A model generated the notes under the pieces. It saw only the letters and a program-made list of their open reading frames with translations. It searched no databases and was not told the DNA's origin. Below, one piece after another: positions 1-64,000 of a stretch of 64,000 nucleotides of DNA; position 1 is the stretch's first letter, and every line of letters starts with the position of its first letter. The stretch is from contig NZ_JAHKPU010000010.1 of the NCBI RefSeq assembly GCF_018860505.1, forward strand, positions 62,001 to 126,000, read 5' to 3'. The translations under genes and the position numbers were made by a program. This DNA comes from Pacificibacter marinus (GTDB lineage: Bacteria > Pseudomonadota > Alphaproteobacteria > Rhodobacterales > Rhodobacteraceae).

Positions 1-637
1 GGGACGCTTCCAAACCGGAACGGCAGAAATGTTCGTAATCGTCGCGGTTGTACGCCACGCCGCCGCCTGTACCGCCCAAAGTGAAAGCAGGGCGAATGAT
101 CGCTGGCAGGCCGATTTCTTCGAGCACCGCAAAAGCGTCTTTCATGCCCGCCGCAATATCGTATTTGCCATCTTCGCCTTTGGGGGCTGCAATGATTTCA
201 GCTTTCGGGTTTTCGATGCCCAAGCGATCCATCGCTTCGCGGAACAACTTGCGATCTTCTGCCATTTCGATCGCGGCGCGCTTGGCGCCAATCAGTTCCA
301 CGTTGAATTTTTCCAAGATGCCCAGATCATCCAGCTCAAGCGCGGTGTTCAAACCTGTTTGGCCACCCATGGTGGGCAGCAATGCGTCGGGGCGCTCTTT
401 CTCGATGATCTTGGCGACGACCTCGGCTGTGATTGGCTCGATATATGTCGCGTCAGCAAGACCGGGGTCGGTCATGATGGTCGCAGGGTTGGAGTTCACC
501 AAAATAACGCGGTAGCCCTCTTCGCGCAGCGCCTTACAAGCTTGTGCGCCAGAATAGTCAAATTCACAGGCTTGGCCGATTACAATCGGTCCCGCGCCAA
601 TGATCATGATGGATGAGATATCGGTTCTTTTAGGCAT
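1..637 (-). CDS. carB: Carbamoyl-phosphate synthase large subunit, N-terminal part (runs off the window)
   Basis: The large subunit makes carbamoyl phosphate from ammonia (supplied by the CarA glutaminase), bicarbonate and two ATP, feeding arginine and pyrimidine synthesis. Only residues 1-212 are visible; the C-terminus lies beyond base 1. The protein begins [10 protein letters not shown]. It shows the family glycine loop [10 protein letters not shown] (14-23), the [10 protein letters not shown] segment (88-97) and the ATP-grasp glycine-rich loop [12 protein letters not shown] (182-193), all as in intact CarB. The start at 637 follows a GGGG stretch on the minus strand and matches the usual N-terminus. 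It is divergent from aspS. The argF product at 21.9 kb uses its product. Confidence 0.96.
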
Positions 638-999
638 GGCAGACCCCAGTGTTTTTTGCAGGCGCAATCCCTCCGCGAAAAGGCGGGGATAGCAAATTGT
701 CGTGAGTTATAGGGAAGCGCCGCCCATACGCAAGGGGCAGGGGCGGGCTTTTGGCACAAACTGTGCGGATTCTTTTCAGACCTATAGCGCCTGTTATGGG
801 AATGTTCCAAAGCGAGGCATCTGTGGTGTGTCCTCTGTGACCGCTTGGTCAAAAAGAAGGCCAAAAACGCGCCGCCTGTGGATGTGAAATCGTCTTCCTG
901 ATTCCCGACATATATAGAGACAGTCGATGGATTTATCCGGTTCAAAGCGCGCAAGGCAGCCAAAAGCCCCGAAACACCACGCGATCCGCCCCGCAAGGC

Positions 1000-1028
1000 T
1001 TGACTTTCCGGCCCTATAACGGTGTATC
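1000..1028 (+). promoter_or_regulatory. Putative sigma70-type promoter of aspS
   Basis: TTGACT (1000-1005), a 17-bp spacer and TGTATC (1023-1028) would give a start near 1035, about 38 nt before the aspS ATG. The -35 is strong and the -10 only partial. Inferred by eye. Confidence 0.4.
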
Positions 1029-1036
1029 AGCGCGAC

Positions 1037-1050
1037 GACTAATATTAGTC
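1037..1050. repeat. 14-bp perfect palindrome in the aspS leader
   Basis: The sequence gactaatattagtc is perfectly self-complementary and lies 22 bp before the aspS start, just after the predicted transcription start. It could be an operator or a small RNA hairpin; its role is unknown. Confidence 0.5.
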
Positions 1051-1072
1051 CAAGACCTGAGGATTCCGAATT

Positions 1073-2851
1073 ATGCACGCCTATCGTAGCCATACCTGCG
1101 CTGAACTGACCAAGGCCAATGTGGGCGACACCGTTCGTCTGTCTGGCTGGGTCCACCGTATCCGTGATCATGGCGGCATTTTGTTCGTCGATCTGCGTGA
1201 TCATTACGGCATCACGCAGGTGCTTTGCGATCCTGATAGCCCTGTGTTCAAGGACATGGAAAAGGTGCGCGCCGAATGGTGTATCCGCATTGATGGCACT
1301 GTCATGGCGCGTGATGAAAGCCTTGTGAACACCAAACTGCCAACCGGCGAAATCGAAGTATTTGTTCGTGATTTGGAAATCTTGGGCGCCTCTGACGAGC
1401 TGCCTTTGATGGTCTTTGGCGATCAAGAGTACCCCGAAGAAACGCGTCTGAAATACCGCTACCTTGATTTGCGTCGCGAAAAATTGCACGACAACATGAT
1501 CATGCGCTCGAAGGTGGTGAAAGACCTGCGCGAACGGATGTGGGCGCAGGATTTCAACGAATTCCAAACGCCGATCATCACGGCATCGTCGCCTGAGGGC
1601 GCGCGTGACTTTTTGGTGCCATCACGTTTGCACCCTGGTAAATTCTACGCGCTGCCGCAGGCTCCACAGCAGTTCAAGCAGCTGATCATGGTCTCTGGCT
1701 TTGACAAATATTTCCAAATCGCGCCCTGTTTCCGCGATGAAGATCCGCGTGCGGATCGCTCGCCCACCGACTTTTACCAGTTGGATGTGGAAATGAGCTA
1801 CGTTACGCAGCAAGACATTTTCGACACTGTCGAACCCGTGATCGGCGGCATGTTCGAAAAATTCGGCAAAGGCCGCAAGGTCAACAAAGACTGGCCGCAG
1901 ATTTCGTACAAAGACGCAGCGCTTTGGTACGGTTCCGACAAACCTGACCTGCGCAACCCGATCAAAATGCAAGTGGTCTCTGAGCACTTCAAAGGGTCAG
2001 GCTTTGCCATCTTCGCCAGCTTGCTGGAACAAGAGGGCACAGAAGTTCGCGCCATTCCAGCGCCAAAAGGCGGCTCACGCAAATTCTGTGATCGCATGAA
2101 CAAATTCGCGCAACAAGAAGGCCTGCCTGGCATGGGCTACATCTTCTGGCGTGACCAAGGCGAAGGTCTTGAGGCCGCAGGTCCATTGGCCAAAAACATC
2201 GGTCCAGAGCGTACCGAAGCGATCCGCCAGCAACTTGGCCTTGGCCTTGGTGATGCGGCGTTCTTCTTGGGGGGCAAACCGAAAGCCTTTGAATCTGTTG
2301 CGGGCCGTGCGCGCAATGTGATCGGTGAAGAGCTTGGTTTGACAGATAAAGACAGCTTCCAATTCGCTTGGATCGTTGATTTCCCAATCTACGAAAAAGA
2401 CGAAGAAACCGGCAAAATCGACTTTGAACACAACCCGTTCTCTATGCCACAAGGCGGCATGGAAGCGTTGATGGGCGATCCGCTCAAAGTATTGGGCTAC
2501 CAATATGATTTGGCCTGTAACGGCTACGAATTGGTGTCCGGTGCGGTACGTAATCACTCGCCTGAAATCATGTACAAAGCCTTTGAAATCGCGGGCTATG
2601 GCAAAGATGAAGTTGAAAAACGCTTCGGCGGTATGGTCAATGCGTTTCAATATGGTGCACCGCCCCACGGTGGCTGCGCGATGGGCATCGACCGCGCTGT
2701 GATGTTGCTGGCTGACGAGGCCAACATCCGCGAGGTTATCATGTTCCCAATGAACCAACGCGCCGAAGACTTGATGATGGGCGCGCCCAACGAGCCGATG
2801 AACGAACAGTTGCGCGAATTGCACTTGCGCGCGCTGCCTGCCGAAGAGTAA
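1073..2851 (+). CDS. aspS: Aspartyl-tRNA synthetase, probably non-discriminating (Asp/Asn)
   Basis: This class II synthetase charges tRNA-Asp in the cytoplasm. The 592 residues match the bacterial type: an N-terminal OB-fold anticodon domain (about 1-105), the catalytic core with motif 2 ([15 protein letters not shown]), the inserted GAD domain of bacterial enzymes, and motif 3 (GIDRAVMLL) near the C-terminus. Residues 31-35 read RDHGG. His at this place is known from the non-discriminating Pseudomonas enzyme, while E. coli has Leu, so this enzyme may also make Asp-tRNA-Asn for GatCAB. A GAGG Shine-Dalgarno precedes the ATG. A terminator follows. Confidence 0.97.
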
Positions 2852-2876
2852 GCGGCACTCGTATTCGAATTTAATC

Positions 2877-2907
2877 AGGCGCGGGGGTTACCTCGCGCCT
2901 TTTTTTA
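2877..2907 (+). terminator. Rho-independent terminator after aspS
   Basis: Arms aggcgcg (2877-2883) and cgcgcct (2894-2900) are followed by a run of T. It lies 26 bp past the aspS stop. Confidence 0.9.
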
Positions 2908-2948
2908 TGGTGGGCAGTGAAAAACGTTCGTGTAGAAAGGGGGATTTC

Positions 2949-3464
2949 ATGCAAGGCACGCAAATTATTCTTGATACTTTATTGCATTATGTCGGTCAGA
3001 TTGAGGCGCTGTTAATCAAAATCGAAGAGCATCCTGATTGCGACGCGCTACTCAGGACCCGTGCTGCGCCAGATGTTTTTCCGACAAATCAACAGTTGGC
3101 CATCGCATTGAATTTTGCGGCCCGTGCGGTGGCTCCCGTGACTGGGCGCGCGCTGCCGGTGTTTCCAGACAGGCCCACAGGTGCCGCCTTGCACATTTTG
3201 GCACGCGATGTGCGTGAAATGCTGGCAGAACTTACACCTGCAGATTTTACCGTGTCTGAGGTGTCGCACGTGGCTGGATTTGCAAAAGTTACCCAAGACA
3301 GTACAGATTTCATAATGCGCTATGCTCTGCCCAATATGATCTTCCATTTCACGATGGCTTACGCGTCTGTTCGGGCTGCTGGGATGACGGTCGGCAAATC
3401 AGATTTTGACGGGTTGCACAGTTACCCAACGGGATTTTCTTTTGAACAGGCTTTGGATATCTGA
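2949..3464 (+). CDS. DUF1993 family protein
   Basis: This 171-residue protein matches my memory of the DUF1993 family, small all-helical proteins of unknown function that resemble DinB-like four-helix bundles. The start is ATG 2949, 6 nt after a strong AAAGGGGG Shine-Dalgarno; an upstream in-frame start at 2907 would lie inside the aspS terminator. There is no signal peptide or membrane segment. It ends three bases from the stop of the convergent response regulator. The family assignment rests on the N-terminal pattern and the HFTMAY..VR helix near the C-terminus. Confidence 0.75.
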   Translation: MQGTQIILDTLLHYVGQIEALLIKIEEHPDCDALLRTRAAPDVFPTNQQLAIALNFAARAVAPVTGRALPVFPDRPTGAALHILARDVREMLAELTPADFTVSEVSHVAGFAKVTQDSTDFIMRYALPNMIFHFTMAYASVRAAGMTVGKSDFDGLHSYPTGFSFEQALDI

Positions 3465-3467
3465 ATA

Positions 3468-4193
3468 TTACACGACGCGGGCTTGATCTATGCGATCATG
3501 TACCAAGCCCGCAATCCGCGCGATATCAGAGCCAAAGGGCAGGCCTTGGTCTCGACGCTTTGACAGTGTTTGGGCCGCATCCACCAACTCTGTATCACCT
3601 GCTGTGCGCGCGATACCGGACAAAAACTGCGCGATGTAATCCAGCATGTCTTCGCCACGGTTGAGGGTCATCAGGTCTGAAATATGGACAAAATCGTCTT
3701 GCAGCGCGATGGGATCGGGGGTGATCTCTTCGTCAGTGACCCTGCGAATGCCCGTCAGAGCGGGGCGTGATCCTTTGGGCATGGCATTGAGAATGATATG
3801 TTGAAATTCAGCCAAATTGGCGATGGGTTTGGCGATGAAGCCGTCAGCACCGGCAGCCCGTGCAAGGCTTTCTGTGCCTGTATCGCCTGACATTCCCAAT
3901 AGAACATCGACGCGTGCACTGGCGTGGGACAGCTCATCAATCAGGTCCGCGCCAGAACCATCAGGCAGGCCCAAATCAATGATCACCACATTGGGGCGAA
4001 ACACTCGCAAATGTTTACGTGCATGAGCCAAATTATCAGCGCGTCTGATCCGTGCCCCAGAGCGCAAGCACAACAAGCGCAGCGCCTCAGAGGCAAAACG
4101 ACTGTCTTCGACGATCAGCACCGTTGTTCCCAGCAAGGGACGCTCAGGCGTTGGCATTTGCGGCGGCAATAGGCTTTCTAGATTATCTGGCAT
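3468..4193 (-). CDS. Response regulator (receiver domain plus uncharacterised C-terminal region)
   Basis: This 241-residue protein has a CheY-like receiver at about 25-145. The visible marks are VLIVEDS, the phospho-acceptor Asp in VVIIDLGLPDG, the conserved Ser in GMSGD and Lys in FIAKPI. The C-terminal 90 residues show no DNA-binding helix-turn-helix or known output domain that I recognise. It may signal by protein contact. ATG 4193 is preceded by GGAG at 9 nt; an in-frame GTG at 4208 is less likely. No histidine kinase gene is adjacent, so its partner is elsewhere. Confidence 0.85.
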   Translation of the reverse strand: MPDNLESLLPPQMPTPERPLLGTTVLIVEDSRFASEALRLLCLRSGARIRRADNLAHARKHLRVFRPNVVIIDLGLPDGSGADLIDELSHASARVDVLLGMSGDTGTESLARAAGADGFIAKPIANLAEFQHIILNAMPKGSRPALTGIRRVTDEEITPDPIALQDDFVHISDLMTLNRGEDMLDYIAQFLSGIARTAGDTELVDAAQTLSKRRDQGLPFGSDIARIAGLVHDRIDQARVV

Positions 4194-4388
4194 GTCTAAC
4201 AGCTCCACAGGGTTTGTGTCTGGTAGTTAAGTCTATAACTGGTGAATGGAGCGTTAACCTTGCGGTGTTTTGTGGCGGAAAATCGCAATTACGTGGACTG
4301 AGGCGTTAAAACTGCGTCGAAGCGCCGCTTGCGGGCAGGTATCGGCACAGGCCATAACCGAATCTAAGAGTTTGGGAGAGGATAAGAC

Positions 4389-4793
4389 ATGATCGGACGT
4401 TTGAACCACGTGGCCATTGCTGTGCCTGATTTAACAGCGGCGAGCGCGCAATATGCGAACACTTTGGGCGCAAAAGTCGGCCCGCCACAAGACGAGCCGG
4501 ATCATGGCGTGACGGTGGTGTTTATTGAACTGCCCAATACAAAAATCGAATTGCTCTATCCTTTGGGTGACAATTCGCCGATCACGGGCTATCTGGAAAA
4601 GAACCCAGCGGGTGGCATTCACCACATGTGTTACGAGGTGGATGATATCTTGGCCGCGCGGGACAAATTGCTGGCAGAGGGCGCGCGTGTTTTGGGCGCG
4701 GGTGAGCCGAAGATCGGTGCCCATGGCAAGCCTGTGCTGTTCTTGCATCCCAAGGACTTTAACGGTTGTCTGATTGAACTAGAGCAGGTCTGA
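4389..4793 (+). CDS. mce: Methylmalonyl-CoA epimerase
   Basis: The enzyme interconverts the (R)- and (S)-forms of methylmalonyl-CoA in the route from propionyl-CoA to succinyl-CoA. The 134 residues form the two glyoxalase/VOC repeats. The metal ligands are visible as His in LNHVAIAV (about residue 6), His in GGIHHMCYEV and the terminal Glu in GCLIELEQV. Length and sequence are typical of the family. A GAGAGG Shine-Dalgarno precedes the ATG. The last codons and stop lie inside the first of two tandem palindromes. DUF1467 follows 53 bp later, as often in Rhodobacterales. Confidence 0.95.
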   Translation: MIGRLNHVAIAVPDLTAASAQYANTLGAKVGPPQDEPDHGVTVVFIELPNTKIELLYPLGDNSPITGYLEKNPAGGIHHMCYEVDDILAARDKLLAEGARVLGAGEPKIGAHGKPVLFLHPKDFNGCLIELEQV

Positions 4794-4826
4794 CCTGCTC
4801 GAAGATTGAACAGGTCTGACCTGTTC
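4782..4826. repeat. Two tandem 19-bp palindromes over the mce stop codon
   Basis: gagcaggtctgacctgctc (4782-4800) and gaacaggtctgacctgttc (4808-4826) are each perfect palindromes with 8-bp arms and a 3-base centre. They are repeated 26 bp apart. The first contains the mce stop codon. The second ends 20 bp before the DUF1467 start. Neither has a T-tract. They could be operators or RNA hairpins, and arms of one can also pair with arms of the other. Confidence 0.9.
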
Positions 4827-4846
4827 GCATATAAGGAAGCGGCTTT

Positions 4847-5128
4847 ATGTCTATTGTATCTGCAATCGTGCTGTATGCTGTGACGTGGTTCATGACCATG
4901 TTTATTGCTCTGCCCATAGGGTTGCGCACACAGGGCGACGATGGCGTGATTGTTGAGGGCACACATGCGGGCGCGCCCAGCAATTACAACCCGCGCCGCA
5001 AAGCATTGATCGTCACCTTGGTCGCTTTCGTGATTTGGGGTATCATTGTTGGCGTGATCTATTCTGGCGTGTTTTCATGGCATGATGTCGATTGGACGGC
5101 ACATTTGCCCAAAGTTGGCGACAGCTAA
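4847..5128 (+). CDS. DUF1467 family small membrane protein
   Basis: The 93 residues have two membrane helices (about 1-25 and 48-70) joined by a polar loop containing the family pattern LPIGLRTQ and the NPRRK stretch. The function is unknown. It is widespread in Alphaproteobacteria, commonly next to mce or proS. An AAGGAAG Shine-Dalgarno lies 9 nt before the ATG. The stop overlaps that of the convergent EI24 gene by 3 bp. Co-transcription with mce is likely, with the twin palindromes lying between them. Confidence 0.85.
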   Translation: MSIVSAIVLYAVTWFMTMFIALPIGLRTQGDDGVIVEGTHAGAPSNYNPRRKALIVTLVAFVIWGIIVGVIYSGVFSWHDVDWTAHLPKVGDS

Positions 5129-5838
5129 GCTGAGCCTTGCGGAGGTGTGGTCAAACGTGCGCCCTCAAGCCGCATAAACATATGTGTGAACGTGGCAGCC
5201 CCTAAAACGGGGATCAGCAGGTTCACGATTGGGATCGATAAAGGTACGGCCATCAATGCGCCTGCGATCCAGATTTTTGGCGCATGACGGGCGCGGGCGG
5301 CTTTGGCGCCTTCGCGTCCCAAGCGGCGTATCGCAACCATTTGAAAATACTCACGCCCCAGCAAGAATCCGTTGAGCGCCCAAAAGATCAGGGGGGCTGC
5401 GATATTTAACAACAGATACAGTACCAATGCGATGATATTGGCCACGATCAATAGGCCCAAGAACCCAACCGTGTCGCGCATCATATCGCCAAAGCTTTGA
5501 CGCGGCGCGGGCGGCAGGTGGGGGTAATGTTTGTCCTCGACGGCTTCTGCGACCTCTTCCAAAAAGAAACCGGTAAAGGCCGAGGCCACAGGCACCATCA
5601 AAAAGACCGATAGGCCGATCATCACAAAAAACGAGCCTACTGAGAGCACCAGACCAAGGCCGATATCGCCTAGAACGGGCAGGCTGATGGTGTCGGGCAA
5701 GAACAGGCCCAAGGCCCAAACAAAGGCGACGTAGATCGCGATCAAAAGCGCTAAGGTCAATCCGATGCCTTTGAGCAGCACCGATTGAAAACGACTGTCG
5801 CCCATTTGGCCGATGGCCTTGAAAAAATCGTCGAACAT
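5125..5838 (-). CDS. EI24 domain (CysZ-like) integral membrane protein
   Basis: The 237 residues show four or more hydrophobic segments (about 18-45, 55-85, 125-155, 195-220). The pattern MFDDFFKAIGQMGDSRF and the central FGDMMRDTV.F segment are typical of the EI24/DUF540 family, which includes the sulfate transporter CysZ. Actual substrate unknown. The start ATG at 5838 overlaps the TGA of the upstream nitroreductase by one base (TGATG), so translation is probably coupled. A longer in-frame start at 5853 would enter that gene. Confidence 0.85.
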   Translation of the reverse strand: MFDDFFKAIGQMGDSRFQSVLLKGIGLTLALLIAIYVAFVWALGLFLPDTISLPVLGDIGLGLVLSVGSFFVMIGLSVFLMVPVASAFTGFFLEEVAEAVEDKHYPHLPPAPRQSFGDMMRDTVGFLGLLIVANIIALVLYLLLNIAAPLIFWALNGFLLGREYFQMVAIRRLGREGAKAARARHAPKIWIAGALMAVPLSIPIVNLLIPVLGAATFTHMFMRLEGARLTTPPQGSA

Positions 5839-6416
5839 CAGTCGGTGACCCAAGTTGTGATTGCGTCCAGATCAGGGCGCGGGCGCTCTGGCGGTGCCAT
5901 TTTTTCGGTGCCGATGTGGATGAACCCTGCGATGGTCTCGTGATCTGAAAGGTCCAATCCGAGTTTGCGAAACTCCGGATCATGCGAGGCCCAGCCTGAC
6001 AACCAATTCGCACCCCAGCCTGCGGCCAAAGATGCGTTCAGCAACGCCAAACAGGCGGCCCCTGCGGAATACACCTGTTCGATGTGTGGGACTTTCGGCG
6101 AGTCTTTGGGCGATGAAATCACCGCCACGGCCAAATCGGCATCGGCGTATTGATTGATCGCTTTTTGCCGCTGGTCGTCATCCAAATCTCGCCCTGCGGC
6201 CATCTTTGCCACCAAAAGAGACAGGCGTGTGAGAGCCGGTTTCTCTAGTACGATAAAGCGCCAAGGTTCAAGTTTGCCGTGATCCGGCGTGCGCGCAGCC
6301 GCTTGCAACAAGGGCGTAAGGGCGTTGCGGGTCGGCACGGGGCTGACAAGGGTTTTGGCCGGGCGAGACCGGCGGGAGAGCAAAAAATCGAGGACAGCTG
6401 GATTTGGTGCAGGCAT
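5838..6416 (-). CDS. Nitroreductase family protein (YdjA-like)
   Basis: An FMN-dependent nitroreductase-fold oxidoreductase of 192 residues. Visible family marks are the N-terminal FLLSRRSR(P)AK FMN-phosphate loop, the PDHGKLEPWRFIVL motif near residue 48-61, and GWGANWLSGW near residue 135. The short length and this motif resemble the putative NAD(P)H nitroreductase YdjA. The physiological substrate is unknown. The start MPAPNP at 6416 is chosen because the longer frame runs back into the promoter region shared with the divergent DUF167 gene. It is coupled to the EI24 gene. Confidence 0.88.
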   Translation of the reverse strand: MPAPNPAVLDFLLSRRSRPAKTLVSPVPTRNALTPLLQAAARTPDHGKLEPWRFIVLEKPALTRLSLLVAKMAAGRDLDDDQRQKAINQYADADLAVAVISSPKDSPKVPHIEQVYSAGAACLALLNASLAAGWGANWLSGWASHDPEFRKLGLDLSDHETIAGFIHIGTEKMAPPERPRPDLDAITTWVTD

Positions 6417-6511
6417 GTCTTGGGCTTTCTTTTGTGCGATGTTATGCGATATGTCGGTGTTTCGGGGCGGACAATCAACCACCTTTGTGAAAAAATGTAA
6501 AAGGCTGTTAC

Positions 6512-6811
6512 ATGAGCGGAGCGACATCCAAAGATAAAAACACAATAAAGACCAGCCTACGTACCGATTTGATTGGCGCTATAGACAATGATCTGTTGTC
6601 TGTGCGGGTGACGCCCAAAGCCTCACGCAATGCGGTGCAGGTCCAAGAAGGCCAAGTACGCGTCTACGTCACGTGCGTGCCCGAAGATGGCAAAGCCACC
6701 AAAGAGGTGATCAAGCTGTTGGCCAAGGCGTTGGGCGTGTCCAAATCCGACGTCAGCCTACTGCGCGGGGCGATTGCGCGTGACAAACAGTTCAAAATCT
6801 CAGGGCTTTGA
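6512..6811 (+). CDS. DUF167 (YggU-like) family protein
   Basis: The 99 residues carry the DUF167/UPF0235 core: LLSVRVTPKASRNAV, V.V...PEDGKA.KEVIKLLAKALGV and the closing RG..ARDKQFKI. It is a small cytosolic fold of unknown function. The core starts about 30 residues in, so the first residues are either an unstructured tail or a start chosen too early. It is divergent from the nitroreductase. Confidence 0.88.
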   Translation: MSGATSKDKNTIKTSLRTDLIGAIDNDLLSVRVTPKASRNAVQVQEGQVRVYVTCVPEDGKATKEVIKLLAKALGVSKSDVSLLRGAIARDKQFKISGL

Positions 6812-6836
6812 ACGTCTGAGCTTTGACCGCAAGGCC

Positions 6837-7076
6837 TTAAATCTTGGCAGGCCCCAAAATATAAGCGCCCTCTGGCAGGTCCAAAGCTGCTCCCAAGTCG
6901 CGCATCTGTGCCAGCGATAAGGTGATTTTCTGGGTGCGCCCCGTGCGAGGGTCATGCTGCTCGACGGTGATACATTCTTCAAAAGCCGAGACAATCACGT
7001 CTTCTTGTAGCGGCGCTTCGCCATCATCCACCATCGTTATGACGGTCGCGTCAAATTCGTGTTCTATTGTAAACAT
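6837..7076 (-). CDS. Conserved small hypothetical protein (79 aa)
   Basis: This small acidic protein begins MFTIEHEFDATVITMVDD. I recognise no domain or function. ATG 7076 follows GAGAC on the minus strand; the longer in-frame reading to 7172 is arginine-rich and probably untranslated. Predicted as alternating beta strands with one helix and no membrane segment. It converges with DUF167, 25 bp away. Coding is supported by codon pattern and a plausible start, but not by homology I can verify. Confidence 0.65.
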   Translation of the reverse strand: MFTIEHEFDATVITMVDDGEAPLQEDVIVSAFEECITVEQHDPRTGRTQKITLSLAQMRDLGAALDLPEGAYILGPAKI

Positions 7077-7271
7077 AGTCTCGATGCTAACGCTGGGGCG
7101 GCGATTTGCAAGGGCTTTACGGGCGTTTGAAACGGGTTTGCGATATGGCGTCGTTTCGTTGGGTCGCCTCACACAGTTGCCACTGGTGTGATCTGTAACA
7201 TGCGGTTAAAATATGCGTGAAAACCTGCGTGCTTTTTTGTGCCCTTCGCATGCTCTTTAAGGATACCTCTC

Positions 7272-8021
7272 GTGTTTAATCCATTGCCCAAATCACGGTT
7301 GCGCCTGCTTGTTAGCCTTATGACCATCACCGTGCTGAGTGCCTGCATCGAGGTCGAGACGCCCAGCATCCCGCCCGCTGCAAACACGCCTGCGCCAAAC
7401 GTGCAGCCTGTGACGCGCAGCACTCAGTCTGGGCCTGTCACGGTCGAAAGTTTTGCCACCATCGTGCGGCATGTGGAGCCGATTGCAGAATCTGAATGTC
7501 GTGAACGTACCCAAGGGGCCAATTGCGATTTTAAAGTTGTCGTTGACAGTAATGCCTCTGCGCCCGCCAACGCCTATCAATCGGTCGATGCCACAGGTCG
7601 TCCCGTGTTGACCTTTACCGTGGCGCTATTGGCCGATCTGCAAAACAGCGATGAATTGGCTTTTATTTTGGGCCATGAGGCCGCGCACCACATTCGTGGC
7701 CATCTAGACCGCACCCAAGAAAGCGCTGCAATTGGCGGACTTTTAGGGGGCGTTCTGGCCGCTGCAGTGGGAGCAGATGCTGCCACGTTCGAGACCGTGC
7801 AAAACCTTGGCGCAACTGTCGGTGCGCGCCGCTATTCCAAGTCGTATGAGCTAGAGGCCGACCAGTTGGGCACCATCATCGCCTATCGTGCGGGCTATAA
7901 TCCAATCCGTGGGGCGGCGTTTTTCACCCGTATCGCCGATCCTGGGGATGAATTTCTGGGATCGCATCCCCCCAATGATCAACGCATAGAAACTGTGCGC
8001 CGGACCATGGCGACGTTGTAG
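7272..8021 (+). CDS. M48-family zinc metalloprotease lipoprotein
   Basis: The 249-residue protein starts with a lipoprotein signal peptide whose lipobox LSAC puts the lipidated Cys at 25. A low-complexity Pro/Ala linker follows, then an M48 peptidase domain with the zinc motif HEAAH (about 135-139) and the third ligand in YELEADQLG (about 192-200). SHPP.DQRIE near the end is also typical. It is probably a periplasmic membrane-bound quality-control protease. The GTG start at 7272 follows AAGGA at 9 nt; an upstream ATG at 7239 lacks a Shine-Dalgarno. Confidence 0.9.
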   Translation: MFNPLPKSRLRLLVSLMTITVLSACIEVETPSIPPAANTPAPNVQPVTRSTQSGPVTVESFATIVRHVEPIAESECRERTQGANCDFKVVVDSNASAPANAYQSVDATGRPVLTFTVALLADLQNSDELAFILGHEAAHHIRGHLDRTQESAAIGGLLGGVLAAAVGADAATFETVQNLGATVGARRYSKSYELEADQLGTIIAYRAGYNPIRGAAFFTRIADPGDEFLGSHPPNDQRIETVRRTMATL

Positions 8022-8026
8022 TTCAT

Positions 8027-8040
8027 TTGATCTTGATCAA
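8027..8040. promoter_or_regulatory. Perfect FnrL/FNR-type box
   Basis: TTGAT-CTTG-ATCAA is an exact match to the FNR consensus TTGAT-N4-ATCAA. Its centre is 80 bp before the DUF6455 start. A start about 41 bp downstream (near 8075) would fit a class II activated promoter, with AAAATT (8064-8069) in the -10 position. This suggests low-oxygen induction of the downstream gene. Confidence 0.75.
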
Positions 8041-8113
8041 GGACGTGCCGGTTCGGGGGTGGCAAAATTGTGGTGCGTTTTCGATGTTCACCGCTTTGCC
8101 GTAAGGATTTGCC

Positions 8114-8425
8114 ATGACCGATCTTCACAACACCTCCACCGTATCCAAAACCGATGCGCCTGTTGTGCCCGAACGTGGCTCTACCACTTTGATGCATGGC
8201 ATGGGGGACCGTTTGGGGGTGGATGTGGATCAGGCCGCGCGTGCGGGCATCATCGATGCGCCTGAGTTGTCGCAGATGGTCACGCGTTGCGGCAAATGCA
8301 CCCAGCATGACGCCTGCATCTTGTGGATGGTCGAGCATCAAGAGACCCAAACTCATACCCCTGATTATTGCCTGAACACCAATGAGCTTAATTACATCCG
8401 TGCGGTGCAAAACGGCGCGCGCTAG
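8114..8425 (+). CDS. DUF6455 family protein with four-cysteine motif
   Basis: This 103-residue soluble protein has cysteines at 59, 62, 68 and 86 (CGKC-x5-C...YC) in a helical C-terminal half. The spacing suggests metal, Fe-S or thiol chemistry, but no function is established to my knowledge. The MGDRLGVD segment and cysteine pattern fit DUF6455, a family common in Rhodobacterales. A perfect FnrL box lies upstream, so expression is probably oxygen-controlled. Shine-Dalgarno AAGGA at 8105-8109 supports the start. Confidence 0.75.
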   Translation: MTDLHNTSTVSKTDAPVVPERGSTTLMHGMGDRLGVDVDQAARAGIIDAPELSQMVTRCGKCTQHDACILWMVEHQETQTHTPDYCLNTNELNYIRAVQNGAR

Positions 8426-8493
8426 TCGCTGTTCGCCTTTGCATGCGCGTCTGACATTCCCGCCTGACATTTGGCCTTGCGCCATATATACGC

Positions 8494-8853
8494 GTGGCCA
8501 TGCAAACCTTTGATGGCATCATATCGGATCGTGGGTCAAAATACGCTGTCTCTGGCGGGCCTTGTACCTCTGCCACTGCGGCTAAGGCCTTTCTCAAAAC
8601 CCTGTGTAAAACCAAAAAATTCGCCAAAGCCACCCATAACACTTGGGGACTTTTGGCGGGCGATACACCTATCAAAAATGATGACGGCGAATCTGGGGCG
8701 GGCATGGTGATTTTGCGGATGCTTGAGCGCGAAGGCTTGCACGATCACATCATAGTTGTGACACGTTGGTATGGGGGCAAGCACCTTGGTGGTGATCGCT
8801 TTCGCCATGTCCAAGACGCCGTGCGCTATTATTTGGACAATCGCACTACATAG
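8494..8853 (+). CDS. YigZ/IMPACT N-terminal family protein (UPF0029)
   Basis: The 119 residues match the UPF0029 Impact N-terminal domain: DRGSKYAVSGGP at the start, DDGESGAGMVILRMLE in the middle and VVTRWYGGKHLGGDRFRHVQDAV near the end. The full YigZ protein has a second C-terminal domain that is absent here, so this is a single-domain form, common in Alphaproteobacteria. The family is linked to translation regulation in eukaryotes (IMPACT); the bacterial role is unclear. Confidence 0.85.
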   Translation: MAMQTFDGIISDRGSKYAVSGGPCTSATAAKAFLKTLCKTKKFAKATHNTWGLLAGDTPIKNDDGESGAGMVILRMLEREGLHDHIIVVTRWYGGKHLGGDRFRHVQDAVRYYLDNRTT

Positions 8854-9084
8854 CTTTGTGCGTACCTGTCGCCGACTACGCCAGCGTTTGCCGGACAATG
8901 CGAAATCTCGAAATTGCATATAGGGCAATTGGTGCTGAACTGCACTTTAATCTGGCTGGCGTCCGTCATCTGGCTGTCATGCGCTTGGGTCATACTGCTT
9001 ATATAGTATGCATCCTGCGTAAATTCATGTCCCCCAATCTCTTAATCAACACCATGTCATCACGCGAAACGGTTTTTAGCATTT

Positions 9085-9135
9085 CATCCAATGATTGCAT
9101 GCAAAGCTGACTTATATTTAAAAATGATTTGGATG
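9085..9135. repeat. Inverted repeat in the promoter region of the 9140 gene
   Basis: catccaa (9085-9091) and ttggatg (9129-9135) are perfect 7-bp inverted arms around an AT-rich spacer that also holds the 10-bp palindrome ttgcatgcaa (9095-9104). The right arm overlaps the presumed ribosome-binding region of the next gene. The role is unknown. Confidence 0.4.
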
Positions 9136-9139
9136 TTTT

Positions 9140-9439
9140 ATGCGAGACGGTATTCAAACACTTGTTGCGTTAGGGCCTGTGCCCAATCCCGACGATTCCG
9201 AATGGTATTGGACGACCTTTGAGGCTGCCGTTGACGGCATCGTTCCACCTGTCAGTGATCTCGAGGCCCAAGCGCTGTTGACGTTGTTTGGCCCTGAGGA
9301 AAGTCAAAACGGCTTTGGCTTGGCCTGTGCTTTGGTGCATTTGATCGAGACAGCCCCCACGCCTTGGCCCAAAGAGGAGCCTCAGGTCACCGATGGCTAT
9401 TGGCTGCGGCTTCTGTATGCGCGCCAGCGCGGGGCCTGA
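9140..9439 (+). CDS. Conserved hypothetical protein (99 aa)
   Basis: I do not recognise the family. The protein is acidic, soluble and rich in Trp and Pro (for example DDSEWYWTTFEAAVDG near residue 20). There is no signal peptide or membrane segment. Codon use resembles neighbouring genes, and a weak GGA lies 5-7 nt before the ATG. The 286 bp upstream are AT-rich and look like a promoter region. It is convergent with the rhodanese gene. Confidence 0.65.
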   Translation: MRDGIQTLVALGPVPNPDDSEWYWTTFEAAVDGIVPPVSDLEAQALLTLFGPEESQNGFGLACALVHLIETAPTPWPKEEPQVTDGYWLRLLYARQRGA

Positions 9440-9460
9440 CTTTAACTTGTTTGATCGCCC

Positions 9461-9853
9461 TTATTTTGCGGCAACCTGTTCAATGGCCCCGCCAGATTCT
9501 TTCCACGCGCCAAAGCCGCCCTCGATATGGGAGATGTTTTCAAACCCCATATCTTGTGCCGTTTTTGCCGCCAGCGCGGATCGCCACGCTGAAGCGCAGT
9601 AAAACACAATCTGTTTCGCCTCGGCCAATGCGGGTTTGTGATAAGGACTAGATGGATCGATCCAAAACTCAAGCATCCCGCGCGGACAATGAAATGCGCC
9701 CTCGATCTTGCCTTCCCGCTCCAACTCGCGCCTGTCGCGCAGATCGACAATGAGCGTATCTGGGTCACCCACCAAATCGATAGCGAGTTCGGTCGGGATC
9801 GTAGAGATTTGGTCGTAAGCCTCACTCAGCAGGTCTTGATAGGTTTTGGTCAT
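9461..9853 (-). CDS. Rhodanese-like domain protein
   Basis: A 130-residue single-domain sulfurtransferase. The active-site loop is CASAWRS, with the catalytic Cys at residue 86 after the strand QIVFY. Also visible are LIVDLRDRRELE and GAFHCPRGMLEF (about 34-62) and the closing EGGFGAWK. These proteins move sulfane sulfur, but the acceptor is unknown here. The start MTKTYQ at 9853 has GGAGCG upstream; an extension to 9979 is low-complexity and overlaps an inverted repeat. Confidence 0.93.
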   Translation of the reverse strand: MTKTYQDLLSEAYDQISTIPTELAIDLVGDPDTLIVDLRDRRELEREGKIEGAFHCPRGMLEFWIDPSSPYHKPALAEAKQIVFYCASAWRSALAAKTAQDMGFENISHIEGGFGAWKESGGAIEQVAAK

Positions 9854-9937
9854 GGTGTTGCGCTCCCTTTTTGGGGGAGTTTGCTTGAATGTAAGTGGCA
9901 GCGTCAAGTGTATCACCCGAGCGATGCCCGCATCGCT

Positions 9938-9995
9938 CAGCGCCTGACCCTCCCCAAGGGAGGGCGCTTTCGCACCCACCCAGGGTCAGGCGCTG
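9938..9995. repeat. Nested inverted repeat upstream of the orphan gene
   Basis: cagcgcctgaccct (9938-9951) and agggtcaggcgctg (9982-9995) form perfect 14-bp arms. Overlapping the left arm, ccctccc (9948-9954) and gggaggg (9958-9964) form a competing 7-bp hairpin with a 3-base loop. A related sequence, cagcgctccgaccct, occurs at 10796-10810 just after the orphan gene. No T-tract follows. Confidence 0.8.
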
Positions 9996-10045
9996 GACAT
10001 CACCGATGTAGTGACCATAATTGCCATCATTGAAGTGAGGGAACT

Positions 10046-10774
10046 ATGGAATTTATCAAAGAATTTTTGGACGAAGGCCGCTCACGGATTAAGAGCAATG
10101 TGTTTGTTTCAGTCGTATTTGCCTTTGTTGTGTTGAACTGGCAATCGCTATACTTTGTCGCTTTTGAAAATACTGACGCGTTGTCGAAGTTTAAGTTCTT
10201 TGAAGACAATGCAAATTGGCAATCGCTTTACTTATATCCGCTCGTTGTCGGTTCTCTGCTCGCAGTTGGTCTGCCTTTCGTCAATAATATGGCTCATTGG
10301 GCAGTTAGTTGGGCAATCAATGAAACGAGAAGTCGAGATGATGAATATACGCACAAGCGATTGAAAAAGAAGAATGAATGGGAAGAAGTGCGCTTGCATG
10401 AAAGGGCACTGTATGCAGAAGGATTGATTTCTGAGGCGCAAATTGAGCAAAAAATTGATCAGACGATTGATGATCCGAATGTGCGTGAGCAAATAAAGTT
10501 AAAGCTGGATAAAGAAAACGTAGACCGCCGGACAAAATTGAACAATTTACAGACCAGTTATAAGAATATGCGGGTACGATTGGATCGAGTTGACGATGAA
10601 ATAGCTGATAAAAAGGCAGCCATCGTAAACGTAAAAACGCAGAGTATGATGACTATAGGTTCATCGAATTCGCAACATACGGTTCTAGAAAAAGAAATTA
10701 ATAGGCTGGTGAATGAAAAGGCGAAGCTGGAACTTGATTTGGAAACGGTCAAAGTCGAGTTGTCTAAGCTCTGA
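10046..10774 (+). CDS. Orphan membrane protein with long coiled coil
   Basis: The function is not recognised. The 242 residues have two membrane segments (about 19-40 and 61-90) and then a charged, almost entirely helical tail (95-242) with coiled-coil character. A short internal repeat, NWQSLY, occurs at 31-36 and 57-62 at the ends of the first membrane segment and loop. The gene is visibly richer in A and T than the flanking genes and uses many AAA, GAA and ATT codons, which suggests horizontal acquisition. GTGAGGGA precedes the ATG. It sits alone between the rhodanese and rimO genes, flanked by similar repeat motifs. It may tether or sense something at the membrane; that is a guess. Confidence 0.8.
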   Translation: MEFIKEFLDEGRSRIKSNVFVSVVFAFVVLNWQSLYFVAFENTDALSKFKFFEDNANWQSLYLYPLVVGSLLAVGLPFVNNMAHWAVSWAINETRSRDDEYTHKRLKKKNEWEEVRLHERALYAEGLISEAQIEQKIDQTIDDPNVREQIKLKLDKENVDRRTKLNNLQTSYKNMRVRLDRVDDEIADKKAAIVNVKTQSMMTIGSSNSQHTVLEKEINRLVNEKAKLELDLETVKVELSKL

Positions 10775-10897
10775 TTGGTCTATGCCGAATTAACCCAGCG
10801 CTCCGACCCTGTCGGGTCTTACGCGCGTTGCCTCCGAAAAATGATACCCCAGATCAAATGCACCCTGCGGCATCGCGTCTTTGACGCGCTGACGCGT

Positions 10898-10940
10898 GCG
10901 CTTCGGAAAACGCTCCTCGAGCGTTTTCTAACGAAGTGCA
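10898..10940 (-). terminator. Long hairpin over the rimO stop codon
   Basis: gaaaacgct (10906-10914) and agcgttttc (10920-10928) form a perfect 9-bp stem with a 5-base loop. It is extended by cttcg/cgaag (10901-10905 and 10932-10936). The stem covers the rimO stop codon at 10928-10930. There is no T-tract, so it may act as an mRNA 3' end stabiliser or a weak terminator. Confidence 0.5.
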
Positions 10941-12340
10941 CCCCACAAATCATACTCATTCGCCTCATCAACCTCGACGGTCACCAAATCCCCCACGCTC
11001 AAACCTTGCGTGTCCTCATCAATAAATAAGTTCCCATCAATCTCGGGCGCATCGGCTTTGGTGCGGCAGGTGGCGATGCCGTCTTCGTCAATATCGTCGA
11101 CAATAACCTGCATCGTTTGACCGACTTTGGCGGCCAGTTTGGCCTCAGAAATGGCCTGAGACTTTTCCATAAACCTGTTCCAGCGGTCTTGTTTGACCTC
11201 TTCAGCCACGTGATCAGGCAGCGCGTTTGACCGCGCCCCATCGACGTTTTCATACTTAAAACAGCCCACGCGGTCCAAATTGGCTTCATCAAGCCAATCG
11301 AGCATATATTCAAATTCCGCCTCGGTCTCGCCAGGGTAGCCCACGATAAAGGTGGACCGCAAAGTGATATCAGGACAATCACTGCGCCAAGCGGCAATTT
11401 CGTCCAGCACCTTGGCAGAGGCCGCAGGTCGCGCCATGCGTTTTAAAACATCAGGGTGGCCATGTTGGAACGGGATATCCAAGTAAGGCAAAATCGCGTT
11501 CGAGGTATCGGCCATGATCGGGATCAGATCGCGGACATGGGGATAGGGGTATACGTAATGAAGGCGCACCCACAGATCATCTGCAGCGCCAAGCTGGCCC
11601 AGCTCGCGGGTCAGATCGGTAATGTGGCTGCGCACCTCACGGTCTTTCCATGGGTGGGTGGAGTAACGACGGTCCAAGCCATAAGCCGAGGTATCTTGCG
11701 AAATCACCAGCAATTCTTTGACGCCAGCCTCAACCAGCTTTTCAGCCTCGCGCAAAATCCCATGCACAGGGCGCGACACCAATTTGCCGCGCATGTCAGG
11801 GATAATGCAGAATTTACAGGCGTGGTTGCAGCCTTCGGAGATTTTCAAATAGCTGAAATGACGGGGGGTGAGCGACACGCCACGCGCTGGCAGCAGGTCG
11901 ATAAACGGATCAGGCGCCGGCGGCACAGCCAGATGCACAGCGTCCAAAACCTGCTCGTATTGATGTGGGCCAGTGACGGCCAAAACTTTCGGATGCACAC
12001 CCGTGATGTACTCAGGCTCAGCACCCAAACAGCCCGTGACAATGACCTTGCCGTTCTCTTGCAAGGCTTCGCCAATCGCCTCAAGGCTTTCGGCCTTGGC
12101 ACTGTCCAAGAACCCGCAGGTGTTGACCACAACCGCATCCGCGCCGACGTAATCGGGGGAAATGGCATAGCCCTCGGCACGCAGCCGCGTCAAAATCCGT
12201 TCACTGTCGACCAGTGCTTTGGGACAGCCCAAAGACACCATGCCGATTGTGGGCTGGTCTTGGCGTTTTTTGGTAATCGCGGCGTCAACAAGCGGTTGCG
12301 GGGCGAGATCGGGGCGGAGGCTGGGTGGGTTCTGGCTCAT
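10928..12340 (-). CDS. rimO: Ribosomal protein S12 methylthiotransferase RimO
   Basis: This radical-SAM enzyme adds a methylthio group to the conserved Asp of ribosomal protein S12. At 470 residues it is complete. The N-terminal UPF0004 domain has its cluster cysteines at 39, 75 and 104. The radical-SAM triad CNHACKFC is at 171-178 (Cys 171, 175, 178), and a C-terminal TRAM domain ends the protein ([17 protein letters not shown]). The pattern [12 protein letters not shown] identifies RimO rather than MiaB. Confidence 0.97.
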
Positions 12341-12444
12341 ATCTCCATGTACTCCGATTGAATGCAGCGCGAAACCCCCGTCATGCGTGGTTTTACGTCT
12401 GCGAAGGTGATGAAGCGGCGTGTTACTAATGGCGTGTTATAAAT

Positions 12445-12467
12445 AAAGGGGGCACGTGGCCCCCTTT
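12445..12467 (-). terminator. Terminator downstream of the ABC permease gene
   Basis: aaagggggc and gcccccttt form a 9-bp stem with a 5-base loop. On the minus strand it is followed by TTTATTTAT, ending the 13.2-12.5 kb operon. Confidence 0.8.
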
Positions 12468-12493
12468 GCGATCGTTATATGTTGCGCTGCAGA

Positions 12494-13255
12494 TCACTGC
12501 TTAAGGCGCCATCCTGTTTTGAAAATCCAAGCCACAGCAGAGATGCAGAGAACCAAAAAGATAGAAATGGCAGCTAAGGATACGCCCACTGGCACGTCTG
12601 AGACTTCAAAGAAGGACCAACGAAAGCCTGAAATCAGGTAGAGTACAGGGTTGAATTTGACCAAGACTTCCCAAAATCCGGGCAACATATCAGCGGTATA
12701 AAACGCGCCGCCCAAGAACACCAATGGGGTCACAACCAGCAAGGGGATGATTTGCAATTGTTCGAAGTTGCTGGCCCAAATGCCAATGATAAACCCCAAA
12801 AGCGAAAAGCTGACAGCGGTCAAAACCAAGAACCCAAGCGCCCAAAACGGGTGGATAATGTGTAGATCGACAAAGAAGGTTGCCGTGGCCAAGATGACAA
12901 AAGCGATGATCATCGCCTTACTGGCGGCCGCGCCGACATAGCCGATCAGAATTTCGACAAAGGAAATAGGGGCTGTAAACAGCTCGAATATCGTGCCGGT
13001 GAACTTGGGGAAATAGATCCCGAAAGAGGCGTTGGACAAGGCTTGTTGCAACACTGTCAGCATGACCAGGCCGGGCACGATAAACGCGCCGTAACTGATG
13101 CCGCCGACCTCTTGAATGCGTCCGCCAATGGCTGCACCGAAGACCACGAAATACAGCACCGTGGACAAAACAGGTGACAAGATCGATTGGCTTAGTGTTC
13201 GGAAGAACCGTTTCATTTCAGATGTATAGATGGATTTAATGGCGAGCCAGTTCAT
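12494..13255 (-). CDS. ABC-2 type transporter permease
   Basis: The 253 residues contain six hydrophobic segments arranged as in the ABC-2 permease family (PF01061-like). Recognisable parts are the N-terminal [48 protein letters not shown], and [36 protein letters not shown] near the end. The substrate is unknown; relatives export lipids, polysaccharides or drugs. Its start overlaps the stop of the ATPase gene by 4 bp (ATGA), so the two form a transporter. A second permease of the same family lies at 15264. Confidence 0.93.
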
Positions 13256-14178
13256 GCTTTTTCCTCCACCAATGTTAAGAAAACGTCTTCAAGCGAACTT
13301 TGGTGGCTTTCCAAATCGCGCACCGAAATGCCCGCTGCGGCCAAATCAGAAATCATCCGCGTGATGCCTGTACGTTCGGCGCGGGTGTCGTAGGAATAGG
13401 TGAGGGTCATTTTGTCATCAGATAGTGTAAGGTCGTAATTCGACAGCGTGGATGGGGTGTCCGACAAAGGCTCGGTCAATGACAGTTTCAGCGTTTTTAG
13501 GCCAAAGCTTTGCATCAAGGTGGACGTGTCTTCCACCAGCAGGATTTTCCCTGAATTGATCACACCGATGCGGTCGGCCATTTCTTCGGCTTCCTCAATA
13601 TAATGGGTGGTTAAAATGATGGTCACGCCCGCGTCACGCAGCTTGCGCACGACCTCCCACATGTCACGGCGCAAGGCCACATCAACGCCCGCTGTCGGCT
13701 CGTCCAGAAACAACACTTTGGGTTCATGCGACAAGGCTTTGGCGATCATCACGCGACGTTTCATCCCGCCAGAGAGTTCCATGTTTTTGGAATCCTTTTT
13801 GTCCCATAAAGACAGCGACCGCAGGATGCCTTCTAGATAGGCGTCATCGGGTTTGTATCCGAATAAGCCGCGAGTCATTTTGACCGAATTCCACACAGTC
13901 TCGAAAATATCGAGCGCGATTTCTTGTGGCACCAGTCCGATTTGCGCACGGGCTTTGCGTGGATCACGTTCGACGTCGCAACCCCCAACGCTGACCGTGC
14001 CGGATGTGATTTTGACCATGCCGCAAATCGCGCCGATCAACGTGGTTTTGCCCGCGCCATTGGGCCCAAGCAGAGCGATGATTTCGCCCTCTTCGATGTC
14101 TAAGTTCACTGCATCTAGGGCAGGTGTGCCCGAGGCATAGGTCTTAGTCAGGTCTTTGATCGAAATAATGGGCGCCAT
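13252..14178 (-). CDS. ABC transporter ATP-binding protein (exporter type)
   Basis: The 308-residue ATPase has Walker [10 protein letters not shown] (about 38-46), a Q-loop in LVPQE, signature LSGGMKRR, Walker [13 protein letters not shown] and the switch His in [11 protein letters not shown]-terminal extension of about 85 residues ([16 protein letters not shown]) is typical of DrrA/CcmA-like exporter ATPases. ATG 14178 is chosen because AAAGG lies 10 nt upstream; a GTG at 14196 is possible. It precedes and overlaps the permease gene. Confidence 0.94.
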
Positions 14179-14353
14179 GGGGATTGGGCCTTTCACGCAT
14201 TTGAAATTGTGTTTCTGCGTGCAAATTAAGCCCGCAAACGGTGTTTGGTAACCCCTTTGGCCGCACAGCTCAGCCGCTGTGAGCGCACAGAGTTATGGTT
14301 TTGGGTCTTTCTTTGTGCGTAGGTGCGAAGTGATCCCGTGGCGATTGGCCATG

Positions 14354-14382
14354 AAAAAAGCCGCCCAAATGAGCGGCCTTTT
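14354..14382 (-). terminator. Rho-independent terminator of gcrA
   Basis: Read on the minus strand, GCCGC and GCGGC form a stem around TCATTTGG, extended by U-G and C-G pairs, and are followed by TTTTTT. It lies about 25 bp past the gcrA stop. Confidence 0.88.
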
Positions 14383-14404
14383 AAAATCTTATGTGCTGCG
14401 CGCC

Positions 14405-14995
14405 TTAGCGGCGACGATCACGGCGCGAAGACATCGGCTGGAAAGCCACGCCAACATGCGCTTCGCAATAGGGTTTGCCCGTTTGCGCAGGCAGGCCGCA
14501 GAACCAGAATTCTTCTGTTGCAGGATCACCGATAGGCCATTTGCAGGTCTTTTCGGTGAGTTCCATAACGGAAATCTTTTTGGCTTTCTTTTCAACCTCA
14601 GAGACTTTCGCCAAAGCTTCTGCTGGAATTTCATTGGCCGAAGGCTGCGGTGGCAAAGGTTGACCTGCGGGAATAATCGCGCGGCGCGCTGGCAGGTTGG
14701 GCCGTGGCGCTGGGGCGGCAGGTTCCGCAGGCGCGGCTGCCGCAGGTTTGGCCTTTGCTTTTGGTGCGGCAGTGCTTGCCTCGACCTTGGGTTTGGTGGC
14801 TGCCACTTTGGGTTTGGCCGCAGCCGGTTTTGCAGTTGCCGTTGTGCCAGCACGATTGGACAGGCCAAGGCGGTGCACTTTGCCGATCACGGCGTTGCGG
14901 GTGACACCACCAAGTTCCTTGGCGATTTGCGAGGCAGATTGGCCCTCGCCCCACATTTTTTTCAACAGCTCGACGCGCTCATCGGTCCAGGACAT
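14405..14995 (-). CDS. gcrA: GcrA cell-cycle regulator
   Basis: GcrA acts with sigma70-RNA polymerase at promoters containing methylated GANTC sites and controls the alphaproteobacterial cell cycle. The 196 residues comprise the N-terminal helix-turn-helix (MSWTDERVELLKKMW.EG.SA..IA..LG.VTRNAVIGK..RLGLS, 1-47), a long Ala/Pro/Lys-rich linker (48-125) and the conserved C-terminal domain with CKWPIGDP, FWFCGLP and PYCEAH. The start at 14995 gives the canonical MSW N-terminus. A terminator follows. Transporter genes flank it on both sides. Confidence 0.97.
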   Translation of the reverse strand: MSWTDERVELLKKMWGEGQSASQIAKELGGVTRNAVIGKVHRLGLSNRAGTTATAKPAAAKPKVAATKPKVEASTAAPKAKAKPAAAAPAEPAAPAPRPNLPARRAIIPAGQPLPPQPSANEIPAEALAKVSEVEKKAKKISVMELTEKTCKWPIGDPATEEFWFCGLPAQTGKPYCEAHVGVAFQPMSSRRDRRR

Positions 14996-15263
14996 GGTCG
15001 TTCCTTGTACTTCGCACGGCCAAATCAACCAAAGGCCGTGGGCTATGCATCATTCGTGTCGCGGGCGGGTTACCCGCTCAATTGGCCTGCATCCCTACAC
15101 CCAGCAGCGCGGACGAGCAAGCGCAGTTACGCGAAAGCCGGCCTTGCGCCTTTGTGCAAAGGGCTTTTGCGCAGGAAACTCTTTTAGAAGTCTTACCTCC
15201 TCTATTTTAAACAGGCTGAGACAGGTTACAAGCGCATGCAGCGACTCAGTAGAGGAATAAACG

Positions 15264-16112
15264 ATGGCACAAGCAAAAAAATCGACACAATCGGGGCTTG
15301 CGACAGGGGCTGATGCCGAACTGGCAATGGGTGTGAGGCGGTTTGGTCGGGTGAACTGGCTGGGGTTGTACACTTTGGCGCTGCGCGAAGTGTTGCGGTT
15401 CACGACCGTTTGGACACAGACTTTGCTGGCACCTTTGATCACGGCAGGGTTGTTTTTGACCATTTTCACTCTCGCGATTGGTCCCAATCGGGGCGATGTG
15501 ATGGGGGTGCCGTTTATTCACTTTCTAGCGCCTGGCATTTTGACGATGACGGTGATCCAGAACGCTTTCACCAATACGTCGTCGTCTTTGTTGGTGTCGA
15601 AAATTCAGGGCAATATCGTCGATACTTTGATGCCGCCCTTGTCGCCACTTGAATTGGTCTTGGGCTATATGGCTGGTGCCTTGGCGCGCGGGCTGGTTGT
15701 AGCGATTGCGATCTGGGCGGGCATGGCCTTGGCTGTCGGTCTAGGCTTGGTGCATCCTATATATACGTTGATCTTTATCACTTTGGGCGCTTTGATGCTG
15801 GGCGGGCTTGGCGTGATCGCAGGCATCGTTTCGCAAAAATTCGATCAGATGGCCGCAATCACCAATTTTATAATCACGCCTTTGGCGTTTTTGTCAGGCA
15901 CTTTTTATTCGGTCGAAGGCTTGCCTGCGTGGTTTCGTGGGATCACCCATTTTAACCCCGTGTTCTATCTGATCGATGGGGTGCGTTACGGCATCATTGG
16001 TCGCTCTGATTCCTCGCCAGTGTTGGGCTTGGTGATTGTGGGTTCTGTGACCTTCGCGATCTTGCTGGCCTGTTGGGTGCTGTTCAGGCGCGGCACGAAG
16101 TTGAAATCGTAG
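15264..16112 (+). CDS. ABC-2 type transporter permease (second copy of family)
   Basis: This 282-residue permease has about six membrane helices. Family features include LREVLRFTTVWTQTLLAPL, SSSLLVSKIQGNIVDTLMPPLSPLELVLGY, and FIITPLAFLSGTFYSVEGLP.WF.....FNPVFYLIDGVRYG. It resembles YadH-like exporters. No ATPase gene is adjacent on this strand. The nearest is on the other side of gcrA at 13.3-14.2 kb, so the two permeases may share that ATPase, or this one may pair with a distant one. GAGGAAT precedes the ATG. The first 30 residues are a polar tail. Confidence 0.92.
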   Translation: MAQAKKSTQSGLATGADAELAMGVRRFGRVNWLGLYTLALREVLRFTTVWTQTLLAPLITAGLFLTIFTLAIGPNRGDVMGVPFIHFLAPGILTMTVIQNAFTNTSSSLLVSKIQGNIVDTLMPPLSPLELVLGYMAGALARGLVVAIAIWAGMALAVGLGLVHPIYTLIFITLGALMLGGLGVIAGIVSQKFDQMAAITNFIITPLAFLSGTFYSVEGLPAWFRGITHFNPVFYLIDGVRYGIIGRSDSSPVLGLVIVGSVTFAILLACWVLFRRGTKLKS

Positions 16113-16230
16113 ATTTTCGGGGATTTTCTGACGACATAAAAGGCTGTGGGGCTGCATGAAAATGTGCGGTCTCAACCCTATTTTTGCCCGATTTACATGA
16201 CATATTGCCCTCATTCATAGATGAGGACGC

Positions 16231-17127
16231 GTGTTGAGTATGGCATTTTTTAGGATTTTAAACCTGTCAAAGCGGGCTATTTCTCTGAGGGTTCTCGTAT
16301 CAATCACCCTGTGCACAGGCCTTATGGGGCCGCTGCACGCACAGACCGCTGACACCCAAGCCAAAGACCTCGATCGTTTGGATCGACGCGCCGAATTGAT
16401 CGGTTGGGAAGGTGTCGGGCGGTTGGATGTCGCAGGCATTGGCACCTGTAGCGGCGCGTTGATTGCGCCGGATTTGGTGCTGACGGCGGCACATTGCGTG
16501 GTCTATGAGAACAGTCAGACGACCATTGATCCGAAAAGCATTTTGTTTCGCGCAGGTCTGCGCAATGGGGAATTTATAGCGGCTTCGCGCGGGCAACAGG
16601 TGGCTGTGTCGCCAGACTATTTCAATGGCGCAAAGGTCACGGGCGCAATGGTGCGCAAAGATGTGGCGTTGATCCAATTGGCCAATCCTATTGCGCGCTC
16701 TTTGGCGACGCCTTTCGCACTGCACAGCTCTGGCATAAAAAACGGCGAATTGGCGGTCGCGTCCTACGGGCAGGGACGCAATGGTGCTTTGTCAGTGCAA
16801 CGCGCCTGCAATGTTCTGACCTACGCGCAAGGCCTGTTGGACTTTGATTGTGATATCACGTTTGGGTCCTCTGGCGCGCCTGTGTTCGCCTTGGACGGGG
16901 GGCGCAAACGTATCGTGTCTGTGGTCTCTGCCGGTTCAACCCGTGGCAGTCGCAGCGTCGGCCATGGCATGTCTTTGCTCGACATTGTGCCGGCTTTGAA
17001 ACGCCAGATTGCCAGCGGATCTTACAGCGCAGCCCCAAAACCTGTGGTGACGCGGCGTATTTCTGTGGGCGGATCATCGGGCGGCGCACGTGCAGTGGGC
17101 AATTCGAAATTCCTGTCAGCCAATTGA
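16231..17127 (+). CDS. Secreted trypsin-like serine protease (S1 family)
   Basis: The protein has an N-terminal signal peptide (cleavage probably after GPLHA.Q, about residue 38). The S1 catalytic triad is visible: His in LTAAHC (about 86-91), Asp in RKDVALIQL and Ser in GSSGAPVF. A Ser/Gly-rich tail follows the protease domain. It probably acts in the periplasm or outside the cell on an unknown target. Possible starts are GTG 16231, TTG 16234 and ATG 16240; GAGGA at 16223-16227 is best spaced for TTG or ATG, so the exact start is uncertain by up to three codons. Confidence 0.9.
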   Translation: MLSMAFFRILNLSKRAISLRVLVSITLCTGLMGPLHAQTADTQAKDLDRLDRRAELIGWEGVGRLDVAGIGTCSGALIAPDLVLTAAHCVVYENSQTTIDPKSILFRAGLRNGEFIAASRGQQVAVSPDYFNGAKVTGAMVRKDVALIQLANPIARSLATPFALHSSGIKNGELAVASYGQGRNGALSVQRACNVLTYAQGLLDFDCDITFGSSGAPVFALDGGRKRIVSVVSAGSTRGSRSVGHGMSLLDIVPALKRQIASGSYSAAPKPVVTRRISVGGSSGGARAVGNSKFLSAN

Positions 17128-17234
17128 TGCGCCGACCCATTCGGGGAACGTTTTTGCGGGAACTGTCACTTGGTCTTTCCCCTTAGATCGGCTTTGGGGT
17201 ATCGCTATGGAAATGCGAACCACCGGAGCCCTTC

Positions 17235-18578
17235 ATGACCGACCAAGCCACATCGCCTTTCCCCGCCGACTTTCCGCCTTTGGCGCATCAGGCCTATGGC
17301 TATTTTGATCAAGGGCTAGAGCTTGCAAAAAGCTGGTTGCTCAGTCCCGCTGCGTGGTCACAATTTGCGTTGCTTGTCGTGGCTTACGTTTTGGCGCGCT
17401 ATCTGGCGGGTAAATTGATGCCCAAAGTCAGCCGTTTTCTAACGCCAAAGGATGACGAGGCCAAAGGGGTGCTTGTTGAAGCGCGCCGCTTTGCCGTGTT
17501 GTTCTTGCCATTGGGGTTGCCGCTTTTGGCCTATGTTCTCACCGGTCTTGGCGAAGGCGTCACGCGGTCGATCTTTGGCTCTGGCGCTGTGATCGCCTTT
17601 GGCAAACGGGTGTTTTTGCTGCTCGCTGTGCGCGCCTTGGTGCAGTCGATCCTGAAAGATCCGTTCCTCAAGTTGTTGGGTAAATTCGCTTTGATGCCCA
17701 TCGCGATTTTATACACTTTGGGTCTGCTTGATCCGGTGATGTTGAAGCTGTCAGAGACGATTGTGGGCGCTGGCAACATCCAGTTTTCGCTGTTGTCGGT
17801 TATTCGCGGTGTAATCGCTGGGTCGATTTTGTTTTGGCTGGGGCGTTGGTCCACAGGGCAAAGCCGCAGTTATATCATCGCCCAAGACAGTATGCGTCCC
17901 GCGACGCGTGAATTGGCGTCCAAAGCCGCCGAGATCACCATTTTTGGCCTGTCGTTTTTGTTGCTTATGAACATCATGGGTATCAATCTGTCGACCTTGG
18001 CCGTGCTTGGAGGTGCCATCGGTGTCGGTATCGGTTTTGGTCTGCAACGTATCGCGTCGAACTTTATCTCTGGTGTGATTTTGTTGCTTGAGGGCCAAGC
18101 CACTGTGGGCGATTACGTTGAACTGGATGGAGGCGAAAAGGGCAAAATCGTCAAAATGACCGCCCGTGCAGCCATTCTAGAGACCTTTGATGGCCGTTGG
18201 ATCGTGGTGCCCAATGAGGATTTCATCACCACCCGCGTGGTGAATTACTCTGATAGCGGCTCTGCCAATCGGTTCGAAGTGGCGTTTTCCGTGTCATATG
18301 ACACGGACATCAACACCGTTCCTGCCCTGATCGAAGCGGCCGTGTCGACCCATCCTGATATCCTTGATCTGCCCTATCCGCCCGATTGCGAGCTGCGGGG
18401 CTTTGGCGACAGCGGCATCGATTTCGGGGTGGAGTTCTGGGTCAACGGCTTGGACGATGGCGACAATAAGTATTCGTCAGATGTGCTATTCTTGATCTGG
18501 AATGCGCTCAAAGACAACAACATCGAAATCCCATATCCGCATCAAGTTGTGGAATTCAAAAACGGGTTACCGAAATAA
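17235..18578 (+). CDS. MscS-family mechanosensitive ion channel
   Basis: The 447 residues form an inner-membrane channel that releases solutes on osmotic downshock. There are about five to six membrane helices. The pore-lining helix is the Gly/Ala-rich LAVLGGAIGVGIGFGLQRIASNFISG (about 255-280), followed by the beta domain GDYVELDGGEKGKIVKMTARAAILETFDGRWIVVPNEDFIT typical of MscS. Compared with E. coli MscS it has extra N-terminal helices, like YbdG/YnaI-type members. It converges with the aldose epimerase gene across a hairpin. Confidence 0.94.
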   Translation: MTDQATSPFPADFPPLAHQAYGYFDQGLELAKSWLLSPAAWSQFALLVVAYVLARYLAGKLMPKVSRFLTPKDDEAKGVLVEARRFAVLFLPLGLPLLAYVLTGLGEGVTRSIFGSGAVIAFGKRVFLLLAVRALVQSILKDPFLKLLGKFALMPIAILYTLGLLDPVMLKLSETIVGAGNIQFSLLSVIRGVIAGSILFWLGRWSTGQSRSYIIAQDSMRPATRELASKAAEITIFGLSFLLLMNIMGINLSTLAVLGGAIGVGIGFGLQRIASNFISGVILLLEGQATVGDYVELDGGEKGKIVKMTARAAILETFDGRWIVVPNEDFITTRVVNYSDSGSANRFEVAFSVSYDTDINTVPALIEAAVSTHPDILDLPYPPDCELRGFGDSGIDFGVEFWVNGLDDGDNKYSSDVLFLIWNALKDNNIEIPYPHQVVEFKNGLPK

Positions 18579-18585
18579 ATCTTTA

Positions 18586-18610
18586 GCGCGGTGCCATTGG
18601 TGCCGCGCTG
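18586..18610. terminator. Hairpin between convergent genes
   Basis: agcgcgg (18586-18592) and ccgcgct (18604-18610) form a 7-bp stem in the 34-bp gap between the mscS-like gene and the epimerase gene. The T-tract is weak on either strand, so it may be a bidirectional but imperfect terminator. Confidence 0.5.
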
Positions 18611-18612
18611 CC

Positions 18613-19491
18613 TTAGGCTGACACCGTCACCGCATAGCCAAACCTTGCCTCACCGCCCGCCGCCAGCGTGGTGCTGTTGGGGCGTTCAGCGATTTGGTGG
18701 CTGTCGCCAACATAAGGCGCAGTGCCGTGCCAAGGCTCGATGCATAAAAACGGTGCCCCAAGGGGTCGCCAAAGCGCCAAATCAGGCAGGTTTGTAAATT
18801 CAAAGTCAAGCGCGATACCCTTGCGTGACGTGTTGCCTGGGCCATAGCGCAGCGCCCGCGCGCCGTTGGGAAATACCAATGCGTCTTTGGCAAACATCTC
18901 ATCGCGCAGCTCTAAATCGCCCTCAGTGAAAGGGCTTTCAATCACTTCCACGCGCAGCAAGCCATCGTCTATTTTGCGCATGTCAGGGCTGGATGCATCC
19001 GCCAGCGTCACGTGATGCGCGTCTGATCCCGCATGGGGCAGGGGAAAGCGAAACGCTGGATGAAACCCGAACCCGAACGGCATCGGCCTGTCACCTGTGT
19101 TGCGTATTATTGCGCTGACATGCAGCGTCGCGCCCTTGATTTCATGCGCCAGTTCCAGATCAAAATCAAACGGATAGACGGCGCGTGTTTCATCGCTTTG
19201 GGTCAACAAATGTCGACACATCGTTTCTGTCTGCTCAACCACTTCAAACACTGAGCGACGGGCAAAACCGTGCTGTTTCATCGGCGCTGTATGGTCACCC
19301 ACTGCGATCATGTCCTCTGGCGCGCGGCCCACTATGGGAAACAAAACCGGCGCGCGCCCCGTCCAATAAGTAGCATCGCCAGACCACAACAAATCATCAC
19401 CCGCACTCGTACGCAGATATTGCATTTCCGCTCCCAAAGGTGCGACAGACAGTGACAGGTGATCATTCTTCAACAGGCAATCAGACGACAT
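18613..19491 (-). CDS. Aldose 1-epimerase family protein
   Basis: A 292-residue protein of the galactose mutarotase superfamily, subgroup like LACX/YeaD. Marks include LGAEMQYLR...DDLLWSGD..YW.GRAPVLFPIVGR near residues 18-55, H.FARR..F, the catalytic-type GFGFHPAFRFPL (about 140) and CIEPWHGTAP near the end. The sugar substrate is unknown; it probably equilibrates hexose anomers. The start is MSSDCL at 19491 with AAGG 12 nt upstream. A longer frame to 19530 is possible. Confidence 0.9.
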   Translation of the reverse strand: MSSDCLLKNDHLSLSVAPLGAEMQYLRTSAGDDLLWSGDATYWTGRAPVLFPIVGRAPEDMIAVGDHTAPMKQHGFARRSVFEVVEQTETMCRHLLTQSDETRAVYPFDFDLELAHEIKGATLHVSAIIRNTGDRPMPFGFGFHPAFRFPLPHAGSDAHHVTLADASSPDMRKIDDGLLRVEVIESPFTEGDLELRDEMFAKDALVFPNGARALRYGPGNTSRKGIALDFEFTNLPDLALWRPLGAPFLCIEPWHGTAPYVGDSHQIAERPNSTTLAAGGEARFGYAVTVSA

Positions 19492-19712
19492 AAAAGCGCG
19501 AGACCTTGTGTATAGGGTGAGGTGTTTCAACCATTTCTTACCGCAAGATCATTGAGGATCAAACCTGTATCAAGCCGTTCTACACAGAATTAAATGTAGG
19601 CGATAAAGCTGCCGCTTTGCTGTGCAAGATGTCAGATTTGAAATCATTTTAAAGTCTTGTATGCCCATAGAAACTGCGCCAAAGTTTACGCGACATTTAG
19701 GGGATATGTATT

Positions 19713-20351
19713 ATGGCGTTGTCAGAAATTCTCACTTTTGCTCTTGTAGCAAGCCTGCTTGTTATGTCGCCCGGTCCAAATGGTGTCTTGATCGCGCGAA
19801 CAGTTCCAACGTCAGGGCGCAAGGCGGGGTTTGCAAATGTAGCGGGATTCGTGACGGGTTTTTATTTGCATGGTGTGATGGCGATACTGGGGATTTCAGT
19901 TATTTTGGTCCAGTCAGCTACGGCTTTCTCTATAGTGAAATACCTTGGAGCAGCTTACTTGTGTTGGATAGGACTCAAATCCCTGATCGCGGCATGGAAA
20001 GGTGTCGATGCGGCAATAAATGTCCTGCCTGCCGCCCAGAAGCATACTTTGCTTAAAGCTTATGTTGATGGGTTGCTTACAAACGCGCTGAATCCGAAAG
20101 TCTCGATGTTTTATCTCGCGGCTTTCCCTCAGTTTATCACGTTGGGTGAGACATCTGCTATCTCTTCATTCACGCTGGTCTTTATTCATTCTATGATCAA
20201 CGCAATCTGGTTCAGTGCAATGGTCCTTGTGATGTCCCGCCTGACCACGTTTACTCGTCACGAGAGGTTCCAAAGGGGACTTAAGGGTGTCACAGGAGTC
20301 GTTTTCATTGGTTTTGGTGCGAAGCTCGCAAGCTTCAAGCCAAGCATATAA
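19713..20351 (+). CDS. LysE/RhtB family amino-acid exporter
   Basis: A 212-residue inner-membrane protein with six hydrophobic segments. The N-terminal SPGPNGVLIARTVPTSGRKAGFANVAGFVTG is diagnostic of LysE/RhtB exporters, as is YLGAAYLCWIGLKSL and GLLTNALNPKVSMFYLAAFPQF in the middle. The exported amino acid is unknown. AGGGGA lies 9 nt before the ATG. The gene seems a little more AT-rich than its neighbours. It precedes the arginine-biosynthesis pair by 320 bp but has its own promoter region. Confidence 0.93.
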   Translation: MALSEILTFALVASLLVMSPGPNGVLIARTVPTSGRKAGFANVAGFVTGFYLHGVMAILGISVILVQSATAFSIVKYLGAAYLCWIGLKSLIAAWKGVDAAINVLPAAQKHTLLKAYVDGLLTNALNPKVSMFYLAAFPQFITLGETSAISSFTLVFIHSMINAIWFSAMVLVMSRLTTFTRHERFQRGLKGVTGVVFIGFGAKLASFKPSI

Positions 20352-20428
20352 AAATACCCCCAACTGGCGGCTTCGTCCGTATCGCAAACATTTTTTACAA
20401 CAGGTGATGCGCCTCGCTCTGAAACCCT

Positions 20429-20457
20429 TTGACAGATCGCCCGTGCTCGCCTATCAG
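20429..20457 (+). promoter_or_regulatory. Sigma70-type promoter of the argDF leader
   Basis: TTGACA (20429-20434, perfect -35), a 17-bp spacer and TATCAG (20452-20457) place the transcription start six bases further on, at A20464. That is the first base of an ATG. Predicted by eye. Confidence 0.55.
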
Positions 20458-20463
20458 CGCCGT

Positions 20464-20511
20464 ATGAACACAGCGCAGACATATATTCGCTCTATCCGAC
20501 GAGGCCGATAA
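20464..20511 (+). CDS. Putative leaderless arginine leader peptide (15 aa)
   Basis: ATG AAC ACA ... encodes MNTAQTYIRSIRRGR and then TAA. Four of the last seven codons are Arg, and three of those are CGA. There is no Shine-Dalgarno, but the predicted transcription start coincides with the ATG, so translation would be leaderless. It lies about 160 bp before argD. The position and codon bias are those of an attenuator leader peptide that senses charged tRNA-Arg. An in-frame upstream ATG at 20407 would lie before the predicted transcription start. Confidence 0.5.
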   Translation: MNTAQTYIRSIRRGR

Positions 20512-20671
20512 ACCGGTTCCCGTCCGTTCATCCGTGCCGATTGCGGCACAAATCCTGCGAAAATCTCGCATACCCCGTAAAAATCAATCTCTCATTGTTG
20601 ACAGCCGCGCGCTTGCAGGTCACCCATTGATCTTTCGCAGACGGCCAATACACCTTTAAAGGACCACGACC

Positions 20672-21838
20672 ATGATTTCGTCCGTACTTCCGACCTACAA
20701 CAGGGCTCCTCTTTCATTTGTCAAAGGCGAGGGCTCTTGGCTGATCGAGGCTGATGGACGACGCTTTTTGGATATGGGCGCAGGTATCGCGGTGAACACG
20801 CTGGGGCATGCCAACCCAGAGTTGGCGCAGGTTCTGAAAGATCAAGCTGACACCCTGTGGCATGTCTCGAACCTGTATAAAATTCCGGCACAGCAAAATC
20901 TGGCGGATAGACTTGTCGATAGCACCTTTGCCGACACCTGTTTTTTCACCAATTCCGGCACCGAGACCGCAGAGCTGGCGATCAAAATGGCGCGCAAATA
21001 CTGGTACGACAAAGGCCATCCCGAAAAGATCGAAATCATCAGTTTCGATGGCTGTTTCCATGGCCGGTCTACAGCTGCGATTGCCGCTTCTGAGGCTGAT
21101 AAAATGACCAAAGGATTCGGTCCATTGATGCCTGGTTTCGTGCATCTGCCGTTTGGTGATTTGGACGCCCTCAAGGCCGCGATCAGCCCCAACACAGCCG
21201 CGATTTTGGTTGAACCTATTCAGGGCGAGGGTGGCATTCGCGCCTTGCCTGATAATATGCTCAAAGACATGCGCGCGCTGTGTGACGCGCAAGATGTACT
21301 GCTTGTTTTGGACGAAGTGCAATGTGGTGTGGCGCGCACAGGCAAACTGTTTGCCCATGAATGGGCGGGCATCACGCCGGACATTATGATGATCGCCAAA
21401 GGCATCGGTGGCGGCTTTCCTTTGGGAGCTGTTTTGGCCACTGAAGATGCTGCCAGCGGCATGGTCGCGGGCACGCATGGGTCTACTTATGGTGGCAATC
21501 CTTTGGGCTGCGCTGTGGGGGGGAAGGTCATGGAGATCGTCTCTGATCCTGCCTTTCTGGCCGAAGTGAACCGCAAGGCCGCTTTGCTGAACCAAAAACT
21601 CGAAGGCCTGATCGCAAGCCATCCCGATGTGTTTGAAGCCGTGCGTGGGCAGGGCCTTATGGTCGGTCTCAAGTGCAAGATTGCGCCCATTGATATGGTC
21701 AACGCTGCTTATGCGCAAAATCTTTTGACCGTGCCTGCTGCTGACAATGTGCTGCGCTTGCTGCCACCGTTGAATATTTCCGACGAGGACATCGCCGAGG
21801 CCGTCAAACGCCTTGATGCGGCGGCTTCCTCCCTTTGA
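20672..21838 (+). CDS. argD: Acetylornithine aminotransferase
   Basis: This PLP enzyme converts N-acetylglutamate semialdehyde to N-acetylornithine with glutamate, and may also serve in lysine synthesis. The 388 residues match class III aminotransferases: the N-terminal EADGRRFLDMGAGIAVNTLGH, phosphate-binding SGTETAELAIKMAR, LLVLDEVQCGVARTG with the PLP-stacking Asp, and the PLP lysine in MIAKGIGGGFPLGA (about 250). The closing LRLLPPLNI is also typical. argF follows 24 bp later, forming an operon preceded by the Arg leader region. Confidence 0.95.
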   Translation: MISSVLPTYNRAPLSFVKGEGSWLIEADGRRFLDMGAGIAVNTLGHANPELAQVLKDQADTLWHVSNLYKIPAQQNLADRLVDSTFADTCFFTNSGTETAELAIKMARKYWYDKGHPEKIEIISFDGCFHGRSTAAIAASEADKMTKGFGPLMPGFVHLPFGDLDALKAAISPNTAAILVEPIQGEGGIRALPDNMLKDMRALCDAQDVLLVLDEVQCGVARTGKLFAHEWAGITPDIMMIAKGIGGGFPLGAVLATEDAASGMVAGTHGSTYGGNPLGCAVGGKVMEIVSDPAFLAEVNRKAALLNQKLEGLIASHPDVFEAVRGQGLMVGLKCKIAPIDMVNAAYAQNLLTVPAADNVLRLLPPLNISDEDIAEAVKRLDAAASSL

Positions 21839-21862
21839 TCTGCTGATAGAAACGAACATCAT

Positions 21863-22786
21863 ATGAAACATTTTCTAGACATCCACACCACTGATCCTGC
21901 GGCCCTGCGCCAGATCGTCGACACCGCGCGGGCCACCAAAGAGGCGCGGGTCGGTCTGCCCAAAGCGGCACTTGATGCCGATTTGCCGCTTAAAGACAAA
22001 ATGGTCGCGCTGATTTTCGAGAAACCCTCGACCCGTACGCGCGTGTCATTCGACGTCGGTGTGCGTCAAATGGGCGGACAGACCATGGTCTTGTCTGGCG
22101 CGGATATGCAGCTGGGGCACGGCGAAAGCATCGCTGATACCGCCCGCGTTTTGTCACGCTATGTTGATATGATCATGATCCGTACCTTTGATGAAAGCAC
22201 GCTGCTTGAGATGGCCGAATACGCCACTGTGCCGGTGATCAACGGGCTGACCAACCGCACACATCCGTGCCAAATCATGGCAGATATTTTGACGTTTGAA
22301 GAACACTGTGGGCCGATTCAGGGCAAAAAAGTGGTCTGGTGTGGCGATGGCAACAACGTGGCCGCGTCCTTTATTCATGCGGCGGGCCAGTTCGGGTTTG
22401 ATTTCACCTTTGCGGGGCCAGAACAACTGGATCCTGAAAAAGGCTTTATGGCCGATGCGCGCAAAAAAGGCGTGAAGATCGAGATCGAGCGCAACGCGGA
22501 AAAAGCCGTACAGGGTGCTGATCTGGTTGTGACGGACACGTGGTTGTCGATGCACGACAGCCAATCAGCACGCGAACGTCGTCACGCGATGCTGCGGCCT
22601 TATCGTGTGGATCGCAAACTGATGTCGCTGGCCAATCCTGACGCCGTCTTCATGCATTGCTTGCCAGCGCATCGCGGCGAAGAAGTGACGAACAACGTGA
22701 TGGATGGCCCGCAATCGGTGATCTTTGACGAGGCAGAAAACCGTCTGCACGCACAAAAGGCCATCATGGGCTGGTGCGTGTCGTAA
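21863..22786 (+). CDS. argF: Ornithine carbamoyltransferase
   Basis: The enzyme joins ornithine and carbamoyl phosphate to give citrulline in arginine synthesis. At 307 residues it is full length. Visible signatures are the carbamoyl-phosphate loop [12 protein letters not shown] (about 52-63), HPCQIMAD (about 133-140), the ornithine-binding DTWLSM and the catalytic HCLPA (about 270) that identifies OTCs. It uses carbamoyl phosphate made by CarAB, the start of which is at the left end of this window. Cotranscribed with argD. Confidence 0.96.
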
Positions 22787-22832
22787 GGCTGTGCTGATCA
22801 AAACTTTTTTGTATCTGTCTTTGCGGGCTTAT

Positions 22833-24311
22833 TTAGTGGAACAGGCTCGACAGCAATAAAAACACCAGACCCGATAGCAACGCCGCAGCAGGTACGGTGA
22901 TCACCCAAGCCGCAATGATGGTCATGAAGTGCGACCGGCGCACCAGTTTGCGACGGCGGCGTTCTTCAACTGCGATGCGCTGCTCAATCGGGCGTTTGGC
23001 ATTGCTGGCGCGTTTGCGGCGCTCCATATGCCATTCGCGGAAAAAGCCGACCCCAAACACACCACCCACGGCGATATGCGTTGACGACACGGGCAGACCC
23101 AACCAGCTTGCGATGATCACGGTGATCGCAGCAGACAGTGCAACGCAAAAGGCACGCATCGGGTTCAATTTGGTGATCTGGCTGCCCACCATTTTGATCA
23201 GCTTGGGTCCAAACAACAGCAAGCCAAATGAAATCCCAAAGGCTCCAATGATCATAACCCATTGCGGGATGTTCACCTTGCCCGCGAATTCGCCGAACTC
23301 ATTGGCATGAACGATCGCCGCCAGCGGGCCGACCGCATTGGCGACATCATTGGCCCCATGGGCAAAAGACAACAGTGCGGCAGAAATCACCAAAGGCAGA
23401 CCAAACAGAACCTTCAACGATTTGTTGCGGTTTTCAAGCCCCTCAGATTGGCGGCGGATCAAAGGCGCAGAGACAATATAAGACACCGCGCCCACGCCAA
23501 ACCCGATCAGCAGCGCGGTTGGGATGTCGATAGACACGATCCGTTTGAGACCTTTAAGGGCCAAGTAGGCCGAAAATGCCCCCATCATGATGCCCACAAG
23601 AATGGGCACCCACCGGCGCGCGGCTGCGATTTTGTCGTCTTGGTAGATGATCTTGGCTTTGATCAACGCCAAGAAACCAGCCGCCACCAAACCACCAAGT
23701 AAAGGCGAAATGACCCAAGAGGCGGCGATCTGGCTCATCGACACCCAATTCACTGCGCCAAATCCTGCGGCTGCGATGCCTGCGCCCATGACGCCGCCCA
23801 CGACCGAATGCGTGGTTGACACTGGCGCGCCGATCCAAGTGGCAAGGTTCACCCACAAGGCCGACGACAATAAGGCTGCCATCATCGCCCAGATAAATAT
23901 CTGTGTATCGGCAATGGATGCAGGATCGATGATGCCCTTGGAAATCGTCGACACAACATCGCCACCCGCCAAAAGCGCGCCCGCACTTTCACATAAGGCC
24001 GCGATCACAATTGCGCCGCCCATAGTCAGGGCTTTCGCGCCCACGGCTGGCCCCATATTGTTGGCCACATCGTTCGCGCCGATGTTGATCGCCATATAAG
24101 CGCCCAAAGCGGCGGCAGCGATGATGATCATCGATCCAGGTTGGCTGCCAAAGATCAACCCGGCGATGAGACCAGCGATGATGATAAAGGCCAAAGCCAC
24201 CCCAAGTCCCACCATCGGGCGGGCCACATAGGTTTGGGCGTATTCAAATTGGCTGATACGGTTCAGGTCTTTGTCCAGTGTTTTCCACTGATTGCCGTTT
24301 GGCGCGCTCAT
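22833..24311 (-). CDS. Inorganic phosphate transporter, PiT family
   Basis: A 492-residue inner-membrane permease, probably low-affinity Pi/cation symport. It carries the duplicated PiT signature: GANDVANNMGPAVGAKAL in the N-terminal half and GANDVANAVGPLAAI in the C-terminal half, plus the paired APVSTTHSVVGGVMGAG and LPVSSTHIAVGGVFGVG loops. About eleven membrane helices are seen. A hydrophilic stretch (about 425-460, rich in Arg) lies before the last helix. A possible PhoB-like direct repeat precedes the start. Confidence 0.94.
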   Translation of the reverse strand: MSAPNGNQWKTLDKDLNRISQFEYAQTYVARPMVGLGVALAFIIIAGLIAGLIFGSQPGSMIIIAAAALGAYMAINIGANDVANNMGPAVGAKALTMGGAIVIAALCESAGALLAGGDVVSTISKGIIDPASIADTQIFIWAMMAALLSSALWVNLATWIGAPVSTTHSVVGGVMGAGIAAAGFGAVNWVSMSQIAASWVISPLLGGLVAAGFLALIKAKIIYQDDKIAAARRWVPILVGIMMGAFSAYLALKGLKRIVSIDIPTALLIGFGVGAVSYIVSAPLIRRQSEGLENRNKSLKVLFGLPLVISAALLSFAHGANDVANAVGPLAAIVHANEFGEFAGKVNIPQWVMIIGAFGISFGLLLFGPKLIKMVGSQITKLNPMRAFCVALSAAITVIIASWLGLPVSSTHIAVGGVFGVGFFREWHMERRKRASNAKRPIEQRIAVEERRRRKLVRRSHFMTIIAAWVITVPAAALLSGLVFLLLSSLFH

Positions 24312-24324
24312 GGGATGGCTCTCA

Positions 24325-24345
24325 ATTTTTACAAAGCTGTTACAT
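24325..24345 (-). promoter_or_regulatory. Possible PhoB-like direct repeat before the PiT gene
   Basis: On the minus strand TGTAA occurs twice exactly 11 bp apart (24344-24340 and 24333-24329), the periodicity of Pho boxes. The bases match the TGTCA core only partly, and it lies just 18-33 bp before the start codon, so the call is weak. Confidence 0.25.
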
Positions 24346-24536
24346 TGAGCGCAGCGCTAAAGGACCGAGGCCTTTGTATCAAGCTTTTTGGCACTTCAAG
24401 GCGAGAAACTTTCGATATTCACGGTAACTTTATATCGTTATCGAGTTTTGCCCACGAGGGCAGGAGGCTGTAAAATGTCTGCTGCGCGTGGCAGGGCGTC
24501 TGTGGCACGGTTTGTTCCACAGGTTTGTTCACCATA

Positions 24537-24995
24537 TTAAAATGCGCGCAAAATCGCTTTCAGTTCTGGTTCTTCCACAAGCTCAGCCGCTGCTTTTGGG
24601 GCCATCCAGTCACGTTTGCGCTCATCCACTTCTGGGTAGCTGTCTGCGAGCTTGTCCACTTCGATAGAATACACATTCGCCTCGACCGGTGCGGATGCGC
24701 CATTGTTTAACACTTTGGCGTAGTGAAACTGTCCAACGGATTTTTTGTGGATTTTACGGGGCTTCACGCCAGCCTCTTCCCATGCTTCTTGGGCGGCTGT
24801 ACTTGCGCCGTCCATCCCGTTGATCGGCCAGCCTTTGGGCAAAATCCAGCGGCCGCGTTCACGTGATGTGATTAATAGAACCTCTTTGCCGTTTTTACTT
24901 TTGCGAAAGCAAAGCGCGGCAGATTGCACCCTGTTTGGGCGTCTGATCATAGGGTCTATAACGCCAGACCAAGCGGTTTTAAGCAATGAGATCAT
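24537..24995 (-). CDS. NUDIX hydrolase (DIPP/MutT-like)
   Basis: This 152-residue hydrolase has the NUDIX box in the form G..GASTAAQEAWEEAGV (about 60-76), preceded by RGRWILPKGWP. The usual Arg of the REUxEE box is Gln, as in many diphosphoinositol-polyphosphate-phosphohydrolase-like bacterial members. Substrate unknown: a nucleoside diphosphate derivative or polyphosphate-type compound. The start may instead be Met16 (24950), since no Shine-Dalgarno marks either. It lies 225 bp downstream of the PiT gene on the same strand. Confidence 0.88.
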   Translation of the reverse strand: MISLLKTAWSGVIDPMIRRPNRVQSAALCFRKSKNGKEVLLITSRERGRWILPKGWPINGMDGASTAAQEAWEEAGVKPRKIHKKSVGQFHYAKVLNNGASAPVEANVYSIEVDKLADSYPEVDERKRDWMAPKAAAELVEEPELKAILRAF

Positions 24996-25266
24996 GAGCG
25001 AAAATTATGCCTGCTTTATTATTATTCCGTAAAGTATAGAGACTTTTCCCTAAATAATCAACAATCTACGATTTTCCAGCATTTTCTTGCACATTTTTGT
25101 GGCGCAGGCTGCCTGCTAAACTGGCGCATTTCGGCACATATTTTGATGATCAGAGACAGAGCAGGCATGGCAATTCTTTATGTCATACGCTAACATATCA
25201 CACATAGAAAAATGCACGCGGCGCACAGGTGGCTGCCGCACGACATAATATGAAAGTGAATGACAT

Positions 25267-26697
25267 ATGGCACAAGCGCGCATCGGCCTGATTGGCCTTG
25301 GTGTTATGGGGGCGAACCTTGCGCTCAACATCGCTGAAAATGGGTTTCCCGTCGCAGTTTACAATCGCACAGGCTCGGTGACAGACGATTACATCGCCTC
25401 CGCTGGCGATCTTGCGAAAAACTTGGTGCCGACGAAGACTCTCGAAGAGCTCGTGGCCTCTTTGACCAAGCCGCGCGCCATTATCATCATGGTGCAAGCG
25501 GGTGGCCCCGTGGATTCCGTTATCGAAGGGCTGACGCCGCTGCTCGACAAAGGTGACATGATCATCGACGCGGGCAACGCCAACTTCCATGACACCCGCC
25601 GTCGCGATGCAGCCCTGTCAACCAGTGGTCTGAATTTCATCGGCATGGGCGTCTCTGGTGGCGAAGAAGGTGCGCGTCACGGTCCGTCTATCATGGCTGG
25701 TGGCGACAAATCTTCTTTCGAAGTTATTCGCGACATCTTGGAGGCGATTTCTGCCAAGCACGATGGCGCGCCTTGTGCCGATCACTTTGGTCCGGACGGC
25801 GCAGGCCATTTCGTCAAAACCGTGCACAACGGTATCGAATACGCCGATATGCAGATGATCGCCGAAGTTTATGGCCTGTTGCGTGATGGCGAAGGCCGCT
25901 CTGCCGCCGATATCGGCAAGCTGTTCGAGACATGGGACCAAGGGCAACTGAAATCCTACCTTGTCGAGATTTCCGGCAAGGTTTTGCAAACGGTAGACGA
26001 AAAGTCCGGTCAGCCCATCGTTGATATTATTGTCGATAAAGCTGGTCAAAAAGGCACTGGCCGTTGGACGGCGATTGAAGCCTTGTCTTTGGGGCAATCC
26101 CCATCCACGATCGAAGCAGCAGTCGCGGCGCGCTCTTGGTCTGCGGTCAAAGATACACGCATCGCTGGTGAAGAGCTGTTCGCAGGTCTTGAAATGGATA
26201 CGGCTGCGGCGCCTGCTATCTCGAATGATGATCTGGAAAAAGCGCTTTTGGCGGCCAAAATTATCGCTTATGATCAAGGTCTTAATCTTTTGTCTGCGGC
26301 CTCGGATGAATACAACTGGGATCTGGATCTTGCGAGCTGTGCCGAAGTTTGGCGCGAAGGCTGCATCATTCGGTCCACGATGTTGGATGAGATGGCAACC
26401 GCCGCCCGTGAAGGTCTGCCCCATGGCAACCTGATCTTCTCACCACGCTTTGCAGATCGCATCAAAGAGGGCTCGTCAGCGCTTCGCCGTGTTGTCGCAT
26501 CAGCGACTCTGAGCGGTCAGCCTGTGCCAGCCTTCGCAGCCGCACTGGCCTATTTCGATACCATGCGTCAGGGCCGTGGCACCACCGATTTGGTGCAAGG
26601 TCAACGTGATTTCTTTGGCGCGCATGGTTTCGTGCGTGTGGACACAGGCGAGACAGACCAACACGGTCCGTGGGCCTCAGATATCGCGCATTCTTAA
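25267..26697 (+). CDS. gnd: 6-phosphogluconate dehydrogenase, decarboxylating
   Basis: This pentose-phosphate enzyme converts 6-phosphogluconate to ribulose 5-phosphate, CO2 and NADPH. The 476 residues match the long form. The Rossmann loop GLGVMGANLALNIAENGF (about 9-26), NRT for NADP preference, the substrate motif GMGVSGGEEGARHGPSIM (about 126-143), HFVKTVHNGIEYADMQ with the catalytic Lys, and the C-terminal RDFFGAHGF..VD all fit. The start is ATG 25267. A good terminator follows. Confidence 0.97.
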   Translation: MAQARIGLIGLGVMGANLALNIAENGFPVAVYNRTGSVTDDYIASAGDLAKNLVPTKTLEELVASLTKPRAIIIMVQAGGPVDSVIEGLTPLLDKGDMIIDAGNANFHDTRRRDAALSTSGLNFIGMGVSGGEEGARHGPSIMAGGDKSSFEVIRDILEAISAKHDGAPCADHFGPDGAGHFVKTVHNGIEYADMQMIAEVYGLLRDGEGRSAADIGKLFETWDQGQLKSYLVEISGKVLQTVDEKSGQPIVDIIVDKAGQKGTGRWTAIEALSLGQSPSTIEAAVAARSWSAVKDTRIAGEELFAGLEMDTAAAPAISNDDLEKALLAAKIIAYDQGLNLLSAASDEYNWDLDLASCAEVWREGCIIRSTMLDEMATAAREGLPHGNLIFSPRFADRIKEGSSALRRVVASATLSGQPVPAFAAALAYFDTMRQGRGTTDLVQGQRDFFGAHGFVRVDTGETDQHGPWASDIAHS

Positions 26698-26720
26698 GCG
26701 TATCAGTCTTAAAATCGATC

Positions 26721-26750
26721 AAAAGCGCGGGGCCTGTCTCGCGCTTTTTT
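26721..26750 (+). terminator. Rho-independent terminator after gnd
   Basis: aaaagcgcg (26721-26729) and cgcgctttt (26740-26748) form a 9-bp stem with T-run 26745-26751, 24 bp past the stop. Confidence 0.92.
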
Positions 26751-26988
26751 TATGCCTGATAGCTTTATGTCCGAAAAGCTGGGCGTTTTGGCTAAAGACT
26801 CATTGTGACGCTCGACTGAATGACGCTCGACTGAAATATACTTGCTAGATTTGTAGGTGCTTTGCTTGGTGATTTGGTGACCAAGATGTGACGGATATGG
26901 TTATTAACAATCCGTCCAACACCGTCCGACAAAAACTTTGTGCTGACTTGGGGGTTGCAATCGCTCAAGTGTTCTGCAATTCATGCGT

Positions 26989-27082
26989 CACCACAGGGGA
27001 GCCGCATCATGTTGCGGCTGAGATGGGGGCACAAGCCCACGGACCCTTAAAGCTGATCTGGATAATGCCAGCGTAGCAAGGA
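26989..27082 (+). ncRNA. TPP (thi-box) riboswitch
   Basis: The conserved blocks appear in order: ACAGGGGAGCC (26993-27003), GCGGCTGAGA (27014-27023), an optional P3-like arm, GGACCCTT (27041-27048), and CTGATCTGGATAATGCCAGCG (27053-27073). Binding of thiamine pyrophosphate should fold the element and turn expression off. Its 3' end, AGCAAGGA, runs into the Shine-Dalgarno AAGGAGGA of the next gene, so control of translation start is likely, as in other proteobacteria. The downstream ykoF-thiXZY operon fits. Confidence 0.95.
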
Positions 27083-27090
27083 GGACAGAA

Positions 27091-27699
27091 ATGTTTGTAG
27101 GCGCACAAGTTTCCCTTTATCCGATGACCGATGGGTTCGTGGATGTGATTTTATCATCACTTCATGCGCTTGACCCATGGCGTGATAAATTGCGGATCGA
27201 GACAGATGATATTTCAACTTTGATCGTCGGCCCGCCCGAGGTTTTATTTCCCGCTCTGCGCGACCTTTACAGTGCCGCGGCAGCAACCGGCCAGCACATC
27301 GTCTTGCGCTGTACTTTATCGCGTGGTTGCCCAGGCGAGCCGGATGATCCCATCTGCCAAACGAATGCTTTGGCGAACCCGTCCGAACCTTTGGTGTCGC
27401 GCCAAAACAGCGCCTTGAGTGCCATTGCCGAGACACCAGAAAAAGGCCAGTTCGCAGATGCGCAGTTTTCACTTTACGTGATGGGCGCGGGCGACCATAT
27501 GGCCGAGATCATGGGCTGCATTGATTTTCTCAAGCAAAGCGGTACGTTTTTGCGATCAAAGAATTTCTGCACCCGTCTCAGCGGTGATGCAGGGCCGGTC
27601 TTTGCAACGATAGAGCAAGCCTTTTGCCGCTTCGGCCCGCCAAATGGCCATGTCACTATTGATTTAACGGTTTCTGCCAACAGCCCGTCAAAGCGCTGA
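27091..27699 (+). CDS. ykoF: YkoF-type thiamine/hydroxymethylpyrimidine-binding protein
   Basis: YkoF of Bacillus binds thiamine or its HMP moiety with two ACT-like repeats; the 202-residue length here agrees. Two similar halves can be seen: VGAQVSLYPMTDGFVDVILSSLHAL (3-27) and DAQFSLYVMGAGDHMAEIMGCIDFLK (near 124-149). No signal peptide, so it is cytosolic. It is the first gene behind the TPP riboswitch and is followed at once by an ABC transporter, supporting a role in HMP/thiamine uptake or handoff. Strong AAGGAGG Shine-Dalgarno. Confidence 0.88.
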   Translation: MFVGAQVSLYPMTDGFVDVILSSLHALDPWRDKLRIETDDISTLIVGPPEVLFPALRDLYSAAAATGQHIVLRCTLSRGCPGEPDDPICQTNALANPSEPLVSRQNSALSAIAETPEKGQFADAQFSLYVMGAGDHMAEIMGCIDFLKQSGTFLRSKNFCTRLSGDAGPVFATIEQAFCRFGPPNGHVTIDLTVSANSPSKR

Positions 27700-27702
27700 T
27701 TG

Positions 27703-28491
27703 ATGCACATTCCGTTGCCTCGCCGGTCCGGCGCAGGCCTGACACGCGGCTTGCCTGCCGTTTTGAGTGTTGTCAGTGCTTTTGCGCTTTGGGAAATTTA
27801 CGTCCAAATATCGGGGATTTCCCCGTTGATCTTGCCCGCGCCGTCGCGCGTGCTGGAACAGATGCTATTGAATCGTGAGGTGCTGTGGCGCAACACTGTG
27901 CCGACGCTTCAGGCCACACTTTTTGGGTTTTCTTTGTCGCTGAGCGTGGCTTTTGTTTTATCAGTCGCCTTGGATTTTATGCCGCGTTTGCGCCGTGCAC
28001 TTTTCCCGATTTTTGTGGTCAGTCAAACCTTGCCCTTGGTCGCGATCGCCCCCTTGGTTGTGCTGTGGTTTGGCTTTGATCTGACGCCTAAAATCTTGCT
28101 GGTCACGTTGGTGACGTTTTTCCCCATGCTGGTGGCTTTGGTGGATGGATATGATTCGACAGATCCTGAAATCGAAGAATTGTTGCATTCTATGGGGGCC
28201 TCAAAGCGCGTGGTGTTTCGGCGTGCGCGTTTGCCGTCGGCGATGCCATATTTCTTTGCAGGGCTGCGTATTTCGATCACCTATGCCGTCGTCGCGGCGA
28301 TCTTTGCAGAATATGTCGGTGCGCGTGCAGGATTGGGCATCGTGATTTTGAACGCCAAAAACAGCTTTCGTCCTGACCTTGTGTTGGCAGCTGTCGTCAT
28401 CAGTTCCGTGCTGACCTTGGCACTGTTCGCGGCCACTGCTCTGTTGCAGCGTGTGGCCTTGCGCTGGCGCGATGCAAAGGGGGATCAATGA
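27703..28491 (+). CDS. thiX: HMP/thiamine-precursor ABC transporter permease (ThiX-like)
   Basis: A 262-residue inner-membrane permease with about six helices. It belongs to the SsuC/TauC-like group used for thiamine precursors. The EAA-like loop for ATPase contact is EIEELLHSMGASKRVVFRRARLPSAMPYFFAGLRISITYAV... starting about residue 150. The ATG at 27703 is four bases after the ykoF stop, indicating coupling. Substrate assignment (probably formylaminopyrimidine or HMP) comes from the riboswitch, YkoF and the NMT1-like binding protein in the same operon. Confidence 0.88.
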   Translation: MHIPLPRRSGAGLTRGLPAVLSVVSAFALWEIYVQISGISPLILPAPSRVLEQMLLNREVLWRNTVPTLQATLFGFSLSLSVAFVLSVALDFMPRLRRALFPIFVVSQTLPLVAIAPLVVLWFGFDLTPKILLVTLVTFFPMLVALVDGYDSTDPEIEELLHSMGASKRVVFRRARLPSAMPYFFAGLRISITYAVVAAIFAEYVGARAGLGIVILNAKNSFRPDLVLAAVVISSVLTLALFAATALLQRVALRWRDAKGDQ

Positions 28492-29243
28492 CCGTTCTGG
28501 ATATGAAAAACGTGGGGCTGAGGCTGGGGCAAACCGATGTCTTGGCGGATATTTCCATGCATGTCGCGCAAGGCGAATTCGTGTCGATCCTTGGTCCATC
28601 TGGTGCGGGGAAATCTACCATTTTCCGACTGTTGACAGGTGCGCTGGACGCTGATCGTGGTGCGATCACCTGCAATGGGGTGCCGTTGACGGACGACCAG
28701 CAAGGCTTTGCATTTATGCCGCAAAGCGATGCCTTGATGCCTTGGCTGCGTATTCTGGATAATGTGACCTTGGGGCTTGAGGTGCAGGGCGTGCCCCGCA
28801 AGGAGGCGCGAGCACGTGCTTTGCCTTTGTTCGCAGACTTCGGGCTTGTTGGGTTTGAACATCGTTATCCCACACAATTGTCTGGCGGGATGCGTCAACG
28901 CGCGGCTTTGTTGCGCACTGTTTTGCAAGGTCGTCCAATGCAATTGCTGGATGAGCCTTTTGGCGCTTTGGATGCCTTGACGCGGATGCAGATGCAAAAG
29001 TGGTTTGAATCCCGCTGGAAATCGGCGCGCTGGACCACGTTGCTTGTCACTCATGATGTGCGCGAAGCTGTTGCTTTATCGGACCGAATTTACGTGTTGT
29101 CGCGCCGTCCCGCGACTGTGATCGCGGAAGTTGCCGTGCCCACACCGCGCCCGCGTTTCGACTGCCCCACGTCCGCTGATGCCCACGCCCTTGAGGCGCA
29201 TCTATTAGATATTTTGTTGACCCAAACCGGAGATACCCTATGA
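28488..29243 (+). CDS. thiZ: HMP/thiamine-precursor ABC transporter ATPase (ThiZ-like)
   Basis: This 251-residue ATPase has Walker A GPSGAGKST (about 36-44), signature LSGGMRQRAALLR, Walker B MQLLDEPFGALD and the switch His in VTHDVREAVALSD. The sequence resembles SsuB/TauB/ThiZ importer ATPases. Its start overlaps the permease stop by 4 bp and its stop overlaps the next start by 4 bp, so the whole operon is translationally coupled. It should energise import with the permease at 27703. Confidence 0.9.
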   Translation: MTVLDMKNVGLRLGQTDVLADISMHVAQGEFVSILGPSGAGKSTIFRLLTGALDADRGAITCNGVPLTDDQQGFAFMPQSDALMPWLRILDNVTLGLEVQGVPRKEARARALPLFADFGLVGFEHRYPTQLSGGMRQRAALLRTVLQGRPMQLLDEPFGALDALTRMQMQKWFESRWKSARWTTLLVTHDVREAVALSDRIYVLSRRPATVIAEVAVPTPRPRFDCPTSADAHALEAHLLDILLTQTGDTL

Positions 29244-30253
29244 AGCATTTCATCGCGACCGCATGTTTTTTAATGACCTTGCCTGCCATATCCCAGAATG
29301 CTGTGGCGCAAGAGGCCATGACCCAAGAAAAGGTGACTGTTGCACTGGATTGGACCCCGAATACCAATCACGTTGGGCTGTATGTCGCGCAATCCAAAGG
29401 TTGGTTCGAAGAGGCCGGCCTTGATGTCGATATCTTGCCTTACACCGATACGTCATCGACCACATTGGTCTCTGCGGGGCTCGCAGAATTTGGTGTTTTA
29501 AGTGCTGTTGGTTTTCACAGTTTGCGTGCCAAAGGCGCCGATATGACAGCTGTGATGGCGGTTGTGCAGCACGAAACGGGACGCGTGGTGTTCAATGGCA
29601 ATCGCGATGACATTCAGCGGCCTGCCGATTTGGATGGCAAGATTTATGCGGGTTTTGGAAGCGATTGGGAAAACGCGCTGATTTCGACCATCATCCAAAA
29701 TGATGGTGGTGCGGGCACATTCGATACGGTCACTTTGGGCACCTCTGCCTATGAAGCGCTGGCCAATGGTCGTGTCGATTTCACGCTTGAGGTCAGCACT
29801 TGGGAAGGGGTGAATTCTGTCCTTTTGGATCGCCCTCAACGCGCTTTTGTCTATGCTGACTTCGGTGTGCCAGACCAACACACAACGTTCTTAGGTGGTA
29901 ATGGCTCATGGCTTGCAGAGAACCCTGATACGGCCAGCGCTTTTGTTCAAGCGGCGCAACGGGGATATGATTTTGCAACCCAAAACCCCGCCGCTGCGGC
30001 AGATATTTTGATCGCTGAGACCGCAGGCATGATGAGCAATCCAGATTTAGTTCATGCCTCTATGCAGGCTTTGGTCGATGGCGGCTATTTGCAAGATGCT
30101 GATGAAGCTGTTGGGGTGATTGATGCGGATATGGTCAATAACATTGCAAAGTTTTTGTTCGACGCAGGCATCTTGCGCGATGAAGATGGGCAGATCCTTG
30201 CGAGGCTTCCTGATGTTTCAACATGGTTCACCAACGCATATCTGGCGCGCTAA
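29240..30253 (+). CDS. thiY: NMT1/THI5-like substrate-binding protein (ThiY-like)
   Basis: This 337-residue periplasmic binding protein has a signal peptide (about 1-24, ending AVAQE). The mature protein starts with KVTVALDWTPNTNHVGLYVAQSKGWFEEAGLDV, the hallmark of the NMT1/THI5 family that binds pyrimidine precursors of thiamine. Also seen are STTLVSAGLAEFGVLSAVG and GFGSDWE. It is the last gene of the riboswitch-controlled operon and is followed by a terminator. Confidence 0.92.
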   Translation: MKHFIATACFLMTLPAISQNAVAQEAMTQEKVTVALDWTPNTNHVGLYVAQSKGWFEEAGLDVDILPYTDTSSTTLVSAGLAEFGVLSAVGFHSLRAKGADMTAVMAVVQHETGRVVFNGNRDDIQRPADLDGKIYAGFGSDWENALISTIIQNDGGAGTFDTVTLGTSAYEALANGRVDFTLEVSTWEGVNSVLLDRPQRAFVYADFGVPDQHTTFLGGNGSWLAENPDTASAFVQAAQRGYDFATQNPAAAADILIAETAGMMSNPDLVHASMQALVDGGYLQDADEAVGVIDADMVNNIAKFLFDAGILRDEDGQILARLPDVSTWFTNAYLAR

Positions 30254-30259
30254 ATTTGG

Positions 30260-30311
30260 GGGTGACTTACTTTGCAAAGCTCGGCGTAAGTCAGTCACCC
30301 TTAACTTTTTT
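30260..30311 (+). terminator. Terminator after the thi operon
   Basis: gggtgacttac (30260-30270) pairs with gtaagtcagtcaccc (30286-30300) with a small bulge, then ttaacttttttg provides the T-run. Confidence 0.85.
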
Positions 30312-30338
30312 GCCCCAATTCCCCACTGTGATAAGCAG

Positions 30339-31097
30339 CTAAACGGGGATCACTTTTGTGCCCCAAGTGACGCAATCTTGCTCAAGGTTTTGGGGTAAAT
30401 CTGTATCGGTGATCAACGTTGTGACATCTGCCAATGAGCAGATGGTCAGTGGCGCTTTGCGGTCAAATTTAAAGCGATCCGCAACCACCACGACCTTGCG
30501 CGAGCGTTTGATTGCTGTGGTGCTGACCATGACTTCTTGCCCGTCAAAATCCAGCAGATCGCCATCTGTATCAATGGCAGAACACCCCAAAACAGAATAA
30601 TCGAACTTGAACTGTTTGACCATTTCCGCTGTGAGGCCGCCAACAAGACCACCGTCAGAGCGGCGCAGCACACCGCCGACCAAAATGATTTCACAGCTTT
30701 GATTGGCGGCCAGAATATTGGCGATATTGAGGTTGTTGGTGACCACGAGCAGATTTTCATGATCAAGCAATTCTTGGGCCACGGCTTCTGTGGTGGTGCC
30801 GATGTTCATGAACAAGGATGCCCCGTTTGGGATCTGCGCAGCACATGTTACCGCAATGGATCTCTTGCCGGTTTGATTGAGGCGACGACGTTCGCCATAC
30901 TGGATATTAGTGACGCCAGATGCGATCACAGCACCACCATGCACACGTTCCAACTGCCCGCTATCGGCCAGATGTGACAGGTCGCGCCGGATCGTTTGAA
31001 CTGTAACCTCGTATTTTTGCGCCAGCCCATCGACAGTGACCTTGCCGTCACGGCGCGCCATTTCGAGTATCTCTTTTTGTCTGAAGGTCGAGATCAT
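30339..31097 (-). CDS. glpR: DeoR-family repressor, probably GlpR
   Basis: A 252-residue DeoR-type regulator. The N-terminal helix-turn-helix RQKEILEMARRDGKVTVDGLAQKYEVTVQTIRRDLSHL (about 6-43) and the sugar-phosphate-binding DeoRC domain (LFMNIGTTTEAVAQEL, GGVLRRSDGGLVG) are clear. It is divergent from glpD-glpK, so it most likely represses them until glycerol 3-phosphate binds. Direct repeats in the shared region are candidate operators. Confidence 0.9.
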   Translation of the reverse strand: MISTFRQKEILEMARRDGKVTVDGLAQKYEVTVQTIRRDLSHLADSGQLERVHGGAVIASGVTNIQYGERRRLNQTGKRSIAVTCAAQIPNGASLFMNIGTTTEAVAQELLDHENLLVVTNNLNIANILAANQSCEIILVGGVLRRSDGGLVGGLTAEMVKQFKFDYSVLGCSAIDTDGDLLDFDGQEVMVSTTAIKRSRKVVVVADRFKFDRKAPLTICSLADVTTLITDTDLPQNLEQDCVTWGTKVIPV

Positions 31098-31237
31098 GTT
31101 TGTTCCTTTGGCGGGGGGGAGCCCATCAAAACAATCTGTAGTCCAAGTGGTTTCGTCAAGAGCGCAAGGCTATCGTTTGTGTTCTAATATGTAATATTTA
31201 TGGATTATATAATAATTTATGCGGAATTTTTCATAAA

Positions 31238-31300
31238 AACGAAAGTAAACGAACATTCAATGTTGATTGCGATAGTGAATCAGTGTTGATTGAAGCCGAC
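31238..31300. promoter_or_regulatory. Candidate GlpR operator region
   Basis: Two tandem 10-mers, aaacgaaagt and aaacgaacat (31238-31257), sit one helical turn apart. A second pair, atgttgattg and gtgttgattg, occurs at about 31260 and 31283. All lie in the AT-rich gap between glpR and glpD, where a DeoR-type repressor should bind. The assignment is inference from position and repetition. Confidence 0.45.
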
Positions 31301-31348
31301 TGAAAGCAGACAGCTTACGGTGAAAATTTGAACGCGAGGAGGCTTTCC

Positions 31349-32932
31349 GTGGGCCAAAACGAACCGAAGGATATTATCGATCTTTTCGTCATCGGCGGTG
31401 GCATCAACGGCTGCGGTATTGCCCGTGACGCGGTGGGCCGTGGCCTCAGTGTTGAACTGGCCGAGATGAACGATTTGGCCTCAGCGACCTCATCGGCATC
31501 GACCAAGCTGTTCCATGGTGGATTGCGCTATCTTGAGTACTGGGAAGTCCGTTTGGTGCGTGAAGCTTTGATTGAGCGCGAAACATTGCTGCGTGCTATG
31601 CCGCATATTTCTTGGCCGATGCGTTTTGTTTTACCCTATCACAAAGATATGCGCTTTGAAGGTGACACGCCGACCTCAAAGTTGCTCAACACCGTCATGC
31701 CGTGGATGAAAGGGCGTCGTCCTGCTTGGCTCATCCGGCTTGGGTTGTTCTTGTATGACAATCTTGGCGGGCGCAAAATTCTTAAAGCGACCACATCGGT
31801 CAACTTGGAAACCGCCCCTGAGGGTGCGCCTTTGAAAGATCGTTTCAAAAAGGCTTATGAGTATTCGGATTGCTGGGTCGAAGACAGCCGTTTGGTGGTC
31901 TTGAACGCCCGTGATGCGCAAAGCCGTGGTGCCAAAATTAATGTGCGCACCAAGGTCGTGTCGGCCAAGCAAGTGGACGGGTTGTGGCATATCACGCTTG
32001 AGGCCAAAGACAGCGGGGCGCAGCGTGTGGTTGTGGCACGGATGCTGGTCAACGCGGGTGGGCCATGGGTCAAAGATGTGATCCAAAATACAGCGCGGAT
32101 CAATTCGACTGAGGGCGTGCGCTTGGTGCGTGGCAGTCACATCGTCACCCGCAAGCTTTACGATCACGACAAATGTTATTTCTTTCAAGGCGAAGATGGG
32201 CGGATCATTTTCACGATTCCTTACGAGACTGATTTTACTCTGATCGGGACAACAGATGCGGAACATTCTGACGCGGATACCAAGCCGGAGTGCACCCCCG
32301 AAGAGCGAGCTTATCTGTTGGCCTTTGCCTCCAACTATCTGAAAACACCCGTCACGGACGCTGATGTGGTGTGGAGCTATTCTGGCGTGCGGCCCCTTTA
32401 TGATGACGGGGCCAGTTCAGCCACGGCTGCGACGCGTGATTATGTGGTCAAGGTCGATACCTCGGCGGGGGCGCCTATGGTGAACGTCTTTGGCGGTAAG
32501 ATCACCACCTACCGCCGCTTGGCTGAAACAGCGATGGAAAAAATTGCACCGTTTTTCCCAACAATCGGGCAACCTTGGACTGCCGGAGTTGCTATGCCAG
32601 GTGGGGATTTTCCGGTGGATGGTGTCGAAGCGCTGACACAACATTTGGCAAAATCATATCCGTTTTTGGATGCGAACTGGGCGACGCGGCTGATCAAGGC
32701 CTATGGGAGCGATGCCTTTGAGGTGCTCGGAGATGCCAAGGCGCCCGCCGATTTAGGGCAGCTCTTCGGAGCCAATCTGACCGAACGCGAAGTGGTTTGG
32801 TTGATGAACAAAGAGTTCGCGCACACAGCCGAAGACATTGTATGGCGGCGCTCTAAATTGGGGCTGCGCATGTCGCCACAAGACATCGAGGCGCTTGACG
32901 GCTGGATGGCAGCTGCGTCTACTGCGCGGTGA
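31349..32932 (+). CDS. glpD: Glycerol-3-phosphate dehydrogenase (aerobic, FAD)
   Basis: A membrane-associated flavoenzyme that oxidises glycerol 3-phosphate to dihydroxyacetone phosphate and passes electrons to quinone. The 527 residues start with the FAD loop LFVIGGGINGCGIARDAVGRG (about 13-33), followed by SSASTKLFHGGLRYLE, a family signature, and end with a C-terminal helical domain. GTG 31349 is chosen because a perfect AGGAGG lies 6 nt upstream; a TTG 21 bp earlier has none. It is cotranscribed with glpK, 69 bp later. Confidence 0.96.
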   Translation: MGQNEPKDIIDLFVIGGGINGCGIARDAVGRGLSVELAEMNDLASATSSASTKLFHGGLRYLEYWEVRLVREALIERETLLRAMPHISWPMRFVLPYHKDMRFEGDTPTSKLLNTVMPWMKGRRPAWLIRLGLFLYDNLGGRKILKATTSVNLETAPEGAPLKDRFKKAYEYSDCWVEDSRLVVLNARDAQSRGAKINVRTKVVSAKQVDGLWHITLEAKDSGAQRVVVARMLVNAGGPWVKDVIQNTARINSTEGVRLVRGSHIVTRKLYDHDKCYFFQGEDGRIIFTIPYETDFTLIGTTDAEHSDADTKPECTPEERAYLLAFASNYLKTPVTDADVVWSYSGVRPLYDDGASSATAATRDYVVKVDTSAGAPMVNVFGGKITTYRRLAETAMEKIAPFFPTIGQPWTAGVAMPGGDFPVDGVEALTQHLAKSYPFLDANWATRLIKAYGSDAFEVLGDAKAPADLGQLFGANLTEREVVWLMNKEFAHTAEDIVWRRSKLGLRMSPQDIEALDGWMAAASTAR

Positions 32933-33001
32933 TCCTGTTTTGGCGTCGCGCCAATTCACTTGAGGTCGCTGTCTTTCGACATTTAGAACAAGGTAAATAA
33001 C

Positions 33002-34489
33002 ATGACTTACATTCTTGCAATTGATCAAGGGACGACTTCGACCCGCACGATGGTGTTTGATCAAGGCATGTCTGTTGTGGCGTCTAAACAGCAAGAGTTC
33101 ACTCAGCATTTCCCACAATCGGGTTGGGTGGAACACGATCCGAACGATCTGTGGGACAGCACGCTTGCAACCTGTCGCGGGGCGATGGACAAGGCCGATA
33201 TTAAGGCCTCGCAGGTTGCCGCCATTGGCATCACCAATCAACGCGAAACGGTTTTGGTTTGGGACAGGCATACAGGTGAGCCCATTCATAACGCGATCGT
33301 TTGGCAAGACCGTCGCACCGCTGGTCTGTGCCGTGATCTGCGCGACGCGGGTCACGAGGCGATGATTGTCGAACGTACAGGCCTGTTGATTGATCCGTAT
33401 TTTTCCAGCACCAAACTGAAATGGGTTTTGGATCATGTGGAGGGCGCAAGGGACCGTGCAGCCAAAGGCGATCTGCTGTTTGGCACTGTTGATAGCTTTC
33501 TGATTTGGAAACTTACAGGCGGCGTGGCGCATGTCACTGACGCAACCAATGCAGCACGCACGATGCTTTATGATATCCGCAAAGGCCGTTGGAGCCAGAC
33601 CATCTGCGATCTGTTGGATATCCCGATGCAAATGCTGCCCGAGGTCAAAGATTGTGCGGCCGATTTCGGCCAAACCGACCCTGATCTATTTGGCGCCTCT
33701 ATCCCAATTTGCGGCGTTGCGGGCGACCAGCAAGCGGCCACTTTGGGGCAGGCTTGTTTCGAGCCGGGTATGATGAAATCCACATACGGCACCGGCTGTT
33801 TTGCGCTGTTGAACACGGGCGATGTGCCTGTGATGTCAAAAAATCGCTTGCTGACGACGATTGCCTATCAATTGAACGGCAAGCCGACATATGCGCTTGA
33901 GGGGTCGATCTTTATCGCCGGTGCTGTGGTGCAATGGCTGCGTGATGGGCTGCAAATCATTAACGACGCGGCCGAAACGCAAGAGCTGGCCAAGCAGGCC
34001 GACCCGCATCAAAATGTCGTGCTTGTACCTGCTTTTGTAGGCCTTGGTGCGCCGTATTGGAATGCAGATTGTCGTGGGGCGGCCTTTGGCCTGACACGCG
34101 GCACGGGACCGGCTGAGATGGCGAAAGCAGCACTGGAAAGCGTGGGGTATCAGACGCGTGACTTGCTTGAAGCGATGTCTGCCGATTGGCAGGCCACAGG
34201 TGTCGCCCCCACTTTGCGCGTCGATGGCGGGATGACAGCCAGCGATTGGACGATGCAGTTTTTGTCGGACATTATCGGCGCGCCTGTGGATCGTCCGAAA
34301 GTGCATGAAACCACGGCTGTTGGCGTGGCGTGGCTTGCAGGGATGCATGTGGGGATTTACCCCGACCAAGATACTTTTGCAGCACTTTGGGCTTGCGACA
34401 CCAAATTTGAGCCGCAGATGGACGAGAGCCAACGACAAGACAAATACACAGCATGGAAACGCGCAGTCGCGGCGACGCTGAGTTTCTAA
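33002..34489 (+). CDS. glpK: Glycerol kinase
   Basis: The kinase phosphorylates glycerol with ATP to make the GlpD substrate. At 495 residues it is full length, with the FGGY signatures [17 protein letters not shown] (4-20), [13 protein letters not shown] (about 79-91), [16 protein letters not shown] and [16 protein letters not shown]. No glpF facilitator or glycerol-3-phosphate transporter gene is adjacent, so entry must be by diffusion or a transporter elsewhere. An AAGGTAA Shine-Dalgarno precedes the ATG. Confidence 0.97.
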
Positions 34490-34586
34490 GCTATCTCACA
34501 CCGTGATCGTCATGGTGATTGTCATGAGTTGCATTGACCAAAGGCTCTGATACGGTCCGTTCGTATCTGCGATAAGGGGCATTCAC

Positions 34587-35249
34587 ATGACGGACAATCA
34601 AACCACAAAGATGTCAGATCCGCGTTTGCGCAACCCATTGGTGTTTCCAAACGGCGTGCCTGATCCTGCGACTGTGTTTCTATCGCAGGTGATTGATCAC
34701 CCAAATATCGATGTGGGGGATTGGACCTATTACAACGATCAGCGGTTGCCCGATGATTACGCGAGTACCTTGGCGCCTTACTTGTTTGCCGGTGCGCCTG
34801 AACGATTGAGCATCGGCAAGTTTTGCCAGATTGCACAAGGGGTTGAATTTATCACGGCTTCAGCCAATCACGCGATGGCAGGTGTTTCGACCTATCCGTT
34901 TGCCGTGTTTGATCCGACAAAGATCGCTGGATACCGAGGAGAGTTGCCTCGTGGGTCAGATACTATCATCGGTCATGATTGCTGGATTGGGCGCGGTGCC
35001 ACGGTGTTGCCGGGCGCTGAGCTTGGCTGCGGTGTGATTGTGGGGGCAAAAGCCGTCGTGCGGGGCAAAATTCCTGATTACGCTATCGTGGCGGGCAATC
35101 CGGCCAAGATTGTGCGAATGCGGTTTGATGCAGATACCGTCGCACAGTTGCTTGAAATTGCGTGGTGGGATTGGAGTGCCGATAAAATCGCAGCGCATGT
35201 GGATTTGATCACATCGGGTGATGTTACTGCGCTTGCTGCTGTGACCTAG
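34587..35249 (+). CDS. CatB/Vat-type hexapeptide-repeat acetyltransferase
   Basis: This 220-residue protein folds as a left-handed beta helix. The hexapeptide part is seen at IGHDCWIGRGATVLPGAELGCGVIVGAKAVVRGKIPDYAIVAGNPAKIVRMRF (about 130-182). The catalytic-type His is in SANHAMAGVSTYPF. Closest recognisable families are the xenobiotic acetyltransferases (chloramphenicol CatB, streptogramin Vat), but environmental members need not confer resistance. The acceptor is unknown. AAGGGGC precedes the ATG. Confidence 0.88.
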   Translation: MTDNQTTKMSDPRLRNPLVFPNGVPDPATVFLSQVIDHPNIDVGDWTYYNDQRLPDDYASTLAPYLFAGAPERLSIGKFCQIAQGVEFITASANHAMAGVSTYPFAVFDPTKIAGYRGELPRGSDTIIGHDCWIGRGATVLPGAELGCGVIVGAKAVVRGKIPDYAIVAGNPAKIVRMRFDADTVAQLLEIAWWDWSADKIAAHVDLITSGDVTALAAVT

Positions 35250-35260
35250 TACAGCGTGAC

Positions 35261-35287
35261 GATAGGCCAGAAAACGGCTGGCCTATC
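35261..35287. terminator. Bidirectional terminator between convergent genes
   Basis: gataggccag and ctggcctatc form a perfect 10-bp stem with a 7-base loop. Attttg follows on the plus strand and the minus-strand flank begins GTCACG, so it works best for the plus-strand acetyltransferase gene. Confidence 0.75.
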
Positions 35288-35301
35288 ATTTTGCTCTCAT
35301 C

Positions 35302-37050
35302 CTATTTGACGTTGGACACCCAGCGGCATTGATAGGGCGCAAAGGTCAAAACCCCATCAGACAGGTCAAGTTTTTTGCCGGTCAAAAGATCGTACCAATC
35401 TTCGCCTTCAATCAAGTTGATCGATAGCGTCGGCACCACTTGCGCCTCGTCAGAGACATTGTGTAGCGCGAATATGGATTGGTCACGGTTCAATGATTGA
35501 CGCCACAGGCCAAAGATTTTCTCGCCCAATTGCATAGTGAACTGCGTGGCATTCGGATGGAATGCTTTTTGCTTGGTGCGGATGGCGATACGCTCTTTCA
35601 TCGCTGTCAAAACCTGCGCGTGTACGGTCTCGGGCGCGTCCAGTTGTTTGCGCAGCTCGCCATAATCCCACCGATGACGATTGATCGCACGGTTCATGCC
35701 GCTTTTTTCAACCCCGTCCACATCATTGTGTGTGGCCAAAAGCGAATGAACGTAGAACGCAGGCACACCTTCAAGCGCCATGACAATGCTTTGCGAACAT
35801 AAGAACCGCGCGATTTGATGCGCGTCTTCGCCGCCCTCAATCGTGCCTTTGAGTGCATCAAAAAACGTGATGTTCAGCTCATAGGGTTTCTCCGATCCAT
35901 CGGGCAGGGCGCGCATCGACACCTTGCCGCCAAAATCGCGTACTGTGTTGATGACGCTGCCAAGCTCTTCGCCAGACAGCAAGCCTTCGGCCCCGCGCAC
36001 GCCGATCCCGTCATGAGAGGCCGCGAAGTTCAGATAAGCGCAGCCCAATTGCGCTGGCGGCATCCGCATCAACCATTGGTTCAAATGCACGCTTGTCCCG
36101 CTCAATAACGCATGCAGCAACAAGGGCGGCAACGAGAAATTGTAGATCATATGCGCTTCGTTGCGGTTGCCAAAATAGCTGAGGTTTTCCGCGTTGGGCA
36201 CATTGGTTTCTGTCAGCAACACAACAGGTTCTTCGGCGTAATCACACAAGACCCGCATCAGCCGCACGATGGCGTGGGTTTCGGGCAGGTGAATGCAGGT
36301 GGTGCCGATTTCTTTCCACAAGAACGCCACCGCATCCAAACGCACGATCCGAATGCCGTGATCGATGTGCAGGCGCGTCACGCGTAGAAATTCAAGCAGA
36401 ACTTCGGGGTTTTCAAAATCAAGGTCGATCTGATCGTGACTAAACGTACACCACACATGTTTGGGGCCAGAGGCTGTTTCGACCTCGCGCAGCAAAGGCG
36501 AGGTGCGTGGGCGTACAACTTCGCTCAGATCGTCGCTGGGCAGGGCTTCTTTGAAAAACTTGTCGTAAGGCTCGCGGCCCTGCAAATAGTCCGAGAACCA
36601 GTTTGAGCTGCTCGATACATGGTTCAACACCAAATCAGACATCAATCTAAAATCTGACGCGATACGCTCAATATCGGCCCAATCGCCAAGCTGGCTGTTC
36701 ACTGCGCAGTAATCTGTGACAGAAAATCCGTCGTCTGACGTGAACGGGAAAAACGGCAGGATATGGACGCCCGAAATGACGCCTTTGACGTAGCGATCCA
36801 GAAAGTCACGTAATAGATCTAAAGGTTTGTGTTGGCCGTCTACGAATGTATTGCCGTAGGTGATGACCAATGTATCAGCTTCGCTCCACAACGTATTGCC
36901 CAAAGCGCGCCCTCGACTGCGGGCTTTGGTGTCATCGGGCCAAAATGCGTCGACGACTTGGCTCGCCAAAGCTGCAGGGTCTTGGTCAGGATAGATCTGC
37001 GTCAGAAGCGTTGCTAAAGTGTCGTTCAGTTTTGAGGATGCTTTGGCCAT
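35302..37050 (-). CDS. GH13_18 sugar phosphorylase (sucrose/glucosylglycerate-phosphorylase type)
   Basis: The 582-residue protein is of the alpha-amylase clan, subfamily 13_18, which splits alpha-glucosides with phosphate to glucose 1-phosphate. Marks are ISGVHILPFFPFTSDDGFSVTDY (about 91-113), LMSDLVLNHVSSSS, the nucleophile Asp in IRIVRLDAVAFLWK, the acid/base Glu in VVLLTETNVPN and the ASHDGIG transition-state region. The acceptor specificity (sucrose, glucosylglycerol or glucosylglycerate) cannot be told by eye. The position beside glycerol genes hints at a glyceryl glucoside, as a guess. Confidence 0.87.
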   Translation of the reverse strand: MAKASSKLNDTLATLLTQIYPDQDPAALASQVVDAFWPDDTKARSRGRALGNTLWSEADTLVITYGNTFVDGQHKPLDLLRDFLDRYVKGVISGVHILPFFPFTSDDGFSVTDYCAVNSQLGDWADIERIASDFRLMSDLVLNHVSSSSNWFSDYLQGREPYDKFFKEALPSDDLSEVVRPRTSPLLREVETASGPKHVWCTFSHDQIDLDFENPEVLLEFLRVTRLHIDHGIRIVRLDAVAFLWKEIGTTCIHLPETHAIVRLMRVLCDYAEEPVVLLTETNVPNAENLSYFGNRNEAHMIYNFSLPPLLLHALLSGTSVHLNQWLMRMPPAQLGCAYLNFAASHDGIGVRGAEGLLSGEELGSVINTVRDFGGKVSMRALPDGSEKPYELNITFFDALKGTIEGGEDAHQIARFLCSQSIVMALEGVPAFYVHSLLATHNDVDGVEKSGMNRAINRHRWDYGELRKQLDAPETVHAQVLTAMKERIAIRTKQKAFHPNATQFTMQLGEKIFGLWRQSLNRDQSIFALHNVSDEAQVVPTLSINLIEGEDWYDLLTGKKLDLSDGVLTFAPYQCRWVSNVK

Positions 37051-37205
37051 TGGCTCGCTTTCGTTGCTCTTTAACCTTGTAGAGCAAACTGACGCAGGAT
37101 CGGCAATGCGAAGTGCCGTTCAACAAACCGACCGTGCCGCAAAGCAGGGCGGTGGCGGTCTATTTCTTTCGCGGATGATTAAAAATTAGACGCAAATCGG
37201 GCAAT

Positions 37206-37355
37206 CTAGGCGCGGTCCCCAGCAGAAGTGTCGATAAGCCAACCTTGAGGCCCCGCAATGTGGTCTGGCAAAAAAACGATCATCGCTTCACGAATGGCAA
37301 TAACGGTCATCACAGACATCACGATTTGATCGAATGTGAGCGTTGAAAAATGCAT
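37206..37355 (-). CDS. Small ORF (49 aa) with perfect Shine-Dalgarno
   Basis: ATG at 37355 is preceded by AGGAGG at exactly 6 nt (37362-37367 on the plus strand). The frame encodes 49 residues starting MHFSTLTFDQIVMSVMTVIA and ends with TAG at 37206. Residues 10-32 are fairly hydrophobic and may form an amphipathic or membrane helix; a conserved-looking DHIAGPQGW follows. I do not recognise it. It lies between the phosphorylase and truA genes, both on the same strand. It is too short for most automated callers. Confidence 0.6.
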   Translation of the reverse strand: MHFSTLTFDQIVMSVMTVIAIREAMIVFLPDHIAGPQGWLIDTSAGDRA

Positions 37356-37478
37356 CTGTTGCCTCCTGCCTTACCAAGTGTCGAGGCAAGGTGGCGTTTC
37401 AATGAGGCCTAATGAGGGCAAGGATCAGGCGCTCGTTGGGCGCGTGGCGCACAGAGGTTAATACCAGATCAAATTGCG

Positions 37479-38249
37479 TTAAAATCCGAACGGCTTTGTC
37501 TCATATCCGACACCCGTCATGTACAATCCACCGGGGGGGCTGACAGGTCCACAAGCCGTGCGGTCCCGTGCTTCCAGTGCCGCTGTCATGTCATCAGGGG
37601 TCCAATATTTGGCCCCTACGCGTTCGAGTGACCCAACGATAGAGCGCACTTGATTGTGTAAAAACGACCGCGCCCGCAAATGGAACTGGTATTCTTTTCC
37701 GTAAGGATAGTCGATTTCCTCGACGGTGATTTCGTCCATGGTTTTGATCGGCGTGTTGGCCTGACACATTGTGGATCGGAACGTGGTGAAATCATGAGTG
37801 CCCAGCAGTCGGTTCGCTGCCTCTTGCATCAATCCCGCATCCAGCGGTCCGCGCACTTGCCAGACCAAACCTGCGCCATGCACGACGGGCGCGCGCCGCG
37901 CGATCAACCGAAACGTATAGCGCCGCTCGTTGGCAGAATAGCGCGCGTGCCAGTCATCATCGACGCGCACGGCATCCAAAATCGCGACAGGCAGGGGTTT
38001 GAGGTGAAAATTCACCGCTTCCATCAGCCGAAATGGCTCCCAGTCGCGTACCAAATCGCAATGGGCCACTTGGCCTTTGGCATGCACGCCAGCGTCTGTG
38101 CGCCCCGCTGCGCCGATCGTCGGGCAATCGGGGTCGATTTTGCGCAGCGCCTCTTCGACAGCTTGCTGGACTGAGGGCTGCGTTTTTTGGCGTTGCCACC
38201 CTGAAAAGGGCGCGCCGTTGTATTCTATGAGAAGGGCAAATCTGGGCAT
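37479..38249 (-). CDS. truA: tRNA pseudouridine synthase A
   Basis: TruA makes pseudouridine at positions 38-40 of tRNA anticodon arms. The protein (256 residues from [19 protein letters not shown]) carries the catalytic Asp in [12 protein letters not shown] (about 48-59), [17 protein letters not shown] and the [17 protein letters not shown] helix. An in-frame ATG 9 bp upstream (38258) is possible, but the chosen one matches the normal family start. Confidence 0.96.
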
Positions 38250-38373
38250 GACTGCCATGTACCGCGCGGTGTGACGCGCGTCCAGTCTTTCACTGTCTCA
38301 AGTTGCGTCGCACCTTTCAAAAAGTGATGGGCCTCCCTATGTTGAAGGCAGAAAACTGTGAAGGGGCAGGGGT

Positions 38374-39777
38374 TTGATCATTGGTAACATCGCCGACCGC
38401 ATCGTTCGGGGCGTCGAGACGGTACAAGAGGGCGTGAATGAGGCTCTGTTCGAGCCGGTGATCCGCGTGGGAATCACAGGATTATCGCGAGCGGGTAAAA
38501 CGGTGTTTATCACCTCGCTTGTGGCCAATCTGTTGGACCGTGGTCGCATGCCACAACTTGGCGCTTCCTCAGCCATCACTGCCGCTTATTTGCAGCCGCA
38601 ACCCGACGACACCGTGCCGCGGTTCGATTATGAAACCCATCTGGCTGCCCTTACAGCGCCCGTGCCGCATTGGCCTGACAGCACCCGCGCCGTGTCGGAA
38701 TTGCGTCTGTCGTTCAAAGTGCAGCCGACGGGCATATTGGGCATGGTCTCTGGCCCGCGCACGATCCATTTGGACATCTTGGATTATCCGGGCGAATGGT
38801 TGTTGGATTTAGGGTTGATGGAAAAATCCTATTCCGAGTGGTCTGAAAGTACGATTTCTGCCGCTAAATCCCGTGACCAAAGCGCTGAATTTCTGACTCA
38901 TCTAGACGCCATAGATGCTCATGCAAAACACGATGAGCAACAGGCCAAATCATTAGCGCAAAGCTTTACAACCTATCTGAAAGCTGCACGTGAGGCGGGC
39001 TATTCGGATTGTTCCCCCGGGCGGTTCCTATTGCCCGGCGAAATGGAAGGCTCGCCTGTTTTGACTTTCGCGCCCTTACCGTCCAGTGAAGCAAAACGGG
39101 GTACATTAGCGCGTGAATTTGAACGACGCTATGAAGCCTATAAGCGCGAAGTTGTGAAGCCGTTTTTCCGCGATCATTTCGCCAAAATCGACCGCCAAGT
39201 GGTGCTTGTCGATGCGCTGGGCGCGATTCACGCAGGGCCAAAAGCCGTCGAAGATTTGCGCCGCACTTTGAGTGATATTTTGGGGGCATTTCGCCCCGGT
39301 CGAGTGGGGCGGCTCTTGGCACTTTTGGGGCAACGCCGCGTGGATCGCGTGCTATTCGCCGCATCGAAAGCCGATCACATTCACCACAGCCAACATCCGC
39401 GTTTGACCGCCATTATGGAAGCGCTTGTGCGTGATGCCCGCGACCGTGCCGATTTTGCAGGGGCGACGACTTCTGCCATGTCAATTGCCGCCTTGCGCGC
39501 CACGGTTGAGGAGACGATTGATCACAACGGCGAGACGCTTGACTGCGTGCGTGGGCGTACAAGTGACGGAAAACAAGCGGCTTTCTATCCCGGTGAACTG
39601 CCTCAAGACCCGTCTCACATTTTGACGCCCGCACGCAAAGGGGCTGAGAAATGGTTGGATGGAGACTATGAAATTATGCGGTTTGAACCCGCGCGATTGA
39701 CGTTGAAGCCCGTTGAAGGCCCGCCACACATCAGGCTGGATCGCGCCGCAGAGTTTTTGATCGGGGACAAGTTATGA
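38374..39777 (+). CDS. ycjX: YcjX-like GTPase/ATPase
   Basis: A 467-residue P-loop protein of the YcjX family, encoded in many proteobacteria next to ycjF and linked to stress and cell-envelope responses. Walker A is GLSRAGKTVF (about 35-44). DYPGEWLLDLGL near 136-147 and ADHIHHSQHPRL later are family signatures. The start is probably TTG 38374, which follows AAGGGG at about 7 nt; no ATG or GTG is better placed. The stop overlaps the next start by 4 bp. Confidence 0.9.
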   Translation: MIIGNIADRIVRGVETVQEGVNEALFEPVIRVGITGLSRAGKTVFITSLVANLLDRGRMPQLGASSAITAAYLQPQPDDTVPRFDYETHLAALTAPVPHWPDSTRAVSELRLSFKVQPTGILGMVSGPRTIHLDILDYPGEWLLDLGLMEKSYSEWSESTISAAKSRDQSAEFLTHLDAIDAHAKHDEQQAKSLAQSFTTYLKAAREAGYSDCSPGRFLLPGEMEGSPVLTFAPLPSSEAKRGTLAREFERRYEAYKREVVKPFFRDHFAKIDRQVVLVDALGAIHAGPKAVEDLRRTLSDILGAFRPGRVGRLLALLGQRRVDRVLFAASKADHIHHSQHPRLTAIMEALVRDARDRADFAGATTSAMSIAALRATVEETIDHNGETLDCVRGRTSDGKQAAFYPGELPQDPSHILTPARKGAEKWLDGDYEIMRFEPARLTLKPVEGPPHIRLDRAAEFLIGDKL

Positions 39778-40799
39778 CGGATCTGCCAAAGTCCAAAGCT
39801 AAATCCAAGCGCGGTCCCGTATTGATTGAATTTGACGATGCGTCTGACGTGACCCCGTCCACCGCCGATCCTGTACCTGATCTGGTGCCTCTGCGTGCGC
39901 CCTCGGCGATGGAGCGTGCTGCTGTTTTTGCAGCCCGTAAACCGTCCCTATTGGCGCGTTGGTTTTGGCGGCTTTTGGGCACTTTGTTTGTGTTTGTCGT
40001 CACCCTGGCCAGTTATGATTTCGTCGCAGGATTGATCGCGCGCAATCCGATTTTGGGTTACGGCGCGCTGGCGCTCACCGGTACTTTTATCGTCGTGTTG
40101 CTGGCTATTGCCCTTAAAGAACTCGCCGCTTTTGCGCGATTAAAACGTATTGATACCTTGCACAAGGCGGCTGTGGCTGCTGCGGCTAACCAAGATCTGA
40201 AAGCCGCGCGTGCCGTCACGGACCGGCTGCAATCTGTTTATAAGGCACGCAAAGATGTGTCTTGGGGCAATGATCGTTTTAATGAGCGCAAAGCCGAAGT
40301 TTTTGATGCCGATGGGCTTTTGCAATTGGCAGAAACTGAATTTCTGGTGCCGCTTGATGCCGCCGCGCGCCGCGAAGTTGAGGTTGCTGCACGTCAAGTG
40401 GCGACAGTTACTGCTCTTGTGCCCATTGCTTTGGCCGATGTTTTCACCGCGCTGACCGCAAACCTGCGGATGATCCGCCGCATTGCTGAGATTTACGGCG
40501 GGCGTTCTGGTACGCTTGGATCATGGCGGGTGACGCGATCTGTTTTGACCCATTTGGTGGCCACGGGCGCCGTGGCTGTGGGGGATGATTTGATCGGGTC
40601 TTTGGCGGGCGGCGGTATCTTGGCCAAGGTCTCGCGTCGCTTTGGCGAAGGTGTGGTCAACGGCGCTTTGACCGCCCGCGTGGGCGTGGCTGCGATCGAA
40701 GTCTGTCGACCTTTGCCTTTCATCTCTGCCAAAAAACCATCGGTCACGGGCACTGTGAAGCGCGCCTTGACGGGGTTATTTGGATCAACAGAAGAGTAG
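39774..40799 (+). CDS. YcjF-like DUF697 membrane protein (TIGR01620)
   Basis: The 341 residues start with a charged tail, then two membrane helices (about 60-85 and 88-112). A cytosolic region follows with the typical LVPIALADVFTALTANLRMIRRIAEIYGGRSG and a Gly/Ala-rich hydrophobic segment (about 250-290). It matches the family usually encoded with YcjX, and the ATGA overlap with ycjX here supports a shared complex. Function is not firmly known. No psp genes are nearby. It converges with the monooxygenase gene, 5 bp away. Confidence 0.88.
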   Translation: MTDLPKSKAKSKRGPVLIEFDDASDVTPSTADPVPDLVPLRAPSAMERAAVFAARKPSLLARWFWRLLGTLFVFVVTLASYDFVAGLIARNPILGYGALALTGTFIVVLLAIALKELAAFARLKRIDTLHKAAVAAAANQDLKAARAVTDRLQSVYKARKDVSWGNDRFNERKAEVFDADGLLQLAETEFLVPLDAAARREVEVAARQVATVTALVPIALADVFTALTANLRMIRRIAEIYGGRSGTLGSWRVTRSVLTHLVATGAVAVGDDLIGSLAGGGILAKVSRRFGEGVVNGALTARVGVAAIEVCRPLPFISAKKPSVTGTVKRALTGLFGSTEE

Positions 40800-40804
40800 A
40801 GGTC

Positions 40805-41992
40805 TTACGGCGCAGAGGGATCCATCGGCGTCAAATACCCCAAAGGCGGCAGCATCGTCCCTTTAACCATAGCGGTTAAAATCTGCTTGGTCGGCGGGGT
40901 CATAGACAGTGGAAACATCACACGATCACGGAGCACGGGCAGGATACTGCTATTGGATTGGTAAAATGGCGTGAAAGCAGCAGACATCCATTGATAAGCT
41001 TTGACATGCCCGCGTCTTGCGCGTGCATAGGCGGGCAGGGCTTTGGTGACAGGGAAATGTTTAAGCGCTTCGCTCAAAGCCCAAGCATCCAAAAGCGCCA
41101 TATTGGCCCCTTGTCCCAATTGCGGCGAGGCGCGGTGGGCGGCATCGCCGATATAGACAATTCCATCGCCAAAAGGACGGCGCAAGGTGCCGTGAGTGTA
41201 GCGCGCCATGGTCATTTGATCGACTGATGTGATTTGATCTAAAAACGGTTCAAGCGCGGGCCACAGCATGCGGACCTCTTGTCTCCAATGATCCAAACCG
41301 CGCAGCTGCCAATCACTATAGCTGTCTTGTGGTAAAGACCAAAACAGGGCGGCTTTTTGTTGGTTCTGATTCGGCATTGTGCCTATTGGCATCACACCGA
41401 TCATATTATTGGCGCGGGTGTAGCGCTGAGACAATTCTCCCAAAGGCACATCCGTTTCAGGCCAATCGAGTGAGGTCCAAATCGCACCAAAAGGCAGGGC
41501 GCGAGATTTCAACGGGCTTAGCGCTGACCGCGCACCGCTGGCATCGATGATTAGGTCGAAAGGTCCCGCACACGTGCCATCCTCAAACTCAAGGCGGTGA
41601 TTTGTATGCCCTGTGACTTGGTGGCTTTGCTGCAGGGTAAGGTCACGGGTTTGGGCCGCTTTGAACAGGCTATCAAACAAGGCCGCGCGGTGAATGGCAA
41701 GGCCGTAGCTTGTGCCGTAGGACACATCCAAGACGCGCTTGTTTCGCGTCGTTTCAGATCCAAGCATCCGTTTGATTTCGTGGCCATAGCTGCGTGCCTT
41801 ATCGCCTGCACCGATGACATCCAGCACGCGCCGCCCGACAGGTTGAATGACCAAGCCCGACCCAACAGGCTGCGGCGTCTCGAATTGATCAAAGACTGTG
41901 ACCTCGTGCCCTTGATCCGCCAACAGTGATGCGGCAGCCAACCCGCCAATGCCTGCACCTGCGATGCCGATGTTTAAGAGGGGCTGCACCAT
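40805..41992 (-). CDS. FAD-dependent aromatic-type monooxygenase
   Basis: A 395-residue flavoprotein hydroxylase of the PHBH/salicylate hydroxylase superfamily. Motifs are the FAD loop [27 protein letters not shown] (about 9-35), a DLIIDASGARSAL variant of the second FAD contact, and GDAAHRASPQLGQGANMALLDA (about 286-307) that binds FAD phosphate. The substrate is unknown; no linked pathway genes are visible. The start MVQPLL at 41992 is well placed. It is 59 bp downstream of the truncated haemoglobin gene on the same strand. Confidence 0.9.
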   Translation of the reverse strand: MVQPLLNIGIAGAGIGGLAAASLLADQGHEVTVFDQFETPQPVGSGLVIQPVGRRVLDVIGAGDKARSYGHEIKRMLGSETTRNKRVLDVSYGTSYGLAIHRAALFDSLFKAAQTRDLTLQQSHQVTGHTNHRLEFEDGTCAGPFDLIIDASGARSALSPLKSRALPFGAIWTSLDWPETDVPLGELSQRYTRANNMIGVMPIGTMPNQNQQKAALFWSLPQDSYSDWQLRGLDHWRQEVRMLWPALEPFLDQITSVDQMTMARYTHGTLRRPFGDGIVYIGDAAHRASPQLGQGANMALLDAWALSEALKHFPVTKALPAYARARRGHVKAYQWMSAAFTPFYQSNSSILPVLRDRVMFPLSMTPPTKQILTAMVKGTMLPPLGYLTPMDPSAP

Positions 41993-42051
41993 GGTCGTGC
42001 CTCGATCTGTTTAGGGGCTGGTTGCCATGATCTAACAGTAATGTCTGATGT

Positions 42052-42459
42052 TTAAAACAGTTTAGGAGGCGCACCTTTGGGGGCATCGCGTTGGTCTATG
42101 CCCATTTTCAACGCGCGCCCGATACGGTGAGCTAACGCAGACCATGCTATTGCCGTGTCGGGGGGCACAGTGTCTTGGAGCGTCTCATCAAATAAGGCCA
42201 GCCAAAGCGCGAAATGGTCGCCCTTGATGTCGGAGGCTCTCATGTGCGCTTGCTGTGGGTTGCCGTCAAAACTGCGGTCCAAACCAATGGCATTGCGCCA
42301 AAAGCTGGCGATTTTCGCCTCATGCGGGCGCCAATCCTCAACATGATTGGCAAAGACAGGCCCGAGATCAGGGTGCTGGCGTACGCGAGCGTAAAAACGT
42401 GTCACGACTTGATCGATTTGATCTGACGTGATCGGGAATTTTGGTGGCAGGGGCGTCAT
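42052..42459 (-). CDS. Group III truncated haemoglobin
   Basis: This 135-residue haem protein is of the trHbIII (P) group. Its pattern is V..FYARVR.HP.LGPVF..H (about 19-39), W..HEAKIASFWR (43-55), the probable proximal His72 in NPQQAHMR, and HFALWLALFDETL (82-94). These proteins bind O2 or NO and are thought to handle NO or peroxide in low-oxygen settings. AAAGGA precedes the ATG. The gene is divergent from the ileS leader. I saw no FNR box close by. Confidence 0.93.
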   Translation of the reverse strand: MTPLPPKFPITSDQIDQVVTRFYARVRQHPDLGPVFANHVEDWRPHEAKIASFWRNAIGLDRSFDGNPQQAHMRASDIKGDHFALWLALFDETLQDTVPPDTAIAWSALAHRIGRALKMGIDQRDAPKGAPPKLF

Positions 42460-42564
42460 GGTGCAATCCTTTGATTGCTCCCACCCTATGCCTGTTTTTA
42501 CGCTCGTGGCATGAGACGCTGCGCCGCAGGACAACAGCGGCTCAAAGCTGCGCATCATAGCGCC

Positions 42565-42593
42565 TTTACCCCGCGCGCTGACAGACGTATAAG
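42565..42593 (+). promoter_or_regulatory. Sigma70-type promoter of the ileS leader
   Basis: TTTACC (42565-42570), a 17-bp spacer and TATAAG (42588-42593) put the transcription start seven bases further at A42601, the first base of an ATG. Matches to consensus are 4/6 and 5/6. Confidence 0.6.
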
Positions 42594-42600
42594 CTGCCTT

Positions 42601-42654
42601 ATGAGATATCTTTTGGTCGCGATTATTATTCGAATTACCAGCCCGGCGCTCTGA
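42601..42654 (+). CDS. Putative leaderless isoleucine leader peptide (17 aa)
   Basis: The frame encodes MRYLLVAIIIRITSPAL and then TGA. Four of 17 codons are ATT (Ile), with three in a row, and Leu/Val codons precede them. There is no Shine-Dalgarno; the predicted transcription start is the A of the ATG. The codons before the stop form one arm of a strong hairpin (42642-42669). ileS starts 80 bp after the stop. This is the design of an attenuator responding to uncharged tRNA-Ile. Confidence 0.55.
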   Translation: MRYLLVAIIIRITSPAL

Positions 42655-42669
42655 ACTTGAGCCGCCGGG
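42642..42669 (+). promoter_or_regulatory. RNA hairpin after the Ile codons in the ileS leader
   Basis: cccggcg (42642-42648) and cgccggg (42663-42669) pair perfectly, with inner ct/ag pairs across a bulge. The stem spans the leader stop codon. Alternative pairing of ggcgc (42645-42649) with gcgcc (42689-42693) is possible, so two exclusive structures exist. No T-tract follows. Confidence 0.55.
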
Positions 42670-42734
42670 ACAAGGCGTATGGACCACCGCGCCGCCCCAC
42701 CTATTCCCAGATGTTATCGACAGGATTTGACGCG

Positions 42735-45700
42735 ATGTGCGCTGATACGCCCGACACTGCCGCCACTGAGGCGACCGACTATAAAACCACTTTGAACTTG
42801 CCAAAAACCGACTTTCCGATGCGTGCGGGCCTGCCCAAACGCGAACCCGGTTGGTTGGATCGCTGGGCGCAAATCGGCGTCTACGACCAATTGCGGGCTA
42901 AGGGCAAAGCCGACAGTCGCACGCCTTTCGTGCTGCATGATGGCCCCCCCTATGCGAATGGTAATTTGCACATCGGTCACGCGCTGAACAAAACCATCAA
43001 AGACATCATCGTGCGCTCGCATCAGATGATGGGCCATGACGCGCGTTATGTGCCGGGTTGGGATTGTCACGGCTTGCCGATTGAATGGAAGATCGAAGAA
43101 CAATACCGTGCCAAGGGCAAAAACAAAGACGATGTGCCTGTGGTGGATTTCCGTCAAGAGTGCCGCAAGTTTGCAGAAAACTGGGTCGGTATTCAACGTG
43201 AAGAATTCAAGCGTATCGGTATCAACGGCAATTGGGATGATCCCTATTTGACGATGAATTTCCATGCCGAGGCTGTGATTGCCGATGAATTCATGAAGTT
43301 CTTGATGAATGGCACGCTGTACCAAGGCTCCAAGCCTGTGATGTGGTCGCCTGTTGAAAAAACAGCGCTGGCCGAGGCCGAGATCGAATACCACGATCAC
43401 AAATCGCACACGATCTGGGTGCCGTTTAAGGTGATAAAGAATCGCGCGTTGATTGCAGTCAGAAACGATGGCAATGACCATCACGCTGGTTCGGTCAGTG
43501 AGCAGACGGAACGAAAGAAGCAGTTGAGTGATGCCCGTGTCGTGATCTGGACCACGACCCCTTGGACGATTCCGTCAAACAGAGCTGTCGCCTATAATCC
43601 GAAAATCAACTACGGCCTTTATAAAGTGACCGAGACCGAAGAGGAAAGCTGGACCGCAGCTGGCGATTTGTATGTCTTTGCTGATGCTTTGGCCGCGGAA
43701 TGTCTGGCCAAATCCCGCGCCACGGCTTTTGAACGTGTGCGTGATGTGACTTCTGAAGAACTTGGCGCCTTGACCCTTGCACATCCGTTTGCCGGTCTTG
43801 AAGGTTCAAAAATTGACAAAGCCACTTTCACTGAACTCAACCCGAATATGGCGGGTCGCGCATTGGCCGACGACGTCGGTTTCTGGGACTACGACGTTCC
43901 CATGATCGACGGCGATCACGTCACGGCAGATGCCGGTACAGGTTTCGTGCACACCGCGCCAAGCCACGGTGCGGACGACTACGAATGTTTCGTTGCGCGC
44001 AACTGGATTGACCGGATGACTCACAATGTCGGCGAAGAATCTGAATTCTTGCCGCATGTGCCATTCTTTGCAGGCCTGCAAGTCTTTGACCGCAAAGGCA
44101 AAGAGGGCAAAGCAAACACTGCAGTGATCGCCAAGCTGGTTGAGGCTGGCGGCATCATTGCGCGTGGTCAAGTCAAGCACAGCTACCCACATTCTTGGCG
44201 CTCCAAAGCGCCGATCGTATTCCGCAACACGCCGCAGTGGTTCGCCTCTGTCGATAAGAAACTTGATGACGGCATGGGCGAATACGGCGATAGCATCCGC
44301 GAACGCGCGCTGCGCTCCATCGATGAACTGGTCACTTGGACACCGCAGACAGGTCGCAACCGTTTGTATTCCATGATCGAAAGTCGCCCCGATTGGGTGC
44401 TCTCGCGCCAACGCGCTTGGGGTGTGCCTTTGTCGTGTTTCACCAAAAAAGGCCTGCTGCCAACAGACCCTGATTTCTTGCTGCGCAACGTTGAATTGAA
44501 CGCGCGGATCAAGGCCGAGTTCGAAGAACACGGCGCGGATATCTGGTACACGGATGGGTTCAAAGACCGCATCTTGGACGGTATCGCCAATCCTGACGAT
44601 TATGACCAAGTGTTTGACGTGTTGGACGTTTGGTTCGATTCTGGATGTACGCACGCTTTTGTTCTGCGTGACCGCGAAGACGGGACTGAGGATGGCATCG
44701 CCGATGTCTACATGGAAGGCACCGACCAACACCGTGGTTGGTTCCACTCATCCTTGTTGCAGGCCTCTGCGACCAAAGGCCGAGCGCCCTATAAAAATGT
44801 TGTGACGCATGGGTTCACGCTGGATCAAAAGGGCATGAAAATGTCCAAATCTATCGGCAATACTATCGTGCCTGAAACTATCATCAAACAATATGGCGCG
44901 GATATTTTGCGTCTCTGGGTGGCGCAAGCTGATTATACCAACGACCAACGGATCGGGCCTGAAATTCTGAAAGGCACGGCGGACAGCTACCGTCGTTTGC
45001 GCAATACTATGCGCTATATGTTAGGCTCATTGGCTGATTTCTCGGACGCAGATCGCGTGGAACCATCTGATATGCCTGAGCTTGAGCGTTGGGTTTTGCA
45101 TCGTTTGACAGAAGTTGATGAGGCCGTGCAAAAAGGGTACCGCAGCTTTGATTTCTCGGGCGTTTGGCAGGCTGTTTTCACATTCGCCACTGTCGATCTG
45201 TCGGCCTTCTACTTTGATATCCGCAAAGACGCTTTGTACTGTGACGGCGATACATTGAACCGCCGCGCGGCGCGCACTGTGTTGGATATCTTGTATCACC
45301 GGATCACCAAATGGCTCGCGCCAATCTTGGTGTTCACGATGGAAGAAGTCTGGCTTGAGCGATTCCCAGGGGGTGACAGCTCAATCCACCTTGAGGACTT
45401 TGTTGAAACGCCAAGTGATTGGAAAGATGAGGCTTTGGCCGCGAAATGGGCCAGCATTCGTCAGGTGCGCCGTGTCGTGACCGCTGCTTTGGAAATCCAG
45501 CGCACAGAAAAGGTCATCGGGGCATCGCTTGAGGCGGCACCTGTTGTGCATATCGAGGATGCGAGCATTGTTGCTGCGCTGAGAACCGTATCTTTTGATG
45601 ATCTGTGCATCACGTCGGGCATTTCTATCACAACTGATCCGTCGCCGGATGAGGCCTTCCGGTTGACCGATGTGACGGGGGTTGGGGTTGTGTTTGAAAA

Positions 45701-45803
45701 AGCGACAGGTGAGAAATGTCAGCGTTGCTGGAAAATTCTGCCAGACGTCGGCACGCACAGTCATTCCGGTGTCTGTGGTCGCTGCGATGATGCTTTGAGC
45801 TAA
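42735..45803 (+). CDS. ileS: Isoleucyl-tRNA synthetase
   Basis: This class I synthetase charges tRNA-Ile and edits valine. From ATG 42735 it is 1022 residues, beginning MCADTPDTAAT, with AGGA 9 nt upstream; an earlier in-frame start at 42657 lies in the leader structure. The HIGH motif is in NGNLHIGHALNKT (about 71-83). The editing domain is an insertion with TTPWTIPSN. KMSKS is in GMKMSKSIGNT. A C-terminal zinc finger CQRCW...CGRC closes the protein. A strong terminator follows. Confidence 0.96.
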   Translation: MCADTPDTAATEATDYKTTLNLPKTDFPMRAGLPKREPGWLDRWAQIGVYDQLRAKGKADSRTPFVLHDGPPYANGNLHIGHALNKTIKDIIVRSHQMMGHDARYVPGWDCHGLPIEWKIEEQYRAKGKNKDDVPVVDFRQECRKFAENWVGIQREEFKRIGINGNWDDPYLTMNFHAEAVIADEFMKFLMNGTLYQGSKPVMWSPVEKTALAEAEIEYHDHKSHTIWVPFKVIKNRALIAVRNDGNDHHAGSVSEQTERKKQLSDARVVIWTTTPWTIPSNRAVAYNPKINYGLYKVTETEEESWTAAGDLYVFADALAAECLAKSRATAFERVRDVTSEELGALTLAHPFAGLEGSKIDKATFTELNPNMAGRALADDVGFWDYDVPMIDGDHVTADAGTGFVHTAPSHGADDYECFVARNWIDRMTHNVGEESEFLPHVPFFAGLQVFDRKGKEGKANTAVIAKLVEAGGIIARGQVKHSYPHSWRSKAPIVFRNTPQWFASVDKKLDDGMGEYGDSIRERALRSIDELVTWTPQTGRNRLYSMIESRPDWVLSRQRAWGVPLSCFTKKGLLPTDPDFLLRNVELNARIKAEFEEHGADIWYTDGFKDRILDGIANPDDYDQVFDVLDVWFDSGCTHAFVLRDREDGTEDGIADVYMEGTDQHRGWFHSSLLQASATKGRAPYKNVVTHGFTLDQKGMKMSKSIGNTIVPETIIKQYGADILRLWVAQADYTNDQRIGPEILKGTADSYRRLRNTMRYMLGSLADFSDADRVEPSDMPELERWVLHRLTEVDEAVQKGYRSFDFSGVWQAVFTFATVDLSAFYFDIRKDALYCDGDTLNRRAARTVLDILYHRITKWLAPILVFTMEEVWLERFPGGDSSIHLEDFVETPSDWKDEALAAKWASIRQVRRVVTAALEIQRTEKVIGASLEAAPVVHIEDASIVAALRTVSFDDLCITSGISITTDPSPDEAFRLTDVTGVGVVFEKATGEKCQRCWKILPDVGTHSHSGVCGRCDDALS

Positions 45804-45850
45804 AGATACCCCCCACAGCATTGGGGCATCTTTAATATAGATATCTTAAA

Positions 45851-45876
45851 AACGGGGGCTTCGGCCCTCGTTTTTT
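45851..45876 (+). terminator. Rho-independent terminator after ileS
   Basis: aacgggggc, a ttcg tetraloop and gccctcgtt form a stable stem (one G-T wobble) with T-run 45871-45876. A second imperfect hairpin, aaagataccccc/ggggcatcttt, lies just before it. Confidence 0.92.
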
Positions 45877-46068
45877 GTTGAGTTATGATCATATTGAAGC
45901 GAGTTGAAGTGGGGCAGCCAATTGGTAAGAGATCACAGGGGCGTCTCTAAGAAATAGAGTTGGATCAGTGAGGCACTGAGGCAAAGGTCTGCATGGGCTG
46001 ACGCCGCGCGCAGGCGCGATGTCAGGGACGTTTAAAATTATCAAACCGCTCAAATTGAGAGTGTGATA

Positions 46069-46404
46069 TTAGACTGATAGCAGGCTTAGGGCCGTTGAAT
46101 ACCCAGTCTCTGCCACAGATTCTGAAGATAAGGTCAGTGTTTCATCTTCGTTGTCTGCGTCAGTTTCGGCAGTGGTCAGACCTTCAAATAAAGAGGCCAG
46201 ATCTGCGTCTGTGGTCTCTTTATTGCCGCCAGAAGGTGGACCGTTTGGAGGCGGGCCACCTGTGCCACCGCCGGACGGAGGGCCGCCAGCAGGAGGGCCA
46301 GAGGATTGGTTTTGTTCGGTTTCAATTGCTTGTGCTGTTGTTGATGACTGGCTTTGTAGGCTGGTCACCATCGCCATCGAGGCAGAATTGATGGACAGTG
46401 TCAT
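46069..46404 (-). CDS. Low-complexity Pro/Gly-rich hypothetical protein (111 aa)
   Basis: Not recognised. The protein begins MTLSINSASMAMVTSLQSQ, has a run of Pro/Gly with Ser and Asn (about 35-60), then an acidic Thr/Glu/Asp-rich part and ends in the hydrophobic STALSLLSV. There is no signal peptide or membrane helix. Ser/Thr-rich flanks, a Gly/Pro hinge and a hydrophobic end are reminiscent of secreted or surface proteins, but that is a guess. AAAGGA precedes ATG 46404. Upstream is an AT-rich region with a 10-G tract. Confidence 0.65.
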   Translation of the reverse strand: MTLSINSASMAMVTSLQSQSSTTAQAIETEQNQSSGPPAGGPPSGGGTGGPPPNGPPSGGNKETTDADLASLFEGLTTAETDADNEDETLTLSSESVAETGYSTALSLLSV

Positions 46405-46716
46405 AAGAGTGGTCCTTTGATCAGACGCGCGCGGAATGCGAAGGCGCTTGTCCGTCAAGGTGGACGCATTCATTTAACATCCGTTTGATCTTTAGATTAA
46501 AATTTTAAGGACCGTCTGCAAATTCATTTCAATTTTAATTGTTTTAGCACAGGGGGGGGGGCAGTCATGTACTGAACCTTGTGCACGCAGAACCAGCTTC
46601 GGATATATTGTGACTTGGAAAAGGTGAGCATGTGTTTCAACAGTTATCGGGCTTTCGTCGCCTATGAGCTAGGATAGCGGATCAGACATGACCAAAAGGT
46701 GCAAAAGTGCCGTGAT
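46405..46716. other. 312-bp AT-rich intergenic region with a 10-G run
   Basis: No gene is evident. The region contains AT-rich blocks that suit a minus-strand promoter for the Pro/Gly-rich gene (TTGCAG then an AT-rich -10 around 46486-46520) and a G10 homopolymer at 46552-46561. A 15-codon ORF at 46630-46677 has an AAGGTGAG upstream but no other support. Confidence 0.6.
46552..46561 (+). repeat. Homopolymer of ten G
   Basis: Ten consecutive G lie about 150 bp upstream of the start of the Pro/Gly-rich gene. Such tracts are prone to slippage or sequencing error. Confidence 0.85.
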
Positions 46717-47661
46717 TTATACAGACGTCGCACGGGGATGGGCGGCGTCGTACACTTCCAAAAGGCGGGCGGTATCGACGGCGGTATAGGCTTGGGTGGT
46801 GGCCAGTGAAGCGTGGCCCAACAATTCTTGGATCGCCCGTAAGTCGCCACCGGCATTCAATAGATGGGTGGCAAAGGAATGTCGCATTGCATGGGGCGTG
46901 ACGGTCGAGGGTAGACCAAGCTGCATCCGTGCTTTCTCGGTGACTTTGGAAATCAAACGCGGGTTTAAAGCCCCGCCGCGTTTGCCGCGAAACAGGGCTG
47001 TGTCATCGTCCAAATCAAAGGGGCATTCGCGTATATAGTCCGCCACGGCACGCCGTGCGACAGGCAAGACAGGCACCAACCGTTCTTTGTTGCCTTTGCC
47101 GACGATGCGAATGGTGTCAGTGAGCGGCACATCTTTACCAGTCAGGGAAAGCGCCTCTGAAATCCGCAAGCCGCAACCATACAATAATGTCAAAACCGCC
47201 GCATCGCGGGCATTGATCCACGGCTCACTTGATTGCAACTCAACTGTGGAAATCATGTCTTGGGCTGCATCCGCAGTCAGCGGGCGAGGCAATTTTTTAC
47301 CAAACTTAGGCGAGCGGGCGGACAAAACGCCCGAGGCGTCAAACCCGTCACGTTCTGCAATCCAACGGGTGAAGGTTTTCACGGCTGACAATGACCGCGC
47401 CAAAGACCGCGCGCCAACGCCGCGCCCGCGTTCAAACGCCATCCAAGAACGCATATCGGAAATGGTGAGGTCAGCGATTTTGCCGGTGCCAAAGCCCGTG
47501 CCGTGATGCTGCATCAAAAATGACAGCCAACCGGTGACATCACTGCGATAGGCGGTGATCGTGTGCTCTGACACGCCGTTTAAAGCGCGTTGCAAATCGA
47601 GCCAGTCCACGACAGCCATACGCAGGCCATCAGTCAACCCACCTGTGGCAGCGGAGGTCAT
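46717..47661 (-). CDS. xerC: Tyrosine recombinase XerC
   Basis: XerC with XerD resolves chromosome dimers at dif. The 314 residues have the N-terminal SAM-like core-binding domain (about 15-110) and the C-terminal catalytic domain. Catalytic residues are visible as Arg in GCGLRISEAL, Lys in GKGNKER, HAMRHSFATH (His-x-x-Arg), LGHAS and the nucleophile Tyr in TTQAYTAVD. Its ATG overlaps the stop of the DUF484 gene by 4 bp. Pairing with DUF484 is the known context for XerC. Confidence 0.93.
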   Translation of the reverse strand: MTSAATGGLTDGLRMAVVDWLDLQRALNGVSEHTITAYRSDVTGWLSFLMQHHGTGFGTGKIADLTISDMRSWMAFERGRGVGARSLARSLSAVKTFTRWIAERDGFDASGVLSARSPKFGKKLPRPLTADAAQDMISTVELQSSEPWINARDAAVLTLLYGCGLRISEALSLTGKDVPLTDTIRIVGKGNKERLVPVLPVARRAVADYIRECPFDLDDDTALFRGKRGGALNPRLISKVTEKARMQLGLPSTVTPHAMRHSFATHLLNAGGDLRAIQELLGHASLATTQAYTAVDTARLLEVYDAAHPRATSV

Positions 47662-48395
47662 GCCAGCCAGCGGCGCATTGTTTTCTCAAACACGCCAGCG
47701 AAAAAGGACAAAAGATCTGTGCCTTGGGTCGGCTTGAACATATGCGGATCTTCTGCGCCCAAGATCAACAGGCCAGGCAGGCGGCCTGATCCGAAATTGA
47801 GCTTCATGCAGGCTTCCGAGTGAATAAATCCCGTTTCGTCGCCATATATAATGTCGGTGTCTGGTGTGATTTGGCGCAACGTCACATCGCGCGGGGGTAT
47901 ATTGCGGCCCAGCGTCAGATAGGTGTTGATGAACTCTGGTTCAGCCGTGACCAAAACATCCCCTAATTTGCGCACCACGGGATCTTCGTTTTCGACCTTG
48001 GTTTCCAACAAAAGTTTGACCGCATCGACACGTAAAATATCAGCAACCTCGCCGCCTAAATCACGCAGAAATGTTTCAAAATCGAGAGGGTCCATCATGC
48101 GCAAAATCGCGCGGTGAATTTGGTTGGTGCCAGCCAGATTTTCATAGGCAGCCGCGATGACGCCGCGATGGGTGTCTTCCAAACGATCCAAGCGATCCTC
48201 AAGGCGGTCCATAGCGATGCCGCGCAAATCGACGATATTGCCGCCGTTGCTTTTTTCGTTGGCGGCGATCAATGCGCGCATGACGTCAAGATCGTCCAAA
48301 ATCATATCTGGTTCAGAGATGATTTTTTCACGTAACTCTTCGGCCATTGGCGCCATCGTTTTGGAATGGGGGGCCGTGGGAACTTGGGTGCTCAT
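47658..48395 (-). CDS. DUF484 family protein (GAF-like)
   Basis: A 245-residue protein of DUF484, which is usually encoded just before xerC. It has an N-terminal helical region with the pattern DVMRALIAANE and LRGIAMDRLEDRLDRLEDTHRGVIAAAYEN (possible coiled coil, about 55-85), followed by a GAF-like domain ending LLILGAEDPHMFKPTQGTDLLSFFAGVFE. Function unknown, probably linked to recombination or cell division. Operon with xerC. Confidence 0.9.
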   Translation of the reverse strand: MSTQVPTAPHSKTMAPMAEELREKIISEPDMILDDLDVMRALIAANEKSNGGNIVDLRGIAMDRLEDRLDRLEDTHRGVIAAAYENLAGTNQIHRAILRMMDPLDFETFLRDLGGEVADILRVDAVKLLLETKVENEDPVVRKLGDVLVTAEPEFINTYLTLGRNIPPRDVTLRQITPDTDIIYGDETGFIHSEACMKLNFGSGRLPGLLILGAEDPHMFKPTQGTDLLSFFAGVFEKTMRRWLA

Positions 48396-48541
48396 AGGGG
48401 TGCTGCCTCAAACTTAAGCTGGATTTTTCCAGTCTCTTGGCATGCAATGTGACGGCATGCACTCTGTGGCGCAAGGGAAATGCCACTTTTGTTTGGTGCA
48501 TCTGTCCTCATTTGAGACCGCAAAGTCACATCCCTAGAAAG

Positions 48542-48576
48542 AAAAAACGCCCCGCAACCGGTAGGTCGCGAGGCGT
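48542..48576 (-). terminator. Rho-independent terminator after the transaldolase gene
   Basis: On the minus strand ACGCCTCGCGACC pairs with GGTTGCGGGGCGT (two G-T wobbles) and is followed by TTTTTT. It lies about 40 bp past the stop. Confidence 0.9.
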
Positions 48577-48614
48577 AGAAACAATTCAAAGCCCGTAAAG
48601 ACAGGACAGTTTGA

Positions 48615-49268
48615 TTAGAGAATTTTGATGCCAGCAGCTTTGATGTCTTTCACAAAACCGTCCAAGCCTTTGTCGGTCAAAACATGGTTCGCCATGGCTT
48701 TGATAACGCCGGGAGGGGCTGTGATCACGTCCGCGCCGATTTTCGCACAATCAGAAATGTGGTTCACGGTGCGAATGCTAGCGGCCAAGATTTCAGTCTC
48801 GTAACCGTAGTTGTCGTAGATGGTGCGAATGTCTTCGATCAGTTCCAGACCATCGATGTTGATGTCATCCAAACGGCCGATGAAAGGCGAGATATATGTC
48901 GCGCCAGATTTCGCCGCTAAAAGCGCTTGGTTGGCAGAGAAACACAAGGTGACATTGATTTTGTGACCTTCGGATGAGAGCACTTTACAAGCTTTCAAAC
49001 CATCCAAAGTCAAAGGCAATTTGATCACAACGTTGTCGGCAATCTTGGCCAATTTGCGGCCTTCTTCGATCATCGTGGCAGAATCAAGTGCCACAACTTC
49101 GGCAGATACGGGACCATCAACCAAATCGCAGATTTCTTTGGTCACTTCCAAAATGTCACGGCCAGATTTTGCGATCAAAGACGGGTTTGTGGTCACACCA
49201 TCGCAAAAGCCAAGGTCGTTTAGCTCACGGATTGCATCTACATCGGCTGTATCAACGAAAAATTTCAT
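48615..49268 (-). CDS. tal: Transaldolase (fructose-6-phosphate aldolase/TalC type)
   Basis: A 217-residue small transaldolase of the non-oxidative pentose phosphate pathway. It begins [36 protein letters not shown], the hallmark of the TalC/Fsa family. The Schiff-base Lys is in NVVIKLPLT (about residue 86). [28 protein letters not shown] is also typical. True transaldolase versus aldolase activity cannot be told here. With gnd at 25 kb it provides pentose phosphate steps. A terminator follows. Confidence 0.92.
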
Positions 49269-49393
49269 AGCGGAGTCCTCTGTACACCTAAAGTTTTCGC
49301 GCCTTGATAGCGCAAACGAGGCGTTTGAGAAAGGGGCTTATCTGTAAAAGCGGCACTGGTATGGGGCAGGCAAACCTCTTATGAAATAAGACC

Positions 49394-51589
49394 ATGACGC
49401 AGACCGATTTTTTCCCCCAAGGCGCGCTGGTCGCGGTGTTGACAACCGAGCCACTTGACCGCCCGCTGGATTATAAATCCCCCGAAGGCGGCTGCCGTTT
49501 GGGTGATTTTGTGCAGGTGCCGCTTGGGCCGCGCAAAGTTTTGGGCTGCGTTTGGGGTGCTGGGCGTGGCGGTTTTGATCTAAGCAAAGCGCGTGCCGTT
49601 TCGAACATCTTGGATGTGGCGCCGATGAGCACCGATATGATGACGTTTTTGACCCGCGTTGGCGCTTACACATTGACGCCGATGCCTGCGATGCTGCGTT
49701 TGGCCACCCGCGCGCCGGGCTTGGTCGATCCGCCGTCGATGCGCAAAGTGTACCGGCTTGGCACGGGCGAGATGCCGCGCGAGACAGATGCACGCAAGCG
49801 GGTGATTGCGACGTTGAAGGAAACGCCGAATCTGTCGTTCACTTTGAAAGAACTGGCCGAACATGTGGGCGTGGGTACTGCTGTGATCAAAGGTCTGGTG
49901 CCCTCAGGCGCTGTGTTGGAACAAGACAGCCCCCGCGATTTGGAATTCCCCCGCCTTGATCCCCATGCCAGCGGTAAGACCTTGAGCGATGATCAGGCTG
50001 CGGCCTCAGCCGCCTTGCGCAATGCTGTTGCCTCTGAGCGCTATTCCACGACCTTGCTTAAAGGTGTCACAGGATCGGGCAAAACAGAAGTCTACTTGGA
50101 AGCCGTGGCAGAATGTTTGGCTAAAGGCCGTCAGGCTTTGGTGTTATTGCCCGAGATCGCTTTGACGTCTGAGTTTTTGGACCGCGTTGAGGAACGCTTT
50201 GGATCGAAGCCTGCCGAATGGCATTCTGGTGTGACCATGACCGAACGCCGTCGTGTTTGGAAAATGGTCGGATCAGGTGGCGCGCAGATGGTGATTGGTG
50301 CGCGCTCTGCACTGTTTTTGCCTTACCAAAATCTGGGCTTGATTGTGGTCGATGAAGAACACGATACATCCTACAAACAAGAAGAGGGCGTGTTGTACAA
50401 CGCCCGCGACATGTCTGTACTGCGGGCGTCTTTGTGTTCGGCCACGGTTGTCTTGGCTTCGGCCACGCCCAGCCTTGAGACTTGGGCCAATGTCGAAGCT
50501 GGCAAATACAAACGCCTTGATTTGGAAAGCCGGTTTGGCCCCGCTGTGATGCCAGAAATGCGTGCGCTGGACATGCGGGTAGAGACCTTAGCAGCCACGC
50601 GGTTTATTTCCGACCAACTGGTCGCGGAAGTGAACAAGCGGGTGGAAAAAGGCGAACAGTCTTTGTTGTTCATCAACAGGCGTGGCTATGCCCCCGTTAC
50701 CATTTGCCGTGCCTGCGGACATCAGATTGCTTGCGATCATTGCGATGCGCGCATGGTCGAGCACCGGTTTTTGAAACGCCTGATGTGCCATCAATGTGGT
50801 GAGACGAAAGAGATGCCCACCGCTTGTCCGTCGTGCAAAGCCGAGGGGCGATTGGCCCCCGTTGGCCCCGGTGTGGAACGCTTGGCCGAAGAGGTCGTCG
50901 AGAAATTTCCCGACGCGAAAGTTGCGGTGCTCTCATCTGACTTGTTCGGCTCTGCGCGGGCCTTGAAAGAGCAAATTCAACTGATTGCCAATGGCGATAC
51001 AGATATCATTATCGGCACGCAGCTTGTCGCAAAAGGGCACAACTTTCCCAATCTGACTTTGGTGGGCGTGATCGATGCTGATTTGGGCCTGCAAGGGTCT
51101 GATCTGCGCGCCGCCGAACGTACCTTTCAATTGATGCGCCAAGTGGCCGGACGGGCAGGGCGGGCTGAGAAGCGCGGCACCGCTTTGATGCAGACGTACC
51201 AGCCCGAACACCCTGTGATCCGCGCGATTTTGGCAGGGGATGAGGAAGGCTTTTGGCGGGCCGAAGCGGAAGAACGCAAAATGGCGGGTGTGCCCCCTTA
51301 CGGTCGTATGGCGGGGATCATTTTGTCGGGGTCTGATCTTGGCGATGTGTCACGCGCCGCCAGTGACATGGCTCGCAATGTTGCCCCGTTACAAAAAATC
51401 GGCGCGATGGTTTTCGGGCCAGCCCCTGCGCCGATTGCCCGCGTGCGGGGCAAACATCGTGTACGTCTGTTGGTGAAAGCCGAAAAGACCGCGCCGCTTC
51501 AAGGCGCACTTAGCCGTTGGGCCGCAGGCGTGAGACTGCCCAAAAACGTCAAACTTCAGATCGATATCGACCCGCAGAGTTTCTGGTAG
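49394..51589 (+). CDS. priA: Primosomal protein N' (PriA helicase)
   Basis: PriA restarts stalled replication forks by loading DnaB. The 731 residues have an N-terminal DNA-binding domain and then helicase motifs: Walker A GVTGSGKTEVYLEA (about 219-232), DEEHD and SATPS. The zinc-binding cysteine cluster CRACGHQIACDHC and CHQCGE...CPSC follows (about 436-475). GTQLVAKGHNFPNLTLVGV and QVAGRAGRAEK are conserved. Divergent from tal. Confidence 0.96.
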   Translation: MTQTDFFPQGALVAVLTTEPLDRPLDYKSPEGGCRLGDFVQVPLGPRKVLGCVWGAGRGGFDLSKARAVSNILDVAPMSTDMMTFLTRVGAYTLTPMPAMLRLATRAPGLVDPPSMRKVYRLGTGEMPRETDARKRVIATLKETPNLSFTLKELAEHVGVGTAVIKGLVPSGAVLEQDSPRDLEFPRLDPHASGKTLSDDQAAASAALRNAVASERYSTTLLKGVTGSGKTEVYLEAVAECLAKGRQALVLLPEIALTSEFLDRVEERFGSKPAEWHSGVTMTERRRVWKMVGSGGAQMVIGARSALFLPYQNLGLIVVDEEHDTSYKQEEGVLYNARDMSVLRASLCSATVVLASATPSLETWANVEAGKYKRLDLESRFGPAVMPEMRALDMRVETLAATRFISDQLVAEVNKRVEKGEQSLLFINRRGYAPVTICRACGHQIACDHCDARMVEHRFLKRLMCHQCGETKEMPTACPSCKAEGRLAPVGPGVERLAEEVVEKFPDAKVAVLSSDLFGSARALKEQIQLIANGDTDIIIGTQLVAKGHNFPNLTLVGVIDADLGLQGSDLRAAERTFQLMRQVAGRAGRAEKRGTALMQTYQPEHPVIRAILAGDEEGFWRAEAEERKMAGVPPYGRMAGIILSGSDLGDVSRAASDMARNVAPLQKIGAMVFGPAPAPIARVRGKHRVRLLVKAEKTAPLQGALSRWAAGVRLPKNVKLQIDIDPQSFW

Positions 51590-51604
51590 GTTTATCTGGG
51601 CGCT

Positions 51605-52654
51605 CTAGCCGAGCCTGATTTTGAACAGATGCGTGGTCACAATCGCGCCGATCCACATGCACAATAACGCCAGCCAAGCGGTGGCCGCAAACACCGACCC
51701 GCCGGTGACGCCCGCGCCAATCGCACAGCCGCCCGCCAACATTGCGCCAAATCCCATCAGCACAGCTCCGATCATGGCGCTGCGCATCACCGGCACGGAA
51801 TCAAATGCTTGCCAGCGAAATTCGCCTGCGATCAATGACGATAAAAATGCGCCGAGCACCACGCCCGGCACAAGCCCTACATCAAATTCTAGCACCGCAT
51901 TACGATCTAAAAAGAACATTAAAGTATTGGCGGACGGGCCTGAAAACGTGGCTGAGGTGATGGGCACGGGATCGAAGGCAACCTGCGCCAGCGACCATGT
52001 GAGCATCCACCCCACAGCCACGGAAAAACCCACGCCAGAGGCAAAAATCCACGTTTTTGGCCCGATCTGATGCCGTTTTGCGAGGTAAAGCGCCAAACCA
52101 GCGGTGATCAATCCAAACGCCATGCCTGTGTGCTGCGGCAGATGTAAGGCGTTCAACAGGTTGATGTTTTCACCATTTGGGGTGATCCAAAGCATCGCCA
52201 ATGCATCACGATAGGGGGCAAGCAGTCCGTGCAAGCTCATTTGCGCTGTGACCGCGAAAATCAAGCCGGACACGACAGATCGCAGGTTGCCCGTGGATGC
52301 TAAGACCAACAAGCGCCCCGAACAGCCACGCGCCAAGACCATACCAGCGCCAAACATCATCCCACCGATCACAGCGCCTGACCATGATCCCGTCACGGCC
52401 ATGATCCGAGCATCTGCTCCGCGAAACAGCCCGAGCATTTCAGCGCCTTGGACCCAGACAAGCGCTGTGGAAAAGATCAGCAACCAGACGGCCACGCGGG
52501 GGCCCATGACGCCATGGGCAAATTCAACCGTGGCTGCGCGCAGGCAAAAGCGCGAACGCTGTGCGGATACGCCAAAGATGATGCCCGTCATTAGACCAAA
52601 CAATGCTGCGGTTGGCGTGTCTCCGATGCGTTCGACGAGGGGGAGCATATCCAT
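51605..52654 (-). CDS. YeeE/YedE (TsuA-like) sulfur-compound transporter
   Basis: An integral membrane protein of about 349 residues with some ten helices. Three cysteine motifs typical of this family are visible: QRSRFCLRAA (about 32-41), ARGCSGRLLV (about 108-117) and AGGCAIGAGVTGGS near the C-terminus. Family members such as TsuA take up thiosulfate through a relay of such cysteines. ATG 52654 is chosen over the TTG at 52660. It converges with priA, and no partner TsuB-like gene is next to it. Confidence 0.9.
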   Translation of the reverse strand: MDMLPLVERIGDTPTAALFGLMTGIIFGVSAQRSRFCLRAATVEFAHGVMGPRVAVWLLIFSTALVWVQGAEMLGLFRGADARIMAVTGSWSGAVIGGMMFGAGMVLARGCSGRLLVLASTGNLRSVVSGLIFAVTAQMSLHGLLAPYRDALAMLWITPNGENINLLNALHLPQHTGMAFGLITAGLALYLAKRHQIGPKTWIFASGVGFSVAVGWMLTWSLAQVAFDPVPITSATFSGPSANTLMFFLDRNAVLEFDVGLVPGVVLGAFLSSLIAGEFRWQAFDSVPVMRSAMIGAVLMGFGAMLAGGCAIGAGVTGGSVFAATAWLALLCMWIGAIVTTHLFKIRLG

Positions 52655-52869
52655 GTTCAAATCTATACCTGTCCTTGACGCGGGTTTGGATCATAGTTTC
52701 AGTTTTGAGAAAGCTTTGCCTTGATCTGAATCATATAAATTCAAATACAAGAATGTGATTTGTTTTCCCAACGCCAATAGAGCTAAGGCCAATTAGTGCG
52801 AGTTTGATGTGCAGCGAAGGTTGAAAGTTTTATCTTTTCAGTCGGCAGACAAAAGCCTAAACGACAAGC

Positions 52870-54093
52870 ATGAAAAAAATCGTTCCCATATCAGAGGCTG
52901 CGCATTTTCCACTTTGGCGCCGTCCCGTTTTTTTGCTATTTTTGATGGCCTTTGCCATGCCAATTGCCTTCAATACATGGAGTGCTCTGCTCAATAATTT
53001 CGTTATTGATGTGGCGGGATTTACCGGCGTTGAGATCGGGTGGTTGCATTCGGTGCGCGAGATTCCAGGCTTTTTGGCGGTGGGAGTGATCGCTTTGATG
53101 ATGCTTGTCCGCGAGCAGATATTGGGGCTGGTTGCCTTGTTGATGCTCGGCGTAGCTACAGCGTTGACGGCTTATTTTCCGTCTTTTGGAGGCATCTTGA
53201 CGCTAACCATGCTGTCGTCCATCGGCTTTCACTATTATGAGACAGTAAACCAATCATTGCAATTGCAATGGATCGACAAAGCGCGTGCGCCGCAAGTGAT
53301 CGGTTGGCTTATGGCCGCGGGATCTGCGGCCTCCTTGTTGGCCTATGGCACTTTGGTTTTGACGTGGAAAACTTTTGATCTGTCTTATGCGGTTGTCTAT
53401 ATGGTGGGGGGCGGGGTGACTGCTGCTATCGCGATTTATGCGTTGCTGGCTTTCCCGCAATTCGAATCTCCAACACCTCAGTTGAAAACGTTTGTGCTGC
53501 GTCGCAGGTATTGGCTCTATTATGCCTTGCAGTTCATGGCGGGCGCGCGCCGTCAGATTTTTGTGGTCTTCGCAGCCTTTATGATGGTCGAAAAGTTCGG
53601 CTTTGATGTGCACCAAGTGACATCGCTGTTCATGATCAATTTCGTGATTAATATGGTTGTAGCCCCGTTGATGGGGCGTCTGGTGGTCGCGCGCGGCGAA
53701 CGCTTTGTTTTGTTGCTAGAATACGCTGGGCTTATCGTGGTGTTCTTGGCTTACGGCGGTTTGTATTGGCTGGGCTGGGGGGTCGTGGTCGCCTCTGTCT
53801 TATATGTGGTTGATCATATGTTGTTTGGCTTGGCCTTTGCGTTGAAGACTTATTTTCAAAAAATCGCAGACCCGCAAGACATTGCGCCAACGGCAGCCGT
53901 GGCCTTTACCATCAACCATATCGCGGCGGTGTTTTTGCCTGCCGCTTTAGGGTATTTGTGGATCGTGTCGCCTTCAGCTGTGTTCATCTTGGCAGCCTCA
54001 ATGGCGGGGGTGTCCTTTGGGTTGGGTCTATTGATCCCGCGCCATCCGCGCAAAGGCAATGAGACCCTGCTGTCGGCGCGCTTCAAAGCGTAA
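52870..54093 (+). CDS. Major facilitator superfamily transporter
   Basis: A 407-residue membrane protein with about twelve hydrophobic segments, starting MKKIVPISEAAHFPLWRRPVFLLFLMAF. The layout, with a charged loop near residue 195-215 (ESPTPQLKTFVLRRRYWLYYAL) between two six-helix halves, fits MFS. I recognise no subfamily motif that fixes a substrate. The 3' end is about 94 bp before msrA, but a separate promoter is likely. Confidence 0.87.
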   Translation: MKKIVPISEAAHFPLWRRPVFLLFLMAFAMPIAFNTWSALLNNFVIDVAGFTGVEIGWLHSVREIPGFLAVGVIALMMLVREQILGLVALLMLGVATALTAYFPSFGGILTLTMLSSIGFHYYETVNQSLQLQWIDKARAPQVIGWLMAAGSAASLLAYGTLVLTWKTFDLSYAVVYMVGGGVTAAIAIYALLAFPQFESPTPQLKTFVLRRRYWLYYALQFMAGARRQIFVVFAAFMMVEKFGFDVHQVTSLFMINFVINMVVAPLMGRLVVARGERFVLLLEYAGLIVVFLAYGGLYWLGWGVVVASVLYVVDHMLFGLAFALKTYFQKIADPQDIAPTAAVAFTINHIAAVFLPAALGYLWIVSPSAVFILAASMAGVSFGLGLLIPRHPRKGNETLLSARFKA

Positions 54094-54187
54094 TGGCGAA
54101 AGCACATATGTGTGACCTTTGCGAGCCGCCCTTGGTGCTTGGCCGCGCGCGCCCTATATATCCGTGACATCACATGAGGACCGACAT

Positions 54188-54844
54188 ATGTTTTCGCTCT
54201 TTTCTAAAGCCACATCTGTGACACCTGACACAGCCTTGCCTGGGCGCGATGCGGCTATCGCCACGGCGCAGGACCATTTCATTTTTGGCACGCCTTTGAA
54301 GGCCGACATCAAAGAAGGTCACCAAGTGGTGATTTTTGGCATGGGCTGCTTTTGGGGCGTCGAGCGGATTTTTTGGTCTCTTGATGGCGTGGTGAACACA
54401 GCCGTTGGATACGCTGCAGGGATCACGCCGAACCCGACCTATAAAGAAGTCTGTTCAGGCCAAACGGGGCACAACGAAGTGGTGCGGGTCGTGTTTGATC
54501 CCAGCCGCTTGAGTTTCGAGGCTTTGCTGAAAACCTTTTGGGAAAATCACGATCCCACTCAAGGCATGCGTCAAGGCAATGATCGCGGCACGCAGTATCG
54601 TTCTGGTATCTACACCAGCAATGCCGCGCAGATGACGGCGGCCAAAGACAGTCTGGCCGCTTACGCCCCTGCGTTGATCAAAACCGGACATGGCGCGATC
54701 ACCACCGAGATTTTACCTGCTCCGACGTTTTACTATGCCGAAGATTATCACCAGCAATACCTTGCCAAAAACCCCGAAGGATATTGCGGGATTGGCGGCA
54801 CTGGGGTGAGTTGTCCGATTGGTTTGGGCGCGACACTGAAATAA
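54188..54844 (+). CDS. msrA: Peptide methionine sulfoxide reductase MsrA
   Basis: MsrA reduces the S-epimer of methionine sulfoxide in oxidised proteins. The 218 residues have the catalytic GCFWG with Cys54, VGYAAG, H.E.V.V.FDP, the [17 protein letters not shown] end and resolving cysteines near the C-terminus (GYCGIGG..VSCP). GAGGACC lies about 9 nt before ATG 54188. The N-terminal 35 residues are typical of the MsrA subgroup with an extended N-terminus. Confidence 0.96.
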
Positions 54845-54886
54845 ACCAAATGAGCTTGCCCCCTAGGCGCCGCCGAAGACTGGCGC

Positions 54887-55300
54887 CTAGTTGTTGAGTG
54901 CGTAGATCATAGGTTGGTACACGAGGTCTAAAGGTGGCGTGCCTGACAGGCCTGCCAAAAGACCAAAAAGCGACAGCAAGAAGCCAGCTATAAACGTCGC
55001 GATCCCCAGTTTGAGGTGCTTTACACGTCGACGACGGCTAAAATGCAGTGCGGTTGATGCGAGCCAAATACCCCATAAAAAGGCGGCACAAATACAAAAT
55101 GCATAGAGTGGACTGCCCCAAATAAGGGTTTTCGCAAAAATAACGCTGCCAAAAGCTGCGTCTTGGGCTGTCTCATTGTTAAAGAGCCGCAATCCAGCTC
55201 CAAAAATGACTTGCCACAGATAAAATCCAATGGCGAAGGGGAAAATTATATTCAGCGTTGAAAAATATTGTCGTGAGCGAGGAACTGTATCGTAATACAT
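54887..55300 (-). CDS. Small membrane protein, unknown (137 aa)
   Basis: The protein has three hydrophobic segments (about 16-36, 56-84, 97-118), with an Arg-rich loop SRRRRVKHLKL between the last two. It ends in a short polar tail. No family is recognised. No clear Shine-Dalgarno was seen before ATG 55300, so the start is not certain. It converges with msrA. Confidence 0.65.
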   Translation of the reverse strand: MYYDTVPRSRQYFSTLNIIFPFAIGFYLWQVIFGAGLRLFNNETAQDAAFGSVIFAKTLIWGSPLYAFCICAAFLWGIWLASTALHFSRRRRVKHLKLGIATFIAGFLLSLFGLLAGLSGTPPLDLVYQPMIYALNN

Positions 55301-55667
55301 AGCAGAATGCCTACTTTGAAATCTTTTAGAAGAAACCAGAGACGATCACATGTACAAACATAGTTTGGCTAGTGAGTATACATTGAGGCGATTGACAAGC
55401 CTGAAAATGTATTTTGACCCAGGGTAAGCCAAAAAATTGCATTGCGATCTCAAATGTTACAAATTTGTCTAAAATGATTAAAGAATTCGCATGGTTTGAA
55501 CCCGCCCGTCTGGGTGAGTGATGCCTTTGCGCAGGATGTTTTTGTATAGGTCAGCAGCCATAAGTCTTGCCGTGAAATTCTGTGTCATGGTGGTGTAGAT
55601 GCGAAAAGCCATAGACCAAGTGCCATCAAAACTGTTTAAGCGGTGGTAATTCCAACAGGAGACCCCC
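55301..55667. other. 367-bp intergenic region before prmA
   Basis: The left half is AT-rich and carries possible promoters for both flanking genes. The right half holds a 44-codon minus-strand ORF (55478-55612, MAFRIYTTMTQ...) without a clear Shine-Dalgarno; I do not annotate it as a gene. GGAGACC precedes prmA. Confidence 0.5.
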
Positions 55668-56546
55668 ATGCCCACGTTCACAGCCTTTACTACAACCAAC
55701 GGACGCCTGCCAGCCGAGGCCATTTCAGAGATCCTTGAAACCCTGTTTCCCGAGCCTATCGGCGTTGGCGTGTTCGAAATCGAAGACGGATCGGGTCTGT
55801 GGGAAGTGGGGGCATACTTTACCGAAGCGCCTGATGTGGTGGGGCTTGCTTTGGTCGCCGCCTCAAATGGCGCGAAGGATTTTGTCATCTCTGAATTGCC
55901 CGACACTGATTGGGTCGCCAAAGTCCGCCGCGATTTGGCCCCTGTTGAGGCGGGACGCTTTTTTGTCTACGGGTCACATGATGCGGATAAATTGCCGAGC
56001 GATAAGATAGGCCTGCTGATCGAGGCGGCTATGGCCTTTGGCACGGGGCATCACGGCACCACATTGGGGTGTTTGCGCGCCTTTGATCGCTTGCTCACTG
56101 CGGGCGGCACTTACGCCAATGTGGCCGATATTGGCTGCGGAACTGCCGTGTTGGCGATGGCGGCTGCAAAAGTGAACGACACGCCAGCCTATGCGTCTGA
56201 CATTGATGAGGTGGCCGTGGCTGTGGCGCAAAGCAATGTCGATGCCAATGGCCTGAGCGATCAGGTGATCTGTTTGGAGGCCGCTGGTTTTAACCATGAA
56301 CAGCTCGCGGCCAAAGCGCCGTTCGATCTGGTCTTCGCGAATATCCTCAAAGGTCCGCTGGTGGCGCTGGCCCCTGATGTTGCAGCCCATACCAAAGAGG
56401 GTGGGGCTGTGATTCTGTCAGGGATTCTTAATCCGCAAGCTGCTGAGGTTATTGAAGTTTATACCCGAAACGGGTTCAATCTTACTCATCACGAAGAGAT
56501 TGTTGACTGGTCGACGTTAACGCTGACAAAGATTGCCTCAAACTAA
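55668..56546 (+). CDS. prmA: Ribosomal protein L11 methyltransferase
   Basis: PrmA trimethylates ribosomal protein L11 using S-adenosylmethionine. The 292 residues have an N-terminal substrate-binding domain with a DGSGLWEVGAYF segment and a Rossmann domain with the family motif AMAFGTGHHGTTLGCL (about 122-137), the SAM loop VADIGCGTAVLAMAAAK (about 157-173) and the NILKGPL variant of the catalytic NPP-like region. GGAGACC precedes the ATG. Confidence 0.95.
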   Translation: MPTFTAFTTTNGRLPAEAISEILETLFPEPIGVGVFEIEDGSGLWEVGAYFTEAPDVVGLALVAASNGAKDFVISELPDTDWVAKVRRDLAPVEAGRFFVYGSHDADKLPSDKIGLLIEAAMAFGTGHHGTTLGCLRAFDRLLTAGGTYANVADIGCGTAVLAMAAAKVNDTPAYASDIDEVAVAVAQSNVDANGLSDQVICLEAAGFNHEQLAAKAPFDLVFANILKGPLVALAPDVAAHTKEGGAVILSGILNPQAAEVIEVYTRNGFNLTHHEEIVDWSTLTLTKIASN

Positions 56547-56643
56547 CCTCAAATTTCTGTTTTTTGCCTTTTTTGCCCCATTCTTGCCACATTTGGCCGC
56601 AATAAAGTCATTGTCGGTGGGGGCCGATATTAAGGGTGTTGCC

Positions 56644-56991
56644 ATGGCCTATTCAGGTTCACAGCAATTGGAAAAAAGACTGACACGGATCGACGCTAAA
56701 CGCCGTTCGATCGCTAAGGGTGCAGTCTATTCAGTTAACCAAGACGGGCTGATCATTGCACGTCCACGTCGCACAGGTCTTCGTTTCCCATTGCGGGGAG
56801 TTTTCTTCGCAATCGCGGGCCTGTTGATGTTTAAGGTCGGTGTCTTGGTGGCCCTCGGTACTGCGACCTATGCGGACCGCATTGGCGCATGGAATGACGG
56901 TACTATGCTTGAGCGCGCTGGCGCTTGGGTGATGACAGCCGATCCCGCGACACAATGGGTGGCGATGCAGGTTAAGCTGCTTTTGCCTTAA
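56644..56991 (+). CDS. Conserved hypothetical single-pass membrane protein (115 aa)
   Basis: I do not recognise a domain. The N-terminal half is basic (KRLTRIDAKRRSIAKGAVYSV), followed by one membrane helix (about 52-72). The C-terminal part is soluble and probably periplasmic, with a DRIGAWNDGTMLERAGAWVM stretch. ATG 56644 begins MAYSGSQQ; an upstream reading to 56533 overlaps the prmA end and lacks a ribosome site. It is on the same strand as prmA and just before ruvC, ending at its own terminator. Confidence 0.7.
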   Translation: MAYSGSQQLEKRLTRIDAKRRSIAKGAVYSVNQDGLIIARPRRTGLRFPLRGVFFAIAGLLMFKVGVLVALGTATYADRIGAWNDGTMLERAGAWVMTADPATQWVAMQVKLLLP

Positions 56992-57059
56992 CCACAGATT
57001 TCCTTTGGGTCCGTTCTGGCGAGTTTCCCCCAGCCGTTCTTGACCCTTTCCATGAAAAG

Positions 57060-57086
57060 ACCCGCGTCCCTCCGGCGCGGGTTTTT
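57060..57086 (+). terminator. Rho-independent terminator
   Basis: acccgcg (57060-57066) and cgcgggt (57076-57082) form a 7-bp stem followed by five T, about 70 bp after the 115-aa gene and before ruvC. Confidence 0.88.
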
Positions 57087-57204
57087 CACCGTTTAATGGG
57101 CTGAGTGTTTCGTCAGATGTATCCATTGGTGTTTGCAATGTTCTTGTTTCGTGCTAGTCGTAAACAAAAGCATAAGAATGCAGGTAACAAGAGCAGGGGT
57201 GAAC

Positions 57205-57774
57205 ATGCGAGTACTCGGGATAGACCCAGGGTTGCGCAATATGGGCTGGGGGGTCATCGACGTGGCAGGCTCGCGCATCACGCACGTGGCAAATGGCGTG
57301 TGCCATTCATTGGCCAGTGATGATCTGGCGATCCGGCTGCTGTCACTGTTTGACCAATTGGCTGATGTCGTCCACACCCATCAGCCCGATTGCGCCGCGG
57401 TCGAGCAGACGTTCGTCAACAAAGATGCCGTCGCCACATTGAAACTGGGTCAAGCCCGCGCCGTAGCGCTTTTGGTGCCTGCGCAATTTGGCCTGCCAAT
57501 TGGAGAATACGCCCCCAATGCGGTGAAAAAAGCCGTCGTTGGTGTGGGCCACGCGGCCAAGCAACAGGTCGAACATATGATCAAGCTGCAATTGCCGGGG
57601 GCTAAGCTGGCTGGCGCAGATTCCGTTGATGCTTTGGCTATCGCGATTTGCCATTCGCATCACGCGCAATCTGGGGCACGTTTGAGTGACGCGATCCAAA
57701 AGGCCGCCGTCAAACGCCCCGGAGTTAAAGCACCAAATTACAGACCATCCACCATCAAGAAAGCACGCGCATGA
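57205..57774 (+). CDS. ruvC: Holliday junction endonuclease RuvC
   Basis: RuvC cuts Holliday junctions in recombinational repair. From ATG 57205, beginning MRVLGIDPG, it has 189 residues. The acidic catalytic residues are Asp7 in GIDPG, Glu in [10 protein letters not shown] and an Asp pair in [22 protein letters not shown] and [12 protein letters not shown] are also typical. GGGGTGAAC precedes the start. The stop overlaps ruvA by 4 bp. Confidence 0.96.
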
Positions 57775-58457
57775 TTGGCAAACTCACAGGCATCGTCGAT
57801 TACATTGGCACAGATCACGCGATGATCGATGTGCGTGGCGTTGGTTATATCGTATTCGTATCTGAACGTACCCGTATGGCTATGCCGCGACAGGGCGAAC
57901 CCGTAGCGCTCTATACTGATATGCTTGTGCGCGAAGACATCATGCAGCTGTTTGGCTTTACATCGTTGTTCGAAAAAGAATGGTATCGATTGCTGGTTTC
58001 TGTCCAAGGCATCGGCGCGAAAGCCGCTATGGCCATTCTAGGCACGCTTGGACCCGAGGCCACAGGGCGCGCCATCGCGCTGGGCGATTGGAACGCGATC
58101 AAAGCTGCCCCCGGCGTCGGCCCTAAAACCGCACAGCGGGTGATTATGGAGCTAAAAGACAAAGCGCCCAAAGTCATGGCTATGGGCGGCGCTCTGCCCG
58201 AAACACTGGATGCCTCTGATGCAGCCGAAGTGATCGAGGCCTCGCAGCCCCAGCCAGCCCGCAAAGCTGCAGCCAAAGCGCCCGCTGTAAAACCAAATGT
58301 CGCCGCCGAGGCTGAGGCTCTGTCAGCCTTACAGAATCTTGGTTATAGTCCCTCTGATGCTGCCAGCGCCGTGGCGCAAGCCGCCGTGGACACGCCTGAG
58401 GCCGCAACATCAGCGCTGATCCGTGCCGCTCTTAAATTGCTTGCACCGAAGGATTGA
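57771..58457 (+). CDS. ruvA: Holliday junction DNA helicase subunit RuvA
   Basis: RuvA binds four-way junctions and targets RuvB. The 228 residues have the OB-fold N-terminal domain ([29 protein letters not shown]), tandem helix-hairpin-helix motifs [13 protein letters not shown] and [19 protein letters not shown], a flexible Ala/Pro linker (about 150-180) and the C-terminal UBA-like domain [18 protein letters not shown] overlaps the ruvC stop; ruvB follows after 3 bp. Confidence 0.96.
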
Positions 58458-58460
58458 TAG

Positions 58461-59504
58461 ATGGACGCTTTCGATCCAATTGAACCAGACGAGACCCTAC
58501 GCGGCGAGCGCCAACCGCAAGACGCGGATCGTGCCTTGCGCCCGCAAACCTTGGACGAATTCATCGGCCAGAAAGAAGCGCGGGCCAACTTGCGCATTTT
58601 CATTGAATCTGCCCGAAAACGCGAAGAAACCATGGATCATGTGCTGTTTTACGGTCCTCCCGGTTTGGGCAAAACCACATTGGCGCAGATCATGGCCCGC
58701 GAATTGGGCGTGAATTTCAAAATGACCTCTGGGCCTGTTTTGGCCCGTGCTGGTGATTTGGCGGCTATTCTCACAAATCTCGAAGCGCGTGATGTACTGT
58801 TCATCGACGAAATTCATCGGATGAATCCTGTGGTCGAGGAAATTCTTTACCCCGCGATGGAGGATTTCGAGCTTGATCTGGTGATCGGCGAGGGGCCTGC
58901 CGCGCGGACCGTGCGTATCGAATTGCAGCCCTTTACACTTGTCGGCGCCACCACGCGGATGGGTCTGCTCAGCACGCCCTTGCGAGATCGTTTCGGTATT
59001 CCCACGCGGCTGCAATTTTACACCACAGATGAGCTGCACGAGATTGTCACCCGTGGAGCGCGGATGCTTGGGGTGCCTGCTGACGATGATGGCGCGCATG
59101 AAATCGCCAAACGCGCAAGGGGCACGCCGCGCATCGCGGGACGGTTGCTGCGGCGTGTGCTAGATTTCGCTGTGGTCGAAGGCGACGGGCGTATCACCCA
59201 TGCCATTGCTGACAACGCCCTGACGCGTTTGGGTGTGGATCACTTGGGCCTTGATGGGGCGGACAGGCGGTATCTGCTGCTCATCGCGCAGAATTATCAA
59301 GGTGGGCCAGTGGGCGTGGAAACGCTCGCGGCCGCTTTGTCGGAAAGCCGTGATGCGATCGAGGACGTGATCGAGCCTTACCTACTTCAACAAGGTTTGA
59401 TCCAGCGCACTCCGCGTGGCCGGATGTTGACGCAAAAATCATGGCATCACCTTGGGATGCAACCGCCGCAAAAGCCAGAACAGATCCAGATGTTTGGAAA
59501 GTAG
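58461..59504 (+). CDS. ruvB: Holliday junction DNA helicase motor RuvB
   Basis: RuvB is the AAA+ motor of branch migration. The 347 residues show the Walker [13 protein letters not shown] (about 64-75), Walker B FIDEIHRM, sensor 1 GATTRMGLL and the arginine finger in [14 protein letters not shown]. The C-terminal winged helix ends PRGRMLT..WHHLG. Part of the ruvCAB operon. Confidence 0.97.
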
Positions 59505-59573
59505 ACAGCACACAACTGCCCCTTGCGATTTGCGCGGGAATTGCGCATCTACGGTGAGCGCAAAGGAGACCCC

Positions 59574-60212
59574 ATGACAGACACCTCAGAATTCACCCCC
59601 GAAGCCGTTGAAGCCTATTTCACCCGCGCCAGTGGTGATTATGTGTTTGCCCGTTGGGGGCGGCCTATCGCGCCTGTTGTCTTTGGCGTCGCCGAGGATT
59701 CCTTGGCCGTGATCAAAGGCAGCATCGAGGCGGCTGTGGCCATTGCGGGGGCCGAAATGGCCGAAACCGATCCTGAACTTGGATCGAACCTGATGATGTT
59801 CTTTTTCTCGGATTGGAAAGAGCTGCTGGACGTGCCTAATATGGGCGACATGATCCCAGATCTGGACATGCGCGTGCAGATGTTGATCGACCGTAATGCG
59901 CATCAATATCGTGCCTTTCGCTTTGACGATGATGGCGCGATCAAAGCCTGCTTTACTTTTGTGCGCATGGGCGGGGCGATGGACGAGGTGCCTGCCGACG
60001 TGATTGCACTGTCTCAGGCCACTCAAGCACTTTTGTTGTGGTCTGATATCACCTTCACCCAAGACAGTCCTCTGGCGCTGACCGAGGCGGGCACAGTCAT
60101 ACGCCCAGATGTGGCCAACGTGTTACGCGCCTCTTATGATCCGGTTCTGCCAAGTGCCGCACGAGATGCGTCTCATGCATTGCGTCTTTATGCGCGTTTG
60201 ATTGCAGGATAG
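59574..60212 (+). CDS. Conserved hypothetical protein between ruvB and ybgC (212 aa)
   Basis: The protein is soluble, acidic and without a domain I recognise. It begins MTDTSEFTPEAVEAYFTR. The segment FARWGRPIAPVVFGV..D near 24-42 and FRFDDDGAIKACFTFVRM near 113-130 look structured. AAAGGAGA lies 7 nt before ATG 59574. The position between ruvB and ybgC on the same strand is, from memory, common in Rhodobacterales, but I cannot verify that here. No function assigned. Confidence 0.75.
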   Translation: MTDTSEFTPEAVEAYFTRASGDYVFARWGRPIAPVVFGVAEDSLAVIKGSIEAAVAIAGAEMAETDPELGSNLMMFFFSDWKELLDVPNMGDMIPDLDMRVQMLIDRNAHQYRAFRFDDDGAIKACFTFVRMGGAMDEVPADVIALSQATQALLLWSDITFTQDSPLALTEAGTVIRPDVANVLRASYDPVLPSAARDASHALRLYARLIAG

Positions 60213-60293
60213 GACAAGGCTGGCGTCATGACCCCGTCTTGCACATGTCATACGCAGGTCTTAGCCTGATGAAAACGGCTTGAGGGGCTCGAC

Positions 60294-60683
60294 ATGATCC
60301 ATAAATTTCCCGTGCATGTCTACTATGAAGACACCGATCTTGCGGGCATTGTTTACTATGCCAATTATTTCAAATTCATCGAGCGCGCGCGCACCGAATG
60401 GGTGCGTGAGGCGGGCGTCGATCAGGTTGCGCTGAAAGCCAATGATGGCATTGTGTTTGCTGTACGGCGTGTCGAAGCAGATTACCTTTTGCCCGCGAAG
60501 TTCGACGAGGATTTGATCGTCGAGACCGAGGTCGAGGCCATCACAGGCGTGCGGATTGTACTCAATCAAACGGTCAAACGTGCCGATGCGATCCTATTTG
60601 TGTCGCAAGTGACGCTTGTGGCTTTGTCCGAAACAGGTCAGCCAACGCGCTTGCCGGCAAATATTCGCCGAAATTTGCACTGA
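60294..60683 (+). CDS. ybgC: Tol-Pal-associated acyl-CoA thioesterase YbgC
   Basis: A 129-residue hot-dog thioesterase. The catalytic motif is YYEDTDLAGIVYYANYFKFIERARTEW (about 9-35), with the active Asp in EDTDLAG. It is usually the first gene of the tol-pal cluster, as here, and is thought to act on short-chain or phospholipid-linked acyl groups. Confidence 0.95.
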   Translation: MIHKFPVHVYYEDTDLAGIVYYANYFKFIERARTEWVREAGVDQVALKANDGIVFAVRRVEADYLLPAKFDEDLIVETEVEAITGVRIVLNQTVKRADAILFVSQVTLVALSETGQPTRLPANIRRNLH

Positions 60684-60832
60684 ACTGGCCAAAACCTGCA
60701 TCGTTTTGACCGTTTTTCCCCGTATGTCACGCTGAACTCACATGTAAGTGTTGGCGTGAACCCTGCCGATAGGGTAAATCATGAGTTAACAACAAGCCGC
60801 GCAAACAGCGGCACAGGCGAAAAGAGCAGGTC

Positions 60833-61528
60833 ATGGAACAAACTACCCTCGCAATGGCGCAGGAGATCGATTTCTCCTTGCTGGCGCTTTTTATGAAAGC
60901 GACATTTACTGTTAAACTTGTGATGCTGATGCTGATCGGCGCGTCCTTTTGGTCGTGGTCCATCATCATTCAAAAGCACATCTTTTATCGTAACGCGCGG
61001 TCTTCGGCTGCCGTGTTTGACCAAGCCTTTTGGTCCGGCGAACCGCTTGATGAGCTCTTCGATAAAATCGGCGGCGCGCCTGCCAATGCGCCTGAACGGG
61101 TGTTCGTCTCGGGCATGACCGAATGGCGTCGCTCGCACCGCTCAGACGGGGGGCTGATTGCTGGCGCTGCCTCGCGTATTGATCGGTCTATGGATGTGGC
61201 TATTTCCAAAGAAGCGGAAAGCATGAACAGCCAGTTGTCCATTCTGGCCACAGTCGGCTCAACCGGTCCTTTCATCGGCTTGTTCGGGACTGTGTGGGGC
61301 ATTAAAACTGCGTTCGAAGACATCGCTTTGGCGCAATCAACCAATCTGGCGGTTGTGGCACCTGGTATCGCCGAAGCACTTTTGGCCACGGCCTTGGGTC
61401 TTTTGGCGGCGATCCCTGCGGTTATTTTCTATAATAAATTGTCTGCGGACAGTGACAAGATATTAGGCGGCTATGAGGCCTTCGCAGACGAGTTCTCGAC
61501 CATCCTGTCGCGCGAATTGGATGCTTGA
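60833..61528 (+). CDS. tolQ: TolQ inner-membrane motor protein
   Basis: TolQ with TolR forms the proton-driven motor that energises TolA for outer-membrane constriction at division. The 231 residues start in the periplasm, with one helix at about 20-45 and two more at about 130-155 and 170-200. Typical stretches are STVGSTGPFIGLFGTVWGIKTAFEDIA (about 138-164) and APGIAEALLATALGLLAAIPAV. A 149-bp gap from ybgC may hold a promoter. Confidence 0.95.
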   Translation: MEQTTLAMAQEIDFSLLALFMKATFTVKLVMLMLIGASFWSWSIIIQKHIFYRNARSSAAVFDQAFWSGEPLDELFDKIGGAPANAPERVFVSGMTEWRRSHRSDGGLIAGAASRIDRSMDVAISKEAESMNSQLSILATVGSTGPFIGLFGTVWGIKTAFEDIALAQSTNLAVVAPGIAEALLATALGLLAAIPAVIFYNKLSADSDKILGGYEAFADEFSTILSRELDA

Positions 61529-61531
61529 GCC

Positions 61532-62017
61532 ATGGGCGCTGGAGTAGTCAAACGCAAAAGTGGCGGCGGGCGCGGCAGTCGTCGTCGCGGGCAATCTGCG
61601 GCGATGAGCGAGATCAACGTCACGCCTTTCGTCGATGTTATGTTGGTGCTTTTGATCATCTTTATGGTTGCCGCTCCGATGATGACCGTGGGCGTGCCGG
61701 TTGAGTTGCCAGAAACAGCCGCCACCGCTTTGCCGCAGGAATCTGAAGACCCATTGTCGATCACGCTGACCGCGGATGGGCGTGTCTTGTTGATGAACAA
61801 CGAAGAAAACCAAGATGAATTGGTGACCAAATTGCAAGCCATCGCCGCCGAGCGCACCGACGATAAAGTGTTTTTGCGCGCGGACGGGGCCATTCCCTAT
61901 GAGCAAGTCGTTCAAGTCATGGGCGCGCTCAATGCAGGCGGGTTTCGCAATATCGGCCTTGTGACCGAACAGGGCGGGCCACGTCTTGACGGCACCTCTG
62001 CAAGCACAGGCAACTGA
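61532..62017 (+). CDS. tolR: TolR inner-membrane motor protein
   Basis: A 161-residue ExbD/TolR protein. After a basic start (VKRKSGGGRGSRRRGQSA) comes MSEINVTPFVDVMLVLLIIFMVAAPMM (about 24-50), which includes the proton-relay Asp in FVDVM. The periplasmic part, with VFLRADGAIPYEQVVQVMGALNAGG, is standard. Starts 3 bp after tolQ and overlaps no other start. Confidence 0.95.
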   Translation: MGAGVVKRKSGGGRGSRRRGQSAAMSEINVTPFVDVMLVLLIIFMVAAPMMTVGVPVELPETAATALPQESEDPLSITLTADGRVLLMNNEENQDELVTKLQAIAAERTDDKVFLRADGAIPYEQVVQVMGALNAGGFRNIGLVTEQGGPRLDGTSASTGN

Positions 62018-62027
62018 GGGCGCAGGC

Positions 62028-63164
62028 GTGAACACAGGTCAATATATCTCGGCGGGGGCTCATTTCGGGTTCATCGCTTATGTCTTGTTTGGCGGTTTTT
62101 TTCTAAATGCCCGCGATAGCGAACCTGTGCAAACGCAAGAAGTGTCTTTGATCTCTGAATCCGATTTTGCGGCGCTCAGCCGTGTCGAGACAGCCCCTGA
62201 GGTGCCCGTTGAGGCGCCTGAAATCACAGCGCCAGCTGTAGATACGGCTGCCCTGTCAAATCCTGAACAGGCCCAGCCAAACACAGCTGAGCCTGTGACG
62301 CCAGTGCAGCCCGATAATTCAGAGCCGGCCCCTGCATCAGAACAACCGATCACGCCACCTGCCGCGGTTGATCCGACGCCGCCCAGTTCCTCAGCTGAGC
62401 CAGAAATTTCAACCGAGGACCCTGGTGCTGGTCTGCCCGATATTCCAAATCAGCGGCCGACGCCGCGCCCCGTGCCGCGCATCGCGCCCGAGGCCGTGGT
62501 CAACCCTGAACGCACGCCAGACATAGCCGATCAAGTGATCCCTGAGGTGTCTCCCGATGCCACAGCCACGGCTGAACCTGTGCCCGATCAACCTGCAGCT
62601 GCCCCGCAAGAGGCTGTAACAGAAATTGTGACCGAGGCGGAAAAGCCATCGGGCCTGTCCACATCGCCGCGCCCCAAAGCGCGTCCGCAAGCGGTCGTGG
62701 CCCAAGCGGCTGCGAAAAAGGCCGAAGCGGCAGCACAAGCCAACAGTGACGCGGCGGCCAATGCCGCAGCAGATGCCGCCTCGGCTTTGGTGGCAGAGGC
62801 CACATCTGAGACACCTGCCGCGCCCCGTCGACCAACAGGTCCACCGATGAGCGCGGGCGAAAAAGACGCGCTGCGTGTGGCGGTTCAGCAATGTTGGAAC
62901 ACTGGGTCCATGTCGACAGAAGCACAGCGCACGAAAGTGACTGTGGCTGTGTCGATGAACCAAGATGGCACGCCCATTGTTGGCTCTATCAAACTGCTTG
63001 GATCGTCTGGGGGCTCGAGTGCCTCTGCCGAGCAAGCCTTTCAAACTGCGCGTCGCGCGATTATCATCTGTGGCAGAAGCGGCTTTCAACTGCCTGCCGA
63101 TAAATACAACGAGTGGCGCGATATCGAACTTAGCTTCGACCCTGAACAAATGAGGTTCAAATGA
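62028..63164 (+). CDS. tolA: TolA-like periplasm-spanning protein
   Basis: TolA links the TolQR motor to Pal and TolB. The 378 residues have one N-terminal helix (about 5-27, [20 protein letters not shown] type) and a long Pro/Glu/Ala/Thr-rich domain with an Ala-rich helix near 220-255. The folded C-terminal domain has [30 protein letters not shown] 62028 is preferred: GAGGG lies 7 nt before it, 10 bp after the tolR stop. A TTG at 61986 would overlap tolR. Confidence 0.92.
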
Positions 63165-64000
63165 TCCAACTTTCAGCTTATGTCCGTCGCTTGGCCGCAA
63201 CGGCTTTCACCGCAGCCTGTGTGTTCGGGACTGCCGCGCCATTGATGGCCCAAGATCAAGGCCCGCTTAAAATCGAAATCACCCAAGGTGTGATCGAACC
63301 CTTGCCTGTGGCCGTGCCTGATTTTATCGTGGAAACGACACAAGCCGCAGAGTTTGCAAAGCAAATTTCCGATGTGATCGCCGCTGACCTTGTGGGAACA
63401 GGCCTGTTCCGCGAAGTGCCTGACAGCGCTTATATTTCCAAGGTCACTTCATTCGATAGCCCCGTGCAATACGCAGATTGGAAGGCAATCAACGTGCAAG
63501 GGCTGGTCACAGGGGCTGTATCCGTGGATGCAGGCGGCAATCTGTCGGTCAAATTCCGTGTGTTTGATGTGTTCAATGACGGGCAGCTTGGCTCTGGAAT
63601 GCAACTGGGGGGATCGACCAACAGTTGGCGTCGCATCGCGCATAAAGTCGCGGATGTTGTTTACAGCCGGATAACCGGCGAGGGCGCGTATTTCGACAGT
63701 CGCGTGGTGTTTGTGTCTGAGGCCGGATCAAAGCAAGCCCGCCAAAAACGCTTGGCTGTGATGGATTACGATGGCGCGAATGTGCAGTATCTCACCGATG
63801 CCTCTGCCATCGTTTTGGCGCCACGCTTTTCGCCCACAGGTGATCGCGTTTTGTACACATCTTATGAAAGCGGCTTTCCACAAATCATGATGTTGGATGT
63901 GGGCACCGTAACCCGTCGCAGGTTACCTGTGCCCACAGAAAGCATGTCATTTGCGCCACGCTTTTCACCTGATGGGCGCTCTGTGGTCTATTCTGTATCC
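63161..64000 (+). CDS. tolB: TolB, N-terminal part (runs off the window)
   Basis: TolB is a periplasmic beta-propeller that docks Pal and TolA. The visible part is 280 residues. It has a signal peptide (about 1-31, ending PLMAQ), then the N-terminal alpha/beta domain ([18 protein letters not shown], about 38-55) and the start of the propeller with repeats [25 protein letters not shown] and [15 protein letters not shown] overlaps the tolA stop by 4 bp. The C-terminus lies beyond base 64000. Confidence 0.96.

Follow-up and report, generated by a model that had tools for sequence, protein, structure and literature searches.

The window, a stretch of 64,000 nucleotides of Pacificibacter marinus DNA, carries the isoleucyl-tRNA synthetase gene ileS and, ahead of it, a candidate promoter, a short leader reading frame and two hairpins (Table 1). 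The leader promoter is intergenic because the gene upstream sits on the other strand. This divergent gene (42052-42459, minus strand) encodes a bacterial-like globin (Pfam PF01152, 1.2e-5). Seven bases separate the end of TATAAG from the ATG at 42601-42603, which opens the peptide MRYLLVAIIIRITSPAL. Its four Ile codons, all ATT, start at 42622, 42625, 42628 and 42634, the first three being consecutive; the stop codon TGA occupies 42652-42654, and ileS follows 80 bp further on. The original prediction had described the two promoter hexamers with their 17-bp spacing before ATG 42601, the 17-codon frame with its Ile codons, the last codons of the frame as one arm of a strong hairpin, and the distance from the leader to ileS. 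All of these read in the window as claimed.

Table 1. Features of the ileS leader region, in positions of the window
Feature	Position	Strand	Basis and remarks
Promoter, TTTACC-17 bp-TATAAG	42565-42570 and 42588-42593	+	Read from sequence; -10 peak of relatives
Leader ORF, 17 codons + TGA, MRYLLVAIIIRITSPAL	42601..42654	+	Probably leaderless; frame conserved
ATT ATT ATT CGA ATT (Ile Ile Ile Arg Ile)	42622..42636	+	Ile enrichment in Rhodobacteraceae leaders
Core block CGA-ATT-ACC (R-I-T)	42631..42639	+	Amino-acid-only scan; proposed stall site ATT 42634-42636
Hairpin 1, CCCGGCGCTC / GAGCCGCCGGG	42642-42651 with 42659-42669 (one bulged base)	+	Folding, covariation; stop codon at loop start
Hairpin 2, GGCG...CGCC	42674..42693	+	Folding; seen in Rhodobacteraceae
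C-rich, G-poor stretch	42694..42718	+	Base counts in 46 leaders; possible Rho loading region (role inferred)
ileS, isoleucyl-tRNA synthetase	42735..45803	+	Pfam tRNA-synt_1 4e-124

Relatives of the leader were collected in two ways. The ileS loci of the Rhodobacteraceae were fetched via IleS alone, the motif being unused, and the leader was present in 27/27 (20 from the window's genus, the window included, and seven others). Most of these carry TATAAG or TATAAC 6-7 bases before the ATG, and examples of their peptides are MTFVAIIIRIISPAL, MDYLVFIIIRIMTPALQG and MSHPRFIIIRIITPAI. The exact core pattern CGAATTA-N4-CCCGG was found in 182/198 Rhodobacteraceae genomes, against 13/198 for the reversed control pattern. 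At the ileS loci of other alphaproteobacterial families, the leader lies directly upstream in 35 of the 87 usable loci and is absent from 52; this count excludes two loci that were cut and one from a genome already represented, and scores one further locus (L088) as being without a leader. The IleS-anchored loci comprise the best-scoring matches and 60 picked by hand from the IleS match list. Over the whole class, the core pattern occurs in 138/385 genomes and its reversed control in about 37/385. Some of the class-wide matches fall in coding regions, that of rho among them.

A covariance model (R1) was built, like the alignment A1, on 68 sequences preselected for at least six consecutive pairs and a hairpin of 22-30 nt. 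In the window's genome its single match is the ileS leader. With stricter filters, a sample of 398 genomes of the phylum gave matches in 51, each of them the window's own genome or a member of the same family or class; the number of genomes outside the class in this sample is not given. Between 41500 and 43500 of the window no Rfam family matched up to E = 1, and the T-box model gave no match ahead of ileS in the same search.

The original prediction depended on the frame and its run of Ile codons being conserved in close relatives, and the 27/27 Rhodobacteraceae loci bear this out. When the ileS upstream regions are aligned, as had been proposed, the leader ATG is kept and the stem changes are compensatory (covariation, see below). 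The conserved run of Ile codons is found in the Rhodobacteraceae and does not extend to the class, where the core consists of CGA-AUU and the hairpin. As far as these alignments go, the part conserved class-wide is an in-frame CGA-AUU-A(U/C/G)N, a four-base linker and a CCCGG...CCGGG hairpin, rather than the Ile run. Taken as comparative sequence evidence, these data make it almost certain that a conserved, functional leader lies ahead of ileS.

We assembled 133 distinct copies of the module from 58 IleS-anchored loci, 29 of 38 loci and 46 of 60 loci, the latter two sets coming from genome scans with the core pattern. Among the 38, seven were dropped as chance or coding matches and two as duplicates. 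The 60 had been hand-chosen from the class-wide listed matches, mainly those not at ileS, and 14 of them were dropped; several of these 14 are coding sequence, for example of rho or of ileS itself. Five duplicate cores were also removed. Since copies were chosen by hand, the counts per gene class are not prevalences: 100 copies precede ileS, 25 a small ACT-like gene, four an NTF2-like ORF, two an AAA_33 kinase, one ilvA and one ribF-ileS.

In 132 of the 133 copies the core is in frame with an upstream ATG, compared with 9 and 16 for the other two frames. Where only one ATG is a candidate start (76 leaders), matches to TATAAT are most frequent 6-9 bases upstream of it. Because the -10 box lies at this distance, the leader mRNA probably starts at, or within 1-2 bases of, the leader AUG and would thus be leaderless. 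The hexamers TTTACC/TATAAG are absent from the output of a consensus promoter scan of the window region, because the scan requires a T at position 6 of the -10 box. The sole match of that scan, ATGAGA-17-TATTAT at 42601-42629 (9/12, with 0.2 expected), lies inside the leader frame and would place the transcription start near 42636; this promoter-like site counts against the leaderless-start reading. For Methylorubrum, a transcription start mapped by dRNA-seq has been reported 150 nt before ileS; the hexamer TAGAAG ends seven bases ahead of this start (PMC9320726). The published promoter string was found, with at most two mismatches, in 8/149 genomes (family of G307), and in one of the eight (G704, locus L229) it is the leader promoter, TTCCAC-17-TAGAAG-CGCACC-ATG.

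The core block was also recovered from amino acids only. Short ATG frames upstream of ileS at 116 loci were scanned for R, I/L/V/M, I/T/S/M/V/A/L, any residue and P, giving 65 matches where 4.2 were expected. The first codon was CGA in 63/65 matches and the second was ATT in 63/65. In 28 ORFs of the window, CGA makes up 3.7% of the Arg codons and ATT 34% of the Ile codons, so that a rare-codon reading was dropped for the pair, CGA being rare and ATT not. Although the core pattern constrained only the first base of codon 3, the third residue in the 133 copies is I (57), T (37), S (33) or M (6) and nothing else, and the sixth is A or V in 129/133. By these counts, the core block is constrained both on codons and on residues. 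With the linker left unfixed, four bases separate the heptamer CGAAT(T/C)A from CCCGG or CCCGA in 63 of the 64 in-frame heptamers upstream of IleS, and the odd one (L088) falls in coding sequence of another reading frame. A downstream partner for CGAAUUA was sought among AUUCG-like words and given up, as none was a top word in the ileS groups. ATTCG does occur in 7/24 ACT leaders (1.1 expected).

Hairpin 1 was examined by folding and by comparison. The local fold of the window at 42637-42694 is unusually stable (z = -3.0; 0/200 shuffles equally stable), whereas the whole 160-nt leader is not (z = -0.8; 47/200). Of the 133 copies, 97% form five or more consecutive pairs and 77% seven or more; with the downstream sequence shuffled, these shares are 34% and 5%. 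In this test the position of the 5' arm was set by the motif, and the sequences were not preselected for a stem. On the 68 preselected sequences, a choice that favours the stem, 76 cells were changed on both sides and still paired, compared with 24.4 +/- 5.2 in shuffles, none of the 500 shuffles reaching that value. The stop codon of the leader lies inside the hairpin in 95 of the 100 ileS copies. Hairpin 2 is present as GGYG...CRCC (a loose pattern) in 41/46 Rhodobacteraceae leaders; its arms are GGCG/CGCC in 33, GGTG/CACC in seven (both sides changed) and GGTG/CGCC in one.

The original prediction further invoked a switch between two RNA structures, and folding gave no such switch. When the ribosome was simulated by masking (window only), hairpin 1 was lost only with its 5' arm covered, and hairpin 2 was formed at every ribosome position tried. 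A classical 2:3 antiterminator in the Rhodobacteraceae, with the CGCC of arm 2 pairing with GGCG, is possible on paper and was rejected, as none of the simulated states of the window opened hairpin 2.

The link to isoleucine comes from two sides. Before the core, 23 Rhodobacteraceae leaders have 58 Ile codons, compared with 12.8 expected from shuffled bases, and 53 other leaders have 66 (22 each of ATT, ATC and ATA) compared with 18.8. At least one Ile codon precedes the core in 38 of these 53 non-Rhodobacteraceae leaders. Many leaders outside the Rhodobacteraceae have few Ile codons, and the third codon of their core is often Thr or Ser. The module is also found before other genes of the pathway. 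It precedes ilvA at one locus (L167; threonine ammonia-lyase, 1e-101, below the model cut-off), an ACT-like gene followed by the citramalate synthase gene cimA at a second (L130; TIGR00977, 2.8e-133, 445 bits against a cut-off of 450, the gene being cut), and an ACT-like gene followed by ilvA at a third (L206; 9e-65, gene cut). By gene order, this placement before ilvA, ACT-cimA and ACT-ilvA is an independent isoleucine link for the ileS leader. The isoleucine role first proposed for the leader thus gains from both the codon enrichment and the presence of the module before ilvA and cimA operons, and we regard the module before isoleucine genes across the Alphaproteobacteria as probably a built-in isoleucine sensor.

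Six copies precede genes without an evident role in isoleucine metabolism, namely those before kinases and NTF2-like ORFs; they were accepted partly for having an ATG and a hairpin. The P-loop kinases occur in two families (L142 in G413, AAA_33, and L210 in G304, assigned by eye) and look similar to each other, with no obvious isoleucine role. The NTF2-like ORFs, also assigned by eye, lie at four loci of one family (f37), and the one searched (L178) had no Pfam match above cut-off. At another locus (L219), the fetched stretch ends before ileS; here the module precedes ribF and perhaps serves a ribF-ileS operon.

What follows the hairpin differs between groups of copies. In the window region, a terminator scan found no intrinsic terminator, and no U-run follows the hairpin. 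In the 10 nt that follow the hairpin, a T4 run occurs in 0/46 Rhodobacteraceae leaders (0.1 expected), 7/51 other ileS copies (1.0 expected) and 2/24 ACT copies (0.8 expected). The post-hairpin stretch of the 46 Rhodobacteraceae leaders has a C fraction of 0.384 and a G fraction of 0.206, with C exceeding G in 45/46; the corresponding values are 0.347, 0.253 and 43/51 in the other ileS copies, and 0.290, 0.257 and 13/24 in the ACT copies. This C-rich stretch is compatible with Rho in the Rhodobacteraceae. In 14/25 ACT copies the leader frame continues past the hairpin. Read by eye, some ACT copies (e.g. L195 and L217) have a leader frame that overlaps the ACT start in another frame; because of this overlap, translation (interference or coupling) may be the output there.

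Several marks of a ribosome-mediated transcription attenuator are present: the leader ORF has its cognate Ile codons enriched in frame, it stands before genes for that amino acid (their control being itself predicted), and a covarying hairpin lies next to the regulatory codons. An intrinsic terminator with a U-run before the gene was found neither in the window nor in any of the 46 Rhodobacteraceae leaders. The leader peptide with its hairpin before ileS, probably leaderless as had been predicted, stands on the conservation of its frame and stem.

We consider it likely that the signal is the charging of isoleucyl-tRNA and that the ribosome stalls at the core AUU. For the direction of the effect and for the output step, be it termination or translation, we infer the following scheme. 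Transcription would begin at the leader AUG, and a 70S ribosome would start at the 5' end and trail the RNA polymerase. When Ile-tRNA is short, the ribosome would wait with the AUU of CGA-AUU (42634-42636) in its A site, and its leading edge would cover CCCGG, the 5' arm of hairpin 1; in nearly every copy, the distance from the first base of the core AUU to the start of this arm is 8 bases. With hairpin 1 blocked, ileS would be expressed. When Ile-tRNA is sufficient, the ribosome would pass, reach the stop codon within the hairpin and be released there; hairpin 1 would then form and expression would fall. The few copies that have a U-run would be shut down by intrinsic termination, and in the Rhodobacteraceae Rho or an effect on translation is the likelier route. 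Additional upstream Ile codons would sharpen the response. A stall at CGA-AUU that blocks an expression-lowering hairpin would explain the fixed spacing.

A ribosome covers about 15-16 nt from the first base of its P site. On this estimate, a ribosome whose A site is at the core AUU covers the window through about 42646, that is CCCGG only. If it waited at the three-Ile run instead, hairpin 1 would be unobstructed, and at the stop codon it would mask most of that hairpin. A ribosome stalled early in the run would not block hairpin 1, which counts against the charging model, as do the 52/87 loci of other families without a leader, the six copies before genes outside isoleucine metabolism, the absence of a U-run or terminator in the window and the lack of a clean alternative fold. 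Moreover, Ile-tRNA sensing by itself does not account for the near-fixed CGA-AUU or for the limit of residue 3 to I, T, S or M.

That limit on residue 3, together with the A or V at residue 6, is what would be expected if the nascent chain R-I-(I/T/S/M)-x-P-(A/V) itself stalled the ribosome near the Pro codon and so controlled the hairpin, perhaps in response to isoleucine or another ligand. However, the CCCGG arm of the pattern includes the Pro codon and the first base of codon 6, so that both may follow from the RNA; residue 4 is free, and the almost exclusive use of CGA and ATT in the amino-acid-only scan points to a constraint on codons or RNA rather than on the peptide alone. The upstream Ile enrichment also fits charging better, and we hold peptide arrest to be unlikely. 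The near-fixed heptamer, the four-base linker and the covarying hairpin could be the binding site of a protein, IleRS or another, that recognizes CGAAUUA and the hairpin, the ORF being secondary; the autoregulation of thrS is a model for such control. We find this very improbable, as the reading frame, the position of the ATG at the -10 box and the Ile enrichment are all conserved, and as IleRS need play no part at ilvA and the ACT/cimA genes, before which the element is also found. Finally, translation of the small ORF and the hairpin might merely set 5' stability or the level of translation, with no sensing of isoleucine. The window has no terminator and the isoleucine response is a prediction, both of which suit such a constitutive leader, but the Ile enrichment and the set of isoleucine genes behind the module would then go unexplained, and we give this reading very little credence.

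A bolder proposal can also be made, which we put forward as speculative and with a modest chance of being right. CGA-AUU-A(U/C/G)N-NNC-CCG would be a programmed stall cassette and a portable isoleucine sensor, of a kind that to our knowledge has not been described before. In it, a rare Arg codon would immediately precede the Ile codon used for sensing, the spacing to the hairpin arm to be covered would be constant, and the chain R-I-(I/T/S/M)-x-P would prolong the pause. Besides ileS, ilvA and ACT-cimA, the module would have reached a few genes unrelated to isoleucine metabolism as it spread in the Alphaproteobacteria, and in most cases it would act with no intrinsic terminator.

Sensing of tRNA charging through leader peptides with many branched-chain codons is known from the enterobacterial ilv/leu attenuators, which have Shine-Dalgarno leaders, mutually exclusive hairpins and U-run terminators and act on ilv/leu operons. 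The isoleucine leader shares with them the branched-chain-codon peptide and is predicted to differ in these other respects. Its closest relative in layout, among systems described in the accessible parts of the literature, is the trp attenuator rnTrpL/peTrpL of Sinorhizobium meliloti, in which the AUG of a 14-aa leader ORF is at the same time the start of the transcript (PMC10117765). Both are alphaproteobacterial and have a short leaderless ORF, the start being predicted from sequence in our case. Whereas rnTrpL is a Trp leader on trpE, the present leader has Ile codons, a near-fixed CGA-AUU block and usually no U-run, and stands before ileS and isoleucine biosynthesis genes. Closest in kind is the uORFC-8-2 motif before cysS in the Rhodobacterales, for which the main text of the report predicts ribosome-mediated attenuation with an AUG-started uORF (PMC8632094). 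It too concerns a synthetase gene and has cognate codons overlapping the stem; however, it uses Cys codons, precedes cysS, has been described for the Rhodobacterales only and has a U-run at its 3' end, while the isoleucine leader uses Ile codons, precedes several genes, is class-wide and mostly lacks a U-run.

In the accessible text on the ribosome-profiling-based genome map of Caulobacter crescentus, CCNA_03934 is a leader CDS of ileS, mentioned in a legend as a negative control (PMC4117421). Lying before ileS in the same class, it may be the same element, a likeness drawn from the description rather than from the sequence. Together with the Methylorubrum start, it was the only alphaproteobacterial ileS leader found in the literature searched, supplements and subscription papers being outside the scope; the supplement of PMC8632094 may list further uORFs. 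RNA control of ileS by the status of Ile-tRNA is seen in Actinobacteria, where the available text describes T-boxes before ileS (PMC1262725), which differ by binding the tRNA directly. The original prediction regarded ribosome-attenuated synthetase genes outside the phe/thr systems as not commonly known. The range is wider: in the parts of the reports available, leader-peptide control is given for trpS and leuS in Streptomyces (PMC1262725) and for hisS in bacilli (PMC2965389), in each case as a prediction or a mapped frame, a putative leader CDS is given for Caulobacter trpS mRNA (PMC4117421), and cysS has to be added, though not all of these have been tested.

If the charging model is true, the Alphaproteobacteria would have an isoleucine supply regulon on one compact RNA module, without an Rfam match, that ties the synthetase to the first enzymes of isoleucine synthesis. 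Attenuation would be leaderless and mostly terminator-free, and one Ile codon, set at a constant spacing from the hairpin, may be enough. The near-invariant CGA-AUU block makes questions of codon context and ribosome pausing testable.

The module also hints at functions for an uncharacterised family of ACT-like proteins. Their genes (about 90-145 aa) follow the module at 25 loci, those before cimA and ilvA included. None of the five members tested had a match above the Pfam cut-off or in NCBIfam. When an alignment of 18 rows (A2, in which the L195 protein is present twice) was searched against the PDB, three of the four weak matches were small subunits of acetolactate synthase (best E 0.056), and the ACT assignment of the family is tentative. 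At one of the loci (L166), the ACT-like gene is followed by a DUF4743 gene, and by eye several other ACT loci have similar genes after it.
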